Shown here piece by piece: positions 1 through 64,000 of a stretch of 64,000 nucleotides of DNA (the first letter of the stretch is position 1; the number at the start of each line of letters is the position of its first letter). The notes under the pieces were generated by a model. The model saw only the letters and a program-made list of their open reading frames with translations. It was not told the origin of the DNA and ran no database searches. Both the position numbers and the translations under genes were made by a program. The stretch comes from Bacteroidota bacterium (lineage in GTDB: Bacteria; Bacteroidota; Bacteroidia; Chitinophagales; Chitinophagaceae), in contig JAFDXO010000182.1 in the NCBI GenBank assembly GCA_018267925.1, forward strand, positions 1 through 64,000, written 5' to 3'.

Positions 1-60
1 ATCTCTATGTCTTTTATATCGCTTCATATCTATTGAATTATGGCATAAAGATACTGACAT

Positions 61-465
61 TCAACATAATACAGAAACAGTATAGTATAATGTAATGTTA
101 ATTTTAGTTTTTAGAGGTGCCCTTAATGCGGTGTAAATGCCCATCTTTCTACATTCCGGTTTCACAAATCCTTCTGATACATAAAGGTCGCTACCACTTC
201 CTCTTTCAAAATTACTATTGTCAGGCTCATCTATATAACCAAAAATAAAGCCCACAGCCTCTTTGTCTATTTCTGCAACCAGAAAAATGCCTTCACATTC
301 GTTCATACATTCTTGAACATGTTGAAGGTATGAGGTGCTAATATCTTCCCATTTGGCTGTGTTAGGATTTAATGTTTGTTCTGAAGTGTGTAAAGCTTTC
401 AGCATTTCATCAGCCAATACTATTTCTTCGGGAAACTGCAATGGGCGAATGTTTAGCGGTTTCAT
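61..465 (-). pseudogene. GNAT-family N-acetyltransferase, C-terminally truncated
   Basis: The 134-residue product begins like a GNAT acetyltransferase, which moves an acetyl group from acetyl-CoA to an amine. The core strand IFLVAEIDKEAVGFIFGYI is followed by motif A (CRKMGIYTAL), the pyrophosphate-binding loop, with Tyr where a second Gly/Ala is usual. Straight after this loop the protein runs into AT-rich sequence and stops, so the last third of the fold (strands 5-7) is missing. The other two frames also hit stops within about a dozen codons of the break, so a single frameshift does not restore it. The start at 465 (MKPLNIRPL) is preferred to an upstream start at 528, because 528 lies inside the preceding gene. 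It sits 29 bp downstream of the NRPS-like gene on the same strand. It is probably a decaying gene, or else a naturally short variant. Confidence 0.6.
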
Positions 466-494
466 CTTCAAGGTTTTTGTTGTTGAGAAATTGA

Positions 495-3400
495 TTATGA
501 TTTGGGTGCAACAGGGCTTCCTTCCCATATTGTATCATCGGGCAATTGTTCTCCTTTCATGACTAATGACAACGAATCTATTGTTACTTGGTTGCCGATT
601 TCACTGTCGTATAAAATGATGCTTCGAGTGCCTATGGTAGTTTTTTCGCCAATTTTCACCGAGCCGATTTTCATGATTCTATCTTCAAACAGATGTGTTT
701 GTGGTCCACAATCTTCGTTAAGCATAGATTCTTTACCAATCTCTACCATGTCAAATTCGGTAATGTCTGTTGTGTTTAGCCACACACGTTGTCCAATTTT
801 TACACCTAACAATCGCATGAGCATAGGAAGCCACATAGTTCCACGTAAGGCATCTAATAGATAAGGTACCGATAAGGCTTCATGAAAACTGGTGACTGCT
901 TCGCTAAGCCAAACTTTGATGCTGTACATGGGATAGGCTGCGGGCTTGTATTTGCCAATCAGCAACCATTTTAGCAAAACAGTTATTAAAAACAAGGGCA
1001 CTCCCATGAAAAAGAGGTAATAAAATGGGAGTTGCAACAATAAATTGCCGAATGATACTTTTAGCAAATTATGGGCGTATGCAATCAACAAAACGGCTGA
1101 AATTAAAATGCAGGTTTGGGGCAATAGGATTCGTAAGCCTTCTACTGTCCCGCGTGCCAGTTTTAAATAAATGGGTGGATGATAAGTTCGAGCAGCATTA
1201 AACCCTTTTAGCTTTTCGCGTGCCGGCAGTGCGATGGGGGGCGATCCAAACCAATCTACATTTCGATTGTCATCTAATTTATTTTGGTCGGGTGCTTTTG
1301 ATAGGACTCCGATCAAGGTGTTATCTTTCAAATAATATCCTTGAGGGATCAAGCCGCTATTTCCGATGAAACTATTATTGCCTACATAGGTTTTTTCCAG
1401 TGTCAAAGTTTCGTTTCGAACATCATGCTCACCAAGAATTACAGCATCGGCAATGAAGGAACCATCTCCAATTTCTAAAAGGTGATGGCTAACATCGCTT
1501 GCTGTTGAAATTTCGGAATTACTGCCAACTTTTGCCCCCAACAACCTATAATACCACGACACATAAATGGAAGCGTATAGCGGATGTAAAACTATTAGCG
1601 AAAGGTTCATCAATTGATCTTTCAACCATTTTCTATAGTATGTAAAACTGTAAATGGAATACTGACCTGGCTTCATTTTTATCTGCAATAGTCTGGATAA
1701 GGCTCCTACTATAAGGATGAAAATGAGTAGATAGGATAAGGCTAAAAAGGGAGATTTCCATAAGTAGGTAAAGTCATAATCATCAGCATTATTGTCTAAA
1801 AAATAGAGTGAATACAAGGTGGGCATCAGAGGAACGATGACTATAATGGGAAATATGGCCAGTGATAGTAGGTAGAGTAAGGAAAAGCGATGCCTTTTGG
1901 CAACAGAGGTAGGTGTAAAAGACGGAATTTCAGTTTCTGTTCTGATATGTATTCGTTGTGCCGGACTCCCATTCCACACTTCGTTTCGCTTGATGATTTG
2001 TCCTTCCGACAAACAACTTAGTTCTTGCAATTCGCCATTTTCTTCAATTCGTGTATTGCCACAAACAATAGCTGAGGAACCTAAATAAGAATTGGGTGCA
2101 AGATGAACATGTCTGAGTTTTAAAATGCCATTTTCTACGGTCGCATTGTCAATGGCACAACCAGAACTGGTGCTTACATTTCTGCCTATTGTTACCAGAT
2201 CTTCCGCACCAATAGATAGTTGACTGAGCTGGGCAGTGCTATGTACTTTCACACCAAGCAAACGTAGGTATCTTGGATAAAGTGGTGTGTCCACAACAAA
2301 TTGTGAGGGTAACAAGCGTTTTAATGCTTTCCAAAACCACCATCGAAAATAGTACCAACCCCAAAGTGGATAATCGCCTTCTTTTAATTTGCCGACAATA
2401 AGCCATTTCAACACAATGGCCGTAAGGGCTAATGTGGGAGGGATTATAAGATATAAAATGGTTGAACTCAATAATGCTGATAAGTGAGAATACCCTTCTA
2501 CGAGATAATAATAATAACTGAGATAAGGAGCAATCACTTCTATGGCTAATAAGCCAAACACAAAAAACAAGGAAAGGGTTTGAAGTAAATTGCACCAATA
2601 ATATTGAGCCGTTGATACACGCCTAAATGTTTGCTCAGGTTTAACCTTGGGGCTTTCTGCTTTGTTCTTTTCAGCTAAAATTTCTGCAAACTTGCTTAAC
2701 GGACGGTATTCATAAACGTCTTTTAAGGAAGCCTTCAATAAGTTTGCATCACGGCGAAGGTGTGAAACAGTAGTGGCGGCAAGCAAGGAGTGTCCACCTA
2801 AATCGGTAAAAAAATCATCGTTGAGGGTAATTTCTTTGCCCGGAAAAACTTGGTGTAAAACCTTAAGCAATTTAGTAGAAACAGAGTCAGATTCATTAAT
2901 GGAATTTTGTGTGTCTGACGACTTGTTTAAAAAACGATCGGGTAGGGGAAGACTTTTACGGTTTATTTTTCCACTGGGCATTCTGGGCATTTCTGATAGC
3001 CTTTCTATCATCACAGGAATCATATATGGGGCTAAAAAAGTAGCAAGTTTTTGACGAATGGTATTTTCATCAAAAGATTGATTGCTTACCACATAGCCGA
3101 CTAATTGATCTTGACCATTGCTGTCGGGCTTGATGGCAACTGCGGCTGATTGTATATCCTCAATAGCATTTAATCTTGCTTCAATTTCTCCTAATTCTAT
3201 TCGGTATCCACGAAGCTTTACCTGATCATCAAATCGTCCATGAAATTCAATAAATCCATTGGGTCGTATTACTACGGCATCGCCGGTTTTATAGAGCTTT
3301 TCTCCGGGTAATTCTGCAAAAGGGTTGGCAATAAATTTTTGCTTTGTCAGTTCAGGAAGATGAAAATATCCGTTGCTTACACCCGGACCTGAAATTACTA

Positions 3401-4427
3401 ATTCGCCCCGCTCGCCCCGAGGTACAATATTCATTTGTTCATCTACTACCGCTAAGTTGTAATTGGGCAAGGGCGGTCCTATTGAAATCTCATCACCGGC
3501 TTGGCAGAATGCCATGTTGGAAGTAACAGTCGTTTCAGTTGGTCCATAACTGTTGATAAATTGACGATGAGGTGTCCCCCATTTTTGTAACACAATCTGG
3601 GTGCAAGCTTCGCCGCCTGAATTGACAAGCCTAAGCGTAGGGATTTCATCAATGAGAGCCAAAACACTTGGCACGGCATGTAGTATAGTAATCTTTTGTG
3701 TGCGTAAAACATCACTTAATTCATCTAATGCTTTTACAGTCAAAGCATCTGCTATCCATATAGTGGCACCGGCAAAAAGGCTAATCCAAACTTCTTCACA
3801 CCACATATCAAACGATACCGAAAAACCTTGATAGACACGGTCTTCCGGCTGTATTTGGATGACTGATTGCTCTGCTCTGATCAGGTGGCAAATATTGTGG
3901 TGAGCTATTGGAATACCTTTAGGATTACCTGTGCTGCCGGATGTGAATAATACATAAGCCCTTTGGTTGGGATTTGTATGCGTATTGGTAAATTCTACTT
4001 TAGTTTCCGGCAGTTTGGGTACAGTAAGATTTACAGCAGAGACCGGCGCATTTGAATCAGAGAAATAGGCTTTCACCTGAATATCTTCAAATACAACTTG
4101 CACACGCTCAATCGGCATTTCCCTGTCTAAGGGTATATAAGTAGCTCCTGCTTTTAAAATGCCTAAAATAATAACGGGAAGCTCTAAACTTCGAGGATAC
4201 CAAACCCCTATGCAATCACCCGAAACGATACCATTGCCTTGTAAAGATTTTGCAATAGCATTGCTCCAATTGTCTAATTGTTCATAAGTCAGGTTTTTAT
4301 CTCGAAAAATACAAGCAGTCTTCTTGGCAAAACGCTGAAACGTAGGTGCAAGCAATTGAGGAAGAGTCTCCGATTTTATCAAGTCGGGGAGGGCGGTTCC
4401 CAAAATGATACTGTTAGATTGGGTCAT
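495..4427 (-). CDS. Membrane-bound NRPS-like peptide synthetase, Pls (epsilon-poly-lysine synthetase) architecture
   Basis: This 1310-residue protein has the same order of parts and almost the same length as Streptomyces epsilon-poly-L-lysine synthetase Pls (about 1319 aa). An adenylation domain covers residues 15-490: A3 loop TSGSTGNPKG at 162-171, A5 NSYGPTETT at 292-300, A7 YKTGD at 379-383, A8 near 397-416, A10 Lys487. A carrier domain at about 515-585 has phosphopantetheine Ser547 in DLGGHSLL. Six hydrophobic segments lie near 612-634, 650-678, 847-870, 891-914, 1098-1122 and 1130-1157. These alternate with three left-handed beta-helix-like soluble domains, each opening with RLLG[VA]K (722, 961, 1205) and closing with a W-x-GSP motif (818, 1059, 1301). 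There is no thioesterase or classical condensation domain. By position, the substrate pocket reads D207 M208 E211 H250 V268 S270 S293 V301 T302 K487. Asp207 fits an alpha-amino acid, and Glu211 suggests a cationic side chain. The actual substrate is unknown. Confidence 0.88.
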   Translation of the reverse strand: MTQSNSIILGTALPDLIKSETLPQLLAPTFQRFAKKTACIFRDKNLTYEQLDNWSNAIAKSLQGNGIVSGDCIGVWYPRSLELPVIILGILKAGATYIPLDREMPIERVQVVFEDIQVKAYFSDSNAPVSAVNLTVPKLPETKVEFTNTHTNPNQRAYVLFTSGSTGNPKGIPIAHHNICHLIRAEQSVIQIQPEDRVYQGFSVSFDMWCEEVWISLFAGATIWIADALTVKALDELSDVLRTQKITILHAVPSVLALIDEIPTLRLVNSGGEACTQIVLQKWGTPHRQFINSYGPTETTVTSNMAFCQAGDEISIGPPLPNYNLAVVDEQMNIVPRGERGELVISGPGVSNGYFHLPELTKQKFIANPFAELPGEKLYKTGDAVVIRPNGFIEFHGRFDDQVKLRGYRIELGEIEARLNAIEDIQSAAVAIKPDSNGQDQLVGYVVSNQSFDENTIRQKLATFLAPYMIPVMIERLSEMPRMPSGKINRKSLPLPDRFLNKSSDTQNSINESDSVSTKLLKVLHQVFPGKEITLNDDFFTDLGGHSLLAATTVSHLRRDANLLKASLKDVYEYRPLSKFAEILAEKNKAESPKVKPEQTFRRVSTAQYYWCNLLQTLSLFFVFGLLAIEVIAPYLSYYYYLVEGYSHLSALLSSTILYLIIPPTLALTAIVLKWLIVGKLKEGDYPLWGWYYFRWWFWKALKRLLPSQFVVDTPLYPRYLRLLGVKVHSTAQLSQLSIGAEDLVTIGRNVSTSSGCAIDNATVENGILKLRHVHLAPNSYLGSSAIVCGNTRIEENGELQELSCLSEGQIIKRNEVWNGSPAQRIHIRTETEIPSFTPTSVAKRHRFSLLYLLSLAIFPIIVIVPLMPTLYSLYFLDNNADDYDFTYLWKSPFLALSYLLIFILIVGALSRLLQIKMKPGQYSIYSFTYYRKWLKDQLMNLSLIVLHPLYASIYVSWYYRLLGAKVGSNSEISTASDVSHHLLEIGDGSFIADAVILGEHDVRNETLTLEKTYVGNNSFIGNSGLIPQGYYLKDNTLIGVLSKAPDQNKLDDNRNVDWFGSPPIALPAREKLKGFNAARTYHPPIYLKLARGTVEGLRILLPQTCILISAVLLIAYAHNLLKVSFGNLLLQLPFYYLFFMGVPLFLITVLLKWLLIGKYKPAAYPMYSIKVWLSEAVTSFHEALSVPYLLDALRGTMWLPMLMRLLGVKIGQRVWLNTTDITEFDMVEIGKESMLNEDCGPQTHLFEDRIMKIGSVKIGEKTTIGTRSIILYDSEIGNQVTIDSLSLVMKGEQLPDDTIWEGSPVAPKS

Positions 4428-4547
4428 AATTATTCACCTAAAATTAGCCTTAAAAAGTGAAATTTTATTGAAGGCATTTTCTTAGCTTCTATGACAAGAG
4501 AAAAAAGACGGGTTTAACGTTTTTATTCTTCTCCATTTAAAAGGTGA

Positions 4548-5090
4548 TTATTGGTTTTGGGCAATCCATTTCCATAAGGGAGCTAAATGTGTTGACTGCA
4601 CTATTTTTTCTTCAATGATCAGTTGGATAATTTCTTCTTTAGAAAATTCGTGAATGGTCAGACATTCACTTTCTTCCGGTGAAGCTTCTCCGGCAATTAC
4701 ATTTTTTGCCAGAAAACAGTAAACCCAATTATTTGATGTTGCCGGATTAGGTGTAGATTTCATCAAAAGAGACCAAGTGCCTCCCGTAAACCCTGTTTCT
4801 TCTTTTAATTCACGCTTTGCCGCATCCAAAGGTGTTTCATTAGATTCTATCACACCGGCACATAGTTCGAAATGAGTATCGCTTAAAGCATGGCGATATT
4901 GCTTTACTAACACTAATTTATTGTCGTTAGTAATAGCAATTACATTGACCCAATCAGGATATTCAAGGACAAAATAATTGGGGATGGTGTGCCCGTTTGG
5001 AAGTTGTAAAGAATCTCTCCGAACTGTCAGCCAAGGTTCTTGATGAAGATAGATTGATTCTAAAATGTGCCAATCTGGGGGCAGAGACAT
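4548..5090 (-). CDS. Nudix hydrolase, ADP-ribose pyrophosphatase type
   Basis: The 180-residue protein carries a complete Nudix box, Gx5Ex7RELxEExGF, starting at GVIESNETP and ending at EETGF near residue 100. The Glu residues of this helix bind the metal that hydrolyses nucleoside diphosphates linked to another group. The flanking strands (VIAITNDNKLVLVKQYRHA before the box; a TPNPATSNN loop after it) resemble the NudF/ADP-ribose pyrophosphatase branch, which recycles ADP-ribose. Substrate choice within this branch cannot be fixed from sequence. It has its own upstream TAnnTTTG element at 5108-5115, and it is divergent from the GldA-like gene. It is probably not co-regulated with the NRPS-like gene, which starts 120 bp further on. 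Confidence 0.85.
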   Translation of the reverse strand: MSLPPDWHILESIYLHQEPWLTVRRDSLQLPNGHTIPNYFVLEYPDWVNVIAITNDNKLVLVKQYRHALSDTHFELCAGVIESNETPLDAAKRELKEETGFTGGTWSLLMKSTPNPATSNNWVYCFLAKNVIAGEASPEESECLTIHEFSKEEIIQLIIEEKIVQSTHLAPLWKWIAQNQ

Positions 5091-5107
5091 AAAAAAGAAA
5101 TTGTGCT

Positions 5108-5115
5108 CAAATTTA
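5108..5115 (-). promoter_or_regulatory. Bacteroidota -7 element (TAAATTTG) for the Nudix gene
   Basis: Read on the minus strand this is TAAATTTG, a full match to the Bacteroidota consensus TAnnTTTG, 17 nt before the start codon at 5090. No convincing -33 TTTG was seen. The element occurs by chance in AT-rich DNA, so position is the main support. Confidence 0.4.
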
Positions 5116-5176
5116 TTTGAAAAATAATTGGCTACGAAAGTAGAATTTGGTTTCTGATTTCAAACACACAAATCGT

Positions 5177-5184
5177 TAGCTTTG
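5177..5184 (+). promoter_or_regulatory. Bacteroidota -7 element (TAGCTTTG) at the GldA-like gene
   Basis: TAGCTTTG matches TAnnTTTG exactly and ends 5 nt before the ATG at 5190. With transcription normally starting 4-7 nt past the element, the mRNA would have almost no leader. This also argues against a start at the GTG at 5184, which lies within the element. A TTTG at 5146-5149 is a possible but distant -33 box (27-nt spacer). Confidence 0.5.
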
Positions 5185-5189
5185 TGCGC

Positions 5190-6101
5190 ATGTCCATCAA
5201 GGTTTCGTCGCTTACAAAAGTATATGGCAGTCAGGTTGCGGTAGATCATATTTCATTTGAATTAGGGGAAGGTGAAATTGTTGGTTTTCTTGGGCCAAAT
5301 GGTGCGGGTAAGTCAACAACAATGAAGATGATTACCGGTTATTTACCCCCAACGGACGGCACTGCTTCTGTATCCGGTTTTGATATTCAACAGTATCCGA
5401 TGGAGGTTAGAAAAAGGGTTGGTTATTTACCCGAGTCTAATCCCTTGTACTATGATATGTACGTGCGAGAATATTTAGAGTTTGTGGCCGGTATTCATAA
5501 ATTGGTGAAGCCGAAAATAAGAATTGATGAAATGATTTCCCGAACGGGCTTGAATAAAGAAGTGCATAAAAAAATTGGCGCACTTTCAAAAGGTTATAAA
5601 CAGCGTGTAGGGCTTGCGCAAGCCATGTTGCACGACCCTGAAGTACTCATCTTAGATGAACCTACTTCCGGCTTGGATCCCAATCAGATTGTGGAGATAC
5701 GTGACCTCATTTGCAGTGTAGGAAAGGAAAAAACTGTTTTGCTTTCTACTCATATCATGCAAGAGGTTCAAGCGATGTGTACAAGAGTTATTATTATCAG
5801 TAACGGAAAAATAGTGGCTGACGATCCTATTGGTGAATTACAACTTAGGAAACCTTCTACTAAAGCTGCTTTAATAGTAACGTTTGAGTCGGAAGTTTCT
5901 GCTGCTCGCCTAAGTGCATTAAAATGTGTTCATAAAGCCGAAAACTTAGGAAGTGGAACGTGGAAATTAACTACATTAAAGCTTGAAGAACTTCGAAAAG
6001 AAGTAATGAAATGGGCATTGGAAAATGATGTGAACATAAGTGCCATGCAGGCTGAAAGCCAATCGCTTGAAGATGTTTTCAGAACCTTGACAAAGAAGTA
6101 A
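5190..6101 (+). CDS. gldA: ABC transporter ATP-binding protein, GldA-like
   Basis: The 303-residue protein is an ABC ATPase. The Walker A motif GPNGAGKST lies at 35-43, the signature LSKGYKQR(V)GLAQAM near 130-145, and Walker B ILDEPTSGLDP about 20 residues later, followed by the switch His in LLSTHIMQEV. The C-terminal extension of about 90 residues, ending in a QSLEDVFRTLT segment, is typical of ABC-2 type exporters and of Flavobacterium GldA, the ATPase of the gliding-associated GldAFG transporter. The partner permeases GldF and GldG are not in this window, so the symbol rests on resemblance only and another ABC-2 exporter is possible. The ATG at 5190 is chosen over the GTG at 5184 because the latter overlaps the promoter element. 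Confidence 0.75.
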   Translation: MSIKVSSLTKVYGSQVAVDHISFELGEGEIVGFLGPNGAGKSTTMKMITGYLPPTDGTASVSGFDIQQYPMEVRKRVGYLPESNPLYYDMYVREYLEFVAGIHKLVKPKIRIDEMISRTGLNKEVHKKIGALSKGYKQRVGLAQAMLHDPEVLILDEPTSGLDPNQIVEIRDLICSVGKEKTVLLSTHIMQEVQAMCTRVIIISNGKIVADDPIGELQLRKPSTKAALIVTFESEVSAARLSALKCVHKAENLGSGTWKLTTLKLEELRKEVMKWALENDVNISAMQAESQSLEDVFRTLTKK

Positions 6102-6155
6102 TAAATGTTACATTCTGTGTTTCATTTGTAGCTTGAATTCAGCTTGAGCTAAAAA

Positions 6156-6187
6156 ACAAATGCCAACAAATTTTTGTTGGCATTTGT
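6156..6187 (-). terminator. Intrinsic terminator between convergent gldA-like and phoH genes
   Basis: A perfect 15-base inverted repeat (arms 6156-6170 and 6173-6187; ACAAATGCCAACAAA and its complement) is preceded by an A-run, which gives a U-run on the minus strand. It lies between the converging ends of the two genes. It fits best as the phoH terminator but could stop transcription from both sides. Confidence 0.8.
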
Positions 6188-6275
6188 ACTTTATGACCTT
6201 TACCGATGCGCACTTCCTCTTTGCAAAAAATGATGGTTATTGCATTTGATTCAGTTTGCTCATGGTGTTATAGGT

Positions 6276-7286
6276 TTAAGAATCTTGCGATCTCTGTTCT
6301 TTTTGTTTGGCATGTTCTTCATGACGTTGTTCTTCCTTTGCTTGTTCTTTATCATAAGCACGAATGATATGCTTCACCAATCGGTGTCGCACTACGTCTG
6401 CTTCATCTAATTCAACATGGGCAATACCTTCTATGTTCCTTAATATACGAGTAGCCTTCACCAATCCTGATTTTTGATTTTTGGGTAAATCCACTTGGGT
6501 CATATCGCCGGTGATAATAGCTTTTGCAGATGATCCAATGCGTGTCAAGAACATTTTTAGTTGAAGGTCAGTTGCGTTTTGAGCTTCATCAAGAATAATG
6601 AATGAATTGTCTAACGTTCTGCCGCGCATATAGGCTAATGGTGCAATCTCAATGATGCGGTTGGACATATAGTAGTTTAGCTTGTCGCTGGGAATCATGT
6701 CATCTAAGGCATCATATAGTGGACGTAAATAGGGGTCTATTTTTTCCTTGAGATCGCCGGGTAAAAAACCAAGACTTTCACCTGCTTCCACAGCCGGTCG
6801 AGTTAGAATGATTTTTCTAACAGCTTTGTTTTTTAAAGCACGAACAGCCAATGCAACCGCGGTATATGTTTTTCCGGTTCCGGCAGGTCCGATAGCAAAA
6901 ATGATATCATTTTTTTCAGAAGCAACAGCCATTGCTCTTTGGTTGGCCGTTTTGGCTCGAACTACTTTTCCGTTTGGGCCAAAAACTAGTATATCATTGT
7001 TGATAGGGTCTTCAACCGGAGTTTCCCCTTGCTCGTCATCGCCAAGAATTTTGGCAAAATAGTTTTCCGACAGATGCCCGTTTCTTTCAAGGTATTTGAT
7101 GACTTGATTGATTTTCCCTTGGGCGGTAGCTACGTCATCAGGTTGACCAGAAATTTTTATTTGAGAACCTCTTGACAGAATTTTTAGTAGTGGAAACTTG
7201 CGTTTCAAAACATCCAGTTTATTATTGTTGATACCAAAAAATTCAATCGGATTTACCGTTTCAAGATTGATAATTGCGTCTGTCAT
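6276..7286 (-). CDS. PhoH family P-loop ATPase
   Basis: The 336-residue protein is a PhoH-like ATPase of the short bacterial type: an N-terminal KH-like region (about 10-70), then a superfamily 1 helicase-like P-loop domain with Walker A GPAGTGKT at 133-140 and Walker B FIILDEAQNAT near 230. It ends in a charged tail rich in Glu, Gln and Lys. PhoH proteins bind ATP and are linked to RNA metabolism; members next to ybeY act in ribosome maturation and stress, but ybeY is not adjacent here. The start at 7286 gives the usual N-terminus. It stands alone between a convergent and a distant neighbour. Confidence 0.9.
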   Translation of the reverse strand: MTDAIINLETVNPIEFFGINNNKLDVLKRKFPLLKILSRGSQIKISGQPDDVATAQGKINQVIKYLERNGHLSENYFAKILGDDEQGETPVEDPINNDILVFGPNGKVVRAKTANQRAMAVASEKNDIIFAIGPAGTGKTYTAVALAVRALKNKAVRKIILTRPAVEAGESLGFLPGDLKEKIDPYLRPLYDALDDMIPSDKLNYYMSNRIIEIAPLAYMRGRTLDNSFIILDEAQNATDLQLKMFLTRIGSSAKAIITGDMTQVDLPKNQKSGLVKATRILRNIEGIAHVELDEADVVRHRLVKHIIRAYDKEQAKEEQRHEEHAKQKEQRSQDS

Positions 7287-7822
7287 GTTGTTTGTGTTTT
7301 TGGGGGTTAATTATTTTTTAGGAAAGCAAAAAGTTAGAGATGGGTCAAAGAACACCCTACGTACTTTGAAGGTGTCTGAACCATAAAACGAAACAATTTC
7401 CGGACGCATAATTGCAAAGACAGCGCAACAACTTCTTTCGTGGCGCATACGGCACCGGTAATGCCGCGGTTCATTATGTAACAATAAGGAACTCATTAAG
7501 CGGAAAGATAAATAGGCCTCTATGTTTTTTTAAAATTGACTTTTGCACAGGGTGGGGAAAATAATTTACTACTGTTTGCTTTTAGTTTATTTATAAGTTG
7601 AAAAAATCAAGACTTTTAGTAAACCAAATGAGTGGAAATAAATAGTTTAAAACCCTTAAAGGGTAAGTGATTAACCAAGATTGTAAATTTCAAAAGCGAA
7701 GTGCGTGTCATGCACAACATTCAAGGGAAAGGTTGTACATGCTACACGCACAGGCTGTTTTTTATTTGTTTCTCAATCTATTTGAGATATATACCTATCG
7801 GTAGGGGAAAATAAGCATTTGC
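7287..7822. other. 536-bp intergenic region without a recognisable gene
   Basis: No reading frame here has a convincing start, composition or family resemblance. A 61-residue minus-strand frame at 7311-7496 looks random. The stretch holds the upstream region of phoH and, at 7701-7763, a strong hairpin followed by six T on the plus strand (listed separately). I see no tRNA, tmRNA, RNase P or SRP RNA motif. A short non-coding RNA ending at the hairpin is possible but not shown. Confidence 0.5.
7701..7763. terminator. Strong imperfect hairpin with T-run
   Basis: The arms at 7701-7718 and 7732-7751 pair over 8 + 4 + 5 bases, with one small bulge and one mismatch, and enclose a 13-nt loop. Six T follow at 7758-7763 on the plus strand. 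On the minus strand it lies about 70 nt past the stop of the secreted-protein gene and is followed by U-rich sequence, so it may terminate that gene. The better T-run, however, is on the plus strand, where no gene precedes it. Confidence 0.55.
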
Positions 7823-9058
7823 TTAGCGTCGTCCTCCAAATCCACCACTGCTTCTTCCGCCGCCACCCATGCTTCCGCCACCGCCGCCAAATCCACCACG
7901 AGAAGGTGCTTCCATTCGTGGAGCAGAATAGCTCGGTTGTTGCATTCTCGGTTGCTCATAGCGTGGTTGTTCATAGCGTGGTTGTTGATATTGTTGTGGT
8001 TGTTCGTAGCGTGGTTGTTGATATTGCTGTTGATTTCTATAGCCGTTATCGAATTGTTGGGGCTGACGATATCCTTCATTACGTGGTACTTCATTATAGT
8101 TTCTACTTCCGTCAATTCGACCGGAATTGTAGGATGGGCTTGCGTTTTCATTCATTCTGATAGATCTGTCTGAATAGTCACGAACAGGTTCATTACCTCT
8201 TGAAAAACTACTTCTATTGGGACGATCAATATTGCCCACTGCATTCGGAGAACGATCCGGTTGCGTGTTCATACTGTTATTGGGTCTTTCAGGAACTCTT
8301 GTCCCTGCACTATTGGAGGGTAGATTTCTTGCAGGTGGACGAACGCCGGCACCCACATTGCCACCTGTTTGGTTGCTGTTAGATAACTGACGAATACCGG
8401 TATTATTGTAAATGGCATTAGTTGAATTACGAGGTCCGTAATTCACGTTTCTGACGGTTGTATATTGGTTGTATAAACCGGCATAATATCCATTCCAATA
8501 GCCTGAATAATAGGGGTTTCCACCATACCATCCACCATAGTAAGGATAATTCCAACAACTGTAATAAGCCGGATAACCCCACCATGTGTACCATCCCCAA
8601 TATGAGTTCCAATATGGTCCGTAGCCATAACTCATGGAAAATACAGGGCGATTCCAGGCACTCCATCCCCAATAAGGGTCATACCAGTATGGATTGTACC
8701 AATATGGATTATAGAAAACACTCCAATACCCCATATTATAAAATGAATTGTCAAAGCGATTGATGCGAGAGGCATAAGTATATCCGTTGTCATAATCATT
8801 ATAGTCATTGTAGCCATCATTACCATAGCTATGACCATAAGATTGATAACTGCCATCAGAATCTTGATAACTGCCATCATCTTGGTTATCGCCATATTGC
8901 GAATTTCGCTGTGCAGCTTGTTTTTCAGCTTGGATTTTGTCTTGTTGCTTTTGCTTTTCTATATCAGAACTGTTGAAATAGATGTCATCATTCTGTGCGA
9001 AGGTGGCTACTTGTCCCACACCGATGAGCAACAAACCAATTAATAGCAGCCTTTTCAT
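7823..9058 (-). CDS. Secreted low-complexity protein rich in Tyr, Trp, Asn, Gly and Gln
   Basis: The 411-residue product starts with a clear signal peptide (MKRLLLIGLLLIGVGQVATFAQ). A Gln/Ser/Asp/Tyr stretch follows, then an aromatic block of short YNPYW and YDPYWGW units around residues 110-195. Next come an Asn/Arg/Pro-rich linker, tandem YQQPRYEQPQ-type repeats near 340-375, and a Gly-Phe-Arg tail (GGFGGGGGS, GGFGGRR). There is no recognised catalytic domain. Proteins of this kind are common and unnamed in Bacteroidota. The composition suggests a surface, matrix-like or self-associating role, but this is inference. It is divergent from proS. The repeated DNA creates long open frames on the opposite strand that are artefacts. 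Confidence 0.8.
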   Translation of the reverse strand: MKRLLLIGLLLIGVGQVATFAQNDDIYFNSSDIEKQKQQDKIQAEKQAAQRNSQYGDNQDDGSYQDSDGSYQSYGHSYGNDGYNDYNDYDNGYTYASRINRFDNSFYNMGYWSVFYNPYWYNPYWYDPYWGWSAWNRPVFSMSYGYGPYWNSYWGWYTWWGYPAYYSCWNYPYYGGWYGGNPYYSGYWNGYYAGLYNQYTTVRNVNYGPRNSTNAIYNNTGIRQLSNSNQTGGNVGAGVRPPARNLPSNSAGTRVPERPNNSMNTQPDRSPNAVGNIDRPNRSSFSRGNEPVRDYSDRSIRMNENASPSYNSGRIDGSRNYNEVPRNEGYRQPQQFDNGYRNQQQYQQPRYEQPQQYQQPRYEQPRYEQPRMQQPSYSAPRMEAPSRGGFGGGGGSMGGGGRSSGGFGGRR

Positions 9059-9078
9059 AAAAAAAATGGAAGTTTTTG

Positions 9079-9113
9079 TTTGTCAAAATTGCTTTTCGAA
9101 ATTACTACTTTTG
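9079..9113 (+). promoter_or_regulatory. Promoter of proS (TTTG-N23-TACTTTTG)
   Basis: A TTTG at 9079-9082 and TACTTTTG at 9106-9113 match the Bacteroidota -33/-7 elements with a 23-nt spacer. The initiation site would be near 9118-9120, about 45 nt before the ATG at 9166. This supports 9166 rather than the upstream in-frame start at 9076, which would lie ahead of the promoter. Confidence 0.55.
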
Positions 9114-9165
9114 CGGCACTTTCATGCTACCTGAATTAGGTATCGAAAAGTATGCCAAATATTTT

Positions 9166-10644
9166 ATGAGCACATTAACGACACGTCAACAAGATTATAG
9201 TCAGTGGTATAATGATTTAATTTTAAAAGGCGGACTTGCCGATTATTCATCCGTGCGCGGGTGTATGGTTATCAAGCCTTATGGATTTGCCTTGTGGGAA
9301 AATATGCGCGATCAGCTTGATCGGATGTTTAAAGAAACCGGACATCAAAATGCTTACTTTCCTTTGTTTGTTCCAAAAAGTCTGTTTGAGGCAGAAGAAA
9401 AAAACGCTGAAGGCTTTGCTAAAGAATGTGCCGTAGTTACACACTATCGTCTAAAGGCAGACCCCTCCAAAAAAGGAAAATTAATTGTTGATCCCGCTGC
9501 AAAGCTGGAAGAAGAATTAGTAGTTAGACCTACCAGTGAAGCTATTATTTGGAATACTTACAAAGGGTGGATTCAATCGTATAGAGATTTGCCTATTCTC
9601 ATAAACCAATGGGCAAACGTTGTTCGGTGGGAAATGCGTACAAGACTATTTCTTCGAACAGCAGAATTTTTATGGCAAGAAGGACACACCGCACATGCAA
9701 CGAAGGAAGAAGCTTTAGCAGAAACCGTTAAAATGTTAGATGTCTATGCCCATTTCGTAGAAGAATTTATGGCTCTTCCTGTTGTGAAAGGAGTTAAAAC
9801 AGCCAATGAACGTTTTGCAGGTGCCGAAGATACTTATTGTATTGAAGCATTGATGCAAGATGGAAAGGCACTTCAAGCCGGAACTTCCCATTTTCTTGGT
9901 CAAAATTTTGCAAAGGCTTTTGATGTGAAATTTGCTGCAAAAGATAATAGCATGGAATACGTATGGGCTACGTCTTGGGGCGTATCTACAAGGTTGATTG
10001 GAGCATTAGTGATGGCGCATAGCGACGATCAAGGATTGGTGCTCCCCCCTCGCATTGCTCCCCTACAAGTGGTGATTGTTCCTATTTACAACAAGGATGC
10101 AATAGCTCGTGAAAAAATTGATAAAAAGGCAGCAGAATTAGTTCAAGCGTTGAAAGAAAAAGGAATTCGCGTGCAATTTGATAATGATGATAGCACACGC
10201 CCGGGTTGGAAGTTTGCGGAACATGAATTACGAGGTGTGCCTATAAGAATTGCCTTAGGTGCACGAGATTTAGAAAACAACCAAGTTGAAATTGCACGGC
10301 GTGATACCAAAGAAAAATCACAACATTCATTAGATGGTCTTTTAGATCACGTTTCTTTTTTGCTAACAGACATTCAACAAAACCTATTTAATCGGGCATC
10401 TCAGTTTCGTGCCGAAATGACGAATGAAGCAAATAATTGGGATGAGTTTGTGAAATTGTTAGATGAAAAAGGAGGGTTTATTTCAGCTCACTGGGATGGA
10501 TCACCGGAAACGGAAGAAAAAATAAAAGAATTGACAAAGGCTACTATTCGTTGCATTCCAATTGACAATAAACCTGAAGCCGGAAAGTGTATTCTAACTG
10601 GAATGCCTTCTTCACAACGGGTGCTATTTGCCAGGGCTTATTAA
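9166..10644 (+). CDS. proS: Prolyl-tRNA synthetase, archaeal/eukaryotic-type
   Basis: The 492-residue class II synthetase charges tRNA-Pro. It lacks the large insertion domain of the E. coli type and has the C-terminal zinc-domain-like extension ending in Tyr (LFARAY) seen in the archaeal-type enzymes usual in Bacteroidota. Visible landmarks are motif 1 near [16 protein letters not shown], motif 2 ([24 protein letters not shown]), motif 3 ([19 protein letters not shown]) and an anticodon-binding domain starting PLQVVIVPI. The start is set by the promoter at 9079-9113; the first residues are [16 protein letters not shown]. It is monocistronic. Confidence 0.95.
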
Positions 10645-10654
10645 TTTAGCTTGA

Positions 10655-10671
10655 TTTTTTTTTGGGGGGGG
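10655..10671 (+). repeat. Homopolymer tract T9 followed by G8
   Basis: Nine T (10655-10663) are followed directly by eight G (10664-10671) between proS and the DUF5362-like gene. A G-run this long is unusual in AT-rich intergenic DNA and is prone to slipped-strand length change. Confidence 0.85.
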
Positions 10672-10732
10672 CACAAGTTTGTTTTTCTTAAAGGTATTAA
10701 GTATCTTTTCGCTTTAAAATTCGTATTAAACT

Positions 10733-11182
10733 ATGGAGAACTATAACCAGTTAAATGAAGAAGCTAATCTAAAAATTGATCAAACCGTGAAGGCAGAATT
10801 ATTAGAAACTGCTAGGTGGACAAAATTTATAGCAATCATTGGATTTGTTTTTTTAGGTCTGCTCATACTCGGTGCCATTTTTGTTGCTGCCGGTATTTCA
10901 ATTGTATCTGAAGCGGCTTCCTTAGGAAATTCTTATGGCATTGCTATTATCTTGTTATATTTAATGATTGCAGTACTATACTTTTTCCCGATCAGATATC
11001 TGTATCGGTTTTCAGTTCTCATCAATCCGGCAATCATATATAATCGCCAAGAAGATTTTAATCGAGCTATGTCCTATCAACGACGAATGTTTAAATTCAT
11101 CGGTATTTTGTGCATTATTGTTATCGGATTATATGCCTTGATTTTTGTTACAGCCCTTATAGGTATAGGTTTAAGTAAGTAA
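10733..11182 (+). CDS. DUF5362-like membrane protein
   Basis: The 149-residue protein has a short polar N-terminus (MENYNQLNEEANLKIDQ) and four hydrophobic stretches, with paired segments around 33-60 and 68-90 and a further pair near 120-147. It resembles the DUF5362 family of small Bacteroidota inner-membrane proteins, whose function is unknown. It lies 88 bp after proS, separated by a T9-G8 homopolymer tract, so it may share or modulate the proS transcript. No catalytic motif is visible. Confidence 0.7.
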   Translation: MENYNQLNEEANLKIDQTVKAELLETARWTKFIAIIGFVFLGLLILGAIFVAAGISIVSEAASLGNSYGIAIILLYLMIAVLYFFPIRYLYRFSVLINPAIIYNRQEDFNRAMSYQRRMFKFIGILCIIVIGLYALIFVTALIGIGLSK

Positions 11183-11444
11183 GGTTTTTATTTCTTGATA
11201 AAATGGAATCTTCCTAATTGAGATAGAATTTGCAACTTATGAATCCAAATAACCTATGCCAGGCATATATTTTATTAAATGCAAAATAAAGAAATAGGAT
11301 ATTAAGCAAAATGGATGTACTTCTTGCAGGAGATGATTAATTCATCAAAAATATCTAACCAATAAAACTACTTTACCTTTACTAGTTTTTTCGTAAATTC
11401 AATCAATCCTTTTATCCATTAAATTCTAACTTCTAATGAACAAT

Positions 11445-12032
11445 TTAATGGCAAGGAAGAAGATCTGCAGTAGGTTGTAGTGTTTTTGCCCAAGAAAGAA
11501 GGGTAGGATATTGTTCATCAATCAAGTCGCTGGGCAATTCTATCGGTACATGTTTTGAGGTTATAAAGACTGTGTGCATAGCTAATCTTTTGCCGAATTC
11601 CATATCAAGCGGTGCATTTCCCACCATTATACTCTTTTTAAAATCAATGGTTGGAAAATCTTCTTTAGCTTGAAGAGCCATACCCGGATTGGGTTTTCGA
11701 TTTCGATCTGTATCACTGATAGCAGTGGCTACATATACTTTGTCAATTCGTCCACCTGCATTTTGCACTGCATTCACCATATTGCCGCTGATTTCTTTTA
11801 AGGCTTCTAAGGTCATAATGCCACGACCCACACCACGCTGATTAGAAACAACAACAATAGTCCCAAAAAGGGATGAAAGTTGCTTGATGGCTTCTAATGC
11901 ACCATCACAAAATTTAAAGTCGCTCCAGTTGGTAATATAAGAGCCTACATGCTCAACATTTATTACTCCATCGCGGTCTAAGAAAAGCGTCCAAGTTTTG
12001 TCAACCGGAATTTTACTTTGAAACGTATTCAT
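11445..12032 (-). CDS. gmhB: HAD-IIIA phosphatase, heptose bisphosphate phosphatase GmhB-like
   Basis: The 195-residue HAD-family phosphatase has motif I FLDRDGVIN (Asp19 nucleophile, Asp21), motif II VVSNQRGVGRG and a motif III region RNRKPNPGM. Its direct neighbour is gmhA, so the likely role is removal of the 7-phosphate from D-glycero-D-manno-heptose 1,7-bisphosphate for LPS-core or S-layer heptose. It lacks the Cys/His zinc loop that precedes the RKP motif in E. coli GmhB (here ATAISDTDRNRKP), so it is a zinc-less variant or a related HAD-IIIA enzyme. It is the second gene of a two-gene unit, 21 bp after gmhA. The kinase/adenylyltransferase HldE is not in the window. Confidence 0.78.
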   Translation of the reverse strand: MNTFQSKIPVDKTWTLFLDRDGVINVEHVGSYITNWSDFKFCDGALEAIKQLSSLFGTIVVVSNQRGVGRGIMTLEALKEISGNMVNAVQNAGGRIDKVYVATAISDTDRNRKPNPGMALQAKEDFPTIDFKKSIMVGNAPLDMEFGKRLAMHTVFITSKHVPIELPSDLIDEQYPTLLSWAKTLQPTADLLPCH

Positions 12033-12053
12033 TGGGTTTGTGTAAAAAGTTGC

Positions 12054-12620
12054 TTAAAATAAATGCTCTTCAACAAGTTGACAAATAATATGCCCTATCA
12101 GGATGTGTGCTTCTTGAATGCGTGGTGTATCTGTGCTGGGTACGTTTAGCAGATAGTCGGCAAGAGCTTTCATTTTTCCACCTGTTGATCCTGTAAAACA
12201 AACAGTTTTCATGCCAATTTCTCGAGCTTGTTCTAAGGCTTTCACAATGTTTGTAGAATTACCTGATGTGCTGAGCGCAACTAATACATCACCGGGCTTA
12301 CCCATTCCTTTTACCAATCTACTATACACAACATCATAGCTATAATCATTTGCAACGGCAGTAAGATAAGAAGTGTTGGTATGCAATGCCTCTGATGGCA
12401 AAGGGTCACGATCTGTATAAAAACGACCACTAAACTCTGCCGCTAAGTGTTGAGCATCTGCTGCGGAGCCTCCATTGCCACAAAACAAAACTTTGTTTCC
12501 AGCTTTAAAAGCATCTGAAAGACATTGTATGACGGCCTCTATTTCTGAAAGAAGCGCCTTATTTTCAAGGATTTGTTGCTTGGTGAAAATTGAATTTTGG
12601 ATGATTTCCTGAATCGTCAT
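12054..12620 (-). CDS. gmhA: Phosphoheptose isomerase (SIS domain)
   Basis: The 188-residue SIS-domain protein matches GmhA, which converts sedoheptulose 7-phosphate to D-glycero-D-manno-heptose 7-phosphate, the first step of ADP-heptose synthesis. The phosphosugar-binding motifs CGNGGSAADAQHLAAEFSGRF (near 46-66) and VALSTSGNSTN (near 113-123) are intact, as is a C-terminal HILIGHIICQLVEEHLF helix. The length is as expected for the family. It begins a gmhA-gmhB operon on the minus strand. Confidence 0.92.
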   Translation of the reverse strand: MTIQEIIQNSIFTKQQILENKALLSEIEAVIQCLSDAFKAGNKVLFCGNGGSAADAQHLAAEFSGRFYTDRDPLPSEALHTNTSYLTAVANDYSYDVVYSRLVKGMGKPGDVLVALSTSGNSTNIVKALEQAREIGMKTVCFTGSTGGKMKALADYLLNVPSTDTPRIQEAHILIGHIICQLVEEHLF

Positions 12621-12723
12621 AACGGGATCAAAAGTACTACTCCTTGAAAGGAAAATTTAAGCAGATAAAAAGTTTAACTTGGCAAAAAGAATTGATTGTT
12701 TTGTCTATTTATATCAAACATTT

Positions 12724-12752
12724 GAGGGTTGCTCCTGCCAGAGACAACCCTC
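12724..12752 (-). terminator. Hairpin after the DksA-type gene
   Basis: The arms GAGGGTTG (12724-12731) and CAACCCTC (12745-12752) form a perfect 8-bp stem with a 13-nt loop, 27 nt past the stop of the minus-strand DksA-type gene. The T-rich tract is better on the plus strand, so the terminator call for the minus strand is moderate. Confidence 0.55.
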
Positions 12753-12778
12753 GCTTTTCTTTTGGTCGTTTGACAAAT

Positions 12779-14185
12779 TTATTTGGTCATTGTCTTTTTG
12801 GCTTCAATGCTAAGCGTAGCATGAGGCACGGCACGCAAACGAGCTTTGTCAATTAATTTTCCAGTAACCCGGCAAATACCATAAGACTTGTTTTCGATAC
12901 GCATCAATGCTTTTTCAAGATGACTGATAAATTGGATTTGGCGGCTGGCTAATTGGGCTAATTGTTCACGTTCCATTGCGCCGCTTCCATCTTCCATATT
13001 CATGTAACGGTTATCAGTATCTTCTGTTCCAGCTTCCTCTTTGCGAGTAATCAATCCTTGTAAGTATGCCAATTCTTTTTTGGCAGCTTCCAGACGGTTG
13101 AGAATTAATTCCTTAAATTCATTTAACTCTTCGTCGCTATAACGATAAACAGGTCCTTGATTTTCGGTTGGTACGTCAAGTATTGATCGTGTAAATTCCG
13201 GTTGATAATTGATCATGGTTTTTGATTCCGTTTGCTTAGATTTATTTTCTAAACGACGATGAGCAATAATCACGTTTACTTTCTTTTCTTCACGAATTGC
13301 GCTGCGAGTGATTGCAGGGCGATTGGCCGGATTAGTAACTACCGGAGCAACGGGTTTTGCATTCGCTTTTACTAAAGGTGCAACGATTATTTTTTTAATG
13401 GGTTTTTTAGTCTTTTTTATCGAAGCTTCTTTAATAATTGGTTCCTTACCGACTATTTCTTTTGATGCTATTGAGGCTTTTTTTACCTGAGGGGCAATTT
13501 CATTTTTTACAACTGGTGCTACCTTTTTAGCAGGTACTGCTTTTTTAGCAGGTACTACTTTTTTAGCAGGTACTACTTTTTTAGCCGGTGCTGCTTTTTT
13601 AGCAGGTACTGCTTTTTTAGCCGGTACTACTTTTTTAGCCGGTGCTGCTTTTTTAGCCGGTGCTGCTTTTTTAGCCGGTGCTACTTTTTTAGCCGGTGCT
13701 GCTTTTTTAGCTGGTGCTGCTTTTTTAGCCGGTGCTGCTTTTTTAGCTGGTGCTGCTTTTTTAGCTGGTGCTGCTTTTTTAGCCGGAGCTGCTTTTTTAG
13801 CCGGAGCTGCTTTTTTAGTTGGAGCTGCTTTTTTAGCCGGAGCTGCTTTTTTAGCTGGTGCTGCTTTCTTAGCTGGTACTGCTTTTTTAGCTGGTGCTGC
13901 CTTTTTAGCCGGAGCTGCTTTTTTCAAATTCTTTTTATTCACAGTTTTAGTATCTTTTGTTATCGTAGCACTTTTTTTTAGGTTCGTCATAGCCTTTCCC
14001 TTAGTAGTTGTTGCTTTTACTGCTCCATTTTTAGCAGGAGTAGGGGATGATTTCTTCTCCGATTTAGATTTTACTTTTGGCGCAGGCATGGAAACATCCT
14101 TCTTTTTCACCGCGACTTTGACGGATTTTGCTGTAGGCTTAGCTTTTGATGTGGCTTTTGTAGCCAGTTTCTTTTGGGTGGCCAT
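12779..14185 (-). CDS. DksA/TraR-type protein with histone-H1-like Pro-Ala-Lys tail
   Basis: The 468-residue protein has two parts. Residues 1 to about 330 are highly basic: a Lys/Ala/Ser-rich leader, then about 22 tandem six-residue units of AAPAKK type, then a Lys/Pro/Val linker. From about 345 to the end lies a DksA/TraR domain: a coiled coil (EELNEFKELILNRLEAAKKELAYLQ and the returning helix) and the globular end YGICRVTGKLIDKARLRAVPHA. DksA proteins bind in the RNA polymerase secondary channel. Of the four zinc Cys in the classical finger only one (GIC) remains, so it should not bind zinc in that way. The basic tail resembles H1-like DNA-binding tails and may anchor the protein to DNA. 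It ends 7 bp from the ileS stop on the same strand. Confidence 0.85.
   Translation of the reverse strand: MATQKKLATKATSKAKPTAKSVKVAVKKKDVSMPAPKVKSKSEKKSSPTPAKNGAVKATTTKGKAMTNLKKSATITKDTKTVNKKNLKKAAPAKKAAPAKKAVPAKKAAPAKKAAPAKKAAPTKKAAPAKKAAPAKKAAPAKKAAPAKKAAPAKKAAPAKKAAPAKKVAPAKKAAPAKKAAPAKKVVPAKKAVPAKKAAPAKKVVPAKKVVPAKKAVPAKKVAPVVKNEIAPQVKKASIASKEIVGKEPIIKEASIKKTKKPIKKIIVAPLVKANAKPVAPVVTNPANRPAITRSAIREEKKVNVIIAHRRLENKSKQTESKTMINYQPEFTRSILDVPTENQGPVYRYSDEELNEFKELILNRLEAAKKELAYLQGLITRKEEAGTEDTDNRYMNMEDGSGAMEREQLAQLASRQIQFISHLEKALMRIENKSYGICRVTGKLIDKARLRAVPHATLSIEAKKTMTK
13525..13921 (-). repeat. Tandem 18-bp coding repeat (AAPAKK units)
   Basis: About 22 consecutive 18-bp units encode A-A-P-A-K-K with A/V and one A/T substitution. 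They are in frame inside the DksA-type gene. Third-position differences show the array is old enough to have diverged but still regular, so length differences between strains are expected. Confidence 0.9.
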
Positions 14186-14192
14186 GACGCTT

Positions 14193-17100
14193 TTAATTTT
14201 TAGTAATTAAAATTTTTATTTTTGCTTCGTTAATATCAATTTCTGTTTCAGAATCTAATTTTTCCAATAGGTCAATACTATTTGCCAATATTTCAGTACT
14301 AATATAGTTATTGAAATTTTTGATGGCAGAAGCTAATGTATCGTTATGTTCTACTTTTACAATTATTTTATCTGTAAGCTCAAATCCAGAATCTTTTCTT
14401 AGCTTTTGAATACGATTGACAAATTCTCGGGCAATGCCTTCTTCTTCTAATATTGGGGTTAAGGTTAGGTCTAAGGCTACGGTAATTCCATCTTTTGTGG
14501 CTACCGACCAGCCCGGAATATCCTCAGCTATAATTTCTACTTCACTGATATCAATATTAATTTCTTCTCCATCAATGTGTAATGATTGTGTGCCATTTCG
14601 CTCAAGTTGTGCAATTTCAGCTTGATTCCATTGCGCAATTGCGGCTGCTACGGACTTCATTTTGCCACCTAATCTAGCACCTAATAATTTGAAATTAGCT
14701 TTAATTTTCTTTTGAATACCGCCTTCTGATTCGTTTATAAATTGTATTTCTTTAACATTTACTTCGTTTCGAATTAGGTCAGATACACGAGAAATTTGTT
14801 CTTCCATGTGTTTATTTAGCACAGGAACTAAAATTTTCTGTAGCGGTTGTCGAACTTTTGCATTTGTTTTTTTACGAATAGAAAGAACTAAGGAAGAAAT
14901 ATCTTGTGCTAATTTCATTCTTTCTTCCAGAATGGGTAAGATAATGCTGTTGTCAGCAACCGGATAATCAGCTAAATGAACTGAAGTGGTGTCAATTCGC
15001 TTAGATACAGAATTGATATTTCTGAATAGCCAATCTGCAAAAAATGGGGCTATGGGAGCCATTAATCGGCTTATGGTTTCCAAACATTCATATAGAGTTT
15101 GATAAGCACATATTTTGTCGTGTTCGTATTCCCCTTTCCAAAATCGTCTTCTACAAAGGCGAACATACCAATTGCTAAGATGTTCATCTAAGAAATATTC
15201 TAATGCTCGTCCGGCTTGAGTTGGTTCATATTCGTCAAGCGACTCTGTTACATTTTTGATTAACGAATTGAGTGATGACAAAATCCATTGATCTATTTCA
15301 GGACGTTGATGAACAGGAATATATCTTTCTTTAAACGTAAATGAATCAACATTTGCATATAGCGCAAAAAATTGATAGGTATTAAAAAGTGTTCCAAAAT
15401 ACTTTCGTTGAACTTCCTTAATGCCTTCAATATCAAACTTTAAGCTATCCCAAGGTGAAGCATTTGTAATGAGATACCATCGGGTAGCATCTGCACCAAA
15501 TTTTTCAATTGTTTCGAAAGGATCTACCACATTCCCGAGTCTCTTACTCATCTTATTGCCGTTCTTATCTAACACTAAGCCATTAGAAACCACAGTTTTG
15601 TAGGCTACGCTATCAAATAACATAACACCTAAGGCATGGAGGGTATAAAACCATCCTCTGGTTTGATCTACTCCTTCGGCAATGAAGTTTGCGGGAAAAT
15701 TATGTTTTAATTGTGTTTTTGGATGAGCATCAAATGGATAGTGCAATTGCGCATAAGGCATAGCACCCGAATCAAACCAAACATCTACCAAATCCGGCTC
15801 GCGATACATAGCAATTCCTCGGCTATCGCAAAGCACTATTTGATCCACCAATGGTTTATGTAAGTCTAATTTACCTTCTATTCGTTTATAGCGATCTACT
15901 TGAGTTAAGCCAATTCTATTGGTTATATTGGTAATTTTATTTAAGTGGGAAAGGTTTCCATCCCATTCATCAATTACGTCAATCAGTTGATTGATATTCA
16001 GATTTTTATTAGCTTTTTTAACTTCACCTATCAGTTCCTCAATACTGCCTATACATTTTGTTTCCTTTCCATCCTTACTGACCCATACTGGTAAAGGTGT
16101 ACCCCAATAGCGAGAGCGACTGAGATTCCAATCTACCATGTTTTCCAACCAATTGCCAAAACGACCTTCTCCAGTTGCACGTGGTTTCCATTGAATTGTT
16201 TTGTTCAGTGCAATCATTCTATCTTTTACGGCAGTTGTACGAATAAACCACGCATCAAGCGGATAATAGATAATAGGTTTGTCTGTTCGCCAACAGTGCG
16301 GATAAGTGTGTTCGTATTTCTCAACTTTAAATGCTTGACCAGATTGCTTGAGATAAACAGCTATGTCAACATCTACATCTTTCCAATCTGAATCGTCTTT
16401 GTAGTTTTTGACAAATCTACCACTGATTTTCAGTTCGTTATTGTAGGCTGTGTCAATAAATTTTCCCTCCTTATCTACTAAGGTTAAAATGCCAATATTA
16501 TTTTTCTTTCCAACTTTATAGTCGTCTGCACCAAAGGCTGGAGCAGTGTGTACAATTCCGGTTCCGTCTTCTGTAGTTACGAAATCGCCTAATATTACCC
16601 TGAAGGGATCTCCACCTGCATGAGTAGGAGAGTTACCCTCGAAAGGGAGCAATTGTTTATAGCGTACTCCTTCCAGGTCTTTTCCTTTAAAACGGGAGAT
16701 TATTTTCCAACATGCTTTTATGTTTGTACTTGAAAAACTTGCTTGGCCAATTTGCAAATCTGTATCTGGTTCTATTGAAAAATATTTAGATAATAGATTT
16801 TCTGCAAGAATTACATTGATGACTTTGTGTTGACCTTCAATAGCATAAGGGTTGATGGTGTTGACTAATACATAGTCTATATCAGCACCTACGGTCAACC
16901 CACAATTACTTGGTAGTGTCCAAGGTGTGGTAGTCCAAGCTAACAAATATATATTTTCAGTGTCGTTTAATAAGTTTAATTCACCTTTTTGTTCGTGAAA
17001 TTGGGTGAGTAGATTTCCTTCTTTAAGGTTTTGAACTGATTTATACAAAAATTCAGACTGTGGGTTTCGAATGGCTGAAAACATGGCCACTACCGTAGTG

Positions 17101-17720
17101 TCTTTGACATTTTTGTAAGTTCCAGGTTGGTTGAGTTCGTGCGAGCTAAGTCCGGTTCCTGCTGCGGGACTATAGGGCTGTATGGAAACACTTTTGTATA
17201 ACAGGTCTTTGTCATGCAATTGTTTTAAAGCCCACCAAAGTGTTTCTATATATTTATTGTCAAATGTAATATATGGGTCTTTTAAATCAACCCAATAACC
17301 CATTTTTCGAGTTATTTCGTCCCATTTGTCTTTATACCGCATTACGGCTTCACGACATTTTTGGTTGTAGTCTTCTACACTGATTTTTTGGCCAATATCT
17401 TCTTTGGTTATGCCGAGTTCTTTTTCAACGCCCAATTCAACTGGAAGTCCATGTGTATCCCAGCCGGCTTTTCTTTTTACTTGAAAGCCTTGCATGGTTT
17501 TATAGCGACAAACTAAATCTTTTAAGGTACGAGAAATGACATGGTGAATGCCGGGCATACCATTGGCACTGGGTGGTCCTTCATAAAATACAAAGGCCTC
17601 GCTGCCTTCGCGTTTATCTACACTTTGCTTAAACGTTTGCTCTTCCTCCCATTTCTGCAAATATTCCTGCTCGATGAAAGGTAAGCTTAATTGCTTGGTT
17701 TCTTGATACTTAGATGCCAT
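14193..17720 (-). CDS. ileS: Isoleucyl-tRNA synthetase, eukaryote-like type
   Basis: This is a 1175-residue class I synthetase for tRNA-Ile. The HIGH-type signature is PSANGMPGIHHVISR near residue 54, the editing (CP1) domain contains WTTTPWTLPSN, and the KMSKS loop reads NKMSKRLGNVVDP. The anticodon-binding and long C-terminal regions follow, with no zinc finger. This is the longer, eukaryote-like IleRS common in Bacteroidota; in other bacteria that branch (IleS2) is associated with low mupirocin sensitivity. The start at 17720 (MASKYQETKQ) is chosen over a GTG at 17732. A consensus promoter lies at 17827-17855. Confidence 0.95.
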   Translation of the reverse strand: MASKYQETKQLSLPFIEQEYLQKWEEEQTFKQSVDKREGSEAFVFYEGPPSANGMPGIHHVISRTLKDLVCRYKTMQGFQVKRKAGWDTHGLPVELGVEKELGITKEDIGQKISVEDYNQKCREAVMRYKDKWDEITRKMGYWVDLKDPYITFDNKYIETLWWALKQLHDKDLLYKSVSIQPYSPAAGTGLSSHELNQPGTYKNVKDTTVVAMFSAIRNPQSEFLYKSVQNLKEGNLLTQFHEQKGELNLLNDTENIYLLAWTTTPWTLPSNCGLTVGADIDYVLVNTINPYAIEGQHKVINVILAENLLSKYFSIEPDTDLQIGQASFSSTNIKACWKIISRFKGKDLEGVRYKQLLPFEGNSPTHAGGDPFRVILGDFVTTEDGTGIVHTAPAFGADDYKVGKKNNIGILTLVDKEGKFIDTAYNNELKISGRFVKNYKDDSDWKDVDVDIAVYLKQSGQAFKVEKYEHTYPHCWRTDKPIIYYPLDAWFIRTTAVKDRMIALNKTIQWKPRATGEGRFGNWLENMVDWNLSRSRYWGTPLPVWVSKDGKETKCIGSIEELIGEVKKANKNLNINQLIDVIDEWDGNLSHLNKITNITNRIGLTQVDRYKRIEGKLDLHKPLVDQIVLCDSRGIAMYREPDLVDVWFDSGAMPYAQLHYPFDAHPKTQLKHNFPANFIAEGVDQTRGWFYTLHALGVMLFDSVAYKTVVSNGLVLDKNGNKMSKRLGNVVDPFETIEKFGADATRWYLITNASPWDSLKFDIEGIKEVQRKYFGTLFNTYQFFALYANVDSFTFKERYIPVHQRPEIDQWILSSLNSLIKNVTESLDEYEPTQAGRALEYFLDEHLSNWYVRLCRRRFWKGEYEHDKICAYQTLYECLETISRLMAPIAPFFADWLFRNINSVSKRIDTTSVHLADYPVADNSIILPILEERMKLAQDISSLVLSIRKKTNAKVRQPLQKILVPVLNKHMEEQISRVSDLIRNEVNVKEIQFINESEGGIQKKIKANFKLLGARLGGKMKSVAAAIAQWNQAEIAQLERNGTQSLHIDGEEINIDISEVEIIAEDIPGWSVATKDGITVALDLTLTPILEEEGIAREFVNRIQKLRKDSGFELTDKIIVKVEHNDTLASAIKNFNNYISTEILANSIDLLEKLDSETEIDINEAKIKILITKN

Positions 17721-17826
17721 TCTTGTTTTCACTGATGAGATATGAATTTTTTAAATTAAACATCGAATAAAATAAATGTTAAATATTTAAAAAATACACC
17801 TATCCCAAATCTAATTTTTTCGTGGG

Positions 17827-17855
17827 CAAAGGTAGTAAAATATAATGGAAAACAA
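17827..17855 (-). promoter_or_regulatory. Promoter of ileS (TACCTTTG)
   Basis: On the minus strand TACCTTTG (17834 to 17827) matches TAnnTTTG exactly, and a TTG at 17853-17855 is a partial -33 box about 18 nt upstream. The leader to the ATG at 17720 would be about 100 nt. Confidence 0.5.
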
Positions 17856-17922
17856 GGTGACTGTCGTTAGGATGGTATTTTCGTGGATAAGCTGTGAATA
17901 TAATGGGAAGGAATTGCTTGAG

Positions 17923-18375
17923 TTATTGTTTTAGATGACGTTTTATTTCTCTGTCAGCCTCTCTACCTTTGATGGTTTCTCTTTTATCATGTAATTTTTT
18001 GCCTCGCCCAAGTCCAATTTCTACTTTTGCAAACCCATTTTCATTGATAAACATGGCTAAGGGAACAATGGTCAGGCCTTTTTCTTTGATCTTTTGTTGC
18101 CATTTGCGAAGTTCCTTTTTGTTTAGGAGTAATTTTCTTTCTCGAGTTGGCTCATGCCCTGCATAACCTGAATTGACATATTCAGCAATGTGTAGGCTTT
18201 TTAACCATAATTCATCATGCAAAAAAAGGCAATAACTATCGTTAAAGCTTATTTTACCGTTTCGAACAGATTTAATTTCTGATCCGGTAAGTATAATACC
18301 TGCCGTCAATCGGTCTTCAATGGCATATTCAAAAGTAGCCGGACGATTTTTTATATATACTTTATCATTGGACAT
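17923..18375 (-). CDS. smpB: SsrA-binding protein SmpB
   Basis: The 150-residue protein is SmpB, the partner of tmRNA in rescuing stalled ribosomes. Hallmarks are NRPATFEYAIEDRLTAGIIL at the N-terminus, the GSEIKSVR turn, the VPLAMFINENGFAKVEIGLGRGK strand pair and the basic tail KLHDKRETIKGREADREIKRHL, which folds into the mRNA channel. Length and all conserved blocks are normal. The tmRNA gene itself is not in the window. Confidence 0.96.
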   Translation of the reverse strand: MSNDKVYIKNRPATFEYAIEDRLTAGIILTGSEIKSVRNGKISFNDSYCLFLHDELWLKSLHIAEYVNSGYAGHEPTRERKLLLNKKELRKWQQKIKEKGLTIVPLAMFINENGFAKVEIGLGRGKKLHDKRETIKGREADREIKRHLKQ

Positions 18376-18425
18376 GAATTGGGCAGGTATAATATTTAAA
18401 AGCTAAGAATTAGAAATGGGTTTAA

Positions 18426-19307
18426 TTATTCTTTCGTTGGGTTTTCATGTATTGAGTTGGGTTTCATAAACCATTGACAAACTTGTGCTATTTCGGATTT
18501 TAAATTTTTTCGATCTACTACAAAGTCAAGAAAGCCATGTTCGAGTAAAAATTCTGAACGTTGAAATCCTTCAGGTAGATCTTTTTTTATAGTTTCTTTG
18601 ATGACACGTGGCCCGGCAAATCCAATAAGTGCTTTGGGTTCGGCAATGTTTAGATCACCTAACATGGCATAGCTGGCGGTTACACCGCCGGTAGTTGGGT
18701 CGGTCATTAAAGATATATAGGGTAGTCGAGCTTTGGCTAATTGAGTGAGTTTTGCTGCTGTTTTTGCCATTTGCATCAATGAAAAAGCGCTTTCCATCAT
18801 TCTGGCTCCTCCCGATTTTGAAATGATCATAAATGGAAGGTGATGGGAAATACAATAGTCTATGCCTCGACTGATTTTTTCACCAACTACACTGCCCATT
18901 GAGCCGCCAATAAAATTGAAATTCATACAAGCTACTACTAACGGACTACCTGCAACATTTCCAACAGCTACCGTGAGAGCATCTTTCAAGCCTGTACTTT
19001 TTTGTGCACCTTCTAAACGATTGTCGTAGGGTTTTACGTCCACGAATCCGAGTTTATCAATGGGAGCAATGTTTTCAAAAAGCAATTCATACTTAGTATC
19101 GTCAAACAAGATGTTGAAGTATTCTTTGCTGTTGATACGGTTATGATAATTGCACTTTAAACAGACATACATATTGTCGCAAAGCTCCTTGACTGTATAG
19201 GTTGTTTTACATTCAGGGCATTTATGCCATAGCCCGTCAGGTGCTTCTTTTTTTTCGTCAGTGGTGGTTTGAATACCTTTTTTGATGCGTCGAAACCAGG
19301 TGGACAT
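18426..19307 (-). CDS. accD: Acetyl-CoA carboxylase carboxyltransferase subunit beta
   Basis: The 293-residue protein is the beta subunit of the carboxyltransferase that transfers CO2 from biotin to acetyl-CoA, the first committed step of fatty acid synthesis. The N-terminal four-Cys zinc ribbon is complete (Cys30, Cys33, Cys49, Cys52). The crotonase-like core has GGSMGSVVGEKISRG, KSGGARMMES and a GGVTASYAMLGD block. The ATG at 19307 (MSTWFRRIKKG) gives the normal N-terminus; an upstream in-frame start would add 19 atypical residues. The alpha subunit gene accA is not nearby, as is common in this phylum. Confidence 0.95.
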   Translation of the reverse strand: MSTWFRRIKKGIQTTTDEKKEAPDGLWHKCPECKTTYTVKELCDNMYVCLKCNYHNRINSKEYFNILFDDTKYELLFENIAPIDKLGFVDVKPYDNRLEGAQKSTGLKDALTVAVGNVAGSPLVVACMNFNFIGGSMGSVVGEKISRGIDYCISHHLPFMIISKSGGARMMESAFSLMQMAKTAAKLTQLAKARLPYISLMTDPTTGGVTASYAMLGDLNIAEPKALIGFAGPRVIKETIKKDLPEGFQRSEFLLEHGFLDFVVDRKNLKSEIAQVCQWFMKPNSIHENPTKE

Positions 19308-19491
19308 AATCAGTACGATTGGTGAACGATAACTGTTTTGAAAAACAGGGCGATAAAGATACAACTTGCGTGCAAAGTTGAAGCACGAATCAAAAAATCG
19401 TTTAGTAACTTCGTAAAATGCACCTTGGATTTACCTAATTATGTTCGTTTTTTCTATCGTTATTTTTATTATTGTTTTCTACTGCTGTTGA

Positions 19492-20562
19492 ATGAAACAA
19501 CTTACAACGATTACTGATCCTACTTATGTTCGCCCAGAACGATTTTCGTCGCTTGATCGTTTCTTTTTACGGTATATACGTGATGAACGCGATTTACCCT
19601 TTGTTTATCTGACGGTAAAAATTTCTTTGACATTAATTCCGTTAGGTGTGTTGCTTTATATGCCCTTTGTTCAAGGTTGGGTTTGGTGGATGATAGCGTT
19701 GGCGTATGCTTACTTTAACAATTTTATGTTTAAAGGTCCATTCGGATTAATGTTGCATTGTACCAGTCATCGAGTGTTGTTTAAAAAAGAATATAGTATT
19801 CTCAATCAGTATTTACCTTGGGTGATTGCGCCGTTTTTTGGTCATTCTCCCGAAACCTATTACACCCACCATGTTGGTATGCACCATGCAGAAAACAATT
19901 TGAAAGATGATGAAAGCAGTACGATGCCTTTTCAGCGTGATTCTTTACGGGATTTTGGTGTTTATTTTGGAACTTTTTTATTTACCGGTATTTATCATTT
20001 AGCAGCTTATTTTTTCAGAAAAAAAAGAAAACGATTATTATATAGGTCAGTTCGGGGCGAAATGTTGTTTATTTTTTTCTGTATAGGTATGAGCTTTTTG
20101 AATTTTCCTGCAACACTATGGGTGTTTATCATTCCCTTCTTTTTATATCGCCTTATCGCCATGATGGGAAATTGGGCTCAACATTCTTTTATAGATCCTT
20201 TAGATCCGGGTAATGATTATAAAAACAGCATTACCTGTATAAATACGAAATACAACCTGAAATGTTGGAATGATGGGTATCATATTAGTCATCATGAACG
20301 CCAAACCATGCACTGGACAGAACATCCAGCCTATTTTGTTCAAACTCGTGAAAAGTATGTATTAAACGAGGCTATTGTTTTTGAAGGCATACACTTTTTG
20401 CATGTTTTCTTTTGGTTGATGCGCCGGCGATATGATTTGTTGGCAAAGCATTTTGTAGATATAGGGGGGAAATTTATCAATGACGAAAGTGTGATAGAAT
20501 TTTTGAAGAGCAGAACAAAGAAAATACCCTTTCAATCAGAAATAAGTATGGACTTTGCTTAA
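19492..20562 (+). CDS. Membrane fatty acid desaturase/hydroxylase-type protein
   Basis: The 356-residue integral membrane protein has the three His clusters of the membrane di-iron family: HCTSH (His89, His93), HHVGMHH (126-132, with His118 before it) and YHISHHERQTMHW near 260-275. Hydrophobic segments lie around 38-75, 105-118, 155-175 and 195-225. Members introduce double bonds or hydroxyl groups into acyl chains using O2; the exact substrate is not readable from the sequence. It is divergent from accD, which fits a lipid role but does not prove it. Confidence 0.85.
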   Translation: MKQLTTITDPTYVRPERFSSLDRFFLRYIRDERDLPFVYLTVKISLTLIPLGVLLYMPFVQGWVWWMIALAYAYFNNFMFKGPFGLMLHCTSHRVLFKKEYSILNQYLPWVIAPFFGHSPETYYTHHVGMHHAENNLKDDESSTMPFQRDSLRDFGVYFGTFLFTGIYHLAAYFFRKKRKRLLYRSVRGEMLFIFFCIGMSFLNFPATLWVFIIPFFLYRLIAMMGNWAQHSFIDPLDPGNDYKNSITCINTKYNLKCWNDGYHISHHERQTMHWTEHPAYFVQTREKYVLNEAIVFEGIHFLHVFFWLMRRRYDLLAKHFVDIGGKFINDESVIEFLKSRTKKIPFQSEISMDFA

Positions 20563-20665
20563 GAGAGGATAAGCGATTGTGAAAAGTCAAATTTAAGGAA
20601 CTGAGAAAATCTCTTAGTTAATCGTTTTTTTCTCACTTTTTTATATTTTTGAGAGATACCCAAGA

Positions 20666-23600
20666 ATGCCTAAAATAGGCAACCATGCAATATTTTTTTC
20701 AATTTTCAGTTTTATAGAAGTGCAAATACCAACAGGAATTTGGGGCTGGAAACCCCTGATAATTCTTATCACCATATTGTTTTCAATTTCGGCATCTGTT
20801 CAAGCTCAAAAAAAGGTGAACTTAGACAGTGTGCGGTTAGCGAGACAACAAGCAATTGAAGCTAATCAAAGACAGCAACAATTGAAGCTTGATAGTGCCA
20901 GAAATATACGCAAACATCAAGCCGACAGCGTCAGTAGTATCAGAAAGCATATAGCAGACAGCCTTTCCCGAATTAGAAAGTATAGAGAAAGTAAACGATT
21001 TCAAGACAGTGTTTCACGTATCCGACAACATAGGATTGACAGTGTAAAAAAAGAAAGAAATCAGGTTTTCAATGCTCAACGAGCCATTCGTCAGAATACG
21101 ATGGATAGCCTTGCAGCCATTCGTAAACACAATGCAGACAGTATTCACTCCATTCAATTAGCAAGAAGCAAAGCTTTAGAGCGGACACGAAAATATAGAT
21201 CCAGCAAGCGTTTTGCAGATAGTGTAGCAGTGGTAAGGCGTATCCACTTAGATAGTGTCAAGCAAGTTAGAAAAGCAGCTAATGAAAAGGTTATGGCTGA
21301 ACGAAAACGATCTTTGGATAGTGCAATGAATATCAGAAAGCACACAACTGATAGTTTATCGGCTATCCGCAAACACTTTTCTGATAGCATTAAGATAGTT
21401 CGCAAACAACGAGCTGATAGTTTGGCCAAAATAAAGGATAGCAAGGAGCGCTTGAAGAAATCGAATGAAAAGAAGCAAGAAGACAAGATGAAATTGGCAC
21501 TGGAGTTGAAGATCAAACAAAAGCGACAAGCATGGAGTAATGAAAAGATGCTCAAAAAGAAATGGTCGTTACCAAGGCGTGTCATTCAAAATACCTATAC
21601 TCATTACAACTACTACTTTAACGCAGATAAAAAAATGGATGAAGCTCTGCTCAATATGCAGCGCGGCAAACATGAAGATTATGATTCGCTATTGGCATTA
21701 TTTCCCTTTGATCCGAATAAAGATTCTACCAAATTGGCTCCGGACATGGATAGCATTATTCGAAAAGCATCTGTGGGCATTCAAATTCATGATCCCAGAA
21801 CTAAATGGGCAGATGATTTGTATCTTTTATTAGGGCAAGCCTATTATTACAAAGGAAACTATCCCGAAGCTATTACAGCCTTTCGGTACATCATAGCCAT
21901 CAACCAAAAACGAAAAGCCGAAGAACAAAAAAAATTAGCTGCTAAGAAAAAGCCGATAGACAAGGATATTTCTGTTTTAGAAGATGAAAAAAAATCTTCC
22001 TTAGACTTCTTGAAACATAAGCCGGTCAATAATGAAGCTATTTTATGGATGGCACGAACTTATACACAATCGGGACAAGAAAATGATGCAGAATCTATCC
22101 TTGAATTAATAGAAACAGATAAAAACGTTACGGAAGATTTAAAAGGAAGAATTGCTTTGGAAAAGGCTTATCTAAACCTTTCCAGAAAGGACTTTAACAG
22201 TGCTTCTGAAAACTTAACCATAGTTGCAGATGATGCCGAAATGCCTCATTGGCTTCAAACCAGAGCCGCTTATCTAAACGGTCAACTCTTGTATAAGCAA
22301 GGGAAATTTGAAGATGCAGCCAAACATTTTCAGATGGTAGTTGACCTAAAGCCGAAAATTGATTTAGATTTTTATGCTCGAAAAAATCTGGCTTACAGCT
22401 TGTTGAAAGGTGGCGGAAGCCAAGAAGAAGCTACGGTATCTCTTCGAAAGATGCTAAAGGATGGCAAATATATTCCCTATTACGAACAGATTTATTATGT
22501 AATGGGAATGCTTTCTGCCAATGTAGGAAACACATCAGATGCAATTTCTTATTTTCAAAAGGGAATCAGTACACCTAAGGCTACCAGAAAGCAAAAAGCA
22601 CTTTCATTTGCCGCCTTAGGTGATGTTTATTACAAGCAGACCGCTTATGCTGAAGCCCGAAACTCCTATGATAGTGCCATGTCTTATGGAAAGCAAATTG
22701 CTTCAGACCCTGAAATGATTACTGCTGCAAAACGTGCAAGAGCCTTAGACAAAGCCGTAATTCCCTTACAATTGATAGCTGATCAAGATAGTTTACTTCG
22801 CTTGTCCGAAATGTCTGAAAAAGATCAATTAGCCACCATTAGACACTATATAAAACTCTTAGAAAAGCATCGAGCAGATAGTATTTTGCAAGCAGCCAAT
22901 GCAGAAAATAATCCTAAAAGCATTGATGAAGACGGGCAGGGTAGCAATTCCAACTGGTATTTTTCCAGCACGGTAATGATGCAACAAGGGTTGAATGATT
23001 TCAAGCGAAAGTGGGGCAACAGACCGAATGTAGATGACTGGAGGAGGATAGCAGCTACTAATCTTGCAGCCAACAATAAAAACATCCAATCGGGCGATAA
23101 TACCTCCGTATCATCCGAAGCGAATGATGACCAAGGATTACCAACAGAAGCATCTTTAATGGTCTATATTCCCATTAAAGAATCAGCCAAAAATAAAGCA
23201 CATACCCAACAAATGGAAGCATATATAGCCCTTGCAGATGCTTACGTAAATGACTTGGAAGATATGCCTCGTGGAAGCCAAACTTTGGACACTTTAGACA
23301 AACGTTTTCCCAATCATCCTCATCAAGCAGAAGAGTTGCACCTTCGATATTTAATTGCCTTGAAACAAAATCATTTAGACGATGCTCAAAAATATAGTGC
23401 TCGATTAAGATCGGAATATCCAGAAACCAAATGGGCAAAAGATGTGGCACCTACCCGTGATCCAAAACTGACTGCAGAAGAAAATGCAGGTGTTGCTAAT
23501 TTTTATGATGAAACTTATGGGCTAATGATGCAACGACAATATGAAGTTGTCCTGCAAAGAGCTAAAGAAGGACAAGCTAAATATTCTGATCCTATTTATG

Positions 23601-24247
23601 AAAAACGTTTTAGAATCATGGAAGCTATTGCATTAACAGGACTGGGCAATTTTGAGAAAGCAGACACACTATTAACCAATTTTATCAGTGCTTCTCCTTC
23701 GGACTCTTTAAAAAATTGGGCTGATGTCATACTCCAATTTGTAAAAACCAATAAGCCCGTTGCGCATCCTATATTAGATACGACTATCAATAAGCAAATT
23801 GTGCCCAATACCACAACAGTTACAGCTTCTAAGCCGACACAGCCAACCCTTCAACCTACAACTAACACAATAGCCCCTCCTACGAATTATGTATATAAGC
23901 CTGCTTCTGAACACTATTTTATCTTTTATTTTTCCAAAATGGAATCTCGCGTCATGGGTTTAAAAGCTGGACTCAATGACTTCAATACATTTAATTTTAG
24001 CGGACAAAAATTAGCCGTATCACTCGATGTGCTAAAACCGGATCAAGGTGTGATTTTGGTAAAATCTTTTGCCAATTCGACTCAAGCAAGAATCTATCTG
24101 AATGCAGTAAGGGCAAATAATGTATTGTTGAAACAATTCAAACCCGAAGACTACACCTTGATGATCATTTCAGCAGAAAATTTTGAAAAGTTGAATACTG
24201 AAAAAGATATGATGCCCTACGTGAAGTTCTATAAATCACATTATTAA
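20666..24247 (+). CDS. SprE/PorW-like TPR protein of the gliding/type IX secretion type
   Basis: The 1193-residue exported protein has a hydrophobic N-terminal segment (residues 30-48, ending SASVQAQ). It then has a long basic coiled-coil-like stretch (about 50-290) made of irregular repeats around a D-S-x-x-x-I-R-K-H core, followed by TPR-like helices from about 340 to 960 (e.g. DDLYLLLGQAYYYKGNYPEAITAFRY). The C-terminal domain (about 1080-1193) contains FIFYFSKMESRVMGLK, FNTFNFS, SFANSTQARIYLNAV and a final YVKFYKSHY, as seen in SprE/PorW. SprE (PorW) is needed for type IX secretion and gliding in Flavobacterium and Porphyromonas. Unlike those lipoproteins it shows no lipobox here. The start is uncertain within about 30 codons. 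Confidence 0.75.
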   Translation: MPKIGNHAIFFSIFSFIEVQIPTGIWGWKPLIILITILFSISASVQAQKKVNLDSVRLARQQAIEANQRQQQLKLDSARNIRKHQADSVSSIRKHIADSLSRIRKYRESKRFQDSVSRIRQHRIDSVKKERNQVFNAQRAIRQNTMDSLAAIRKHNADSIHSIQLARSKALERTRKYRSSKRFADSVAVVRRIHLDSVKQVRKAANEKVMAERKRSLDSAMNIRKHTTDSLSAIRKHFSDSIKIVRKQRADSLAKIKDSKERLKKSNEKKQEDKMKLALELKIKQKRQAWSNEKMLKKKWSLPRRVIQNTYTHYNYYFNADKKMDEALLNMQRGKHEDYDSLLALFPFDPNKDSTKLAPDMDSIIRKASVGIQIHDPRTKWADDLYLLLGQAYYYKGNYPEAITAFRYIIAINQKRKAEEQKKLAAKKKPIDKDISVLEDEKKSSLDFLKHKPVNNEAILWMARTYTQSGQENDAESILELIETDKNVTEDLKGRIALEKAYLNLSRKDFNSASENLTIVADDAEMPHWLQTRAAYLNGQLLYKQGKFEDAAKHFQMVVDLKPKIDLDFYARKNLAYSLLKGGGSQEEATVSLRKMLKDGKYIPYYEQIYYVMGMLSANVGNTSDAISYFQKGISTPKATRKQKALSFAALGDVYYKQTAYAEARNSYDSAMSYGKQIASDPEMITAAKRARALDKAVIPLQLIADQDSLLRLSEMSEKDQLATIRHYIKLLEKHRADSILQAANAENNPKSIDEDGQGSNSNWYFSSTVMMQQGLNDFKRKWGNRPNVDDWRRIAATNLAANNKNIQSGDNTSVSSEANDDQGLPTEASLMVYIPIKESAKNKAHTQQMEAYIALADAYVNDLEDMPRGSQTLDTLDKRFPNHPHQAEELHLRYLIALKQNHLDDAQKYSARLRSEYPETKWAKDVAPTRDPKLTAEENAGVANFYDETYGLMMQRQYEVVLQRAKEGQAKYSDPIYEKRFRIMEAIALTGLGNFEKADTLLTNFISASPSDSLKNWADVILQFVKTNKPVAHPILDTTINKQIVPNTTTVTASKPTQPTLQPTTNTIAPPTNYVYKPASEHYFIFYFSKMESRVMGLKAGLNDFNTFNFSGQKLAVSLDVLKPDQGVILVKSFANSTQARIYLNAVRANNVLLKQFKPEDYTLMIISAENFEKLNTEKDMMPYVKFYKSHY
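20900..21440 (+). repeat. Irregular coding repeats (DSxxxIRKH units) in the SprE-like gene
   Basis: The N-terminal coding region repeats a 10-14 codon unit centred on D-S-[VLI]-x-x-I-R-K-H/Y roughly fifteen times. Two longer sub-blocks (RKYRESKRFQDSVSRIRQHR and RKYRSSKRFADSVAVVRRIH) are near-copies of each other, which points to internal duplication. Confidence 0.75.
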
Positions 24248-24326
24248 AGACTATTGTGGCATGGTTTCTATTGATTTCTTTTGTGTATTTGCTTGATTTT
24301 TGGTAAATTGGGGTGAATATCCGCTT

Positions 24327-26576
24327 ATGCAATCATCCCTTACTCAAATTAATCCTCGCAATGAAGAAGAGGAGAAAAAAATAATTCTTCGTGAATATCG
24401 GGCACTACTTCGGGCACTCAAGCTGAGTTTGAAAAAAGGTGATAAACGTCTATTGCGTCGTGCTTTTGAAATTTCTGTAGATGCGCATAAAGACATGCGT
24501 AGAAAATCGGGAGAGCCTTATATCCTGCATCCTTTAGCCGTAGCTCGAATTGTAGTCGAAGAAATTGGCTTGGGTGTTACATCCGCAATTTGCGCTTTAC
24601 TGCACGACACTGTTGAAGATACCGAAATTACATTAGAAGATATAGAGCAGGAATTTGGTGTTGCCTACATGAAAATCATTGATGGGCTTACTAAGATTTC
24701 AAATGTTGTGGACTTAAAAGCAGATACAACCGTCCAAGCCGAAAACTTCAGAAAAATCTTACTTACACTGGCAGATGATCCTCGAGTCATTTTGATAAAG
24801 TTAGCAGATCGCTTGCATAACATGCGAACACTTGACAGCATGAGTAGAGAAAAACAATTGAAAATATCTTCTGAAACAACCTATATCTATTCGCCATTAG
24901 CCCATCGTTTAGGTTTATACGAAATCAAATCAGAATTAGAAGATTTAGCATTGAAGTTCACTCAGCCGGAAGTCTATACAGAAATAGCTAAAGGATTAAA
25001 GGAAACTAAACGTGATCGTACTCGTTATATCAATGAGTTTATCAAACCAATAAAAGAAGAACTGACTGCCGGTGGTTTTGATTTTGAATTATATGGACGA
25101 CCTAAAGCTATCCATAGTATTTGGAATAAAATGCGTACCAAGCATGTTTCATTTGAAGAAGTGTTTGACCTTTTTGCCATTCGGGTAATTCTTCATTCAA
25201 AACCTGAAAAAGAAAAAGAAGATTGTTGGAAAGTCTATTCAATTGTTACCAATTTTTATCGTCCCAGCCCAGATCGTTTACGCGATTGGATTAGCGTTCC
25301 TAAAAGCAATGGGTATGAGGCATTACACACCACCGTTATGGGGCCAGGCGGTCGTTGGGTAGAAGTGCAAATACGAACTTCCAGAATGAATGAAATTGCA
25401 GAAAAGGGATTGGCAGCACATTGGAAATATAAAGAAGGTGGAACTTCTCAACAAGAAAGCAAATTAGATGCATGGCTTCACCACCTGCGCGATATGCTTT
25501 CCAACCCGGATACGGATACACTCGATTTTTTGCAAGATTTCAAGTTGGATCTTTTTACAGAAGAAATATACATTTATACGCCAAAAGGTGATATGCGTGT
25601 ATTGCCCAAATCTGCTACTGCTTTGGATTTTGCTTTTGATATTCACTCTGAGCTGGGTGCTCGATGTATTGGTGCCAAAGTGAATTACCGCTTGGTACCT
25701 ATCAGTCATCAATTGGCAAGTGGCGATCAAGTAGAAATTATTACTTCCTCAAAACAAAAACCATCAGAAGATTGGTTGAGCTTTGTTACTACTGCTAAAG
25801 CGAAATCGAGAATAAAATATTATCTTAAAGAAGAAAAGCGAAAAATAGGCGATGATGGAAAGGCGATACTCCAACGAAAAATGGAACACCTCGGATTGAC
25901 GATCTCACCTTACAATCTGAATGAATTATGTGTATTCTATAAAAAACCTTCATTGTTAGATCTCTATTATGCCGTTGCCGTAGATAGTGTTGATTTAAGA
26001 GAATTAAAACAACTGACAATAATTGGAGACAAGCTCATTCAGCCTATAAAAGAAAGTAAACCAGAATTAAAAAATACGCCTGATGAAATAAAACCTGTGA
26101 AACCTGCTAAAGGCGCAGAATTAATTATTTTTGGTGAAAGCTCTGATAAGATAAAATATAAACTGGCTCAATGTTGCCAACCTATTCCCGGAGATGATGT
26201 TTTTGGCTTTGTAACCACTGGAGAAGGCTTGAAAATCCATCGTACTGATTGCCCAAATGCAGCACAATTATTGGCTAATTACGGACATAGGGTAGTAAAA
26301 ACTAAATGGGCTAAGAATAAAGAAATTTCTTTCCTTAGTGGTGTGCGCATTACCGGCTTGGATGATGTAGGAGTGATTCAAAAAATTACACACATCATTT
26401 CAGGAGAACTGAAAATGAATATGCGCTCTTTAAGCATTGATTCAAAGGACGGAATATTTGAAGGGACAATAATGGTTTATGTTCATGATCGAGAAGAATT
26501 GGATGGGCTTTGCCAAGAATTAGGATCATTAAAAGGTATCACTAAAGTAGAAAGATTAGAAGCACATGAAGAGTAA
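24327..26576 (+). CDS. Bifunctional (p)ppGpp synthetase/hydrolase
   Basis: The 749-residue Rel/SpoT protein makes and degrades the alarmone (p)ppGpp. In order: the HD hydrolase domain (GEPYILHPLAVARI, then LLHDTVEDTE with the metal-binding HD pair, and LADRLHNMRTL), the synthetase domain (YGRPKAIHSIWNKM, FDLFAIRVI, PKSNGYEALHTTV), a TGS domain (IYIYTPKGDMRVLPKSATALDFAF), a helical/zinc-finger-like CCQPIPGDD segment and a C-terminal ACT domain. Both catalytic halves look intact, as expected for a Rel enzyme. The ATG at 24327 (MQSSLTQINP) is preferred to a TTG at 24300. Its last 11 bp overlap the M32 peptidase gene, so the two are co-transcribed. Confidence 0.94.
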   Translation: MQSSLTQINPRNEEEEKKIILREYRALLRALKLSLKKGDKRLLRRAFEISVDAHKDMRRKSGEPYILHPLAVARIVVEEIGLGVTSAICALLHDTVEDTEITLEDIEQEFGVAYMKIIDGLTKISNVVDLKADTTVQAENFRKILLTLADDPRVILIKLADRLHNMRTLDSMSREKQLKISSETTYIYSPLAHRLGLYEIKSELEDLALKFTQPEVYTEIAKGLKETKRDRTRYINEFIKPIKEELTAGGFDFELYGRPKAIHSIWNKMRTKHVSFEEVFDLFAIRVILHSKPEKEKEDCWKVYSIVTNFYRPSPDRLRDWISVPKSNGYEALHTTVMGPGGRWVEVQIRTSRMNEIAEKGLAAHWKYKEGGTSQQESKLDAWLHHLRDMLSNPDTDTLDFLQDFKLDLFTEEIYIYTPKGDMRVLPKSATALDFAFDIHSELGARCIGAKVNYRLVPISHQLASGDQVEIITSSKQKPSEDWLSFVTTAKAKSRIKYYLKEEKRKIGDDGKAILQRKMEHLGLTISPYNLNELCVFYKKPSLLDLYYAVAVDSVDLRELKQLTIIGDKLIQPIKESKPELKNTPDEIKPVKPAKGAELIIFGESSDKIKYKLAQCCQPIPGDDVFGFVTTGEGLKIHRTDCPNAAQLLANYGHRVVKTKWAKNKEISFLSGVRITGLDDVGVIQKITHIISGELKMNMRSLSIDSKDGIFEGTIMVYVHDREELDGLCQELGSLKGITKVERLEAHEE

Positions 26577-28086
26577 AACCGATATTCAATCACTCTATTT
26601 TAAGTACGTAGAAACTACTCAAAAAGCTGCTGATTTCAACAATGCCGCTGCTTTGCTCGATTGGGATCAGGAAGTGAATATGCCATCGGGCAGTGCTACC
26701 TTTCGCGCTCGTCAGTCCGCTTCCTTAGCAGAATATGCTCATCATTTAATTACGGATGAATCTTACGGGAAAATATTGCAGCAGTTAGCAGATACAACAT
26801 TCTTAAGCGAAAGCCAACAGGCCAATGCCCTATTGAGCTTAGAAGATTTTCACAAGCATAAAAAGTTGCCAGCATCTTTTATCAATAAGCTTACAAATCA
26901 AGCCAGCATTAGCTTTCAGGCTTGGACAAAAGCTAAAAAGAAAAATCAATTTTCTCTTTTTTATCCAGAGCTGGAAAAAATGATTGCACTCAAGCGACAG
27001 CAGTGTGATCTTTATGGGTTTCAAACACACCCTTATGATGCATTGTTGGATGATTATGATAGAGGTATTACTACTACACGCTTGGATGAGATTTTTGGTG
27101 AAGTAAAAACTCATCTTTCCAACTTGTTAGAAAAAATTCTACAAAAGCCACAGGTTGAAGATGACTTTTTATATCAGGCATTTGATAAAGAAAACCAGTT
27201 CTCACTTTCTATTGAAATTTTGAAAAGTATCGGCTTTAATTTTGAAGAAGGAAGACAAGATTATTCCGAACATCCTTTCACTACTTCTTTTTCACCTCAA
27301 GACGTTCGCATCACAACACGTGCAGAACAAAAAAATTTTAAAGGTTTGATATGGAGTTCTATTCATGAAGGTGGACATGCGTTGTATGAACAAGGCTTGC
27401 CAACGGATGCTTATGGCTTACCCTTAGGAATGCCTGCTTCATTGTCCATACATGAGTCTCAGTCACGGTTGTGGGAGAATTGTGTAGGACGTAGTGCTGC
27501 ATTTTTGAAATACTTTTTTCCTTTAGCAAAACAAAAGTTTTCTACTGAGTTTGAACAAGTTGATATATCTATGATTTATAAGGCTGTCAATAAAGTTCAG
27601 CCCTCACTTATTCGAACCGAGGCAGACGAGCTTACTTATCATTTTCATGTATTGATCCGATATGAAATTGAAAAGGCTTTGATTGCTGGAGAAATACAAT
27701 GTAAGGATTTGCCAACAGTTTGGAATGAGCTGTATAATAAGTATTTAAAAGTAGTTGTACCTAATGATACGATAGGGGTTTTGCAGGATGTGCATTGGAG
27801 TCATGGTTCTTTTGGATATTTCCCTACTTATTCATTGGGTAGTTTTTATGCAGTTCAATTTTTTGAAGCGGCTAAAAAGGAAAATCCGACCATAGAACAA
27901 GACATTCAAATTGGAAATTTTCAGCTTCTGCTTCAATGGTTAAGGCAAAAGGTACATCGTTATGGACGACGATACAGCAGTGATGAATTGAGTAAATTAG
28001 CAACAGGTAGTGAGTTAAATTTCTCTCTTTTTATGAAATATGCACGAGAAAAATATAGTGCTATCTATGGCTTTGATGTAAACTAA
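26566..28086 (+). CDS. M32 family carboxypeptidase
   Basis: The 506-residue metallopeptidase removes C-terminal residues from peptides. The zinc motif HEGGH lies at 267-271 with the third ligand Glu297 in the SIHESQSRLWEN segment, both diagnostic for the M32 (Thermus carboxypeptidase 1) family. The protein is all-helical, without a signal peptide, and so cytoplasmic. The gene starts inside the last codons of the Rel gene (11-bp overlap) and is followed after 1 bp by a small membrane protein gene, so three genes form one operon. Confidence 0.93.
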   Translation: MKSKTDIQSLYFKYVETTQKAADFNNAAALLDWDQEVNMPSGSATFRARQSASLAEYAHHLITDESYGKILQQLADTTFLSESQQANALLSLEDFHKHKKLPASFINKLTNQASISFQAWTKAKKKNQFSLFYPELEKMIALKRQQCDLYGFQTHPYDALLDDYDRGITTTRLDEIFGEVKTHLSNLLEKILQKPQVEDDFLYQAFDKENQFSLSIEILKSIGFNFEEGRQDYSEHPFTTSFSPQDVRITTRAEQKNFKGLIWSSIHEGGHALYEQGLPTDAYGLPLGMPASLSIHESQSRLWENCVGRSAAFLKYFFPLAKQKFSTEFEQVDISMIYKAVNKVQPSLIRTEADELTYHFHVLIRYEIEKALIAGEIQCKDLPTVWNELYNKYLKVVVPNDTIGVLQDVHWSHGSFGYFPTYSLGSFYAVQFFEAAKKENPTIEQDIQIGNFQLLLQWLRQKVHRYGRRYSSDELSKLATGSELNFSLFMKYAREKYSAIYGFDVN

Positions 28087-28087
28087 T

Positions 28088-28585
28088 ATGTCGCTTGAGT
28101 TGATAAAATATACCCAACCTCTTTCTAAAGATGAACTCAATTTTATCAAACGAAAAGCACAAGAGGAACGGCTTCAGCTCAGGAAAATTATTTTGATCTT
28201 TGTTTGTCTCAGTTTAGGGTGTCCGTTAGCCGTATCTGCTGTTCGATTTTTTGTTGCCAATGAAAGCTTCTTTTCACTTTTGCAATATTTAGTAGGTGTG
28301 GTGTTTTTATTGTTGTTTTCTGGTGTGGGTCTTTATTGGGGTTACATTCATAGTTTGCGAAAACTGGAGCAGGATCTAAGCCAACAAACCAAAACGATAG
28401 AACGAGTTGTGGTAACGAAAAAGCAATATATGCCCTTAAACCATGAATACTATGTCTATCTTACTTCTGTCGTAAAGTTGAGTATAGAAGTAAGTGAAGC
28501 AGATTTTAGAGAGCTAAAAGAGGGTAGTGAATTAGAGATTTCATACACAACGATGTCACAACTTTATTTAGGTTATTCAATTTGA
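28088..28585 (+). CDS. Small two-TM membrane protein, unknown function
   Basis: The 165-residue protein has a polar N-terminal helix (about 1-33), two hydrophobic segments (about 35-57 and 62-85), then a soluble C-terminal part ending in SYTTMSQLYLGYSI. The order resembles small two-TM proteins with a cytosolic beta-domain, but I do not recognise a family. It starts 2 bp after the M32 peptidase stop, so translational coupling is likely. Confidence 0.75.
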   Translation: MSLELIKYTQPLSKDELNFIKRKAQEERLQLRKIILIFVCLSLGCPLAVSAVRFFVANESFFSLLQYLVGVVFLLLFSGVGLYWGYIHSLRKLEQDLSQQTKTIERVVVTKKQYMPLNHEYYVYLTSVVKLSIEVSEADFRELKEGSELEISYTTMSQLYLGYSI

Positions 28586-28733
28586 GTTAGTTCATAAAAA
28601 GGATACGCCTTCTTTTTCTGAAGTCTATCAAATCAAAAATGAAATTATCAGGCTGAAATTCAAGCTTGTTTTGTACTCACAATATTTATCGGGATATTCG
28701 TCAATTCAATTTCAAATCGTTTTAACAAAAGAA

Positions 28734-30596
28734 ATGAAACTTCTTTTTTTCTGTGTACCTGCATTCTTTTTGATTTATGGTTGCACTTCGTTTTCTTCTA
28801 AACATTCTACTCCTTTGTCAGACTCATCAATCTTTAGCCGCGACATACATACACAGTCTAATGCCGACTCACTTCAAATTGAACATTTAGACCTTGATAT
28901 TTCTGTAAATTTTGCAGAGCATACTATTGCCGGTGTGGCTATTTGGAAAATAAAAAACCCAAATCATTTAAAGTTCGTTCGATTAGATACAGATGGTTTG
29001 ACTATTGATAGCGTACGCTCTAATGGTAAACCGGTTTTATTTTCCTTAGAAAAACCTGTTGCGCATTTGGGAAGAGCCTTGACAATACCTATTCACGATG
29101 GAAATAATGAAGTAGCTATTACCTATAAAACCAGCCCAAACGCACGTGCCTTACAATGGCTTACGCCGCAGCAAACACACGATAAGAAATTCCCATTCCT
29201 TTATACGCAGTCAGAGAGCATTTATGCCCGTTCTTGGGTTCCAGCACCTGATGGTCCCGGTATTCGATTTACGTATGCGGCTCGAGTAAAAGTTCCGAAT
29301 GAATTAATGGCATTGATGAGTGCCGAAAACCCGCAACAGAAGAATGATAGTGGTATTTATCATTTTACTATGAACATGCCTATACCGGCTTATCTGATGG
29401 CTTTGGCAGTTGGCGATATTGCTTTTAAAGCTATTGACAATCGCACCGGTGTGTATGCAGAACCACAGATGTTAGATAAAGCAGCTTGGGAATTGGTTGA
29501 TATGGGTAAAATGGTAAGTTCAGCAGAATCGCTTTATGGCTCGTATAGATGGGGGCGATATGATGTGTTGATTTTACCACCGGGCTTCCCAATTGGAGGC
29601 ATGGAAAATCCTAAACTTACTTTTGCTACCCCGACAATTATTGCCGGAGATCGCTCTTTAGTAAACCTTATTGCTCATGAATTAGCACACAATTGGAGTG
29701 GCAATTTGGTAACCAATGAAACATGGAATGACTTTTGGCTCAATGAAGGTTTTACCGTTTATTTTGAACGTAGAATCTCCGAAGCCATGAATGGAAAGAG
29801 TTATGCCGATATGCTTTGGGAGCTTGGTTATCAAGATTTAGTCACAGAAGTGAAAGCTTTAGGCGACACCAATAAAGACACACATCTGAAATTGAATTTA
29901 GCTGGTCGTGATCCGGATGATGGTTTAAATGATATAGCTTATGAAAAAGGTGCTTTGTTTCTTCGTTTAATCGAAATCAACGTGGGACGCAAACGCTTTG
30001 ATGCCTTTCTCCGTCAGTATTTCGACAGCCATGCTTTCAAAACGATTAATACCGAAGCCTTTCTTCAATATCTAAACGAGAAACTGATTCAAGGCGATTC
30101 AGAACTTTCAAAAAAATTGCAAATACCTGCTTGGGTTTATGGACCAGGCATACCGTCCAATGCGCCTCGTGCTGATAGAGAACGCTTTTCAATAGTTGAT
30201 GCAGAAAGGCTGAAATTTGAAAAAGGAACAGATCCTGCAGCTTTAGCAACCGCTCAATGGACAACCCACGAATGGTTACACTTTTTGCGAAATATGCCCA
30301 AACCATTGACGGTAGCGCAAATGAGTAACCTTGACCAAGCTTTTCATTTTACACAATCGCACAATAGTGAAATTGCTGATCTTTGGTTTGTGATGGCAAT
30401 AGCTGCCAATTATACACCGGCATTTAAGGAGATGGAACAATTTTTAAGCCAAGTTGGAAGACGTAAGTTTATTGAACCTCTTTATACTGAGATGATGAAT
30501 ACAGGGAAAGAACCTCTGGCTAAATCACTTTATCAAAAATACAGATCAAATTATCATCCATTAGCTCAAATGACACTCGACAAGATAGTTCACTGA
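28734..30596 (+). CDS. M1 family aminopeptidase lipoprotein
   Basis: The 620-residue zinc aminopeptidase belongs to the M1 / leukotriene A4 hydrolase group: HELAH at 315-319, the third zinc ligand Glu338 in LNEGF, and the substrate-amine loop GGMENP at 288-293. The start at 28734 gives a lipoprotein signal (MKLLFFCVPAFFLIYGC, Cys17); the upstream frame from 28671 lacks such a signal. It should therefore be tethered to the cell envelope and trim peptides in the periplasm. A C-terminal helical domain follows, as in LTA4 hydrolase. The stop is 4 bp from the convergent selD stop. Confidence 0.92.
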   Translation: MKLLFFCVPAFFLIYGCTSFSSKHSTPLSDSSIFSRDIHTQSNADSLQIEHLDLDISVNFAEHTIAGVAIWKIKNPNHLKFVRLDTDGLTIDSVRSNGKPVLFSLEKPVAHLGRALTIPIHDGNNEVAITYKTSPNARALQWLTPQQTHDKKFPFLYTQSESIYARSWVPAPDGPGIRFTYAARVKVPNELMALMSAENPQQKNDSGIYHFTMNMPIPAYLMALAVGDIAFKAIDNRTGVYAEPQMLDKAAWELVDMGKMVSSAESLYGSYRWGRYDVLILPPGFPIGGMENPKLTFATPTIIAGDRSLVNLIAHELAHNWSGNLVTNETWNDFWLNEGFTVYFERRISEAMNGKSYADMLWELGYQDLVTEVKALGDTNKDTHLKLNLAGRDPDDGLNDIAYEKGALFLRLIEINVGRKRFDAFLRQYFDSHAFKTINTEAFLQYLNEKLIQGDSELSKKLQIPAWVYGPGIPSNAPRADRERFSIVDAERLKFEKGTDPAALATAQWTTHEWLHFLRNMPKPLTVAQMSNLDQAFHFTQSHNSEIADLWFVMAIAANYTPAFKEMEQFLSQVGRRKFIEPLYTEMMNTGKEPLAKSLYQKYRSNYHPLAQMTLDKIVH

Positions 30597-30600
30597 TTGA

Positions 30601-31677
30601 TTATTCATTTTGGCTTATGTAAATTACTTTTTCACTTTGTGGCATCATTTTGCCTATTGGTGTAGTGAATTTTTCATAGCCGAGTTCTTTCAAGATTTTT
30701 TGAACGGGAAAAATATGATCGGGATGTACGGCTAATAAAAGCCCGCCATTGGTTTGTGGGTCAGGCAATAGATTGAATGCTTCCATAACGTTTACTCCCG
30801 ACTCAAATGATACTGAGGAATTATACGCATTCCAGTTTCTATAAGTGGCATTAGGGATTACTTTTTCTGCTGCATAAATTTTGGCTGCTTCAATGATTGG
30901 GATACGATCATAAAACAAATTGGCTGATAATCGGCTTCCTGTACACATTTCATGCAGGTGACCCAATAACCCAAAACCGGTAATATCCGTCATGGCAGAA
31001 ACGCCGGAAATTTCTCCTAATGCGCTTCCAATATTATTCAATTTTGTCAGTTGCGCTACCCAAGGTTTATAGTCTTCATCACGTAGTTTCTTTTGTTTTT
31101 GTGCACTTGAAAGAATGCCAACACCGATAGGCTTGGTCAGAAATAATAAATCACCTGCTTGGGCGGTGTTATTCTTTTTAAGATTTTCCTTTTTGACGAT
31201 TCCATTTACAGATAAACCAAAAATGGGTTCTTTATTGTCAATGCTATGACCGCCGGCTAAAGGTATTTGAGCATCAAAGCAAGTTTCTCGAGCACCTTCC
31301 ACAATTTGTTGAGCAATTTCTACCGACAGTTGTTCAACCGGAAAACCTAAGATTGCAATTGCCAAATTAGGCGTTCCCCCCATCGCATAAACATCGCTGA
31401 TGGCATTGGCAGCAGCAATTTTCCCAAATAAAAACGGATCATCAACAATAGCTGTAAAAAAATCTGCAGTGCTGATTAAACAATGTTCACCATCCAGGTC
31501 AAATACAGCGGCATCGTCATTAGAAGTATTGCCAACAAGCAATTTATCATAAGAGGGTAAAGGACTTTTAGTAGCTAAAATCTGTTGTAAGACAGCTGGT
31601 GCTATTTTGCAACCACATCCACCACCATGTGAAAACTGAGTGAGTGCTATTTTATTTTCCGAGTTAGTTTCTGACAT
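30601..31677 (-). CDS. selD: Selenide, water dikinase
   Basis: The 358-residue enzyme makes selenophosphate from selenide and ATP. The catalytic loop GGGCGCK has Cys21 at the Sec/Cys position and Lys24, so this is the Cys form and needs no UGA recoding. The AIRS-type ATP-binding segments (DDAAVFDLDGEHCLISTADFFTAIVDDPF, GGHSIDN, DITGFGLLGH) are all present. The gene overlaps the mnmH gene by 14 bp, so the selenophosphate is presumably used for tRNA 2-selenouridine. No selenocysteine insertion genes (selA, selB, selC) are in the window. Confidence 0.95.
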   Translation of the reverse strand: MSETNSENKIALTQFSHGGGCGCKIAPAVLQQILATKSPLPSYDKLLVGNTSNDDAAVFDLDGEHCLISTADFFTAIVDDPFLFGKIAAANAISDVYAMGGTPNLAIAILGFPVEQLSVEIAQQIVEGARETCFDAQIPLAGGHSIDNKEPIFGLSVNGIVKKENLKKNNTAQAGDLLFLTKPIGVGILSSAQKQKKLRDEDYKPWVAQLTKLNNIGSALGEISGVSAMTDITGFGLLGHLHEMCTGSRLSANLFYDRIPIIEAAKIYAAEKVIPNATYRNWNAYNSSVSFESGVNVMEAFNLLPDPQTNGGLLLAVHPDHIFPVQKILKELGYEKFTTPIGKMMPQSEKVIYISQNE

Positions 31678-32725
31678 TTTCTAAGAGTTTTTTTACATTA
31701 TTAGGAGCTGAAACGCTTTCGCATGGCACATTTTGCAGAATGGAGGCTAAATCAGTTCTTTTGTGAAGCCCTTTTTCGTATTGCTTATCATAATACCGCA
31801 ACAGCACTTCAAAACATTTGTGAACGTCATTTTCTAAAAGGAAATGGATAGCATTCTTTGTTTCTAAACCGCCAAGCCGTTTTTGAATTCGAACGATGGC
31901 ATTGATGAGCATATCTTTTGGAAATTTCCCATAGTGAGTACAGATGTAATCAAGCCGTTTTTCAAAAGGGATGTTTAAAAAAAACAAGGTTTGATTTCTC
32001 ATTTGTTCCCAAAGCGTTTTAGGAATATTTAGATTACCAATTCGTTGGCTTTCGTCTTCTATCCAAATGAACTGATTGGCATTGCCTTTAGTTTTGCTAA
32101 ATAATTGCATAGCCAACCTGTTTTCAAACATTTCATTGCTGGGTTGTGGTGGGTTTCCTAAGGCTCCGAAGGCTGATCCTTTGTGGCAGGCAAGCGCTTC
32201 TAAGTTTATAATCTTTTCATTGTTTTTCTCCAATTCAGTTAATAATTCTGTTTTTCCTGATCCTGTATAGCCACCTATAATTTTAAAGTTGTACCGATGA
32301 GCAAACTGTTGTAAGACCCAATTTCTAAAAGCTTTATAGCCGCCTTCAAGCAAGTAAACTTTAAAACCATAAAGATCCATTAACCAGGCTACGGCACCAC
32401 TCCTCATTCCGCCCCGCCAACAATGAATTAAGAGGGTATTGTTGTCGGTATGAGGGTTATTGTTTTTCAGGATGGTTTCTACTTCTTCTATCAAAGTTCG
32501 CATCCGAGGTCCAAAATAATCAACACCAATTTTGATTGCCTCCTTTCTATGAATTTGTTTGTAAGCAGTGCCTATTTTTTGTCGCTGTTCATCAGTAAAT
32601 AAGGGTAAGGAGAAAGCTTTGGGAAGATGAGCATGAAAAAATTCTCCGGGGCTTCGCACATCGAAAACGGGATGAACAAAACTTAATTCAATAAACTGAT
32701 CAATGTGAATTCGTTCAATGGACAT
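31664..32725 (-). CDS. mnmH: tRNA 2-selenouridine synthase
   Basis: The 353-residue protein joins a rhodanese domain (active-site Cys102 in HCWRGGMRSG) to a P-loop domain (GGYTGSGKT at 151-159). That is the layout of MnmH/SelU/YbbB, which geranylates and then selenates 2-thiouridine at tRNA wobble position 34. The pairing with selD by a 14-bp overlap supports the role directly. It overlaps the upstream ABC ATPase gene by 11 bp, so it is part of a tightly packed minus-strand operon that begins with the lipid A genes. Confidence 0.94.
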   Translation of the reverse strand: MSIERIHIDQFIELSFVHPVFDVRSPGEFFHAHLPKAFSLPLFTDEQRQKIGTAYKQIHRKEAIKIGVDYFGPRMRTLIEEVETILKNNNPHTDNNTLLIHCWRGGMRSGAVAWLMDLYGFKVYLLEGGYKAFRNWVLQQFAHRYNFKIIGGYTGSGKTELLTELEKNNEKIINLEALACHKGSAFGALGNPPQPSNEMFENRLAMQLFSKTKGNANQFIWIEDESQRIGNLNIPKTLWEQMRNQTLFFLNIPFEKRLDYICTHYGKFPKDMLINAIVRIQKRLGGLETKNAIHFLLENDVHKCFEVLLRYYDKQYEKGLHKRTDLASILQNVPCESVSAPNNVKKLLENVRN

Positions 32726-33383
32726 GCGAAATGTTCTGTGCTTGAATATTTACCGATTGTTTTAAGTTCTTAAATTGATTGAGATGAATTGTTTCATTAC
32801 AAAAAGAGTATTCTCTTTCATCGTTTGAAGCTACAATAACCAAACGCCCTTTCGTTTTAGTTTTTATCCAATCAGCATATTGTTGAACGCCGGCTTCATC
32901 AAGATTGCTACAAGGTTCATCTAATAAAAGTAAAGGCGTATCGGCAAAAATAGCTTGCGCCAACTTCACTCTTTGTTTCATTCCCGATGAAAAATCGGCA
33001 ATAGGTTTGTGTGCCGAATTGTTTAGCCCTATGATAGAAATGATCTCCTTTGTATTTAGCCCGCCTTGGGTTTTTTTAAAAGAAAAATGAAAATCTAAAA
33101 ATTCCGTCAGGGTTAATTCTTCAATAATTTCCATGCCTGGAGCTGCATAGGCCAAATGAGGAAAAAGCTGCTCTCTTGGACATGTTTGGTTGTCGAAACT
33201 GTATGAAATATTACCGTTGGAAGGGTTGTGTATGCCAGCGATCAAACGAAGGAGTGTGCTTTTTCCACTTCCATTTGAGCCAAGAATAGCATAGGATTTA
33301 GGACTTTCAAAATGGAGTGTGATATTTTGGAAAATCCAGTGTCTTTGAAATTTTTTGCCAATATCGTTAAGAGATATCTTCAT
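32715..33383 (-). CDS. Orphan ABC transporter ATP-binding protein
   Basis: The 222-residue protein is a stand-alone ABC ATPase: Walker A GSNGSGKST near 35-43, signature FSSGMKQRVKLAQA, Walker B LLLLDEPCSNLD. It is short and resembles CcmA-type or single-domain export ATPases. No permease gene lies next to it. Its gene overlaps lpxA upstream (17 bp) and mnmH downstream (11 bp), so it is locked into a lipid A/selenouridine operon. A role in envelope export is only suggested by position. Confidence 0.82.
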   Translation of the reverse strand: MKISLNDIGKKFQRHWIFQNITLHFESPKSYAILGSNGSGKSTLLRLIAGIHNPSNGNISYSFDNQTCPREQLFPHLAYAAPGMEIIEELTLTEFLDFHFSFKKTQGGLNTKEIISIIGLNNSAHKPIADFSSGMKQRVKLAQAIFADTPLLLLDEPCSNLDEAGVQQYADWIKTKTKGRLVIVASNDEREYSFCNETIHLNQFKNLKQSVNIQAQNISHVH

Positions 33384-34167
33384 TCAAACGTCGGCTATAA
33401 CCCTTCATAATGCCTCGTCCGGTATCGCGAACAAAACTGATTATTTCATCACGTTCATCTGATACCGGGATTTCTGTTTCAATGATGCTAAGTGCTTTCG
33501 ATACATTGAAACCACGTACAAATAAGATACGATAGATGTCGAGTATGTGATTGATTTTATCAAGACTAAAGCCACGGCGTTTTAGTCCAATGGAATTGAC
33601 ACCTACATAAGATAAGGGTTCGCGAGCGGCCTTCACAAAAGGAGGTACATCTTTACGAACTAACGAGCCACCTGTAACAAAGGCATAAGAGCCTATTCTA
33701 ACAAATTGTTGAACAGCTGTCAGCCCCGCCAACACTACGTTGTCGCCAACGGTGATATGACCGGCAAGTGTAGTATTGTTTGAAAAAATACAATGGTTTC
33801 CTATCACACAATCATGAGCTATATGGGAATATGCCATAATCAGGCAATTGTTTCCTATAGACGTTCTATTGCGGTCTGTGGTGCCTCTGTTGATCGTTAC
33901 ACATTCACGAATGGTTGTATGATCGCCAATGATTGTCAGAGTTTCTTCGCCTTTGAATTTTAGATCTTGCGGAATGGCTGAAATGACGGAGCTGGGAAAG
34001 ATACGACAGTGTTTTCCGATGCGAGCACCTTCCATAATGGTAACGTTTGAGCCAATCCAAGTACCTTCTCCAATTTCTACATTCTTATGAATGGTAGTGA
34101 ATGGATCAATCGTTACATTTTGAGCAATTTTCGCTTGTGGATGGATGTAAGTAAGCGGATGAATCAT
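33367..34167 (-). CDS. lpxA: UDP-N-acetylglucosamine O-acyltransferase
   Basis: The 266-residue hexapeptide-repeat enzyme performs the first step of lipid A synthesis: transfer of a 3-hydroxyacyl chain from ACP to the 3-OH of UDP-GlcNAc. The left-handed helix repeats run through about residue 185. The catalytic His lies in MAYSHIAHDCVIG (His of the AHDC motif), and a helical C-terminal part carries VNSIGLKRRGFS. It overlaps the lpxC-fabZ stop by 4 bp (ATGA type), giving translational coupling with its pathway partner. Confidence 0.96.
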   Translation of the reverse strand: MIHPLTYIHPQAKIAQNVTIDPFTTIHKNVEIGEGTWIGSNVTIMEGARIGKHCRIFPSSVISAIPQDLKFKGEETLTIIGDHTTIRECVTINRGTTDRNRTSIGNNCLIMAYSHIAHDCVIGNHCIFSNNTTLAGHITVGDNVVLAGLTAVQQFVRIGSYAFVTGGSLVRKDVPPFVKAAREPLSYVGVNSIGLKRRGFSLDKINHILDIYRILFVRGFNVSKALSIIETEIPVSDERDEIISFVRDTGRGIMKGYSRRLNEDIS

Positions 34168-35573
34168 TGTTTGTCTTTACGGATTATTTGTGCCACTAAT
34201 TCGGCTTCTGTAACGAGCTTGTTGCCTACATAAGCAGTGCCGCGCATTTCGCAAATTCCCCTACGAATAGGGTTTAGTAATTCTAATTTCAAAATTAAGG
34301 TGTCGCCCGGAATTACTTTTGACTTAAACCGTGCTTTATCAATTTTAATAAAATAGGTATCGTAATTTTCAGGGTCATTATAGTTATTTAAGGCAAGAAT
34401 TCCGCCTGCTTGTGCGAGTGCTTCTATTTGAAGAACGCCGGGCATAACAGGATTTCCGGGGAAATGACCTTGAAAAAAATGCTCGTTGAACGTTACATTT
34501 TTAATGCCTACCACATGGCTATCGCTCAGCTCTATTATTTTATCAACCAATAAAAAAGGGAACTTGTGTGGAAGTGATTTTTCGATTTGTGTAATATCGT
34601 AAATCGCCGGCTGATTAGGATCATAGTTTGGAATATCAGAAAGATGCTTGTTCTTTTTGATGTATTGTTTAATTCTACGAGCAAATTCAACATTAGAGGC
34701 GTGTCCTGGACGGTTGGCTATGATATGTGCTTTAATGGAATGACCTACAAGAGCCAGGTCTCCTACCACGTCTAATAGTTTATGGCGAGCAGGTTCATTA
34801 GGGAAATGAAGTTGTATGTTGTTCAAAATACCTTCATGTTTAACCTCAATTTTAGCCTTATTAAATACCTTTGCTAACCGCTCTAATTCACTTGGGCTAA
34901 CTACTTTGTCAACAACTACAATGGCATTACTTACATCACCGCCTTTAATTAAATTATTGTCGAGTAGATATTCAAGCTCATGAAGAAAACAAAAGGTTCT
35001 ACAAGGTGCTACTTCTTCTCTAAATTCAGAAAGATTTTTGAGGGTTGCATGTTGCGTCCCCAGAACCGGAGAGTTAAAGTCAATCAGTGCAGTAATTTGA
35101 TATTCGCTGGACGGTACTGCCAGCATATCTACATTTTTTACGGGGTCGTAGTAATGTATATTTTGATCAATGGCATAAACAATTCGTTTGGCTTCTTGCT
35201 CTAAGACACCAACGCTGTCAATCGCTTCGATGAACTCTCTGGCACTTCCATCCATGATGGGTACTTCCGGTCCGTCAAGTTCAATCAATACATTGTCCAC
35301 TCCCATTCCGACTAAAGCGGCTAAAGTGTGTTCAATGGTACTTACACGTGCGCCATGGTATTCAATGGTTGTACCTCTTGATGTGTCCACAACCAAATCA
35401 GCGTCGGCTTTCACTACCGGTTTATCGGGAAGGTCAACCCGTTGAAAACGTATGCCAAATCCCGGATTAGCAGGTTTCATGGTCATCGTTACTTCTTTTC
35501 CTGTGTGTAGTCCAACGCCCGAAAGCGTGACAATACCTTTTAGTGTGTGTTGGTTTTCTGCAGTTTGCTGCAC
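34164..35573 (-). CDS. lpxC-fabZ: Bifunctional LpxC deacetylase / FabZ dehydratase
   Basis: The 469-residue protein is a fusion typical of Bacteroidota. Residues 1 to about 300 are LpxC, the zinc deacetylase committing UDP-3-O-acyl-GlcNAc to lipid A, with zinc ligand His82 in STIEHTLAAL and the HKLLDVVGDLAL segment carrying the other ligands. Residues from about 320 are FabZ, the 3-hydroxyacyl-ACP dehydratase, with catalytic His and Glu in HFFQGHFPGNPVMPGVLQIEALAQ. The fusion places two competitors for 3-hydroxyacyl-ACP in one chain. It is followed by lpxA (4-bp overlap) and preceded by lpxD (60 bp). Confidence 0.97.
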   Translation of the reverse strand: MQQTAENQHTLKGIVTLSGVGLHTGKEVTMTMKPANPGFGIRFQRVDLPDKPVVKADADLVVDTSRGTTIEYHGARVSTIEHTLAALVGMGVDNVLIELDGPEVPIMDGSAREFIEAIDSVGVLEQEAKRIVYAIDQNIHYYDPVKNVDMLAVPSSEYQITALIDFNSPVLGTQHATLKNLSEFREEVAPCRTFCFLHELEYLLDNNLIKGGDVSNAIVVVDKVVSPSELERLAKVFNKAKIEVKHEGILNNIQLHFPNEPARHKLLDVVGDLALVGHSIKAHIIANRPGHASNVEFARRIKQYIKKNKHLSDIPNYDPNQPAIYDITQIEKSLPHKFPFLLVDKIIELSDSHVVGIKNVTFNEHFFQGHFPGNPVMPGVLQIEALAQAGGILALNNYNDPENYDTYFIKIDKARFKSKVIPGDTLILKLELLNPIRRGICEMRGTAYVGNKLVTEAELVAQIIRKDKQ

Positions 35574-35633
35574 GATAGTGTAGTTTTTTAAAAAAAAGCC
35601 GCAGATTCAATGTGAAGCAGCGACGGAATTGAA

Positions 35634-36701
35634 TTATTTTACTGAAATGTTTGTTTTAGGTGCATTCGTTAATTCGTCAAGTGCTTCTTCGATTTTACTA
35701 AGTCGCTGAAGCAATTCCGGCAAATTTCTAAAAATTGCCTGACTTTTTAGAGAACTTTTATAATCGAATGCCGGTGATCCGGTCAATGCTGCATTGGGTG
35801 AAGATACAGATTTTGATAAACCGCTTTGAGCATTGATACGGGTGCCGTCTGCAATGTGTATATGCCCAACAATTCCTACTTGTCCGCCGATAATGCAGTT
35901 TTTCCCAACCTTAGTGCTTCCTGAAATGCCTGTTTGTGCTGCAATAACAGTATTTTCCCCTACTTCTACATTGTGTGCAATTTGAATCAAGTTGTCGAGT
36001 TTTACTCCTTTTCGAATACAAGTAGAACCCATGGTGGCACGGTCTATGGTGGTGTTTGCCCCAATTTCTACATCATCTTCAATGATGACATTACCTATTT
36101 GAGGAACTTTTTTGTAGGTGCCATCTTTTTGAGGTGCAAATCCAAATCCATCTCCTCCGATGATAGTACCGCTATGCACCACTACGCGGCTGCCAATACT
36201 GCAACCATCATATACTTTTACGCCTGAAAATAGAGTGCTGTTGTCATTGATTACTACGTTGTCACCAACATAGCATCCTGGATAGATTTTCACATTTTCT
36301 CCGATAATGACGTTGTCGCCGATATAGGAAAATGCGCCTACATACACATCTTTTCCTATCGAAGCCTTTTTACTGATGTATGATGGCTGTTCAATACCAT
36401 TTTTCCCGGTTCGAGCTATTAATTCGTTGTACTTTTCTAATAATGAAGCAAAGCCACTATAAGCATCTTTCACCCGAATTAACGTAGGGTTTACGGACTC
36501 TTTTAATTCTAAAGAGTCGTTGACGATGATGATGGAAGCACTTGAATGGTAGAGGTATTCCTCATACTTGGGATTGGCAATGAAGCTGAGAGAACCATCT
36601 TTGGCTTCCTCAATCTTGGCTACATGACTGACCTTTGCTTCGGGGTTGCCTTCAATTTTTCCCTTGATAAGTGTGGCGATTTGTAACGCAGTAAATTGCA
36701 T
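35634..36701 (-). CDS. lpxD: UDP-3-O-acylglucosamine N-acyltransferase
   Basis: The 355-residue enzyme adds the second 3-hydroxyacyl chain, to the amino group of UDP-3-O-acyl-glucosamine. It shows an N-terminal uridine-binding domain (about 1-100, with SFIANPKYEEYL), a long left-handed beta-helix of hexapeptide repeats with the catalytic-type His in IQIAHNVEVGENT, and a C-terminal helix (LPELLQRLSKIEEALDEL). It begins the lpxD-lpxC/fabZ-lpxA run. A consensus TACGTTTG element lies 30 bp upstream of the start. Confidence 0.95.
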   Translation of the reverse strand: MQFTALQIATLIKGKIEGNPEAKVSHVAKIEEAKDGSLSFIANPKYEEYLYHSSASIIIVNDSLELKESVNPTLIRVKDAYSGFASLLEKYNELIARTGKNGIEQPSYISKKASIGKDVYVGAFSYIGDNVIIGENVKIYPGCYVGDNVVINDNSTLFSGVKVYDGCSIGSRVVVHSGTIIGGDGFGFAPQKDGTYKKVPQIGNVIIEDDVEIGANTTIDRATMGSTCIRKGVKLDNLIQIAHNVEVGENTVIAAQTGISGSTKVGKNCIIGGQVGIVGHIHIADGTRINAQSGLSKSVSSPNAALTGSPAFDYKSSLKSQAIFRNLPELLQRLSKIEEALDELTNAPKTNISVK

Positions 36702-36731
36702 GAAGTAGTCTAAATTAATGCTTTTCTAACA

Positions 36732-36739
36732 CAAACGTA
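36732..36739 (-). promoter_or_regulatory. -7 element (TACGTTTG) before lpxD
   Basis: On the minus strand TACGTTTG fits TAnnTTTG and lies 30 nt before the lpxD start, within the 64-bp gap after the HD gene. It would let the lipid A genes be transcribed independently of the HD gene. Confidence 0.45.
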
Positions 36740-36765
36740 TGGGTGGATTAGATTATTGCCTATGC

Positions 36766-37986
36766 TCATGAATGAACGTAGCAAATGTAGTTTTTATGTA
36801 CCGGTCTTGCAAGTGTTTGATTTATGAGTGTGTTGTCTATTTGGGAAATGTCGCATGAATTGCCATTTTTCAAGGCTATGGTTATTTTTTCATCTTGCAT
36901 ATTGTAGGTGTGGTTTGATGTGGATCCAGAGCATACAAAATAGTTTAATTCATGATCTGTATAGCCCCATTTATTCTTCAATTTTTTTCTTTTTTCTTCT
37001 TCTAAGTTTTCCACAGATTCGGAAGTAAGTATCGTTTTGTACAAATTTCGTTCCATAATCATGGAGCATAGACGAGAAAGTATGACATCATCTTGGGTAG
37101 CCCAAACTTTGATACTTGCCCAAATATCGCTATCATCCAGAGTGCAGAATAGATCAAGATTAGAAGGGGTGGTAATAAAGTCGTTTAAAGAAAGCTGCCG
37201 ATAAAGAAAATAATGTAGGGCAGGGGTGGCAAAAAGTGCATATCCGGCTTTCGCTAATTCTTTTGCTCGTTTTAAAATATTTACCAACAGTTGCTCAGCA
37301 CCTAAAACTGTTTTGTGCAAATACACTTGCCAGTACATTAACCTTCTTGCAATGATGAATTTTTCAACAGATTGAACTGCTTTTTCTTCCACCATCAGTT
37401 CGTTGTTTTTAACGGTTAGCATTTGCAAAATTCTGTCGTAGCCTATTACGCCTTCTGATACGCCTGTGTAAAAACTGTCGCGATTTAAATAATCCATTCT
37501 ATCCACATCAAGTTGGCTGGAAACTAATTGATGTAGATATTGCCGTGGATAGGCATGGTCAAACACTTGTAAGGCTGTGTTTAATAGTCCATTCAGTTGC
37601 ACATTCAAGCGTTGGATAATTAGTGAAGATAACGTTTCATGATTTACGCCTTCCACCAAAGAGTGTTCTAAGGCATGAGAAAAAGGGCCATGTCCAATGT
37701 CGTGCAGCAAAATGGCAAGTCGAGCAGAAATGTATTCTTCTTTTGAATGTGCAATATCTTTTAACTTGAGTTCGTCTAATGCTTTTCCCATTAAATGACA
37801 AGCACCTAAGGAATGATGAAACCTGGTGTGTGTAGCACCCGGATACACCAAATGAGCCATGCCCATTTGTTTTATGTGCCTAAGTCGTTGAAACCATGGA
37901 TGTTCAACTACGACCATTAGCTCCGGCTCGGGAAACCGTATAAAACCATATACAGGGTCGTTGATGATTTTGCCTGAAATGCTCAT
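36766..37986 (-). CDS. HD-domain metal-dependent phosphohydrolase
   Basis: The 406-residue protein has an HD domain near its N-terminus: TRFHHSLGAC (His57/His58) and ARLAILLHDIGHGPFSHALEH (His95-Asp96), the metal ligands of this superfamily. It resembles the dGTPase-like/YdhJ group of HD hydrolases, which act on nucleotides; its substrate is not defined. The ATG at 37986 (MSISGKIIND) is preferred to a TTG at 38001. In this phylum such a gene often precedes lpxD, and here it lies 64 bp upstream of it. Confidence 0.85.
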   Translation of the reverse strand: MSISGKIINDPVYGFIRFPEPELMVVVEHPWFQRLRHIKQMGMAHLVYPGATHTRFHHSLGACHLMGKALDELKLKDIAHSKEEYISARLAILLHDIGHGPFSHALEHSLVEGVNHETLSSLIIQRLNVQLNGLLNTALQVFDHAYPRQYLHQLVSSQLDVDRMDYLNRDSFYTGVSEGVIGYDRILQMLTVKNNELMVEEKAVQSVEKFIIARRLMYWQVYLHKTVLGAEQLLVNILKRAKELAKAGYALFATPALHYFLYRQLSLNDFITTPSNLDLFCTLDDSDIWASIKVWATQDDVILSRLCSMIMERNLYKTILTSESVENLEEEKRKKLKNKWGYTDHELNYFVCSGSTSNHTYNMQDEKITIALKNGNSCDISQIDNTLINQTLARPVHKNYICYVHS

Positions 37987-38029
37987 TGAATAGTTAGGCA
38001 ATATTAGCCAATAATATACTTCTGTTTGT

Positions 38030-38473
38030 TTACATATCCATTCCTACTTCCTGTTGCTGTGCTTTTGCATTTTTCTTTTTTAGTAAAAAGTAAATAGAAA
38101 TACAAACCCAGCCAAACCAAAATAAATAAACACCAAGGTGAAAACGTTCGCCCAATAAGCGATGCGAAAGATTTTGTCTAAAATCTTGATAGCTGAAATA
38201 CAAACCTATACAAGCACTTATAATCAAAATGAAGTGAATCAACTTAGCAGAAAATGGAGTGAGAATTTTGTCAATTATTGACTGAAGTAAATACAGGATC
38301 AATAATAAACCAAACACTACCAAAGCGGCTTGCCACCACACTTTCAAAAATTGATATTGGTCATAAAACAAAGAAATACCAACTCGTCCTATCCAAGTAA
38401 CACTAGATAACAGATAGCCGACGATTACAGAAAGTATAGCTAAAAAGAAAGTAAGAGAGGCAAATCGTTTCAA
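38030..38473 (-). CDS. Four-TM membrane protein, unknown
   Basis: The 147-residue protein has four hydrophobic segments (about 5-27, 45-66, 78-96 and 113-131) and a short polar Lys/Gln tail. I do not recognise a family. The only workable start is a TTG at 38473, 10 bp after the PBP1A stop, so it is probably translated from the same mRNA. Confidence 0.65.
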   Translation of the reverse strand: MKRFASLTFFLAILSVIVGYLLSSVTWIGRVGISLFYDQYQFLKVWWQAALVVFGLLLILYLLQSIIDKILTPFSAKLIHFILIISACIGLYFSYQDFRQNLSHRLLGERFHLGVYLFWFGWVCISIYFLLKKKNAKAQQQEVGMDM

Positions 38474-38483
38474 ATTCTAAAGT

Positions 38484-40796
38484 TTAATTGTTCCATTCTT
38501 CATTGGGTATAGCAGGCACTTGCTCAATCTCCATTTCTTGATTGGTTGAATCGCGTTTATGGGTAGAGCCATAAGGCAAACTTTCAGATCGTTCTAAACT
38601 GGTTGGATCATAAAAATCACAATCTTGAAAACCATCGGGTGGTGTGAATTTGGCATTAGTTTCTATTCCCAAAGTTTTGTCTGCATGAACTTTATTAATG
38701 AAGTATGCAAAGATGGGCAATGCAGCAGCAGAACCTTGCCCTAATGCCTGACTTCTAAAGCGCATCAATCTATCATCGCAACCCACCCAAGAGCCGGCCA
38801 GCAATTGTGGTGTGTACCCGATAAACCAAGCATCTGCTTGCTTATTCGTTGTTCCTGTTTTTCCGGCAAGGTCGCCTTGAACGCCCATCCCGCGCATTCT
38901 GATGCCCGTTCCATGATCTATGACTCCTTGCATCATTTTCACCATTTTATAAGCTGTGTTTGCGTTGATTATTTCTTTTTGTTGTGGCACAAAACTTTTG
39001 ATGAGATTGCCATTTTTATCTTCAATTTTGGTGATGAAAATAGGCTTGGTATTCATGCCCAAAGTTGGAAACATGGTGTAAGCCCAAAGCATTTCATACA
39101 AAGAAATGTCCGATACGCCAAGCGCGGCTGCCGGCACGGCATCTATTTTTGCATCTATTCCACAACGATGTACAAAATCTACAAACGCATTGATGCCTAC
39201 TTGGTTTAAAAGGTATAATGCTGCATTATTGATTGATTTTGCTAAGGCTTTTTTCATCGGTAAAGAGCCATATTCAGAACCTCCGGCATCGTATGGATTA
39301 GGATGAAAGCCCGGAAAAGATTGCGGCGCAGTAGAAACACTACCACAAGGGTCAAATCCATTATCTATGGCTAATGTGTAAAGTAATGGTTTGATGGTTG
39401 AACCTACTTGTCGTCTGGTTTCTTCATTCACATGGTCATACTGAAAAAATGTATGGTCTATGCCGCCAACCCATGCTTTCACATCACCGGTAAATGGATC
39501 CATAACCATAAAACCCGCTTGTAGAAACATCTTCATGTACTTCATAGAATCTATGGGACTCATAATGGTGTCATGTTCATGCTTGGGAGTATTCCAAGTA
39601 AAGACTTTCATCTTCACGGGTTTAGCTAATTCTTGCATGATGTCGGCATCATTCTTATTTTCTTCTTTCAAAGACTTGTATCGGTCAGTTTGCTTTAAAG
39701 AATTATGTAGATCTGATTTGTAGGGTTCATTTTGCCAAATACTACCGTCATTGTATCCGGATTGAGCGAAGAACTGTTTTTGAAGGTTTTTCATGTGCTG
39801 TTCTACTGCTTGTTCGGCATATCGTTGCATTCTAGTATCAATGGTTGTATATATTTTCAACCCGTCTTTATAGATGTCGTATCCTTCATCGCTATCCGGT
39901 TTTTTGATTTGTTTCAATAATTTTTTTAGGTCTTGTTCCACTTCTTGCCTAAAATAAGGAGCCATACCTTCGTGATAATCAATTTTGTGGTAGTTCAGTT
40001 TTATCGGTTTGTCTTTTAGTTTATTGGCTTCATCGGTAGCCAGAAATCCATATTTTACCATTTGTCCTAAGACTACATTTCTTCTTTTTAATCCATTTTC
40101 AGGGTTTCGTCTTGGATTGTATAGTGTGTTTCCTTTCAACATACCTATTAAAACAGCCGCTTCATCAACAGTTAGTTTGTCGGGTGTTTTGTTGTAAAAG
40201 GTGAGTGAGGCATTTTTTATTCCATACACATTATCGCCAAAGGGAACTGTGTTTAGATAAAGCGTAATGATTTCATTTTTCGTAAGATTTCGTTCAAGTT
40301 TTACCGCCAATACCCATTCTTTTAACTTGATGAAAGGCATCGTGAAAATGTTGGGATTTCTTCGAGGAAAAAGGTTTTTAGCTAATTGTTGGGTAATTGT
40401 GCTGCCACCGCCTTCTTTACCTAAAAAAACTATGGCTCGAAGCACTGCGATTCCGTCTATGCCTGAGTGGTCATAAAAACGAGCATCTTCCGTAGCCAAT
40501 AGTGCATTGAACACATTGGGGGAAATTTCTTCGTACTTGCTGTTGGAACGATCTTGAATAAAATATCGCCCTAAAATTGTGCCATCAGAGGCAAGAACTT
40601 CTGAAGACAAGGCACTGCTGGGGTTTTCCAGTTCTCGCATGGAGGGCATGTATCCTAACAAGCCAAAATTCATTAGGACTATGATTAGATTAAAACCAAT
40701 GAGCGAAAAAAGGAAAATGCGCCACAAAATGCGCACAGACTTATTTCCGGCGGTTTTTTTACCAGATTGCTTAGTGGCGTCTTTCGGTAATGTCAT
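38484..40796 (-). CDS. Penicillin-binding protein 1A (class A)
   Basis: The 770-residue bifunctional peptidoglycan synthase has a basic cytosolic tail and one TM segment (about 25-50), a GT51 glycosyltransferase domain (catalytic Glu in ATEDARFYDHSGID; GGSTITQQLAKNLFPR), and a transpeptidase domain. In the latter, the serine motif STIK lies in RQVGSTIKPLLYT, SxN is SIN and KTG is in AGKTGTTNKQ. It polymerises and crosslinks the wall. The ATG at 40796 (MTLPKDATKQ) is preferred to a TTG at 40805. It is the second gene after a membrane transglutaminase. Confidence 0.94.
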   Translation of the reverse strand: MTLPKDATKQSGKKTAGNKSVRILWRIFLFSLIGFNLIIVLMNFGLLGYMPSMRELENPSSALSSEVLASDGTILGRYFIQDRSNSKYEEISPNVFNALLATEDARFYDHSGIDGIAVLRAIVFLGKEGGGSTITQQLAKNLFPRRNPNIFTMPFIKLKEWVLAVKLERNLTKNEIITLYLNTVPFGDNVYGIKNASLTFYNKTPDKLTVDEAAVLIGMLKGNTLYNPRRNPENGLKRRNVVLGQMVKYGFLATDEANKLKDKPIKLNYHKIDYHEGMAPYFRQEVEQDLKKLLKQIKKPDSDEGYDIYKDGLKIYTTIDTRMQRYAEQAVEQHMKNLQKQFFAQSGYNDGSIWQNEPYKSDLHNSLKQTDRYKSLKEENKNDADIMQELAKPVKMKVFTWNTPKHEHDTIMSPIDSMKYMKMFLQAGFMVMDPFTGDVKAWVGGIDHTFFQYDHVNEETRRQVGSTIKPLLYTLAIDNGFDPCGSVSTAPQSFPGFHPNPYDAGGSEYGSLPMKKALAKSINNAALYLLNQVGINAFVDFVHRCGIDAKIDAVPAAALGVSDISLYEMLWAYTMFPTLGMNTKPIFITKIEDKNGNLIKSFVPQQKEIINANTAYKMVKMMQGVIDHGTGIRMRGMGVQGDLAGKTGTTNKQADAWFIGYTPQLLAGSWVGCDDRLMRFRSQALGQGSAAALPIFAYFINKVHADKTLGIETNAKFTPPDGFQDCDFYDPTSLERSESLPYGSTHKRDSTNQEMEIEQVPAIPNEEWNN

Positions 40797-40802
40797 ATTT
40801 GG

Positions 40803-40810
40803 CAAAGCTA
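40803..40810 (-). promoter_or_regulatory. -7 element (TAGCTTTG) immediately before the PBP1A start
   Basis: On the minus strand TAGCTTTG fits TAnnTTTG and ends 6 nt before the ATG at 40796. Transcription starting 4-7 nt past it would begin almost at the start codon. It overlaps the upstream in-frame TTG, which argues against that start. Confidence 0.5.
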
Positions 40811-40835
40811 AAAAAAAGAAATAGCGGTCAATGAA

Positions 40836-43487
40836 TTATTCGCTTTCAATTGTTTGCGAATAAAAATAAAATAAGCTTCTCAAAGGACGCAAAAATGATC
40901 GAATACGAAAAAAGAGCATTGTTTTATTTTTTGTATTGCTTTTAAAATGACTTAAAAAGGCTTTTGTCTTAGCTAAATCTTCTTGGCTAAGGCTTTGATG
41001 GCTATATTTTTGTTTTAAGTAAAGCCGCATGAATCCTGCAAAATTTGTTTCAAACTGTGGATCTACAGTTTGCTCGGCAAATTGCATGACCGTTTTTTGC
41101 CCTCGTGAAATACCCATTTGATGCAGCCAAAAAGTGGTAGCTTTATAAATCCAATAGGGTTTTCCGTTTGGAGATGAGAGACTATAACGAAGTAGAAAAT
41201 AGCGATAAATGACAATAGGCAAAAGGAATACGAAAAGTAGAATAGTTATTAATGCAAGAGTAAGCGTAACAATAGCTTGCTGATAATCTAAACCTTTATC
41301 AATTTTTGTTTGATGCTTAATTGTTTCTTCTTTATCCCATGCTTTCTTTTGTAAATAGACTTCATCAATGGGTGTTGGTGTAGGAATTTTTGCATAGACA
41401 TCTTCAGCAGAAAGCGTAGATGGCTCTATTGCCTTCAAGGCATCAGCATAAGAAACCGCTGTGGCTTGTTCTCCATATTTTATGTCGGATATTAACACCG
41501 ATACACTATCCCGCTTGATGGTAGCAATGTGCAAGTCTGTTTGAATAGAGACAGGCTTTTTGAAATTGTATTCTTTATCATGAAAAACCATGTGACGCAC
41601 TTGTAGGGTCATTCGTTTTTTTAGCGTATCTACCTTTTCTACTAATCCTTCTGCCGCTAACCAAGCACGAGGTGGCTGCATGGGCGGTGTGCCATCTGGT
41701 TTAGGACTTTCACGAGCATCGCTGTTGCCAACTGTTGTGTCGAAATCTAACCATCCGAAGCCCGGAAAATAGACTTGAACCCAAGCGTGAGCCTGATCGG
41801 CATAATACCAATACCAACCTTTATTTTTATCACTTCTATCAACGGTTAGAAACCCTACTGCAATGCGTGATGGAATACCTAAAGAACGAAGCATAAACAA
41901 GGTAGCTCCTGCGTAATAGGCACAGTATCCTTGTCTGTTTTCAAATAGAAAATACATGAGCTTGGATGCACTGGGTATATCCGGCACTCCTGGATTGTCG
42001 GTGTATTTGAATAAGGGTTCGCCGGTTTCATCTTTCGATAAAAACCAGTCGCGTAATTTGAGAACCTTATCCACCGGGGTGTTAGCTCCTGCTGTTATCT
42101 TAGCGGCTAAAGTTGCAATTTTTTGAAACTTAGCATCTGTCGGCATGAAGGTATAGTATCGTAAAAAAGTTGAATTTACTCCGGAGTAATCGTAAACCCT
42201 GCGTAATACATCAAACCGTTGCTCTTGAAATTTTTTGAGTTCTAAGTTGTTTTGAGGATTGTAAATAAAGTAAGCACTATTTAATTCAGATACATAGCTT
42301 TTAGCCCGAAAGGCTGATATAAATTCATCCCTAAAGTCTTTTTCTATGGTGATGGGTTGAACAAAAAATCCGGTGTTAGGGGCTAAGTAGGTATGCGGAG
42401 AAAGTTCTTTGCTATACACTTGAATTTCTACTGTTTTTCTTAGTTTATTACCAAGACTATTCTTGATAACGGACGAATCAGTACGCATAGAAAACAAGGG
42501 TATTGAAGCCGGATCAGGTTCAAAAAGGTCATTATAAGGAATAGTACTGTCGCGCTCAAAAGTTTCAGTCAGGGTGTCAAACTTTGTGTAGTAAAAAGCA
42601 GTTAAATACAGTGGATTGGGTATGTCAGAATTGGGAAAAAAATTATCAATGTGTGCGGCAAAAAGCAATTGATTACTTCTGCCTAATGAGCTTTGTAAGC
42701 GAGCATAATCTTTCAAGTTGAAGCTACCATCTTTGTTTTGTTTTAGCATAGAATTATTGCCTGCTTTTCCACCTCCGCCAAAATTGGCAACGGTTTCTTT
42801 TATCTCAGAACGCATGGTGACATAAACACCTATCAACAACATCAAGCACAATATGGAAAAGGCAATTAATCGCCAACTAAGAAACCACCAAAACTGCTTG
42901 GCGTTGCCTTTATATTGATAAATTTGTTCAGCAGCAAATATGATATAGGTAGCGTAGCAAATTGCGGGAGCAAAGGCTAACATTAAGTGTAAAACTGTAT
43001 CCGTCTTTGAACGTGCCACTAAACCAATGCTTGCTACCAAAACAACAGTCCCCATGCCGATTGCCCAATACCGAATTCGCATAAATCCCCACCCAATGAT
43101 CCAACCGACAACCAGCAAAACAGAAAAAACCAAAAATTGAATGGAAATAAAAAAAGCATCAAATTCGCCCGTAGCAAAATGATCTAATGTTTTGTAAACA
43201 GAATAGAGGAAAAAAGATAAGAGGAAAAAGGTTGTCAGAAATCGAAATCGGAAAGCATGAAATAAAGCACTGATGATCATTCCGAGAGATAAAAACAAAG
43301 CCAGTTCTAAAGGCAAATTATTAATGACAGGTAATGAGGCTAGTAATCCTTTATGCGGATTACCAATGATACCGAAATATTGATTGCCATTTAAAAGAAG
43401 AAAATAGGCAACGATTGTAGTCGGTAAAATTAAAAAGATGAGTTTCGCCAGCAGTTCATGAACGGGCGTTGCTCTTTGAATATTCAT
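40836..43487 (-). CDS. Membrane transglutaminase-like protein
   Basis: The 883-residue protein has about six TM segments at the N-terminus (within 15-225), a large extracytoplasmic part, a transglutaminase-like core and a C-terminal TM segment near 765-790 followed by a cytosolic tail. The papain-like triad is present: Cys522 in RQGYCAYYAGATLFMLRSLG, His567 in DQAHAWVQVYFPG, and Asp581 or Asp583 in GWLDFDTTVG. This is the TgpA/DUF3488-transglutaminase layout, usually thought to act on proteins or peptides outside the membrane. The substrate is unknown. It lies 39 bp upstream of PBP1A on the same strand, which suggests a cell-wall link. Confidence 0.86.
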   Translation of the reverse strand: MNIQRATPVHELLAKLIFLILPTTIVAYFLLLNGNQYFGIIGNPHKGLLASLPVINNLPLELALFLSLGMIISALFHAFRFRFLTTFFLLSFFLYSVYKTLDHFATGEFDAFFISIQFLVFSVLLVVGWIIGWGFMRIRYWAIGMGTVVLVASIGLVARSKTDTVLHLMLAFAPAICYATYIIFAAEQIYQYKGNAKQFWWFLSWRLIAFSILCLMLLIGVYVTMRSEIKETVANFGGGGKAGNNSMLKQNKDGSFNLKDYARLQSSLGRSNQLLFAAHIDNFFPNSDIPNPLYLTAFYYTKFDTLTETFERDSTIPYNDLFEPDPASIPLFSMRTDSSVIKNSLGNKLRKTVEIQVYSKELSPHTYLAPNTGFFVQPITIEKDFRDEFISAFRAKSYVSELNSAYFIYNPQNNLELKKFQEQRFDVLRRVYDYSGVNSTFLRYYTFMPTDAKFQKIATLAAKITAGANTPVDKVLKLRDWFLSKDETGEPLFKYTDNPGVPDIPSASKLMYFLFENRQGYCAYYAGATLFMLRSLGIPSRIAVGFLTVDRSDKNKGWYWYYADQAHAWVQVYFPGFGWLDFDTTVGNSDARESPKPDGTPPMQPPRAWLAAEGLVEKVDTLKKRMTLQVRHMVFHDKEYNFKKPVSIQTDLHIATIKRDSVSVLISDIKYGEQATAVSYADALKAIEPSTLSAEDVYAKIPTPTPIDEVYLQKKAWDKEETIKHQTKIDKGLDYQQAIVTLTLALITILLFVFLLPIVIYRYFLLRYSLSSPNGKPYWIYKATTFWLHQMGISRGQKTVMQFAEQTVDPQFETNFAGFMRLYLKQKYSHQSLSQEDLAKTKAFLSHFKSNTKNKTMLFFRIRSFLRPLRSLFYFYSQTIESE

Positions 43488-43592
43488 AGCAGACAGTATG
43501 GAATAAATGTAGGAAGTTTAGCGTAGTTGGCTTGTTAAAATAGAGTAATGGACAGGAGTTATGATTTTCTTTTCCCGTCAATAGGTATAAAT

Positions 43593-43625
43593 AAACAAGC
43601 CGTCCTTTATCAGAACGGCTTGTTT
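43593..43625 (-). terminator. Terminator of rplY
   Basis: A perfect 11-bp stem (AAACAAGCCGT at 43593-43603 with its complement at 43615-43625, 11-nt loop) lies 23 nt past the rplY stop on the minus strand. The stem ends in U-rich sequence. Confidence 0.85.
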
Positions 43626-43647
43626 AAGTATGGAAGGCTTTAGAAAA

Positions 43648-44226
43648 TTATTTCTTTTTAGCTTCTTCTGTTTCTGCTTGACGAAGTGCACGAGTTGTAA
43701 CAACTGAAGCAATAGGAATACGTGGCGAGTTCATGATTTCCATGTTTTCTTCCTTTACATCCTGCACACGAATGTTACCACCAATTTGAAGGGTATCTAT
43801 GCTTACTTCAATGGCTTCTTTCAAAAACCTAGGATAAGTGCGAACTTTCAAAGATTTGAGTTTGGGTTCAAAACGTCCACCTGCTTTCACGCCTTCTGCA
43901 GTGCCTGTAAACTTAAGTGGAAGGTTTGCAATAATTTTACGATCCTCGTTAAGTTCCAACAAATCAACGTGGTTTAGCTCGTCGGTTACTACATCAAATT
44001 GCATGTCTTTTAAAATGCAACGGTGAGTTTTTCCTTCAATCGTTACTTCTGCAAGTTGGAAATCCGGTGTGTAAACTAAAGAGCGGAAAGCCATTTGTGG
44101 TGCGGTGAAATGGATGTTTTGTTCGCCATAAATTACACCGGGAACATTTCCTTCAGAACGAACTTGGCGCGTTGCTTTTTTGCCCAGATTGCTTCTTTGT
44201 TTACCTTCAATTTTAACGCTTTTCAT
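43648..44226 (-). CDS. rplY: Ribosomal protein L25 (general stress protein Ctc type)
   Basis: The 192-residue protein is the long (TL5/Ctc) form of bL25, which binds 5S rRNA. The N-terminal RNA-binding domain begins MKSVKIEGKQRSNLGKKATRQVR, and a C-terminal beta domain follows (SLKVRTYPRFLKEAIEVSIDTL). Length and conserved blocks are normal. It is preceded by a 146-bp leader with a strong stem-loop (44244-44293), a possible regulatory structure, and by prs, a common partner of rplY. Confidence 0.95.
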   Translation of the reverse strand: MKSVKIEGKQRSNLGKKATRQVRSEGNVPGVIYGEQNIHFTAPQMAFRSLVYTPDFQLAEVTIEGKTHRCILKDMQFDVVTDELNHVDLLELNEDRKIIANLPLKFTGTAEGVKAGGRFEPKLKSLKVRTYPRFLKEAIEVSIDTLQIGGNIRVQDVKEENMEIMNSPRIPIASVVTTRALRQAETEEAKKK

Positions 44227-44243
44227 TACGTTTATTTTTTCTT

Positions 44244-44293
44244 GTTTTCAACGCCGGTCGCAATATCCGTCCAACATCCGGTTCGTTGAAAAC
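44244..44293 (-). promoter_or_regulatory. Stem-loop in the rplY leader
   Basis: A perfect 10-base inverted repeat (44244-44253 and 44284-44293) is extended by CCGG pairs inside (44254-44257 and 44278-44281), with a 2-nt bulge, giving a 14-bp stem. It sits just upstream of rplY on the minus strand, 18 nt before the start. An eight-T run follows it only on the plus strand, where no gene leads into it, so it is better read as a 5' leader structure than as a terminator. Confidence 0.6.
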
Positions 44294-44372
44294 TGTTTTT
44301 TTTAAAAGGTGAATCCCATTTTGGGAGACGGATTTTTATGAATAAACAGTCGTTACTTCAAATTTTTCGTCG

Positions 44373-45317
44373 CTATTTTCGCTTGTTATGCAAAAACAGG
44401 GAGCTTATTGATTTGTTTTCAAAAGTATTTCTGATAGCTACGGCAAATAGCTCGGCCGTTGGCAACACTTTTATTTTAGGGCTTTGATTTTTCAAGGGGA
44501 TGGTATCGCATACTACTAATTCTTCTAATAATGAATTTTCAATGTTTTCGTATGCTTTTCCGCTTAAAACAGGATGTGTGCAAAAGGCACGCACTGACAA
44601 GGCTCCTTTGTCTATCAATACTTGTGCGGCTTTACTTAGGGTTCCTGCCGTGTCACAAATATCGTCAATAAGAACTACGTTTTTCCCCTTTACTTCGCCT
44701 ATCACAGTCATGTCTGCTACCTCATTTGCACGTTTTCTTTGCTTGTCACAAATCACCATATCCAATTCAAAATATTTGGCAACTTCGCGCACTCTATTGG
44801 TACTACCTACGTCAGGGGATGCAAAGATAAGGTTTTCTATTTTTAAACTTTCAATATAGGGTATAAAAATTGCTAAACTTTCTAAGTGATCCAATGGAAT
44901 ATCAAAGAAGCCTTGAATTTGTGGGGCATGAAGATCCATGGTGATGACCCGATCAGCACCGGCAGTCGTTAGCAAATTAGCTACCAACTTAGAGGCGATT
45001 GAAACGCGTGGTTTGTCCTTTCTGTCTTGTCTGGCAAAGCCATAATACGGGATAACTGCTGTAATATAGCCCGCAGAAGCTCGACGAGCAGCATCAATCA
45101 TCATCAACAATTCCATCAAATTGTCGGATGGAGCAAAAGTAGATTGAACTAAAAAAACATAATCACCGCGAACACTTTCTTGGAAAACAGGTTGAAATTC
45201 ACCATCGCTAAATTTGGGGATGTCAAGCTTGCCCAGTGTTTTGCCGAATGATTTTGCAATTTTTTCTGCCAGATACTGCGAGTTGGTACCTGAAAAAATT
45301 TTGACGGTTGGCTGCAT
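44373..45317 (-). CDS. prs: Ribose-phosphate pyrophosphokinase
   Basis: The 314-residue enzyme makes PRPP from ribose 5-phosphate and ATP, for nucleotide, His and Trp synthesis. Diagnostic blocks are FSGTNSQYLAEKIA and KFSDGEFQP near the N-terminus, DLHAPQIQGFFDIP, the flexible loop around DRKDKPRVSIAS, and the PRPP-binding motif VVLIDDICDTAGT. The ATG at 45317 (MQPTVKIFSG) is preferred to a TTG at 45350, because a consensus -7 element covers 45338-45345 between them. Confidence 0.95.
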   Translation of the reverse strand: MQPTVKIFSGTNSQYLAEKIAKSFGKTLGKLDIPKFSDGEFQPVFQESVRGDYVFLVQSTFAPSDNLMELLMMIDAARRASAGYITAVIPYYGFARQDRKDKPRVSIASKLVANLLTTAGADRVITMDLHAPQIQGFFDIPLDHLESLAIFIPYIESLKIENLIFASPDVGSTNRVREVAKYFELDMVICDKQRKRANEVADMTVIGEVKGKNVVLIDDICDTAGTLSKAAQVLIDKGALSVRAFCTHPVLSGKAYENIENSLLEELVVCDTIPLKNQSPKIKVLPTAELFAVAIRNTFENKSISSLFLHNKRK

Positions 45318-45337
45318 TGTGGTTTGGAAATGGACTG

Positions 45338-45367
45338 CAAAGTTATTCAAAGCTTCATGTTGACAAA
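45338..45367 (-). promoter_or_regulatory. Promoter of prs (TTTG-N18-TAACTTTG)
   Basis: On the minus strand TTTG (45367 to 45364), an 18-nt spacer and TAACTTTG (45345 to 45338) match both Bacteroidota promoter elements. Initiation would fall near 45332, about 15 nt before the prs ATG. It is the best-formed promoter in the window. Confidence 0.65.
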
Positions 45368-45374
45368 ACGGTTT

Positions 45375-45407
45375 TTTGAACCGTTGTTGATTCGGCGTTT
45401 ACTTTTG
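45375..45407 (+). promoter_or_regulatory. Promoter of the beta-barrel gene (TTTG-N21-TACTTTTG)
   Basis: TTTG at 45375-45378 and TACTTTTG at 45400-45407 with a 21-nt spacer match the -33/-7 consensus and point away from prs. Initiation near 45412-45414 coincides with the first in-frame TTG, so translation must start further in. Confidence 0.55.
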
Positions 45408-45477
45408 CCTTTTGAACTATTTTCATAAAGCCTTAATTCCTGTTCGGCTACTTTTATATCTTATATTATATTTACCT

Positions 45478-46218
45478 TTGAAATTTTCTTTATTCTTTAT
45501 TGCATTTATGACATTTCTTCCTGCTTTTGCAGGTATGAAATCACATCCAGTTCAAAATTCATCTTCTGATTTATTGAAGTTGTCTATTTATGAACGAATC
45601 ATTTTTGATGAAAATGGAAATTGGCGTACGGATCAAAATCTGATTGGAAATTTTAGGATTAATCAATGGTTGAGAGCAGAAGCAGGCTTTCGATTGGGTG
45701 AACGTCCCCAGACTTTTGCTTCGTATGCACATTACAAATTGGAATTGCAAACCAAATGGTTTTATAATAAGGTTCGAGTTTTAGCTCGTGTTTCAGACAA
45801 TATGATTTTTTCACCACAGCCGGACTATAAAAAGTCTAATTGGTTAAGTGTAGCCGAAGGGAGATATTTTTTAACTAAGGATTTCAGGCTTACTGCCGGT
45901 GCCGGTGTTGTGTTTAGTGCTAAGGAGTTTCAAAAAACAGATGCGATTCCTACTACTGTCGGAATTACCGAAACCAATCCAATTTATAAAGTGGGTTTGG
46001 GTTTTGAAAACAGAGGTTGGGATGTAGAAGGAAATTACGGGTCGTATGATGTGTTTAATCCCTATCCAATACAAAAACCCTTTGTGCAAGTCAATGTAAC
46101 TCGACGTGTTAGTCCGATATGTCAGTTACAGAGTTATTTCAGATATCAATTCAATCAAAACATAGCTACACCGGAAAACTATTTTTTTGCTTTGGGAGCA
46201 GTGTTTAATTGGCGTTGA
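45478..46218 (+). CDS. Outer-membrane beta-barrel candidate (DUF2490-like)
   Basis: The 246-residue product starts from a TTG at 45478 with an ideal signal peptide (MKFSLFFIAFMTFLPAFAG). Alternating aromatic/polar strands follow (WRTDQNLIGNFRINQWLRAEAGF, LELQTKWFYNKVRVLARVS) and the chain ends in a hydrophobic aromatic C-terminus (FFALGAVFNWR). This is the pattern of small outer-membrane barrels such as DUF2490 proteins. The in-frame TTG at 45412 would lie at the transcription start, so 45478 is preferred; a second -7-like TACCTTTG at 45473-45480 leaves some doubt. The function is unknown. Confidence 0.65.
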   Translation: MKFSLFFIAFMTFLPAFAGMKSHPVQNSSSDLLKLSIYERIIFDENGNWRTDQNLIGNFRINQWLRAEAGFRLGERPQTFASYAHYKLELQTKWFYNKVRVLARVSDNMIFSPQPDYKKSNWLSVAEGRYFLTKDFRLTAGAGVVFSAKEFQKTDAIPTTVGITETNPIYKVGLGFENRGWDVEGNYGSYDVFNPYPIQKPFVQVNVTRRVSPICQLQSYFRYQFNQNIATPENYFFALGAVFNWR

Positions 46219-46281
46219 TGTCGGGCAATTCTTATTCTTTTTAGCCAAACAGCCTTTTAGGTATCGGTTTGGGAACAATTA

Positions 46282-46746
46282 TTATTTGCTTTTTTGAAGC
46301 AAAAAATTTTTCAATCCTATTAGCCCATGTTCCATTACCAGCTTATGGTTGTAACGAAAAATAGGAGCTAATAAAAAATTTAATCGGTGCATCCATTTCA
46401 ACTGCGTAGAAACATGCCAAATGCACGTAGCTTTTGTTATGACACCTTCTTGTGTGAAAGCCCATGAGCCAACTCCGGATAGCTGGCCGCTTACTGTTCC
46501 GGAAAGAAATTGATATTTTGTATTGTGCGTAAGTTTTAAGTCAAAGCTTAGCTTATAAAACATGGGGCTTTTCAAGACATATCGCCGAATGCTGCCTATT
46601 CCATCTTCGTTTCCTTCCACCAATTCATCAACGCTTATCACATCTTTCCACCATTTAGGCCAGTTGAGAGAAAAATAAATAGCATCCCAAACAGCTTCAG
46701 GCGGGGCTTCTACTTCCCAAACCGTGGTAAATTGATATAACGCCAT
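46282..46746 (-). CDS. SRPBCC (START-like) superfamily protein
   Basis: The 154-residue protein has the polyketide-cyclase/START-like pattern: an N-terminal strand (YQFTTVWEVEAPPEAVWDAIYF), the loop WPKWWKDV and a long C-terminal amphipathic helix. The fold binds hydrophobic ligands in a cavity; no specific ligand or activity is readable. The start is 9 bp after the histidine kinase stop on the same strand, so the two are probably co-transcribed. Confidence 0.82.
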   Translation of the reverse strand: MALYQFTTVWEVEAPPEAVWDAIYFSLNWPKWWKDVISVDELVEGNEDGIGSIRRYVLKSPMFYKLSFDLKLTHNTKYQFLSGTVSGQLSGVGSWAFTQEGVITKATCIWHVSTQLKWMHRLNFLLAPIFRYNHKLVMEHGLIGLKNFLLQKSK

Positions 46747-46754
46747 CGAACAAA

Positions 46755-48566
46755 TTAAGCTATTGGAATGAACATACTAATTACGGTTCCCTTTCCGGGT
46801 TTTGAGTCGAATTCAATTTCACCTTTCAAATAGTTTACACGAGAATTGATTCCACGTATGCCAATACCTTCAAACTTTTCTTTGTTATTAAGGTCAAATC
46901 CCTGTCCATTGTCTTCTATCGTTATGGTTATGTTGTGAGTTTCTTGGATCAGAGATATGTCTAATCGGCTTGCCTTTGCATGTTTTACTACATTATTGAC
47001 ACATTCTTGTATAATCCGGTAAAGCACTATTTCAATATCTTTTTCAAGATGTGCAGCAAAGCCTTCAGCATACACATTGGTTTCTAAATTTCGGGTATCA
47101 ATTTTTCCTAAAAACTCGCGTACTGCCGATACTAACCCAACTTTTAATAAGGCATTAGGCATCATATTATGTGATACGTTTCGGACTTCACGGCATGAAT
47201 CATCTACTAATGAAAAGATATTTTCTAATTTATGATTGCTTTCTTCATTCGAAAAATGAAATTCAGATTGCAATGAAGAAAGATTGAGTTTGATGGCACT
47301 CATCATTTGTCCAACCCCATCGTGTAAGTCTTGAGCAATTCTTTGTCTTTCGTTTTCTTCTGCATTGATTATTGACTTTGCAGCAAGTTTTTGTTCTTGT
47401 GCAATGACTTGTTGAAGTTTAGCAGATTGTAAAGTTTGGTATCTTCTATACGAAGCATAGATTGCAATGCCGGCAAAGATGGAAATAAGCAAAATAGCAC
47501 CAATGATATAGTTTCTCTTGCTGATAGACGATTGTTGTATGATTAATTGTTGTTCTTTTTTTTCAGTTTCATATTGGGCGTTCAATTCGTTTATTTGTTT
47601 TGACTTTTCAAGGGTAAAAATTGAATCACGCATTAATTGAGATAGCTGAAGATATTGCCAGGCTTTTTCAAATTGATTTTGCGCTTTTGCTGCTTCAGCC
47701 ATTTGTTTGAAATTAGTAGATAGCAATTCGGGGTAGCTCATTTTTTCAGCAAGAGAATTGCTTGCTTGAAAAGCATTTAAGGCCTCTTGCGGTTTCTTCA
47801 TGGACATGTATAAAGCACCGAGATCGCTATACACCAATGCAAGTCCAAATGAGTCTTTTAATTGTTTACGAATAGAAAGACATTGCTGCATATAGGACAT
47901 AGCTTCGTTTAATTGTCCTTTTTCGGTAAATAGTCCGGCAATGTTGTTGAGTGCATATCCCATTGCCACGGAGTCATTTAGAATTTCAGAAAGCTCTAAA
48001 GAATTGTGATATCGTCGAAATGCTTCGTCATAATCCTTTTCATATTCAAACACAACGCCACTTTCGTTCCATATAGTGGATATCCACACAGAGTCATTTT
48101 CTTTTCGGAAAATATCCATAGCACGATTGTAGAATAGTTTTGCCCGTTCTAATTCTCTTTGCTTTCTGTATAGTTTGGCTAAAGTGTTGAATGTAATAGC
48201 TAACTCATGATTTTGCTTGTATTGCTCAAAAAGTTGAATAGCAAAATAATATTGTTGAGCCGCTATATCGTAATTGCCTTTAAAATAAGCTGCTTCGCCT
48301 AATGTACGATGTAGTTTGGCTAAGGTAACAGTGTCCTTTAATTGTTGCGCTAATTGTAATCCTTGATTGGCTAAGGTTTCAGATTGGTTTGCAGCAGAAT
48401 TGGCAAATCGTTGGGATAATTCATCAAGCAATCTTAGTTTTATGGTAGGGCGCATTTCTGTGGTAAGTGCTGCCCTAAGTGAATCTGTTTTGATATTTGC
48501 TTTTGTTTCAGAAAATAAAATAAGAAACAAGAGCAAGCGTAAAATAAGAATTGGGGTATGGCGCAT
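46755..48566 (-). CDS. TPR-containing sensor histidine kinase (HisKA_3/LytS-NarL type)
   Basis: The 603-residue protein has a signal-like N-terminus (MRHTPILILRLLLFLILFSETKA) and then six or seven TPR-like repeats in the periplasm (about 60-340). One TM segment near 350-370 (YIIGAILLISIFAGIAIYA) precedes a short coiled coil and the HisKA_3 dimerisation helix with phospho-acceptor His in AQDLHDGVGQMMSAIKL. The HATPase domain has ECVNNVVKHAKASRL and DNGQGFD. Such kinases pair with NarL/LuxR-type regulators; none is adjacent. The ATG at 48566 is chosen because the longer frame from 48719 lacks a plausible N-terminus. Confidence 0.88.
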   Translation of the reverse strand: MRHTPILILRLLLFLILFSETKANIKTDSLRAALTTEMRPTIKLRLLDELSQRFANSAANQSETLANQGLQLAQQLKDTVTLAKLHRTLGEAAYFKGNYDIAAQQYYFAIQLFEQYKQNHELAITFNTLAKLYRKQRELERAKLFYNRAMDIFRKENDSVWISTIWNESGVVFEYEKDYDEAFRRYHNSLELSEILNDSVAMGYALNNIAGLFTEKGQLNEAMSYMQQCLSIRKQLKDSFGLALVYSDLGALYMSMKKPQEALNAFQASNSLAEKMSYPELLSTNFKQMAEAAKAQNQFEKAWQYLQLSQLMRDSIFTLEKSKQINELNAQYETEKKEQQLIIQQSSISKRNYIIGAILLISIFAGIAIYASYRRYQTLQSAKLQQVIAQEQKLAAKSIINAEENERQRIAQDLHDGVGQMMSAIKLNLSSLQSEFHFSNEESNHKLENIFSLVDDSCREVRNVSHNMMPNALLKVGLVSAVREFLGKIDTRNLETNVYAEGFAAHLEKDIEIVLYRIIQECVNNVVKHAKASRLDISLIQETHNITITIEDNGQGFDLNNKEKFEGIGIRGINSRVNYLKGEIEFDSKPGKGTVISMFIPIA

Positions 48567-48613
48567 ATTAATTAACCAATATAAAGGAAATATTGGCTTG
48601 TTAAAAATAAGAA

Positions 48614-48636
48614 AGAGGTGGAGTAGTTCCACCTCT
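48614..48636 (-). terminator. Terminator of the dps/rhodanese cluster
   Basis: AGAGGTGGA (48614-48622) and TCCACCTCT (48628-48636) form a 9-bp stem with a 5-nt loop, about 25 nt past the last gene of the minus-strand cluster. U-rich sequence (TTCTTATTTTTAA) follows on that strand. Confidence 0.8.
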
Positions 48637-48661
48637 GGCATTGTTTTTAAATAAAAAAAGT

Positions 48662-48901
48662 CTATTTTTTTGGATCGCCTAAATTTGATTCGTTTTTGTT
48701 TGAATAGTCTGTGCAGCAACTTTTATTAAAGCAGTTTCCGCTGGCACAGCCAAATGCAAATATTCCCATTGCAGCAAAATATCCACCAAACACAACGCCT
48801 AACCATTGTTGTCGCCAAATAGAATCTATCAATATGGCACTTCCAACAACTAAATAGACTACACGTCTAAAATTCCAACCTGTCAATAAACTCTGTTTCA
48901 T
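48662..48901 (-). CDS. Small Cys-rich membrane protein, DUF2892/YgaP-like
   Basis: The 79-residue protein has two hydrophobic segments (about 12-30 and 33-52) with the RRVVYLVVGSAILIDSI pattern of DUF2892/YgaP membrane domains. A Cys cluster follows (FGCASGNCFNKSCC, five Cys within about 14 residues) and then a polar tail. YgaP couples such a membrane domain to a rhodanese; here the rhodaneses are separate genes nearby. It is the last gene of the cluster. Confidence 0.75.
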   Translation of the reverse strand: MKQSLLTGWNFRRVVYLVVGSAILIDSIWRQQWLGVVFGGYFAAMGIFAFGCASGNCFNKSCCTDYSNKNESNLGDPKK

Positions 48902-48918
48902 AGTGTGAATTAATTTGC

Positions 48919-49386
48919 TTATTTATCTAAATAGGCGGAGTACATCCAAACTAATTTTTCCTGCTCACGAATGTAATCGCTCATTAAAGCATTGGTTCCT
49001 TCATCGCCGGCATCCGCAGAAATCTCAAGCAAGGCCCGTTGTTTTATCAAAAGTGATTGAAAAGATTTCAAAATGATTTTTATTCCAGTTTCAGGGTCTG
49101 AAATGTTTTTTGCACTTTGTAAAGTTGAGTTGCTGAGATAGTCCTCAAAAGTGTGAAGTGGAGCTTTGCCAAGAGTCAGAATTCTTTCAGCCACCTCATC
49201 AACTTTTATCAACAAATTGGTGTACAGCTCTTCGAATTTCAGGTGCATTTCAAAAAATTTATTACCCTTGATATTCCAATGTAATCCACGTGTATTTTGG
49301 TAAAATACCATGTAATCTGCCAGCAACTCATTGAGTTTTTCTGCAAGAGTTGTTGCTTTTTTCTTTTCAAGCCCTATTAAATTCAT
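48919..49386 (-). CDS. dps: Dps family ferritin-like DNA-protecting protein
   Basis: The 155-residue protein is a Dps mini-ferritin, which stores iron and consumes H2O2 as a 12-mer. The inter-subunit ferroxidase ligands fall at exact family spacing: His36 (GLHWNIKG), His48, Asp63 and Glu67 (DEVAERI). The N-terminus is short and not Lys-rich, so DNA binding is less certain than iron detoxification. It sits in the Crp/OsmC/rhodanese cluster, consistent with a shared stress response. Confidence 0.93.
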   Translation of the reverse strand: MNLIGLEKKKATTLAEKLNELLADYMVFYQNTRGLHWNIKGNKFFEMHLKFEELYTNLLIKVDEVAERILTLGKAPLHTFEDYLSNSTLQSAKNISDPETGIKIILKSFQSLLIKQRALLEISADAGDEGTNALMSDYIREQEKLVWMYSAYLDK

Positions 49387-49408
49387 AAAAGTGTTTTTAG
49401 AAGAAGCG

Positions 49409-49723
49409 TTATGAAATTTTTGCTTTCAATGAAGTCCATCCGCCACCATTATAGACTTCTGAAAATCCGTTAGCTTTTAAAATGCTTTTTGCTGAGGCAC
49501 TTCTCATGCCGGAGGCACAGCAAGTGACAACCGGTTTGTCTTTTTTTATTTTTGACAGTTGTCCGTTTAGGTTTTGTAATGGAATGTTGACAGAACCTTT
49601 TATGTGTCCGCTATTAAATTCGCCCGGTGTACGCACATCAATAATTTGTGCACCATTTGAAACTAATGCTTTGAAGTCGGTTGAAGGTCCTATACCGAGC
49701 ATTTTTTTGATGGTAGAAAACAT
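49409..49723 (-). CDS. Single-domain rhodanese
   Basis: The 104-residue protein is a single rhodanese domain with the active loop C69-A-S-G-M-R-S (Cys68-Cys69 doublet before it) and the CH2A motif IIDVRTPGEFNSGHIKGSVNIP. The Cys carries a persulfide and transfers sulfur. The first 15 residues (MFSTIKKMLGIGPST) are amphipathic and there is no signal. It lies 7 bp from the second rhodanese gene, to which it is clearly related. Confidence 0.9.
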   Translation of the reverse strand: MFSTIKKMLGIGPSTDFKALVSNGAQIIDVRTPGEFNSGHIKGSVNIPLQNLNGQLSKIKKDKPVVTCCASGMRSASAKSILKANGFSEVYNGGGWTSLKAKIS

Positions 49724-49730
49724 AGATTTG

Positions 49731-49982
49731 CTATTTGTTGATCATTGCATTTACATCTAACCAGCTACCGCCATTTGAGCAATTTACACCTTGACTTTTC
49801 AAGAAATCAGCAGCTTTGCCGCTACGGGTTCCACCTGCACAGCAAAGTACAATTGGCTCTTTGATTGCTTTTATTTCTTCTATGCGAGCTTCGACTTCAT
49901 TTAAAGGAATGTTGAGGCTACCGGCTACATGTCCACCCATAAATTCATCGGGACGACGTACGTCAATGACTACTTTGTTCAT
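49731..49982 (-). CDS. Single-domain rhodanese (short)
   Basis: The 83-residue protein is a compact rhodanese (GlpE-like length): VIDVRRPDEFMGGHVAGSLNIPL followed by the active loop C48-A-G-G-T-R-S. The Cys47-Cys48 doublet and the loop match the neighbouring rhodanese, so the two probably arose by duplication. Its start overlaps the DUF6132-like gene by 20 bp. Confidence 0.9.
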   Translation of the reverse strand: MNKVVIDVRRPDEFMGGHVAGSLNIPLNEVEARIEEIKAIKEPIVLCCAGGTRSGKAADFLKSQGVNCSNGGSWLDVNAMINK

Positions 49983-50196
49983 TGTTTTTAGATTTTTTGG
50001 TTTGTGGTTCAGTTTTTTTAAAAGTATTGACTAATAAAGTGCCCATTAGTATTCCATAAGCTGTACTATTAAATGGTTTAGAAGTAATAGCACAAGTGCC
50101 ACTTGCACAGCCAATAAAGTAGTAATAGGCATATCCGGCTATTCCTCCAAGAATTGCTCCAAGAATGGTAAGCCGATATTTTGTCAGAAGTTGCAT
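49963..50196 (-). CDS. DUF6132-like small membrane protein
   Basis: The 77-residue protein has two hydrophobic segments (about 9-28 and 46-60) separated by a short loop with two Cys (GCASGTCAITSKPF), then a Lys/Gln-rich tail. It resembles DUF6132 proteins. The GCASGTC loop echoes the GCASGNC motif of the 79-residue protein at the end of the cluster. The loop may sit at a membrane face and handle sulfur or redox groups, which is inference. The start codon overlaps the OsmC stop. Confidence 0.75.
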   Translation of the reverse strand: MQLLTKYRLTILGAILGGIAGYAYYYFIGCASGTCAITSKPFNSTAYGILMGTLLVNTFKKTEPQTKKSKNNEQSSH

Positions 50197-50657
50197 TAGT
50201 TCAGGGTGTTTGTGGCAGTCGGAATGTTTGAAAATATTTCAATGCCGTTATAAATAATTTGCCAAGTTACGGGCATTATTTTTTTGAGCATACTGCTTAC
50301 TCCACAAATTTTTTCTTGCGATGTCATTACAGCATCAAAGGCTGCCTGCTTATCTTCTTCGTTTCCTTTCATTTCATAAACAAGATGGGCAGCCACATAT
50401 TCTATTGGTTGTTGTTTGCTTATTTCGCCACTTACTTTTAGGTTTAATTCTTGTAATTCTTTTCCTTGTTTGCGCAACAAAGCAATTACATCCATTCCCG
50501 TACAACCCGATAAGGCAGTTAGTACAAATGGTTTTGGAATTGGTCCGTTGTCTTCGCCCCCTACACGTTCCGGTGCATCCATGATGATGGTGTGTCCGTT
50601 AACTAAAGCGTTGAATTGCATTTTGCCCATCCATTGAGCGTCTATTTCATGTTTCAT
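50196..50657 (-). CDS. OsmC family peroxiredoxin-like protein
   Basis: The 153-residue OsmC/Ohr-type protein has the two redox Cys at Cys52 (ALSGCTGMDVIALLRKQG) and Cys118 (EKICGVSSML), which reduce organic or hydrogen peroxides or persulfides. The first Cys block (SGCTGMDVI) places it in the OsmC/YhfA side rather than Ohr. It is cytoplasmic. The next gene starts within its stop codon, so it is translationally coupled to the DUF6132-like protein. Confidence 0.9.
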   Translation of the reverse strand: MKHEIDAQWMGKMQFNALVNGHTIIMDAPERVGGEDNGPIPKPFVLTALSGCTGMDVIALLRKQGKELQELNLKVSGEISKQQPIEYVAAHLVYEMKGNEEDKQAAFDAVMTSQEKICGVSSMLKKIMPVTWQIIYNGIEIFSNIPTATNTLN

Positions 50658-50746
50658 TTGAAAATTGTTTTAAGATTGGTTGTTGTGAATTTATAGTTCC
50701 TACTTGAATGATTTTTAAGGTTAGGAAACTGCGTTTCTGATAGTGA

Positions 50747-50950
50747 TTAGGAATGGCGTTTTGTAGAAATACCAAAAGGAAAATATAAAGGACAAAATCG
50801 AACAAATGCAGTGATCAGAGCTATAATGCCCACTACACCAAGAATGACATTGGCAATGCTGGAAAGCTTTCCTGTTGCAATAATAATCCCAATTATGATT
50901 GCTAAGACTATTCGGATGTTGCGGTCGGTTGTTCCGATATTTTTTTTCAT
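50747..50950 (-). CDS. DUF2892 small membrane protein
   Basis: The 67-residue protein begins MKKNIGTTDRNIRIVLAIIIG and has two TM segments (about 12-30 and 33-52) ending in FCPLYFPFGISTKRH. This is the DUF2892 family signature (the xNxGxxDRxxR start and the CPxYxPFGI end). The Cys in FCPLY is conserved in many members. The ATG at 50950 has a strong purine-rich ribosome site (AAAGGAAG) just upstream. It is the first gene behind the CRP-type operator. Confidence 0.88.
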   Translation of the reverse strand: MKKNIGTTDRNIRIVLAIIIGIIIATGKLSSIANVILGVVGIIALITAFVRFCPLYFPFGISTKRHS

Positions 50951-50970
50951 CGCTTCCTTTTTTGATAGCA

Positions 50971-50978
50971 CAAAGGTG
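50971..50978 (-). promoter_or_regulatory. -7 element (CACCTTTG) of the DUF2892-osmC-rhodanese-dps cluster
   Basis: On the minus strand CACCTTTG matches TAnnTTTG at five of six fixed positions. No -33 TTTG is seen at the expected distance; the CRP-type palindrome occupies that area instead, as in class II activated promoters. Confidence 0.5.
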
Positions 50979-50999
50979 AAGCGTTTAGGGCAGTTATCT

Positions 51000-51015
51000 G
51001 GTGACTTTCGTCACA
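51000..51015 (-). promoter_or_regulatory. CRP-type operator (GGTGA-N6-TCACA)
   Basis: GGTGACTTTCGTCACA differs from the CRP consensus TGTGA-N6-TCACA at one base and contains a perfect GTGAC-N4-GTCAC palindrome. Its centre (51007.5) lies about 41.5 bp upstream of the start site predicted from the -7 element at 50971-50978, the classic class II activator position. It sits between the Crp/Fnr gene and the first gene of the cluster. Confidence 0.65.
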
Positions 51016-51031
51016 GTTTGTTGAGATGGTT

Positions 51032-51661
51032 TTAAAAGTCTTTTAAAAGTTTGATTTGGCTTCGATAGAGTAGTAGTTTTTTATCGTTTTCTAATCGCTT
51101 TAATAATCGAGAAATCACTTCGCGTGATGAAGCCATATCGGTAGCTATTTCTTCGTGAGATAAGTTGATTAAGGAAGAATTCGTAGCACGCGATTTTTCA
51201 CGAAGATAATGTATCAAACGTTCGTCCAATTTTTGAAAAGCCAATTGGTCAATAGCATTGAGTAATTCATTGAAACGTCCACGAATGGTGCGCATTACAA
51301 AGCTTTTCCAAGAAGGATATTTGCTGAGCCATGTATCCATAGCCGATACGGGAATGGAAAGATATTTGATGTCTGTTTCTGCCGTAGCTCGAATTTCACT
51401 TCGTTCTCCTTGCATACAACAAGTAAAACTCATAGCACAGCTTTCTTTTGCATGGATATAATATAGTAAAATCTCTCGGCCGGAAGGGTCAATTCGAACT
51501 ACATTCATGGTGCCGGAAATCAAAACCGGAATATCTGAGACGGTTTGGTCAATTTCAACAATGATATCTCCTGATTTAGTCTCGTGTACAGTGTTTAACA
51601 ATTCCATTTCAGCAAGCAATGCCGGCTCAAATATTTCTTTGAATTCAAGTGGTAGTTTCAT
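51032..51661 (-). CDS. Crp/Fnr family transcription regulator with Cys triad
   Basis: The 209-residue protein has a cNMP-binding-type beta barrel (about 25-110), a dimerisation helix and a winged helix (about 160-205). In the recognition helix SSREVISRLLKRLE, Arg180, Glu181 and Arg185 fall where E. coli CRP reads GTGA, while Ser184 is Fnr-like. The barrel carries Cys75, Cys81 and Cys82 (SCAMSFTCCMQ) instead of the cAMP-binding Arg-Ser signature, so it may sense redox or sulfur species rather than cAMP; this is inference. The ATG at 51661 (MKLPLEFKEI) is chosen over an upstream frame start at 51721, which lies inside a -7 element. Confidence 0.88.
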   Translation of the reverse strand: MKLPLEFKEIFEPALLAEMELLNTVHETKSGDIIVEIDQTVSDIPVLISGTMNVVRIDPSGREILLYYIHAKESCAMSFTCCMQGERSEIRATAETDIKYLSIPVSAMDTWLSKYPSWKSFVMRTIRGRFNELLNAIDQLAFQKLDERLIHYLREKSRATNSSLINLSHEEIATDMASSREVISRLLKRLENDKKLLLYRSQIKLLKDF

Positions 51662-51718
51662 AAAGAAGTAAAGATGGGCTATTATTTTGTATTGAATTAA
51701 AATAAACGCCACGAGGTG

Positions 51719-51726
51719 CAAATTTA
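51719..51726 (-). promoter_or_regulatory. -7 element (TAAATTTG) of the Crp/Fnr gene
   Basis: On the minus strand TAAATTTG fits TAnnTTTG exactly, 58 nt before the start codon. It supports a leader of about 50 nt and the start at 51661. Confidence 0.5.
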
Positions 51727-51799
51727 GGAGCCTTTCGAATGGATGATGCCTGAAATGTTTTTGGGATGTTTATCAATTCGCTTTTTCTTTGTCGTTTCT

Positions 51800-52558
51800 A
51801 TGATATTTATATCTGCCTGCATAATTACTTTTAATGAAGAGCGCAACATAGCAAGGTGTATTCAAGCCCTAAATGGCGTGGTAGATGAGGTGATAGTAGT
51901 AGATAGTTTTTCTTCGGATAATACGGTTGAAATAGCTAAGAACCATGGTGCACGTGTGCTTCAGCGTGTATTTGACGGCTATGGTACACAAAAATATTTT
52001 GCACAACAACAAGCTCAATACTCTTGGATTTTGTCGGTAGATGCAGATGAAGTTGTATCGCCCATGCTTGCAGAAAGCATCAAGTCCATAAAAGAAAAGC
52101 CCGATTGTGACGGGTATGAGGTTGCAATTTTACCTAATTATTGTGGGCATTGGATTCGCCATTGTGGTTGGTATCCGCAGCCTAAGTTGCGTCTTTGGAA
52201 TAAAGAAAAAGCATCCATGCAGGATAGTAAAGTACATGAAGGAATAGCTTTTCATGAAGGGACTTCTGCTAAAATCAAGCGATTAAAGGGCGATTTACTG
52301 CATTACAGTTATCATTCTATTTCTGAGCATCTGCGAAAGATTGAGACTTATTCTGAAATGGCTGCTCAAGCAGATGCTGCCCGTGGTAAAAAGATAAGCC
52401 TTCTTAAACTTGTTTTGGCTCCTCAATGGCAATTTTTTAATGACTTCATTTTAAAGCGTGGTTTTTTAGATGGATATTGGGGGTATATAGTTTGTAAAAA
52501 TTCTGCTTTTGCCTCTTTTGTAAAATATGCTAAGACCCGGCAATACGCAAAGATTTAA
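51800..52558 (+). CDS. Family 2 glycosyltransferase (WaaE/KdtX-like)
   Basis: The 252-residue GT-A enzyme begins MIFISACIITFNEERNI, with the nucleotide-sugar strand and the metal-binding DVDADEV (DxD-like) near residue 85. The arrangement, with KLRLWNKEKA and a VHEG block around 140-150, resembles LPS-core glycosyltransferases of the WaaE/KdtX group. The acceptor is not readable. The ATG at 51800 puts the first beta strand at the N-terminus; an ATG at 51743 would add 19 hydrophobic residues. Confidence 0.86.
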   Translation: MIFISACIITFNEERNIARCIQALNGVVDEVIVVDSFSSDNTVEIAKNHGARVLQRVFDGYGTQKYFAQQQAQYSWILSVDADEVVSPMLAESIKSIKEKPDCDGYEVAILPNYCGHWIRHCGWYPQPKLRLWNKEKASMQDSKVHEGIAFHEGTSAKIKRLKGDLLHYSYHSISEHLRKIETYSEMAAQADAARGKKISLLKLVLAPQWQFFNDFILKRGFLDGYWGYIVCKNSAFASFVKYAKTRQYAKI

Positions 52559-52596
52559 AAAGGATCGAGCGTATTATTTTTTTTAAAAAAGAACAA

Positions 52597-52637
52597 GGCA
52601 GAAGTTTCCATCTTTTTTAGGGATGGCAACTTCTGCC
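52597..52637. terminator. Bidirectional terminator between glycosyltransferase and TolC-like gene
   Basis: A 16-base inverted repeat (52597-52612 and 52622-52637) pairs with one mismatch around a 9-nt loop. T-rich runs flank it on both strands between the convergent gene ends. Confidence 0.85.
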
Positions 52638-52662
52638 CCATATTGATTTTCGTTTTTAAAGG

Positions 52663-54099
52663 CTATTTCCAACCACCGCCTAATGCACGATAAATGTTTA
52701 CCATCGCATTCATTTGTTGTTTTTTAGTTTCTATCAATTCAAATTTAGATTCGAGCGCATCTCTTTGAGTCATCAACACTTCCATATAATCTGCACGAGC
52801 TGATTTAAACAAGTCGTTGGCATATCCTACAGACTGTGTAAGTGCCTGTACCTGTTGATCTCTAAGCTTATAACTTTTAGAAAGATTTTGCATTTTAGAA
52901 AGTTGATTGGCTACTTCTACATAAGCATTGAGCAGTGTTTTTTCGTAGTTGTAAGCCGCTTGGATTTGTTTGGCATTAGCATTAAGGTAATAGGCTTTGA
53001 TGGCATTACGGTTTACTAAAGGGGTTACTAAGTCTCCAATCAGTGAATAGGCAATAGAGGCTGGTGCTGAGAAAAAATAAGAAGGGTTGAAAGCCTGAAG
53101 CCCAGCTCCTGCATTGATTCCCAGCGAAGGATAAAATTGGGCTTTAGCTACTTTGATATCGAGTTTTGCAGCTGCCAGTTCTTGCTCCGCTTGTCGAATA
53201 TCTGTTCTGTTTTCTAACAATTGAGCTGGAATTCCCGCTTTGGGCAACGTAGGTGTTTCATCACTTAAGCCTTTGCTACTTCGGGCTATGTGTTGCGGAA
53301 ACCGACCTAAAAGGAAGTTGATTTTATTTTCTGTTTCCACAATTTGTTGCTGAACATTGTATTGAAGGCTTTTTGTTTTTGCTACTTCTGCTTCAAAACG
53401 ACTAACTGCTAATTGTGTTACACGTGCAGCGTCCATTTGTAATTTTACCACTTGCAAAGCACTACTTTGAATTTCAATATTCTGTTGAATAATTTCCAGT
53501 TGGTTGTCTAAAGCAAGTAATTCATAGTAACTGTTTGCTACTTCAGCCACCAGATTAGTAGTGACGAAATTTTTCCCTTCCACTGTTGCCAGATAGCGAA
53601 ACATGGCAGCTTTTTTGGCATTTCTTAGTTTGTGCCAAATGTCCACTTCCCAGTGAGCCACAAGCCCAAGTGCTAAATCACCAAGAGGGTCTGGCATTTC
53701 TTTTCCCGAAACAATTTCGGTGTTTGCTTCCATAGCCCCTATGTTTGTGTAACGACTTGCTTTGTCGAAGCCTGCGCCTGCTCGTAATCCTACACTGGGA
53801 AGGTATTCGCCTTTCCTGATTCGAACTTCGTTTCTAGCAATTTCTATTTCTTGAAGAACGATACCTAATTCTTTATTATTTGCCATTGCTGTGTCTATCA
53901 GGTCTCGCAAATAAGGGTCGGGAAAAAATTTTTGTCGAATTATTTCAGCATCAGATTGATTGCTTGTTTCAGAAATATTGTACAGTTTTGGAGTGCTTCT
54001 ATTTTCCGTTTTAGTAAGGCTATGCGGAATGCCGCAAGCAGACGTAAGTAAAGCCAAGACAGCGATTGGCCAAAAACGCATATTGCTATTATTGAACAT
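52663..54099 (-). CDS. Outer-membrane efflux lipoprotein (TolC/OprM type)
   Basis: The 478-residue protein is the outer-membrane channel of a tripartite RND pump. It has a lipoprotein signal (MRFWPIAVLALLTSAC within the first 25 residues) and the two repeats of the TolC/NodT family with long coiled helices, e.g. NKELGIVLQEIEIARNEVRIRKGEYLPSVGL and RTDIRQAEQELAAAKLDIKVAKAQFYPSLGI. Either ATG (54099 or 54081) keeps the signal. It is the last gene of the three-gene operon, separated from the pump gene by a stem-loop. Confidence 0.93.
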   Translation of the reverse strand: MFNNSNMRFWPIAVLALLTSACGIPHSLTKTENRSTPKLYNISETSNQSDAEIIRQKFFPDPYLRDLIDTAMANNKELGIVLQEIEIARNEVRIRKGEYLPSVGLRAGAGFDKASRYTNIGAMEANTEIVSGKEMPDPLGDLALGLVAHWEVDIWHKLRNAKKAAMFRYLATVEGKNFVTTNLVAEVANSYYELLALDNQLEIIQQNIEIQSSALQVVKLQMDAARVTQLAVSRFEAEVAKTKSLQYNVQQQIVETENKINFLLGRFPQHIARSSKGLSDETPTLPKAGIPAQLLENRTDIRQAEQELAAAKLDIKVAKAQFYPSLGINAGAGLQAFNPSYFFSAPASIAYSLIGDLVTPLVNRNAIKAYYLNANAKQIQAAYNYEKTLLNAYVEVANQLSKMQNLSKSYKLRDQQVQALTQSVGYANDLFKSARADYMEVLMTQRDALESKFELIETKKQQMNAMVNIYRALGGGWK

Positions 54100-54140
54100 T
54101 GTTTAATTTTTGTTGTTGAAATTTAATCTTGGCTTTTATC

Positions 54141-54197
54141 AGCGAACTATGGCAAAACTTTTTTTTGCTTTTGAACTCTAAGAAGCCATAGTTCGCT
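54141..54197 (-). promoter_or_regulatory. Long-loop inverted repeat between pump and TolC-like gene
   Basis: AGCGAACTATGGC (54141-54153) and its exact complement (54185-54197) form a 13-bp stem with a 31-nt loop in the 149-bp gap between the pump and channel genes. It could tune expression of the downstream channel gene or slow mRNA decay; there is no clear U-run on the minus strand. Confidence 0.6.
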
Positions 54198-54248
54198 TTG
54201 TTTATTTATCAAAAACTATTTGTTAGAAATAAACAGCATGTTGACACT

Positions 54249-57200
54249 TTATAATTCTGAGTTTCGGTCTTCCGGCTGAATAGGAAGATTGGGTTTTTCC
54301 GGTTCATTTTTGTTAAGCTTGATCTTAATTAATTTCCATTTTCTTTCTTTTTTCTTTTTCTTACCAATGCCTTCTGATAAAGGACTTTCATGTTCATCCC
54401 GAATTAACTTTCTACCTTCTGCCATTTTACCGAAAACATAATACAAACCCGGAATGGCTATCACACCAAATAGGGTTCCCAACAACATACCACCGGCAGA
54501 TGAAGCACCAATTGTTCTATTCCCAATAGCTCCTGGTCCGGTTGCAAAAAGCAAGGGGATAAGTCCGGCAATAAAGGCAAATGAAGTCATTAAGATGGGT
54601 CGGAATCGCACTCTTGCTCCTTCGATTGCTGCTTCTAAAATGGAGGCACCTTGTTGATTTTTTTGCACCGCAAACTCAACGATTAAGACAGCATTTTTAC
54701 CTAATAAACCTACTAACATAACCAAGCCGACTTGTGCATAAATGTCGTTTGATAGACCCATTAATTTGAGTAAGAGGAGCGACCCAAAAATACCCACCGG
54801 TAATGATAGTATAACGGCAAGCGGCAGAATGAAGCTTTCATATTGTGCTGCCAATACTAAATAAACAAACACAAGTACGATTAGGAAAATATAAATTGAT
54901 TCGTTTCCACGAGCTACTTCATCTTTTGATAAGCCCAGCCAGTCAATGTCGTATCCACGAGGAAGGGTGCTTTTGGCTACTTCTTGAATCGCCTTGATTG
55001 CCTCGCCGCTACTGTACCCTGCTGCCGGTGCTCCGTTTATGGCTGATGAGGTGTACATGTTATAGCGAGTGATTTCGTTTAGCCCTTGTGTTTTTTTCAT
55101 TTTCAAAAAAGCAGAGTAGGGAACCATCTCATCTCTATTGTTTTTCACATAAAGATTGAGAATGTCCTCGGGCAGCTGCCGATACTCGGGTGCAGCTTGT
55201 ACATATACCTTATAGAAATTGCCAAAGCGAATAAAACCTTGTTCATAAGTACTGCCAATCAATATAGACAGGTTTTCCATTGCTTTTTCAACCGAAACGC
55301 CTTTTTGCATGGCAGCTTGGTTGTCAATTTCTAATTCATATTGTGGATAGTTTGCGGCAAAAAAGGTAAATAGTCCGGTTAACTCTTTTCTTTTTCGCAG
55401 AGCAGCCATAAAATCATCATTTACTTTATTGAAAGCTTTATAATCATCTGAGTGTGTTTTATCTAACAATCGAAGTGAAAACCCTCCAGCAGCACCATAT
55501 CCCGGTACGGCTGGTGGTTGGAAAAATTCAATATTAGCACCCGGAATTACTTTAGCTTTTTGCTCTAATTCTTCAATAATTTCTTGAGCATTATGTTTTC
55601 GTTTACTCCAATCTTTTAAATTGATAAGGCAAGTTCCTGCGTTTGAACCGCGACCTTCCGTAAGCACTTCATAACCGGCAAGAGATGAAACGGATTCAAC
55701 ACCGTCCACTTTTTTTGCAATTCCTTGAAGTTCACGAGCAATGGCATTTGTCCTTTCTAAGGTGCTTCCCGGCGGTGTTTGAATAATAGCATAAATCATG
55801 CCTTGGTCTTCATTGGGAATAAATCCGGAAGGCAAAGTTTTGGATGTAATCCAAATGCCGGCACAAAATGCAATCAATATACCAAATGTTACAGACCTTC
55901 TGTTTACAATGATGCGAAGCAAATTCGTGTATCGTCCCGTTAACTTTTCAAACCATCTATTGAAGGCATCTAATAACCTATCAATGGGTGATTTTTTTCG
56001 GGGTTGACCATGTGTGTTTTTCAAAATCATGGCACATAAAACCGGTGTTAGTGTAAGAGCCACAAATCCTGAAATGACAATTGATGTTGCCATTGTTATG
56101 GAAAACTGGCGATAAAATATTCCTACCGGCCCGGTCATGAAAGCAACCGGAATAAACACAGCTGTCATCAATAAAGTAATAGCGATGATTGCACCACTAA
56201 TCTCGTTCAACACTTGCTTTACAGCTTTATAGGGCGATAAATTTTCTTCAGCCATTTTAGTGTGAACAGCTTCAACCACCACAATGGCATTGTCCACCAC
56301 AATACCAATAGCCAACACTAAAGCAAATAAAGTGATTAGGTTTATCGTTAGCCCGAATAGTTGCATAAAAATGAATGCGCCAATCAATGAAACCGGCACT
56401 GCAAGGGTAGGAATCAGAGTGGAACGCCAATCTCCAAGGAAAAGAAATACGACAATGGCAACAAGAATGAATGCTTCCAATAATGTGTGTAAAACCTTGT
56501 CAATAGAAGCATCGAGAAAGGTTGAAACATCATAACTGATTTGGTATTCCATGCCGGGAGGAAAGGAAGATGCTTTAATTTCATCTAACTTTTGTTTTAC
56601 TTCTTTAATAACCTCGCTGGCATTACTTCCGTAGGTTTGCTTTAAAGTGATAGCGGCAGAAGGATGTCCATCCATATTAGAGTAGATGTCGTAGAATTCG
56701 CTTCCTAATTCTACATCTGCAACATCTTTTAGTCTAAGCAATTCACCATCCGGATTTGATCGAATGATGATGTCTTTGTATTGCTCCGGCGTATTATATC
56801 GTCCGGCATAAGTCAGTACATATTCTAAAGATTGAGAACGCTTGCCGGTAGCTTGCCCGATACGCCCCGGACGGCCAATAACGCTTTGATGCGCTAAGGC
56901 TTCCATCACTTCATCAGTCGAAACATTGTAAGCACGCATACGGTCGGGTTTTAGCCACACACGCATAGCATACTGTCGGCTACCGAGGATTTTAGCAGCA
57001 CCCACACCGTTTAGGCGACTTAGTTCGGGTAGGATGTTTACACTGGCAAAGTTGAAAAGGAATTTTTCATCTGCTTTAGGATCTTTGCTATAAAGGTTGA
57101 CATACATCAACATGTTGGGTGATGTATAACTAACGACTAAGCCTTCTCGTTGTACCAACTCCGGAAGCATATTGGTTACCTGTTCGATACGTGTCTTCAC

Positions 57201-57518
57201 GTTAACCATTGCCAAACTGGGATCGGTACCCAAGTTGAATACGACTTGAATAGTCGCTTCACCGGCACTGGTTGCATCTGAGGTCATATATTTCATACCC
57301 GGTACACCATTGATGGCTTTCTCCATTTGAATTAAAACGGAGTTGACTAATACATTTGCGCTAGCACCCGGATAAGCAATGTTTACAACCACCATTGGTG
57401 GTGCGATGGAAGGAAATTGAGATACCGGAAGGGTATCAATGGATAAAAAGCCCATGAACACAATAACCACCGACAAGACGATGGCCAGCACTGGCCTTTG
57501 GATGAATTTTTTGAACAT
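54249..57518 (-). CDS. RND multidrug efflux permease (AcrB/HAE1 family)
   Basis: The 1089-residue inner-membrane pump has the AcrB layout: TM1 at the N-terminus (FIQRPVLAIVLSVVIVFMGF), two large periplasmic loops, and two blocks of six TM segments. The proton-relay region in TM4 reads GIVVDNAIVVVEAV: the first Asp is kept, but the second Asp of AcrB (D408) is Asn. The TM10 Lys is kept (LLGKNAVLIVEFA). Asn may be normal for this Bacteroidota branch. The C-terminal tail is long and Lys-rich. It lies between the adaptor and channel genes. Confidence 0.94.
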   Translation of the reverse strand: MFKKFIQRPVLAIVLSVVIVFMGFLSIDTLPVSQFPSIAPPMVVVNIAYPGASANVLVNSVLIQMEKAINGVPGMKYMTSDATSAGEATIQVVFNLGTDPSLAMVNVKTRIEQVTNMLPELVQREGLVVSYTSPNMLMYVNLYSKDPKADEKFLFNFASVNILPELSRLNGVGAAKILGSRQYAMRVWLKPDRMRAYNVSTDEVMEALAHQSVIGRPGRIGQATGKRSQSLEYVLTYAGRYNTPEQYKDIIIRSNPDGELLRLKDVADVELGSEFYDIYSNMDGHPSAAITLKQTYGSNASEVIKEVKQKLDEIKASSFPPGMEYQISYDVSTFLDASIDKVLHTLLEAFILVAIVVFLFLGDWRSTLIPTLAVPVSLIGAFIFMQLFGLTINLITLFALVLAIGIVVDNAIVVVEAVHTKMAEENLSPYKAVKQVLNEISGAIIAITLLMTAVFIPVAFMTGPVGIFYRQFSITMATSIVISGFVALTLTPVLCAMILKNTHGQPRKKSPIDRLLDAFNRWFEKLTGRYTNLLRIIVNRRSVTFGILIAFCAGIWITSKTLPSGFIPNEDQGMIYAIIQTPPGSTLERTNAIARELQGIAKKVDGVESVSSLAGYEVLTEGRGSNAGTCLINLKDWSKRKHNAQEIIEELEQKAKVIPGANIEFFQPPAVPGYGAAGGFSLRLLDKTHSDDYKAFNKVNDDFMAALRKRKELTGLFTFFAANYPQYELEIDNQAAMQKGVSVEKAMENLSILIGSTYEQGFIRFGNFYKVYVQAAPEYRQLPEDILNLYVKNNRDEMVPYSAFLKMKKTQGLNEITRYNMYTSSAINGAPAAGYSSGEAIKAIQEVAKSTLPRGYDIDWLGLSKDEVARGNESIYIFLIVLVFVYLVLAAQYESFILPLAVILSLPVGIFGSLLLLKLMGLSNDIYAQVGLVMLVGLLGKNAVLIVEFAVQKNQQGASILEAAIEGARVRFRPILMTSFAFIAGLIPLLFATGPGAIGNRTIGASSAGGMLLGTLFGVIAIPGLYYVFGKMAEGRKLIRDEHESPLSEGIGKKKKKERKWKLIKIKLNKNEPEKPNLPIQPEDRNSEL

Positions 57519-57551
57519 CTTGGTTCTAGTTTCGTTTTGTGAATAGAGAAA

Positions 57552-58631
57552 TTATTCTGCTGTCAGTTTTAGATGAGATATGACTTCTTTAGGTTGTTCG
57601 AATTTGTAAGCTATCTTATCGTTGTCTTTTACTTTGCGCAATCCTTCTAAGAGTATTTTATCATTCTCATTTAGTCCGCTTGAAACGATGTATAAATCTT
57701 CCATTTCAGCACCCACTTTAATTTCAGTTGCTTTCACTCGGTTGTCACTGCCTACTACATACACATACTTTTTGTCCAGTACTTCAAATGTTGCTTTTTG
57801 CGGAATCAGCAAAGCATTTTTAACCTTTTTAGTCATTTCAATATTGCCTGTTTCACCATGTCTTAAAAGTCCATTTGGATTAGGAAAAGTGGCTCGGAAT
57901 GGGATATTACCCGTTTCATTATCAAAATCAGCTTCTATGGTTTCTACCACGCCCGGATAGGGGAAAATTTGGTTGTTAGCCATGAGCAAATGCACAACTG
58001 GTTTTTCTTCTTCGCTTTTTCCACGATAGTCCAAATATTCTGCTTCAGGAACATTAAAATACACCCACATTTTGCTATTGTCTGCTAAGGTGGTTAAAAG
58101 GTCGCCTTCGCTTAATAAACTGCCCTGACGAACATGAAAGTGATCTATGATGCCGTCAAATGGAGCGCGAATTTGGGTAAATTGAAGATGGGTTTCGTTT
58201 AGGGCTACTTCTGCTTTTGCCTTGTCTAACTTTGCTTTTGCTATGGCTAATTCATTTGGCGAAACGACTTTGTTGTCTGCCAAATGTTTGGTGTTTTGAT
58301 ATTCAATTTGCGCCATATTAACCTCTGCTTTTGCTTTGCCTAACTCCGCTTCATATAAATTGGGCATAATCTGAAAAAGCAATTGTCCTTTTTTTACATG
58401 TTGCCCTTCATCAATGAATATTTTTTGGAGATAGCCCCTTTCTTGCGCTCTTAGCTCAATGTGCTGAATGGATTTTATTTGGCAGACATACTGATGTGTC
58501 AGCGTTGTGTCCATTCGAATTGGGCTGGTAACAAGTAATTTTTCATTTGCTTCTTGTTCTTCTTTTTTTGAATGGCAACCGGATGCAACTATGGCAACAG
58601 CGGCAGCGAAATACAGAAATGCACTCTTCAT
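57552..58631 (-). CDS. RND periplasmic adaptor (AcrA/MexE type)
   Basis: The 359-residue membrane-fusion protein links pump and channel. It has a lipoprotein signal (AVAIVASGC), a lipoyl half-motif (GYLQKIFIDEGQHVKKGQLLFQI), a coiled-coil hairpin with AKAKLDKAKAEVALNETHL, the second lipoyl half (RAPFDGIIDHFHVRQGSLL) and the barrel and membrane-proximal domains. It is the first gene of the adaptor-pump-channel operon, 33 bp before the pump gene. No local TetR-type regulator is present. Confidence 0.94.
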   Translation of the reverse strand: MKSAFLYFAAAVAIVASGCHSKKEEQEANEKLLVTSPIRMDTTLTHQYVCQIKSIQHIELRAQERGYLQKIFIDEGQHVKKGQLLFQIMPNLYEAELGKAKAEVNMAQIEYQNTKHLADNKVVSPNELAIAKAKLDKAKAEVALNETHLQFTQIRAPFDGIIDHFHVRQGSLLSEGDLLTTLADNSKMWVYFNVPEAEYLDYRGKSEEEKPVVHLLMANNQIFPYPGVVETIEADFDNETGNIPFRATFPNPNGLLRHGETGNIEMTKKVKNALLIPQKATFEVLDKKYVYVVGSDNRVKATEIKVGAEMEDLYIVSSGLNENDKILLEGLRKVKDNDKIAYKFEQPKEVISHLKLTAE

Positions 58632-58918
58632 CCGAGGATATTTTGTTGGTTTTATTATTGAGTTAATTAGTGGTATTGCAGTATGTTTTGACTTTTTGTA
58701 AAAGCCTGCTTGGAAGAAAACGGGAATACTAAACCGTATGAATTTTGTGGATAACGTCTGTCGATATCAAATCGTTAGCAGCAGTTGCCATATTTGAAAA
58801 GGAAAAAGTCAATTCAATGGAGATTGGAATTACCAAGTTTTCAAGTTGGCACTATGTAACCTTGGCATCCTAATCAACTATTGTTTTGCAACAATTTTTG
58901 AACAGACGTTGATGGGAA

Positions 58919-59311
58919 TCAAACACGAAAAGTGGCAAAATAGATGCAACGGTCATAAACTGGTATGCGTTGCGATTTGAGGAAATGAAAATTATAAACG
59001 CCAATTGAGGTTGACTCTTTAGTCAGAAATTGATTGGTAGATAAATAGGCGACCGTAAGGGCTGTAAACGTTTTAAACCCTGATCCTGCATCATCATCTT
59101 CCTCTTCATCATCTTCCGGCAAGGTAGATTTTGTTCGTGGTGCTTTGATGATATGAACCGTGCGTTTGATGGTTTCTCCACGATTCAGATGCGCATCTGA
59201 AGGCTTTACTGCAATCCTGCAATTGATGCCGGCATTGGCAGAAGATGAACTGCCAAGATTACCCAAAAAGAGTACGTAAATGAGAACGAAAAATCGAGCG
59301 AGAAGCCGCAT
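58919..59311 (-). CDS. Small secreted protein, unknown
   Basis: The 130-residue product has a signal peptide (MRLLARFFVLIYVLFLGNLGSSSSANA), a basic region, a strongly acidic stretch (PEDDEEEDDDAGSG) and a C-terminal beta-like part (FKTFTALTVAYLS, VYDRCIYFATFRV). Two Cys are present. I do not recognise a family. The start at 59311 follows a consensus -7 element (59321-59328) by 9 nt. Confidence 0.6.
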   Translation of the reverse strand: MRLLARFFVLIYVLFLGNLGSSSSANAGINCRIAVKPSDAHLNRGETIKRTVHIIKAPRTKSTLPEDDEEEDDDAGSGFKTFTALTVAYLSTNQFLTKESTSIGVYNFHFLKSQRIPVYDRCIYFATFRV

Positions 59312-59320
59312 ATTGCGCCC

Positions 59321-59328
59321 CAAAAGTA
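59321..59328 (-). promoter_or_regulatory. -7 element (TACTTTTG) of the small secreted-protein gene
   Basis: On the minus strand TACTTTTG fits TAnnTTTG exactly and ends 9 nt before the ATG at 59311, implying a leader of only a few nucleotides. Confidence 0.45.
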
Positions 59329-59404
59329 GAACGAGCAAAGAGATGTTGAAGGAACGATAATGTTAAAATTCTATTGAGCCATATTTTGGGGCTTTCGAAC
59401 GGTT

Positions 59405-60037
59405 CTAAAAAAGTCCATGAATTTGGGCATCAATCCGACGTACTACTTCAGCAAAATCTTCATCTTTATTTGCAAAATCAAGATTGTCAACCTCCACAAT
59501 TAATAAAGGACCATCCATGTATTTGTCAATCCACTTATTGTAAAATTCATTGAGTCTTTTGAGATAATCCAAACGGATATTTTCTTCATATTCACGACCT
59601 CTATTTTGAATATTGTCAACCAACTTGGGAATAGAAGCTTTTAAATAAATCAGTAAATCTGGCGGGCTAACTAAATTTTTTAAGGTGCTAAAAAATGAGG
59701 TGTAATTTTCAAAATCACGAGCCGTCATTAATCCCATTTCATACAAGTTGGGTGCAAAAATGTGCGCATCTTCATATATGGTTCTGTCTTGAATAACGGT
59801 TTCATTACCTTTTCTTATGCCAATCAATTGGCGGATTCTGCTATTTAGAAAAAAGATTTGCAGATTAAATGACCACCGGTGCATATCCTCGTAAAAGTCC
59901 ACTAAATAAGGGTTGTGGTCAACGTCTTCAAAATGTGGTGTCCACTTGTAGTGGCGGGCCAACATGTTGGTTAAAGTTGTTTTACCGGCACCTATATTAC
60001 CTGCAATAGCAATGTGCTTGATGTTTGTTTTTGGCAT
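59405..60037 (-). CDS. Deoxynucleoside kinase
   Basis: The 210-residue kinase phosphorylates deoxynucleosides in salvage (dAdo/dCyd/dGuo kinase family). It shows P-loop GNIGAGKTT near the N-terminus, substrate-site HFEDVDHNPYLVDFYEDMHRWSFNLQIFFL, the DRT signature in VIQDRTIYEDAHIF, and a LID-region RGREYEENIRLDYLKRLNEFY. The preferred base cannot be told. The ATG at 60037 (MPKTNIKHIAI) is preferred to a TTG at 60052. Confidence 0.92.
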   Translation of the reverse strand: MPKTNIKHIAIAGNIGAGKTTLTNMLARHYKWTPHFEDVDHNPYLVDFYEDMHRWSFNLQIFFLNSRIRQLIGIRKGNETVIQDRTIYEDAHIFAPNLYEMGLMTARDFENYTSFFSTLKNLVSPPDLLIYLKASIPKLVDNIQNRGREYEENIRLDYLKRLNEFYNKWIDKYMDGPLLIVEVDNLDFANKDEDFAEVVRRIDAQIHGLF

Positions 60038-60132
60038 AGATGTATTGGGCAAAAAAGAGAAGATAAATGTAGTCGAAAAGTTTCTTTAGGAAAGGTAATA
60101 AATAAACACTTTTTTTGCTCGAAATTTTTACA

Positions 60133-61131
60133 TCAATAGTAATTAATTCCAATCATTCTTCGCGCTGCGCTTAATGTTGCAGTGGCACTCTCTCTGGCTC
60201 TTTCTGCCCCGTCTTTTAATATTTTTCGTAAGAGGGTTTCGTCTTGTTGCAGCTCTTTGGCTTTATCTCGAATGGGTGCCAAGAATTTTATGACATCTTC
60301 TGCTAATTGCTTTTTCATATCGCCGTATCGAATGGTGCAGTCATTAAATGCAGTACGATATTTGTTTACTTGCTCTGGATCCGACATCAAGCCCATGAGC
60401 ATAAACAAATTGCTAACATAGTCCGGCATGATACTGTTAGGCTCCGTAGGTCCTGCGTCAGACTTGGCTTTCATGATTTTTTTACGAATAGCATCATCAT
60501 CATCGGTCAGATAAATGGTAGCATTTAGGTTTTCGCTTTTGCTCATTTTCCCATTGCCATCAAGGCTTTGAATTTTGATAAGTTCGTTGCCAAAATTGAA
60601 GGGTATTGGTTCTGGGAAAAGATCTCCATAACGACTGGCAAATCTCTGTGCAAAATTTCGTGCCATTTCAAGATGTTGTTCTTGATCCTTGCCTACGGGA
60701 ACTTTTACAGCACGATGAATGAGTATGTCAGCTGCCATCAAAACAGGATAAGTTAGTAATCCGGCGTTTACATTGTCCGGTTGTTGGCGCACTTTATCTT
60801 TAAATGTGGGTACCTTTTCTAATTCACCCTTGTAGGCTAACATATTCAGCATCAGATAGAGTTCCGGAATTTCCGGAATATCGCTTTGAGCATAAAGTAC
60901 TACTTTATTGGGGTCTAAACCACTGGCTATATTTTCTGCCACTACTCGAAATACGTTTTTCTTCAGATCCTCGGGCTTAGGATGTGTCGTTAAGGAGTGA
61001 TAATCGGCTACAAAAAAATAGCAATTATAGTCATCTTGCATTTTTACATAGTTGCGCATAGCACCAAAATAATTTCCAAGATGCAAATAGCCGGTAGAGC
61101 GAATACCGCTCACTACAATTTCTTTACGCAT
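60133..61131 (-). CDS. trpS: Tryptophanyl-tRNA synthetase
   Basis: The 332-residue class I synthetase charges tRNA-Trp: HIGH-type motif STGYLHLGNYFGA near residue 11, substrate motifs FVADYHSLTTHP and LIHRAVKVPVGKDQEQHLEMAR, and the KMSKS loop NGKMSKSEN. Length is normal for bacterial TrpRS. The ATG at 61131 (MRKEIVVSGIRSTG) is chosen because a frame extended to 61299 adds 56 unlike residues and overlaps the divergent flippase start. Confidence 0.95.
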   Translation of the reverse strand: MRKEIVVSGIRSTGYLHLGNYFGAMRNYVKMQDDYNCYFFVADYHSLTTHPKPEDLKKNVFRVVAENIASGLDPNKVVLYAQSDIPEIPELYLMLNMLAYKGELEKVPTFKDKVRQQPDNVNAGLLTYPVLMAADILIHRAVKVPVGKDQEQHLEMARNFAQRFASRYGDLFPEPIPFNFGNELIKIQSLDGNGKMSKSENLNATIYLTDDDDAIRKKIMKAKSDAGPTEPNSIMPDYVSNLFMLMGLMSDPEQVNKYRTAFNDCTIRYGDMKKQLAEDVIKFLAPIRDKAKELQQDETLLRKILKDGAERARESATATLSAARRMIGINYY

Positions 61132-61287
61132 AACGGCGGCAAGATAAATTCTTTGCTCGACATGAATTTTGTCAAATTGCTCAACAAGCCCATTTTTTTC
61201 TGTTTTATGAAATTGAGTTGCTGTTTTTCTTATTTGCACGCTTAGATTTGTTTGCATTTCAAACGGATAGTGTCCAATTTGTAAGCC

Positions 61288-62691
61288 TTGAATAAACAAT
61301 CGGTATATAGTTCATTGGTAAAAAATGCGGGTTACATTTTTTTTTCCAAACTTTTCCCCGCCTTAGGTGCAGTGGTGGTATTGGTTGTTTATTCTCGTTA
61401 TTTGCCAAGTAATGTTTATGGTACTTATCAGGATTTATGGGTCAAACTTTTATTGATTGGTACAGTTGCTTATGCCGGTTTGCCAATTTCCATAATAACT
61501 TTTAGCCCTGTTGCCATTCTTTTTTTTTGGAATCATATCTCTAATCGGTTACGCTGGGCATTGTTGGGTTGGTGTTTGTTTTGGACAATTTTATTTGGAT
61601 ATCTCAGTACGGTTTCTATATTCTTAGGCATTTTATTGATACTAATGTATGTAGCCAATGCCATACAGGAAGCGTTGTTGATGTCGGCGCAAAAAATGAA
61701 AACCTTGGTTTGGATAAATTTTTTGTATGGCTCTTATTTTATACTACTCCATCTTTTCTTTTTATCAACCTTCAATTTGGAGTCTTTAATGAGATGGCTT
61801 GCCTTGGGAATGTTGATACGATCCGCATGGTTGTCTATGGTTATTTTTCAGTATTATAAAGCTGTTGAAGTTCCAAAAATCCATGATGAAGATTGGCATA
61901 AGGCTTGGCGATTATGGTTGAATCTCGGGCTGTATGACTTGTTGCAAACGATGATGCGATATGCAGACAAATTTGTGCTGGGTTTGTTTTTGTCCACTTC
62001 TGTTTTTGCTATTTATTTTAATGGTTCACAAGCCGCAGACATCCCATTTTTGCCCTATTTTTTGGGTGCTATTTCTACCTCCGTGCTATTGCAATTAAGT
62101 TCGGTTGAAAAGGGACATCGTAAGGCTTTGGACATTATGCGAAATATGGGAATTGTTTTAGCCGACGTAGTTTTTCCTTTATTTTTCTTCTTGCTTTTTT
62201 TTCGTGAAGAGTTGTTTTCAGTAGTGCTGAGTCCAAAATATTTATCTTCTGTTCCGGTTTTTACGGTAGCTATTTTTTCACTTCCGTTGCGAGCTTATAA
62301 TTACACTACCTTATTGCAACATTTACATCGAGGAGACCTTATCAATCGCGGTGCTTTAATAGATCTATCCGTTACGCTTTGTTTGGTATATCCTTGTTAT
62401 CACGTATGGGGTTTGCCCGGAGTTCCATTTAGTTTTGTATTGGCTACTTATGTGCAAGTTGGATTTTATGTGTACCATATTCAACGGATTTTACACACTT
62501 CGATTACTGCTTTTTTACCTTTAAAAAATTGGATAAAAAAGATGTTTGTAATGGCAATCTTGTTTTTTTCAGTGCATTATATTTCCCTAACAACACTTCA
62601 TTCAATTTCGATCTTGATAGTGGGATTAGTGTTATTTATGTTTACGGTTATTGTTTCTTTTTTCTGGGACAGAAGAAAATTGCTTCGTTAA
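61288..62691 (+). CDS. Wzx-like polysaccharide flippase (MATE/MOP family)
   Basis: The 467-residue protein has about 12 to 14 TM segments and no soluble domain, with the N-terminal KNAGYIFFSKLFPALGAVVVLVVYSRYLP pattern of the polysaccharide transport (Wzx/RfbX) family, which flips lipid-linked sugars across the inner membrane. No classical polysaccharide cluster surrounds it; the neighbours are trpS and a methyltransferase. The start is a TTG at 61288 (LNKQSVYSSLVKNAG), the only one that keeps the first TM helix. Its stop overlaps the convergent methyltransferase stop. Confidence 0.82.
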   Translation: MNKQSVYSSLVKNAGYIFFSKLFPALGAVVVLVVYSRYLPSNVYGTYQDLWVKLLLIGTVAYAGLPISIITFSPVAILFFWNHISNRLRWALLGWCLFWTILFGYLSTVSIFLGILLILMYVANAIQEALLMSAQKMKTLVWINFLYGSYFILLHLFFLSTFNLESLMRWLALGMLIRSAWLSMVIFQYYKAVEVPKIHDEDWHKAWRLWLNLGLYDLLQTMMRYADKFVLGLFLSTSVFAIYFNGSQAADIPFLPYFLGAISTSVLLQLSSVEKGHRKALDIMRNMGIVLADVVFPLFFFLLFFREELFSVVLSPKYLSSVPVFTVAIFSLPLRAYNYTTLLQHLHRGDLINRGALIDLSVTLCLVYPCYHVWGLPGVPFSFVLATYVQVGFYVYHIQRILHTSITAFLPLKNWIKKMFVMAILFFSVHYISLTTLHSISILIVGLVLFMFTVIVSFFWDRRKLLR

Positions 62692-63599
62692 CCTTTTTTT
62701 GTTTGGGTAGCAATTAAACGATAGGCGCGTTTACCAGTTAAGTAAATGATGGGTTGTTCAATTATTTGATAAAGCCAAAGTGGGAGAAATCGAAAAGCAC
62801 TTTGGATTCCCATTTTCACCAACAGTTTACTATTAAAAATTCTTATGAAAGGGAAATTATCGGTAGGAAAGAGATTGCATATTTTGGCTTCGGTGAAAGA
62901 GTGTAAATGGGCATTGTGTGGTGTCTCTTTATTGCAATGGATGCAGAGAGAAGTGCGTATCAGCTCGTTGTAAGGAGTGGTAATAATCAGTTTTCCTCCG
63001 GGTTTTAACACTTGGAAAAGGGCGTGCACAAAGGCTTTGGGGTCAGGAACATGTTCTATAATTTCAGAGGCTACAATACAGTCTATGGAATTGGCGGCAA
63101 AGGGTAAGGCAAAAACATCGGCGACTAAGGCTTCGTGTGAAGGGTGGGGGATCGTTTTTTTAGCCCTGATAGGATTGATGTCTGAAATGTCCATGCTAAT
63201 AACCTTTCTACCTTTTGGGGTAAGCATTTTTGCTAACCAAGCTCCTCCACAACCTACGTCTAAAATCCATTCTGCAGCAAGCGGAATTTGATGTAGAATT
63301 TGTTGATGCAAACGATTTATTTCAGCTAATTCAATCGTATTTTTCGATGTTTCGGTGTAATCATAAACGGCAGCATCAAGTTGATAATGTGCTTTGTAGT
63401 CAAAGGGTTCAAAAGTATCTGAAGACGTATTTGATTCGGAGAGTTTAGTTGTAGGAGGAAGTAAAATAGGTACTCCTTCTTTAAATGGAAACGAATCTTG
63501 GTGAAACTCGTCACTCAGGGTATTGCTTTGCTCATGAAAATAGAGTGGTGTCTTTAATGTAGGATGCACCAATAGTTGAAGAAACGACAACGAAGCCAT
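62688..63599 (-). CDS. Class I SAM-dependent methyltransferase
   Basis: The 303-residue protein has a Trm112-like N-terminal region (FLQLLVHPTLKTPL, then SFPFKEGVPILLP) and a methyltransferase type 11 domain with SAM-binding motif I ILDVGCGGAWLAKML near residue 125, an acidic-loop ISMDIS, and the motif LPFAANSIDCIVASEIIEHVPDP. The C-terminal part has a CIHCNKETPHNAHLHSF segment. Acceptor unknown. The ATG at 63599 follows a consensus -7 element by only 4 nt. Confidence 0.88.
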   Translation of the reverse strand: MASLSFLQLLVHPTLKTPLYFHEQSNTLSDEFHQDSFPFKEGVPILLPPTTKLSESNTSSDTFEPFDYKAHYQLDAAVYDYTETSKNTIELAEINRLHQQILHQIPLAAEWILDVGCGGAWLAKMLTPKGRKVISMDISDINPIRAKKTIPHPSHEALVADVFALPFAANSIDCIVASEIIEHVPDPKAFVHALFQVLKPGGKLIITTPYNELIRTSLCIHCNKETPHNAHLHSFTEAKICNLFPTDNFPFIRIFNSKLLVKMGIQSAFRFLPLWLYQIIEQPIIYLTGKRAYRLIATQTKKG

Positions 63600-63603
63600 T
63601 GAG

Positions 63604-63611
63604 CAAAGATA
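63604..63611 (-). promoter_or_regulatory. -7 element (TATCTTTG) of the methyltransferase gene
   Basis: On the minus strand TATCTTTG fits TAnnTTTG exactly and is separated from the ATG by 4 nt (CTCA). Transcription should start at or next to the start codon. Confidence 0.5.
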
Positions 63612-63681
63612 TACTTTGGTGAATGTGAAGCATATAATTATGACCATGACATTTTAGTAGTTTTATGAAAAATTTATTTGC

Positions 63682-64000
63682 TTGAAGACGAGCAGAGCAA
63701 CGCCTCATCAGGTCAACAACACTGGATTTACTTCTATCAGTAACACGGAAGGAGCAAGGCTTACAAACGCTGACGGAACGCTCAATATGCGTAAAACCGG
63801 ATTGCCACCATGGGAGTTAATTAGCATTTATCATACGCTTATCCACATGGATCGGAGGCGGTTTTTTTTGTTTATTTTTTTGTTTTATGCAATAGCGAAT
63901 ATGCTTTTTGCTTGGGGATATGTATTGATCGGAGTGGAGCATTTGGAAGGTGTATCAAATACGGGATCCGATGGCATGAGCGGATTTTTACAAGCTTTCT
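63682..64000 (+). CDS. Inward-rectifier (Kir-type) potassium channel, N-terminal part (cut by window end)
   Basis: The frame opens after a stop at 63658-63660 and runs off the right edge. The visible 106 residues match the start of bacterial Kir channels: a polar N-terminus, the segment TNADGTLNMRKTGLPPWELI that resembles the N-terminal slide-in region, IYHTLIHMDRRRFFLFIFLFYAIANMLFAWGYVLIG (slide helix and outer TM helix), and then the start of the pore-loop region (SGFLQAF), cut before the selectivity filter. There is no in-frame ATG before the conserved block; TTG at 63682 is the most likely start. The pore and cytoplasmic domains lie outside the window. Confidence 0.75.
   Translation, partial: MKTSRATPHQVNNTGFTSISNTEGARLTNADGTLNMRKTGLPPWELISIYHTLIHMDRRRFFLFIFLFYAIANMLFAWGYVLIGVEHLEGVSNTGSDGMSGFLQAF

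Follow-up and report, generated by a model that had tools for sequence, protein, structure and literature searches.

Enzymes that string identical amino acids into positively charged polymers of the antimicrobial type are known, and experimentally confirmed members of the family have been reported from Actinomycetes, Acinetobacter and fungi. The described systems closest to the present case are Pls, the epsilon-poly-L-lysine synthetase of Streptomyces albulus (PDB 7WEW, A domain), the poly-diaminobutyrate (poly-DAB) and poly-diaminopropionate (poly-DAP) synthetases of Streptomyces, and PosA, the delta-poly-L-ornithine synthetase of Acinetobacter baumannii (PMC10522769; PDB 8G95-8G98). In the adenylation (A) domain of PosA, D217 and E221 bind the two amines, and M218 tunes for chain length, this residue being Phe for DAP/DAB, Met for ornithine and Ala for lysine. 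The T304A and S313A variants display 33- and 183-fold decreases in catalytic efficiency, respectively. The A domain also shows modest activity on lysine, which it binds weakly, and lysine activation is raised by M218A (all PMC10522769).

The DNA analysed here, referred to as the window, is a stretch of 64,000 nucleotides from a Bacteroidota genome, and its relevant features are given in Table 1. The plus strand across 495-4427 was full of stops, and the synthetase frame was found on the opposite strand. As a frame of 1310 codons was matched by several profiles, a chance ORF was set aside and no further test of chance was needed. Pfam identified AMP-binding (residues 31-355), AMP-binding_C (414-487) and PP-binding (522-582) domains, and neither a thioesterase nor a classical condensation domain was present in the protein by Pfam. 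Six hydrophobic segments were found at about residues 611-639, 649-679, 846-877, 888-919, 1097-1126 and 1129-1159. Three C-terminal repeats start with RLLGVK, RLLGAK and RLLGVK, and end with WNGSP, WFGSP and WEGSP, respectively. The resulting order, A domain, carrier, six transmembrane (TM) helices and three tandem C domains, is the architecture of Pls and PosA. The NCBIfam model TIGR02353 (Pls/PosA family NRPS) matched residues 615-1306 with 639.8 bits against a curated cut-off of 423.1 bits, spanning model positions 2-695 of 695. Judged by its sequence, the protein belongs to the curated Pls/PosA family over its full length, and an annotation pipeline that includes TIGR02353 would already name it as such. 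The first-pass annotation of this DNA had described a 1310-residue protein with a single A domain, a single carrier, six TM segments and three repeats, without thioesterase or classical condensation domain, and had likened the protein to Pls. Our domain searches and hydrophobic segments agree with this description, and the C-terminal domains align with the Pls/PosA model from end to end.

Table 1. Features of the synthetase locus, with positions in the window.
Feature	Position	Strand	Basis
Pls/PosA-family membrane NRPS, predicted delta-poly-L-ornithine synthetase, 1310 aa	495..4427	minus	ORF, Pfam, TIGR02353, pocket alignment
Adenylation domain, residues 31-487; pocket code DMEHNGSVTK, with PosA 8g95/8g97 as nearest solved relative	2967..4337	minus	Pfam, PDB match
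Carrier (PP-binding) domain spanning residues 522-582; Ser547 within GGHSL as phosphopantetheine site	2682..2864	minus	Pfam, alignment
C-terminal polymerisation unit, residues 615-1306, six TM helices and left-handed beta-helix repeats C1-C3	510..2585	minus	TIGR02353, model
QTHLFEDR motif, residues 1243-1250 including H1245, candidate catalytic site in C3	678..701	minus	conservation
5' part (about 114 codons) of GNAT N-acetyltransferase gene downstream of the synthetase, cut by insertion-type repeat end	123..465	minus	orthologues, profile
End of multi-copy repeat, probable insertion sequence, terminal GGGCACCTCT, interrupting the GNAT gene	1..122	no strand	repeat search

Concerning the substrate, alignment to the solved PosA gave D207, M208, E211, H250, N269, G271, S293, V301, T302 and K487 as the pocket residues. 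An earlier reading of the pocket as DMEHVSSVTK was correct at eight positions; V-S at positions 5 and 6 was rejected after the alignment and replaced by N-G. The alpha-amine Asp and the pocket Glu proposed in that reading are D207 and E211, which align to PosA D217 and E221 at pocket positions 1 and 3. The pocket of the A. baumannii family member examined (L158) was DMEHNGTVSK by alignment. The window and PosA pockets are thus identical at eight of ten positions, and at the other two, one hydroxyl residue is exchanged for another (Ser/Thr). The losses observed in T304A and S313A indicate that hydroxyls matter at exactly these two positions, 7 and 9, occupied here by S293 and T302. The size-setting position is Met (M208). 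When the pocket region was compared with solved structures, PosA (8g95/8g97) was by far the closest with 211.5 bits, while the epsilon-poly-lysine synthase 7wew scored 114.8 bits and the best NRPS outside the family, 8xjz, 112 bits (two domains summed). The pocket matches that of a diamino-acid synthetase and does not fall with enzymes that activate compounds other than amino acids. Since the protein keeps the amine-binding, size-setting and hydroxyl positions of PosA, ornithine is the best monomer prediction. We consider it highly probable that the gene encodes a PosA-type synthetase, likely producing a homopolymer of L-ornithine (delta-poly-L-ornithine). The first-pass proposal of a polymer of a basic amino acid was essentially right, and as the pocket narrows this to L-ornithine, the closer model is PosA and not Streptomyces Pls.

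Taking into account the common family, the weak binding of lysine to the PosA A domain and the effect of M218A (PMC10522769), the enzyme might be a homopolymer synthetase of the same kind acting on another diamino acid, chiefly L-lysine (to give epsilon-poly-lysine) or DAB. However, its size-setting residue is neither the Ala of the lysine type nor the Phe of the DAP/DAB type, and pocket positions 4-6 are HNG rather than SIG, YLG or CLS. The lysine-type pocket is DAESIGTVVK in members from Streptomyces, Kitasatospora and a Rhodococcus plasmid, and pockets of the DAB and DAP types begin with DFE. Pls, although alike in family, domain order, six TM helices and three tandem C domains, differs in this pocket and in its lower A-domain score against the window protein. 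The poly-DAB and poly-DAP synthetases are also alike in family and architecture, but a DAB transaminase and an aspartate kinase gene stand alongside the synthetase in a Streptomyces locus of the poly-DAB type, and neither adjoins the gene examined here. The pocket makes lysine, DAB or DAP less likely substrates, and we regard this alternative to ornithine as unlikely.

The C-terminal half was examined with an AlphaFold2 model built from 31 family members (pLDDT 91.2, pTM 0.89). In the model, two long helices stand before each of three beta-helical repeats. The first repeat resembled the maltose and galactoside O-acetyltransferases at a middling Z of about 8.2 (rmsd about 3 A over about 145 residues), indicating the left-handed beta-helix fold of hexapeptide acyltransferases. 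Among solved chains, no close sequence relative of the unit was found and distant hexapeptide proteins alone matched. The same fold was predicted for PosA, whose C1-C3 were argued to form one unit with approximate threefold symmetry (PMC10522769). Unlike the hexapeptide acyltransferases, the window protein fuses three repeats in one membrane chain, would take the acyl group from the carrier thioester instead of from CoA, and has a conserved His only in the third repeat. This residue, H1245, is the only invariant His of the entire C-terminal half across Bacteroidota, Proteobacteria and Actinobacteria, and E1224, Q1243 and D1249, near in sequence, are also invariant. A conserved catalytic His in each repeat was not observed: the position aligned to H1245 lacks His in both C1 and C2. 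The conservation pattern suggests a single catalytic site in the fused trimer, at H1245 in C3, with C1 and C2 serving structural or substrate-binding roles; C1 and C2 could instead act through other residues.

Based on these features, a reaction scheme can be proposed. The A domain would adenylate L-ornithine, with D207 holding the alpha-amine, E211 together with S293 and T302 holding the delta-amine, and M208 setting the chain length. The carrier domain would then take up ornithine on the phosphopantetheine attached to Ser547. From there, the C-terminal unit, which is anchored in the membrane and whose three fused beta-helix repeats would resemble one acyltransferase trimer, may repeatedly pass the ornithyl group to the delta-amine of a further ornithine, generating an isopeptide chain; it is this direction of chain growth that we infer.

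We then examined relatives of the protein. A scan of GTDB genomes gave 80 loci, mostly from Bacteroidota (Taibaiella, Niabella, Ferruginibacter, Edaphocola, Chitinophaga, Mucilaginibacter, Pedobacter, Chryseobacterium, Elizabethkingia and Flavobacterium) and then from Alphaproteobacteria. Members of the Pls/PosA family are common, not unusual, among Bacteroidota. Among 102 distinct full-length proteins, the pocket code was DMEHNGSV[TS]K in 79 and DMEHNGTV[TS]K in another 10, and nearly all examined Bacteroidota homologs had the code of the window protein or a near-identical one. The carrier Ser (Ser547) and the A-domain Lys (Lys487) were kept in all 102 aligned homologs, with no broken copy among them. 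Off-type pockets, DIESIGTVAK, DMETNGTITK, DLEDIGSVVK and DLEDIGTVVK, were observed in four members (L157, L156, L073 and L072, respectively); the DLEDIG type is already among the unique signatures in PMC10522769.

In a full-length maximum-likelihood tree (LG+G4, a quick run with a short search, in which branching outside Bacteroidota, including that of the alphaproteobacterial types, is approximate), the Bacteroidota proteins and one from a Planctomycetota MAG formed one clade with support 100. Its nearest outside neighbours were the protein of A. baumannii and an Azospirillum/Rhizobium pair, with the lysine and DAB/DAP types farther out. The window protein is thus placed with the member carrying the PosA pocket and apart from the lysine, DAP and DAB types (support 99 and 100), as its first-pass assignment to a Pls-type family had called for examining. 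The protein matches PosA in full architecture and length, but the Bacteroidota members are a clade of their own, and the full-length identity of the window protein to the A. baumannii member compared (L158, a putative PosA-type enzyme by its pocket) is 37.7%. The Weeksellaceae proteins (Chryseobacterium, Elizabethkingia) were about 64-65% identical to the window protein and those of other Chitinophagaceae about 55%; the closer similarity to Weeksellaceae hints at transfer of the gene within the phylum.

Within the same taxonomic family, 42 of 296 genomes passed the TIGR02353 cut-off in a profile search, and in the genus itself only the window genome and one other did, so that distribution of the gene is patchy. 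This patchiness, together with the interruption of the adjoining GNAT gene described below, would be expected if the synthetase were inactive or decaying, a remnant of a cluster being lost from the genome. On the other hand, the frame is open over its full length and 93% identical to the sister-species protein over all 1310 residues, and the pocket, the carrier Ser and the A-domain Lys are all kept. We therefore find decay very improbable.

Neighbouring gene families were clustered across 104 distinct loci. A 4'-phosphopantetheinyl transferase (PPTase) gene was present within three genes of the synthetase in 31 loci, which fits the need for carrier activation. In 20 loci, a gene for an orthologous GNAT N-acetyltransferase directly followed the synthetase in the same orientation; in the nearest clade of the tree this was so in 11 of 13 members. 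On a Sphingomonas plasmid, synthetase, PPTase and GNAT genes are consecutive, the GNAT there having no match to the Bacteroidota GNAT profile. The A. baumannii locus that we viewed differs in having no annotated GNAT or PPTase neighbour. PPTase and GNAT are likely helper genes of the Bacteroidota synthetases. PPTases are found beyond the GNAT gene in relatives, and the 231-aa gene at this position in a sister genome was therefore considered as a PPTase candidate; it was rejected, as Pfam gave only a sub-threshold, unrelated match. Neither a DAB transaminase, an aspartate kinase nor a degrading peptidase recurred beside Bacteroidota synthetase genes in the clustering. An M1 peptidase gene adjoins Pls-type genes in Streptomyces and Kitasatospora loci, but none is present at the window locus. 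In a Niabella MAG, a RES-Xre type toxin-antitoxin pair (L083:9263-10155) adjoins the synthetase-GNAT pair.

At the window locus, the end of a repeat interrupts the GNAT gene; seven further copies of this repeat were found in the genome with at least 98% identity, several of them at contig ends. The 3' remainder of the gene was located on another contig (C195:34492-34671) beside a similar GGGCACCTCT end, and TTAA is present on both sides of the interrupting repeat. The gene is intact in the sister species. The repeat is a probable insertion sequence, which explains the contig end at this position.

As a guess, the GNAT might acetylate the polymer, for self-protection or capping. It is conceivable, though we hold it doubtful, that ornithine is loaded but that maturation gives a short, capped or otherwise modified isopeptide, with the conserved GNAT acetylating or capping its chain. 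The frequency of the directly downstream, same-strand orthologue, above all in the nearest clade, would be in line with this; most Bacteroidota loci, however, do not have this GNAT and the gene is interrupted in the window genome, so that the enzyme as such must be able to do without it. More specifically, and only tentatively, the synthetase-GNAT pair of the Bacteroidota clade may yield an undescribed N-acetylated or capped delta-poly-ornithine, formed at the single site H1245 of a fused pseudo-trimer. The delta-poly-L-ornithine homopolymer remains our preferred product.

As for precursor supply, no ornithine-synthesis gene was seen near the synthetase. The window genome contains a borderline arginase match (227.5 bits, cut-off 227.6), which could supply ornithine. 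An ornithine carbamoyltransferase was not found in the genome; its sole PF00185 match was rejected as such, the protein being an aspartate carbamoyltransferase.

The genome also harbours a second NRPS locus (G000:C178, about 61773-74081) with frames of 1735 and 2124 aa. The Sfp-type PPTase of the window genome, Sfp/AusB-like, is encoded on this contig, and related NRPS frames were found in sister genomes. Elsewhere in the window, a minus-strand gene at 12779-14185 encodes a 468-aa protein with a long KKAAPAKK lysine-alanine tract and a DksA/TraR-type C4 zinc finger, resembling a DksA domain with a tail of the histone H1 type. Another on the same strand (7823-9058) encodes a low-complexity protein of 411 aa, which begins like a signal peptide and is rich in Tyr, Trp, Gly and Asn, then in Pro, Gln and Arg, and Gly; it had no Pfam match.

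The kind of enzyme is known; the details open to testing are the ornithine prediction for the Bacteroidota branch, the GNAT and PPTase genes beside the synthetase and the one His that is invariant. The pocket predicts an ornithine monomer for a large set of Bacteroidota, including Chitinophaga, Mucilaginibacter, Pedobacter, Chryseobacterium, Elizabethkingia and others. As several carriers are cultured type strains, this prediction is directly testable, and the invariant H1245 offers a single mutation able to probe the polymerisation mechanism of these enzymes.
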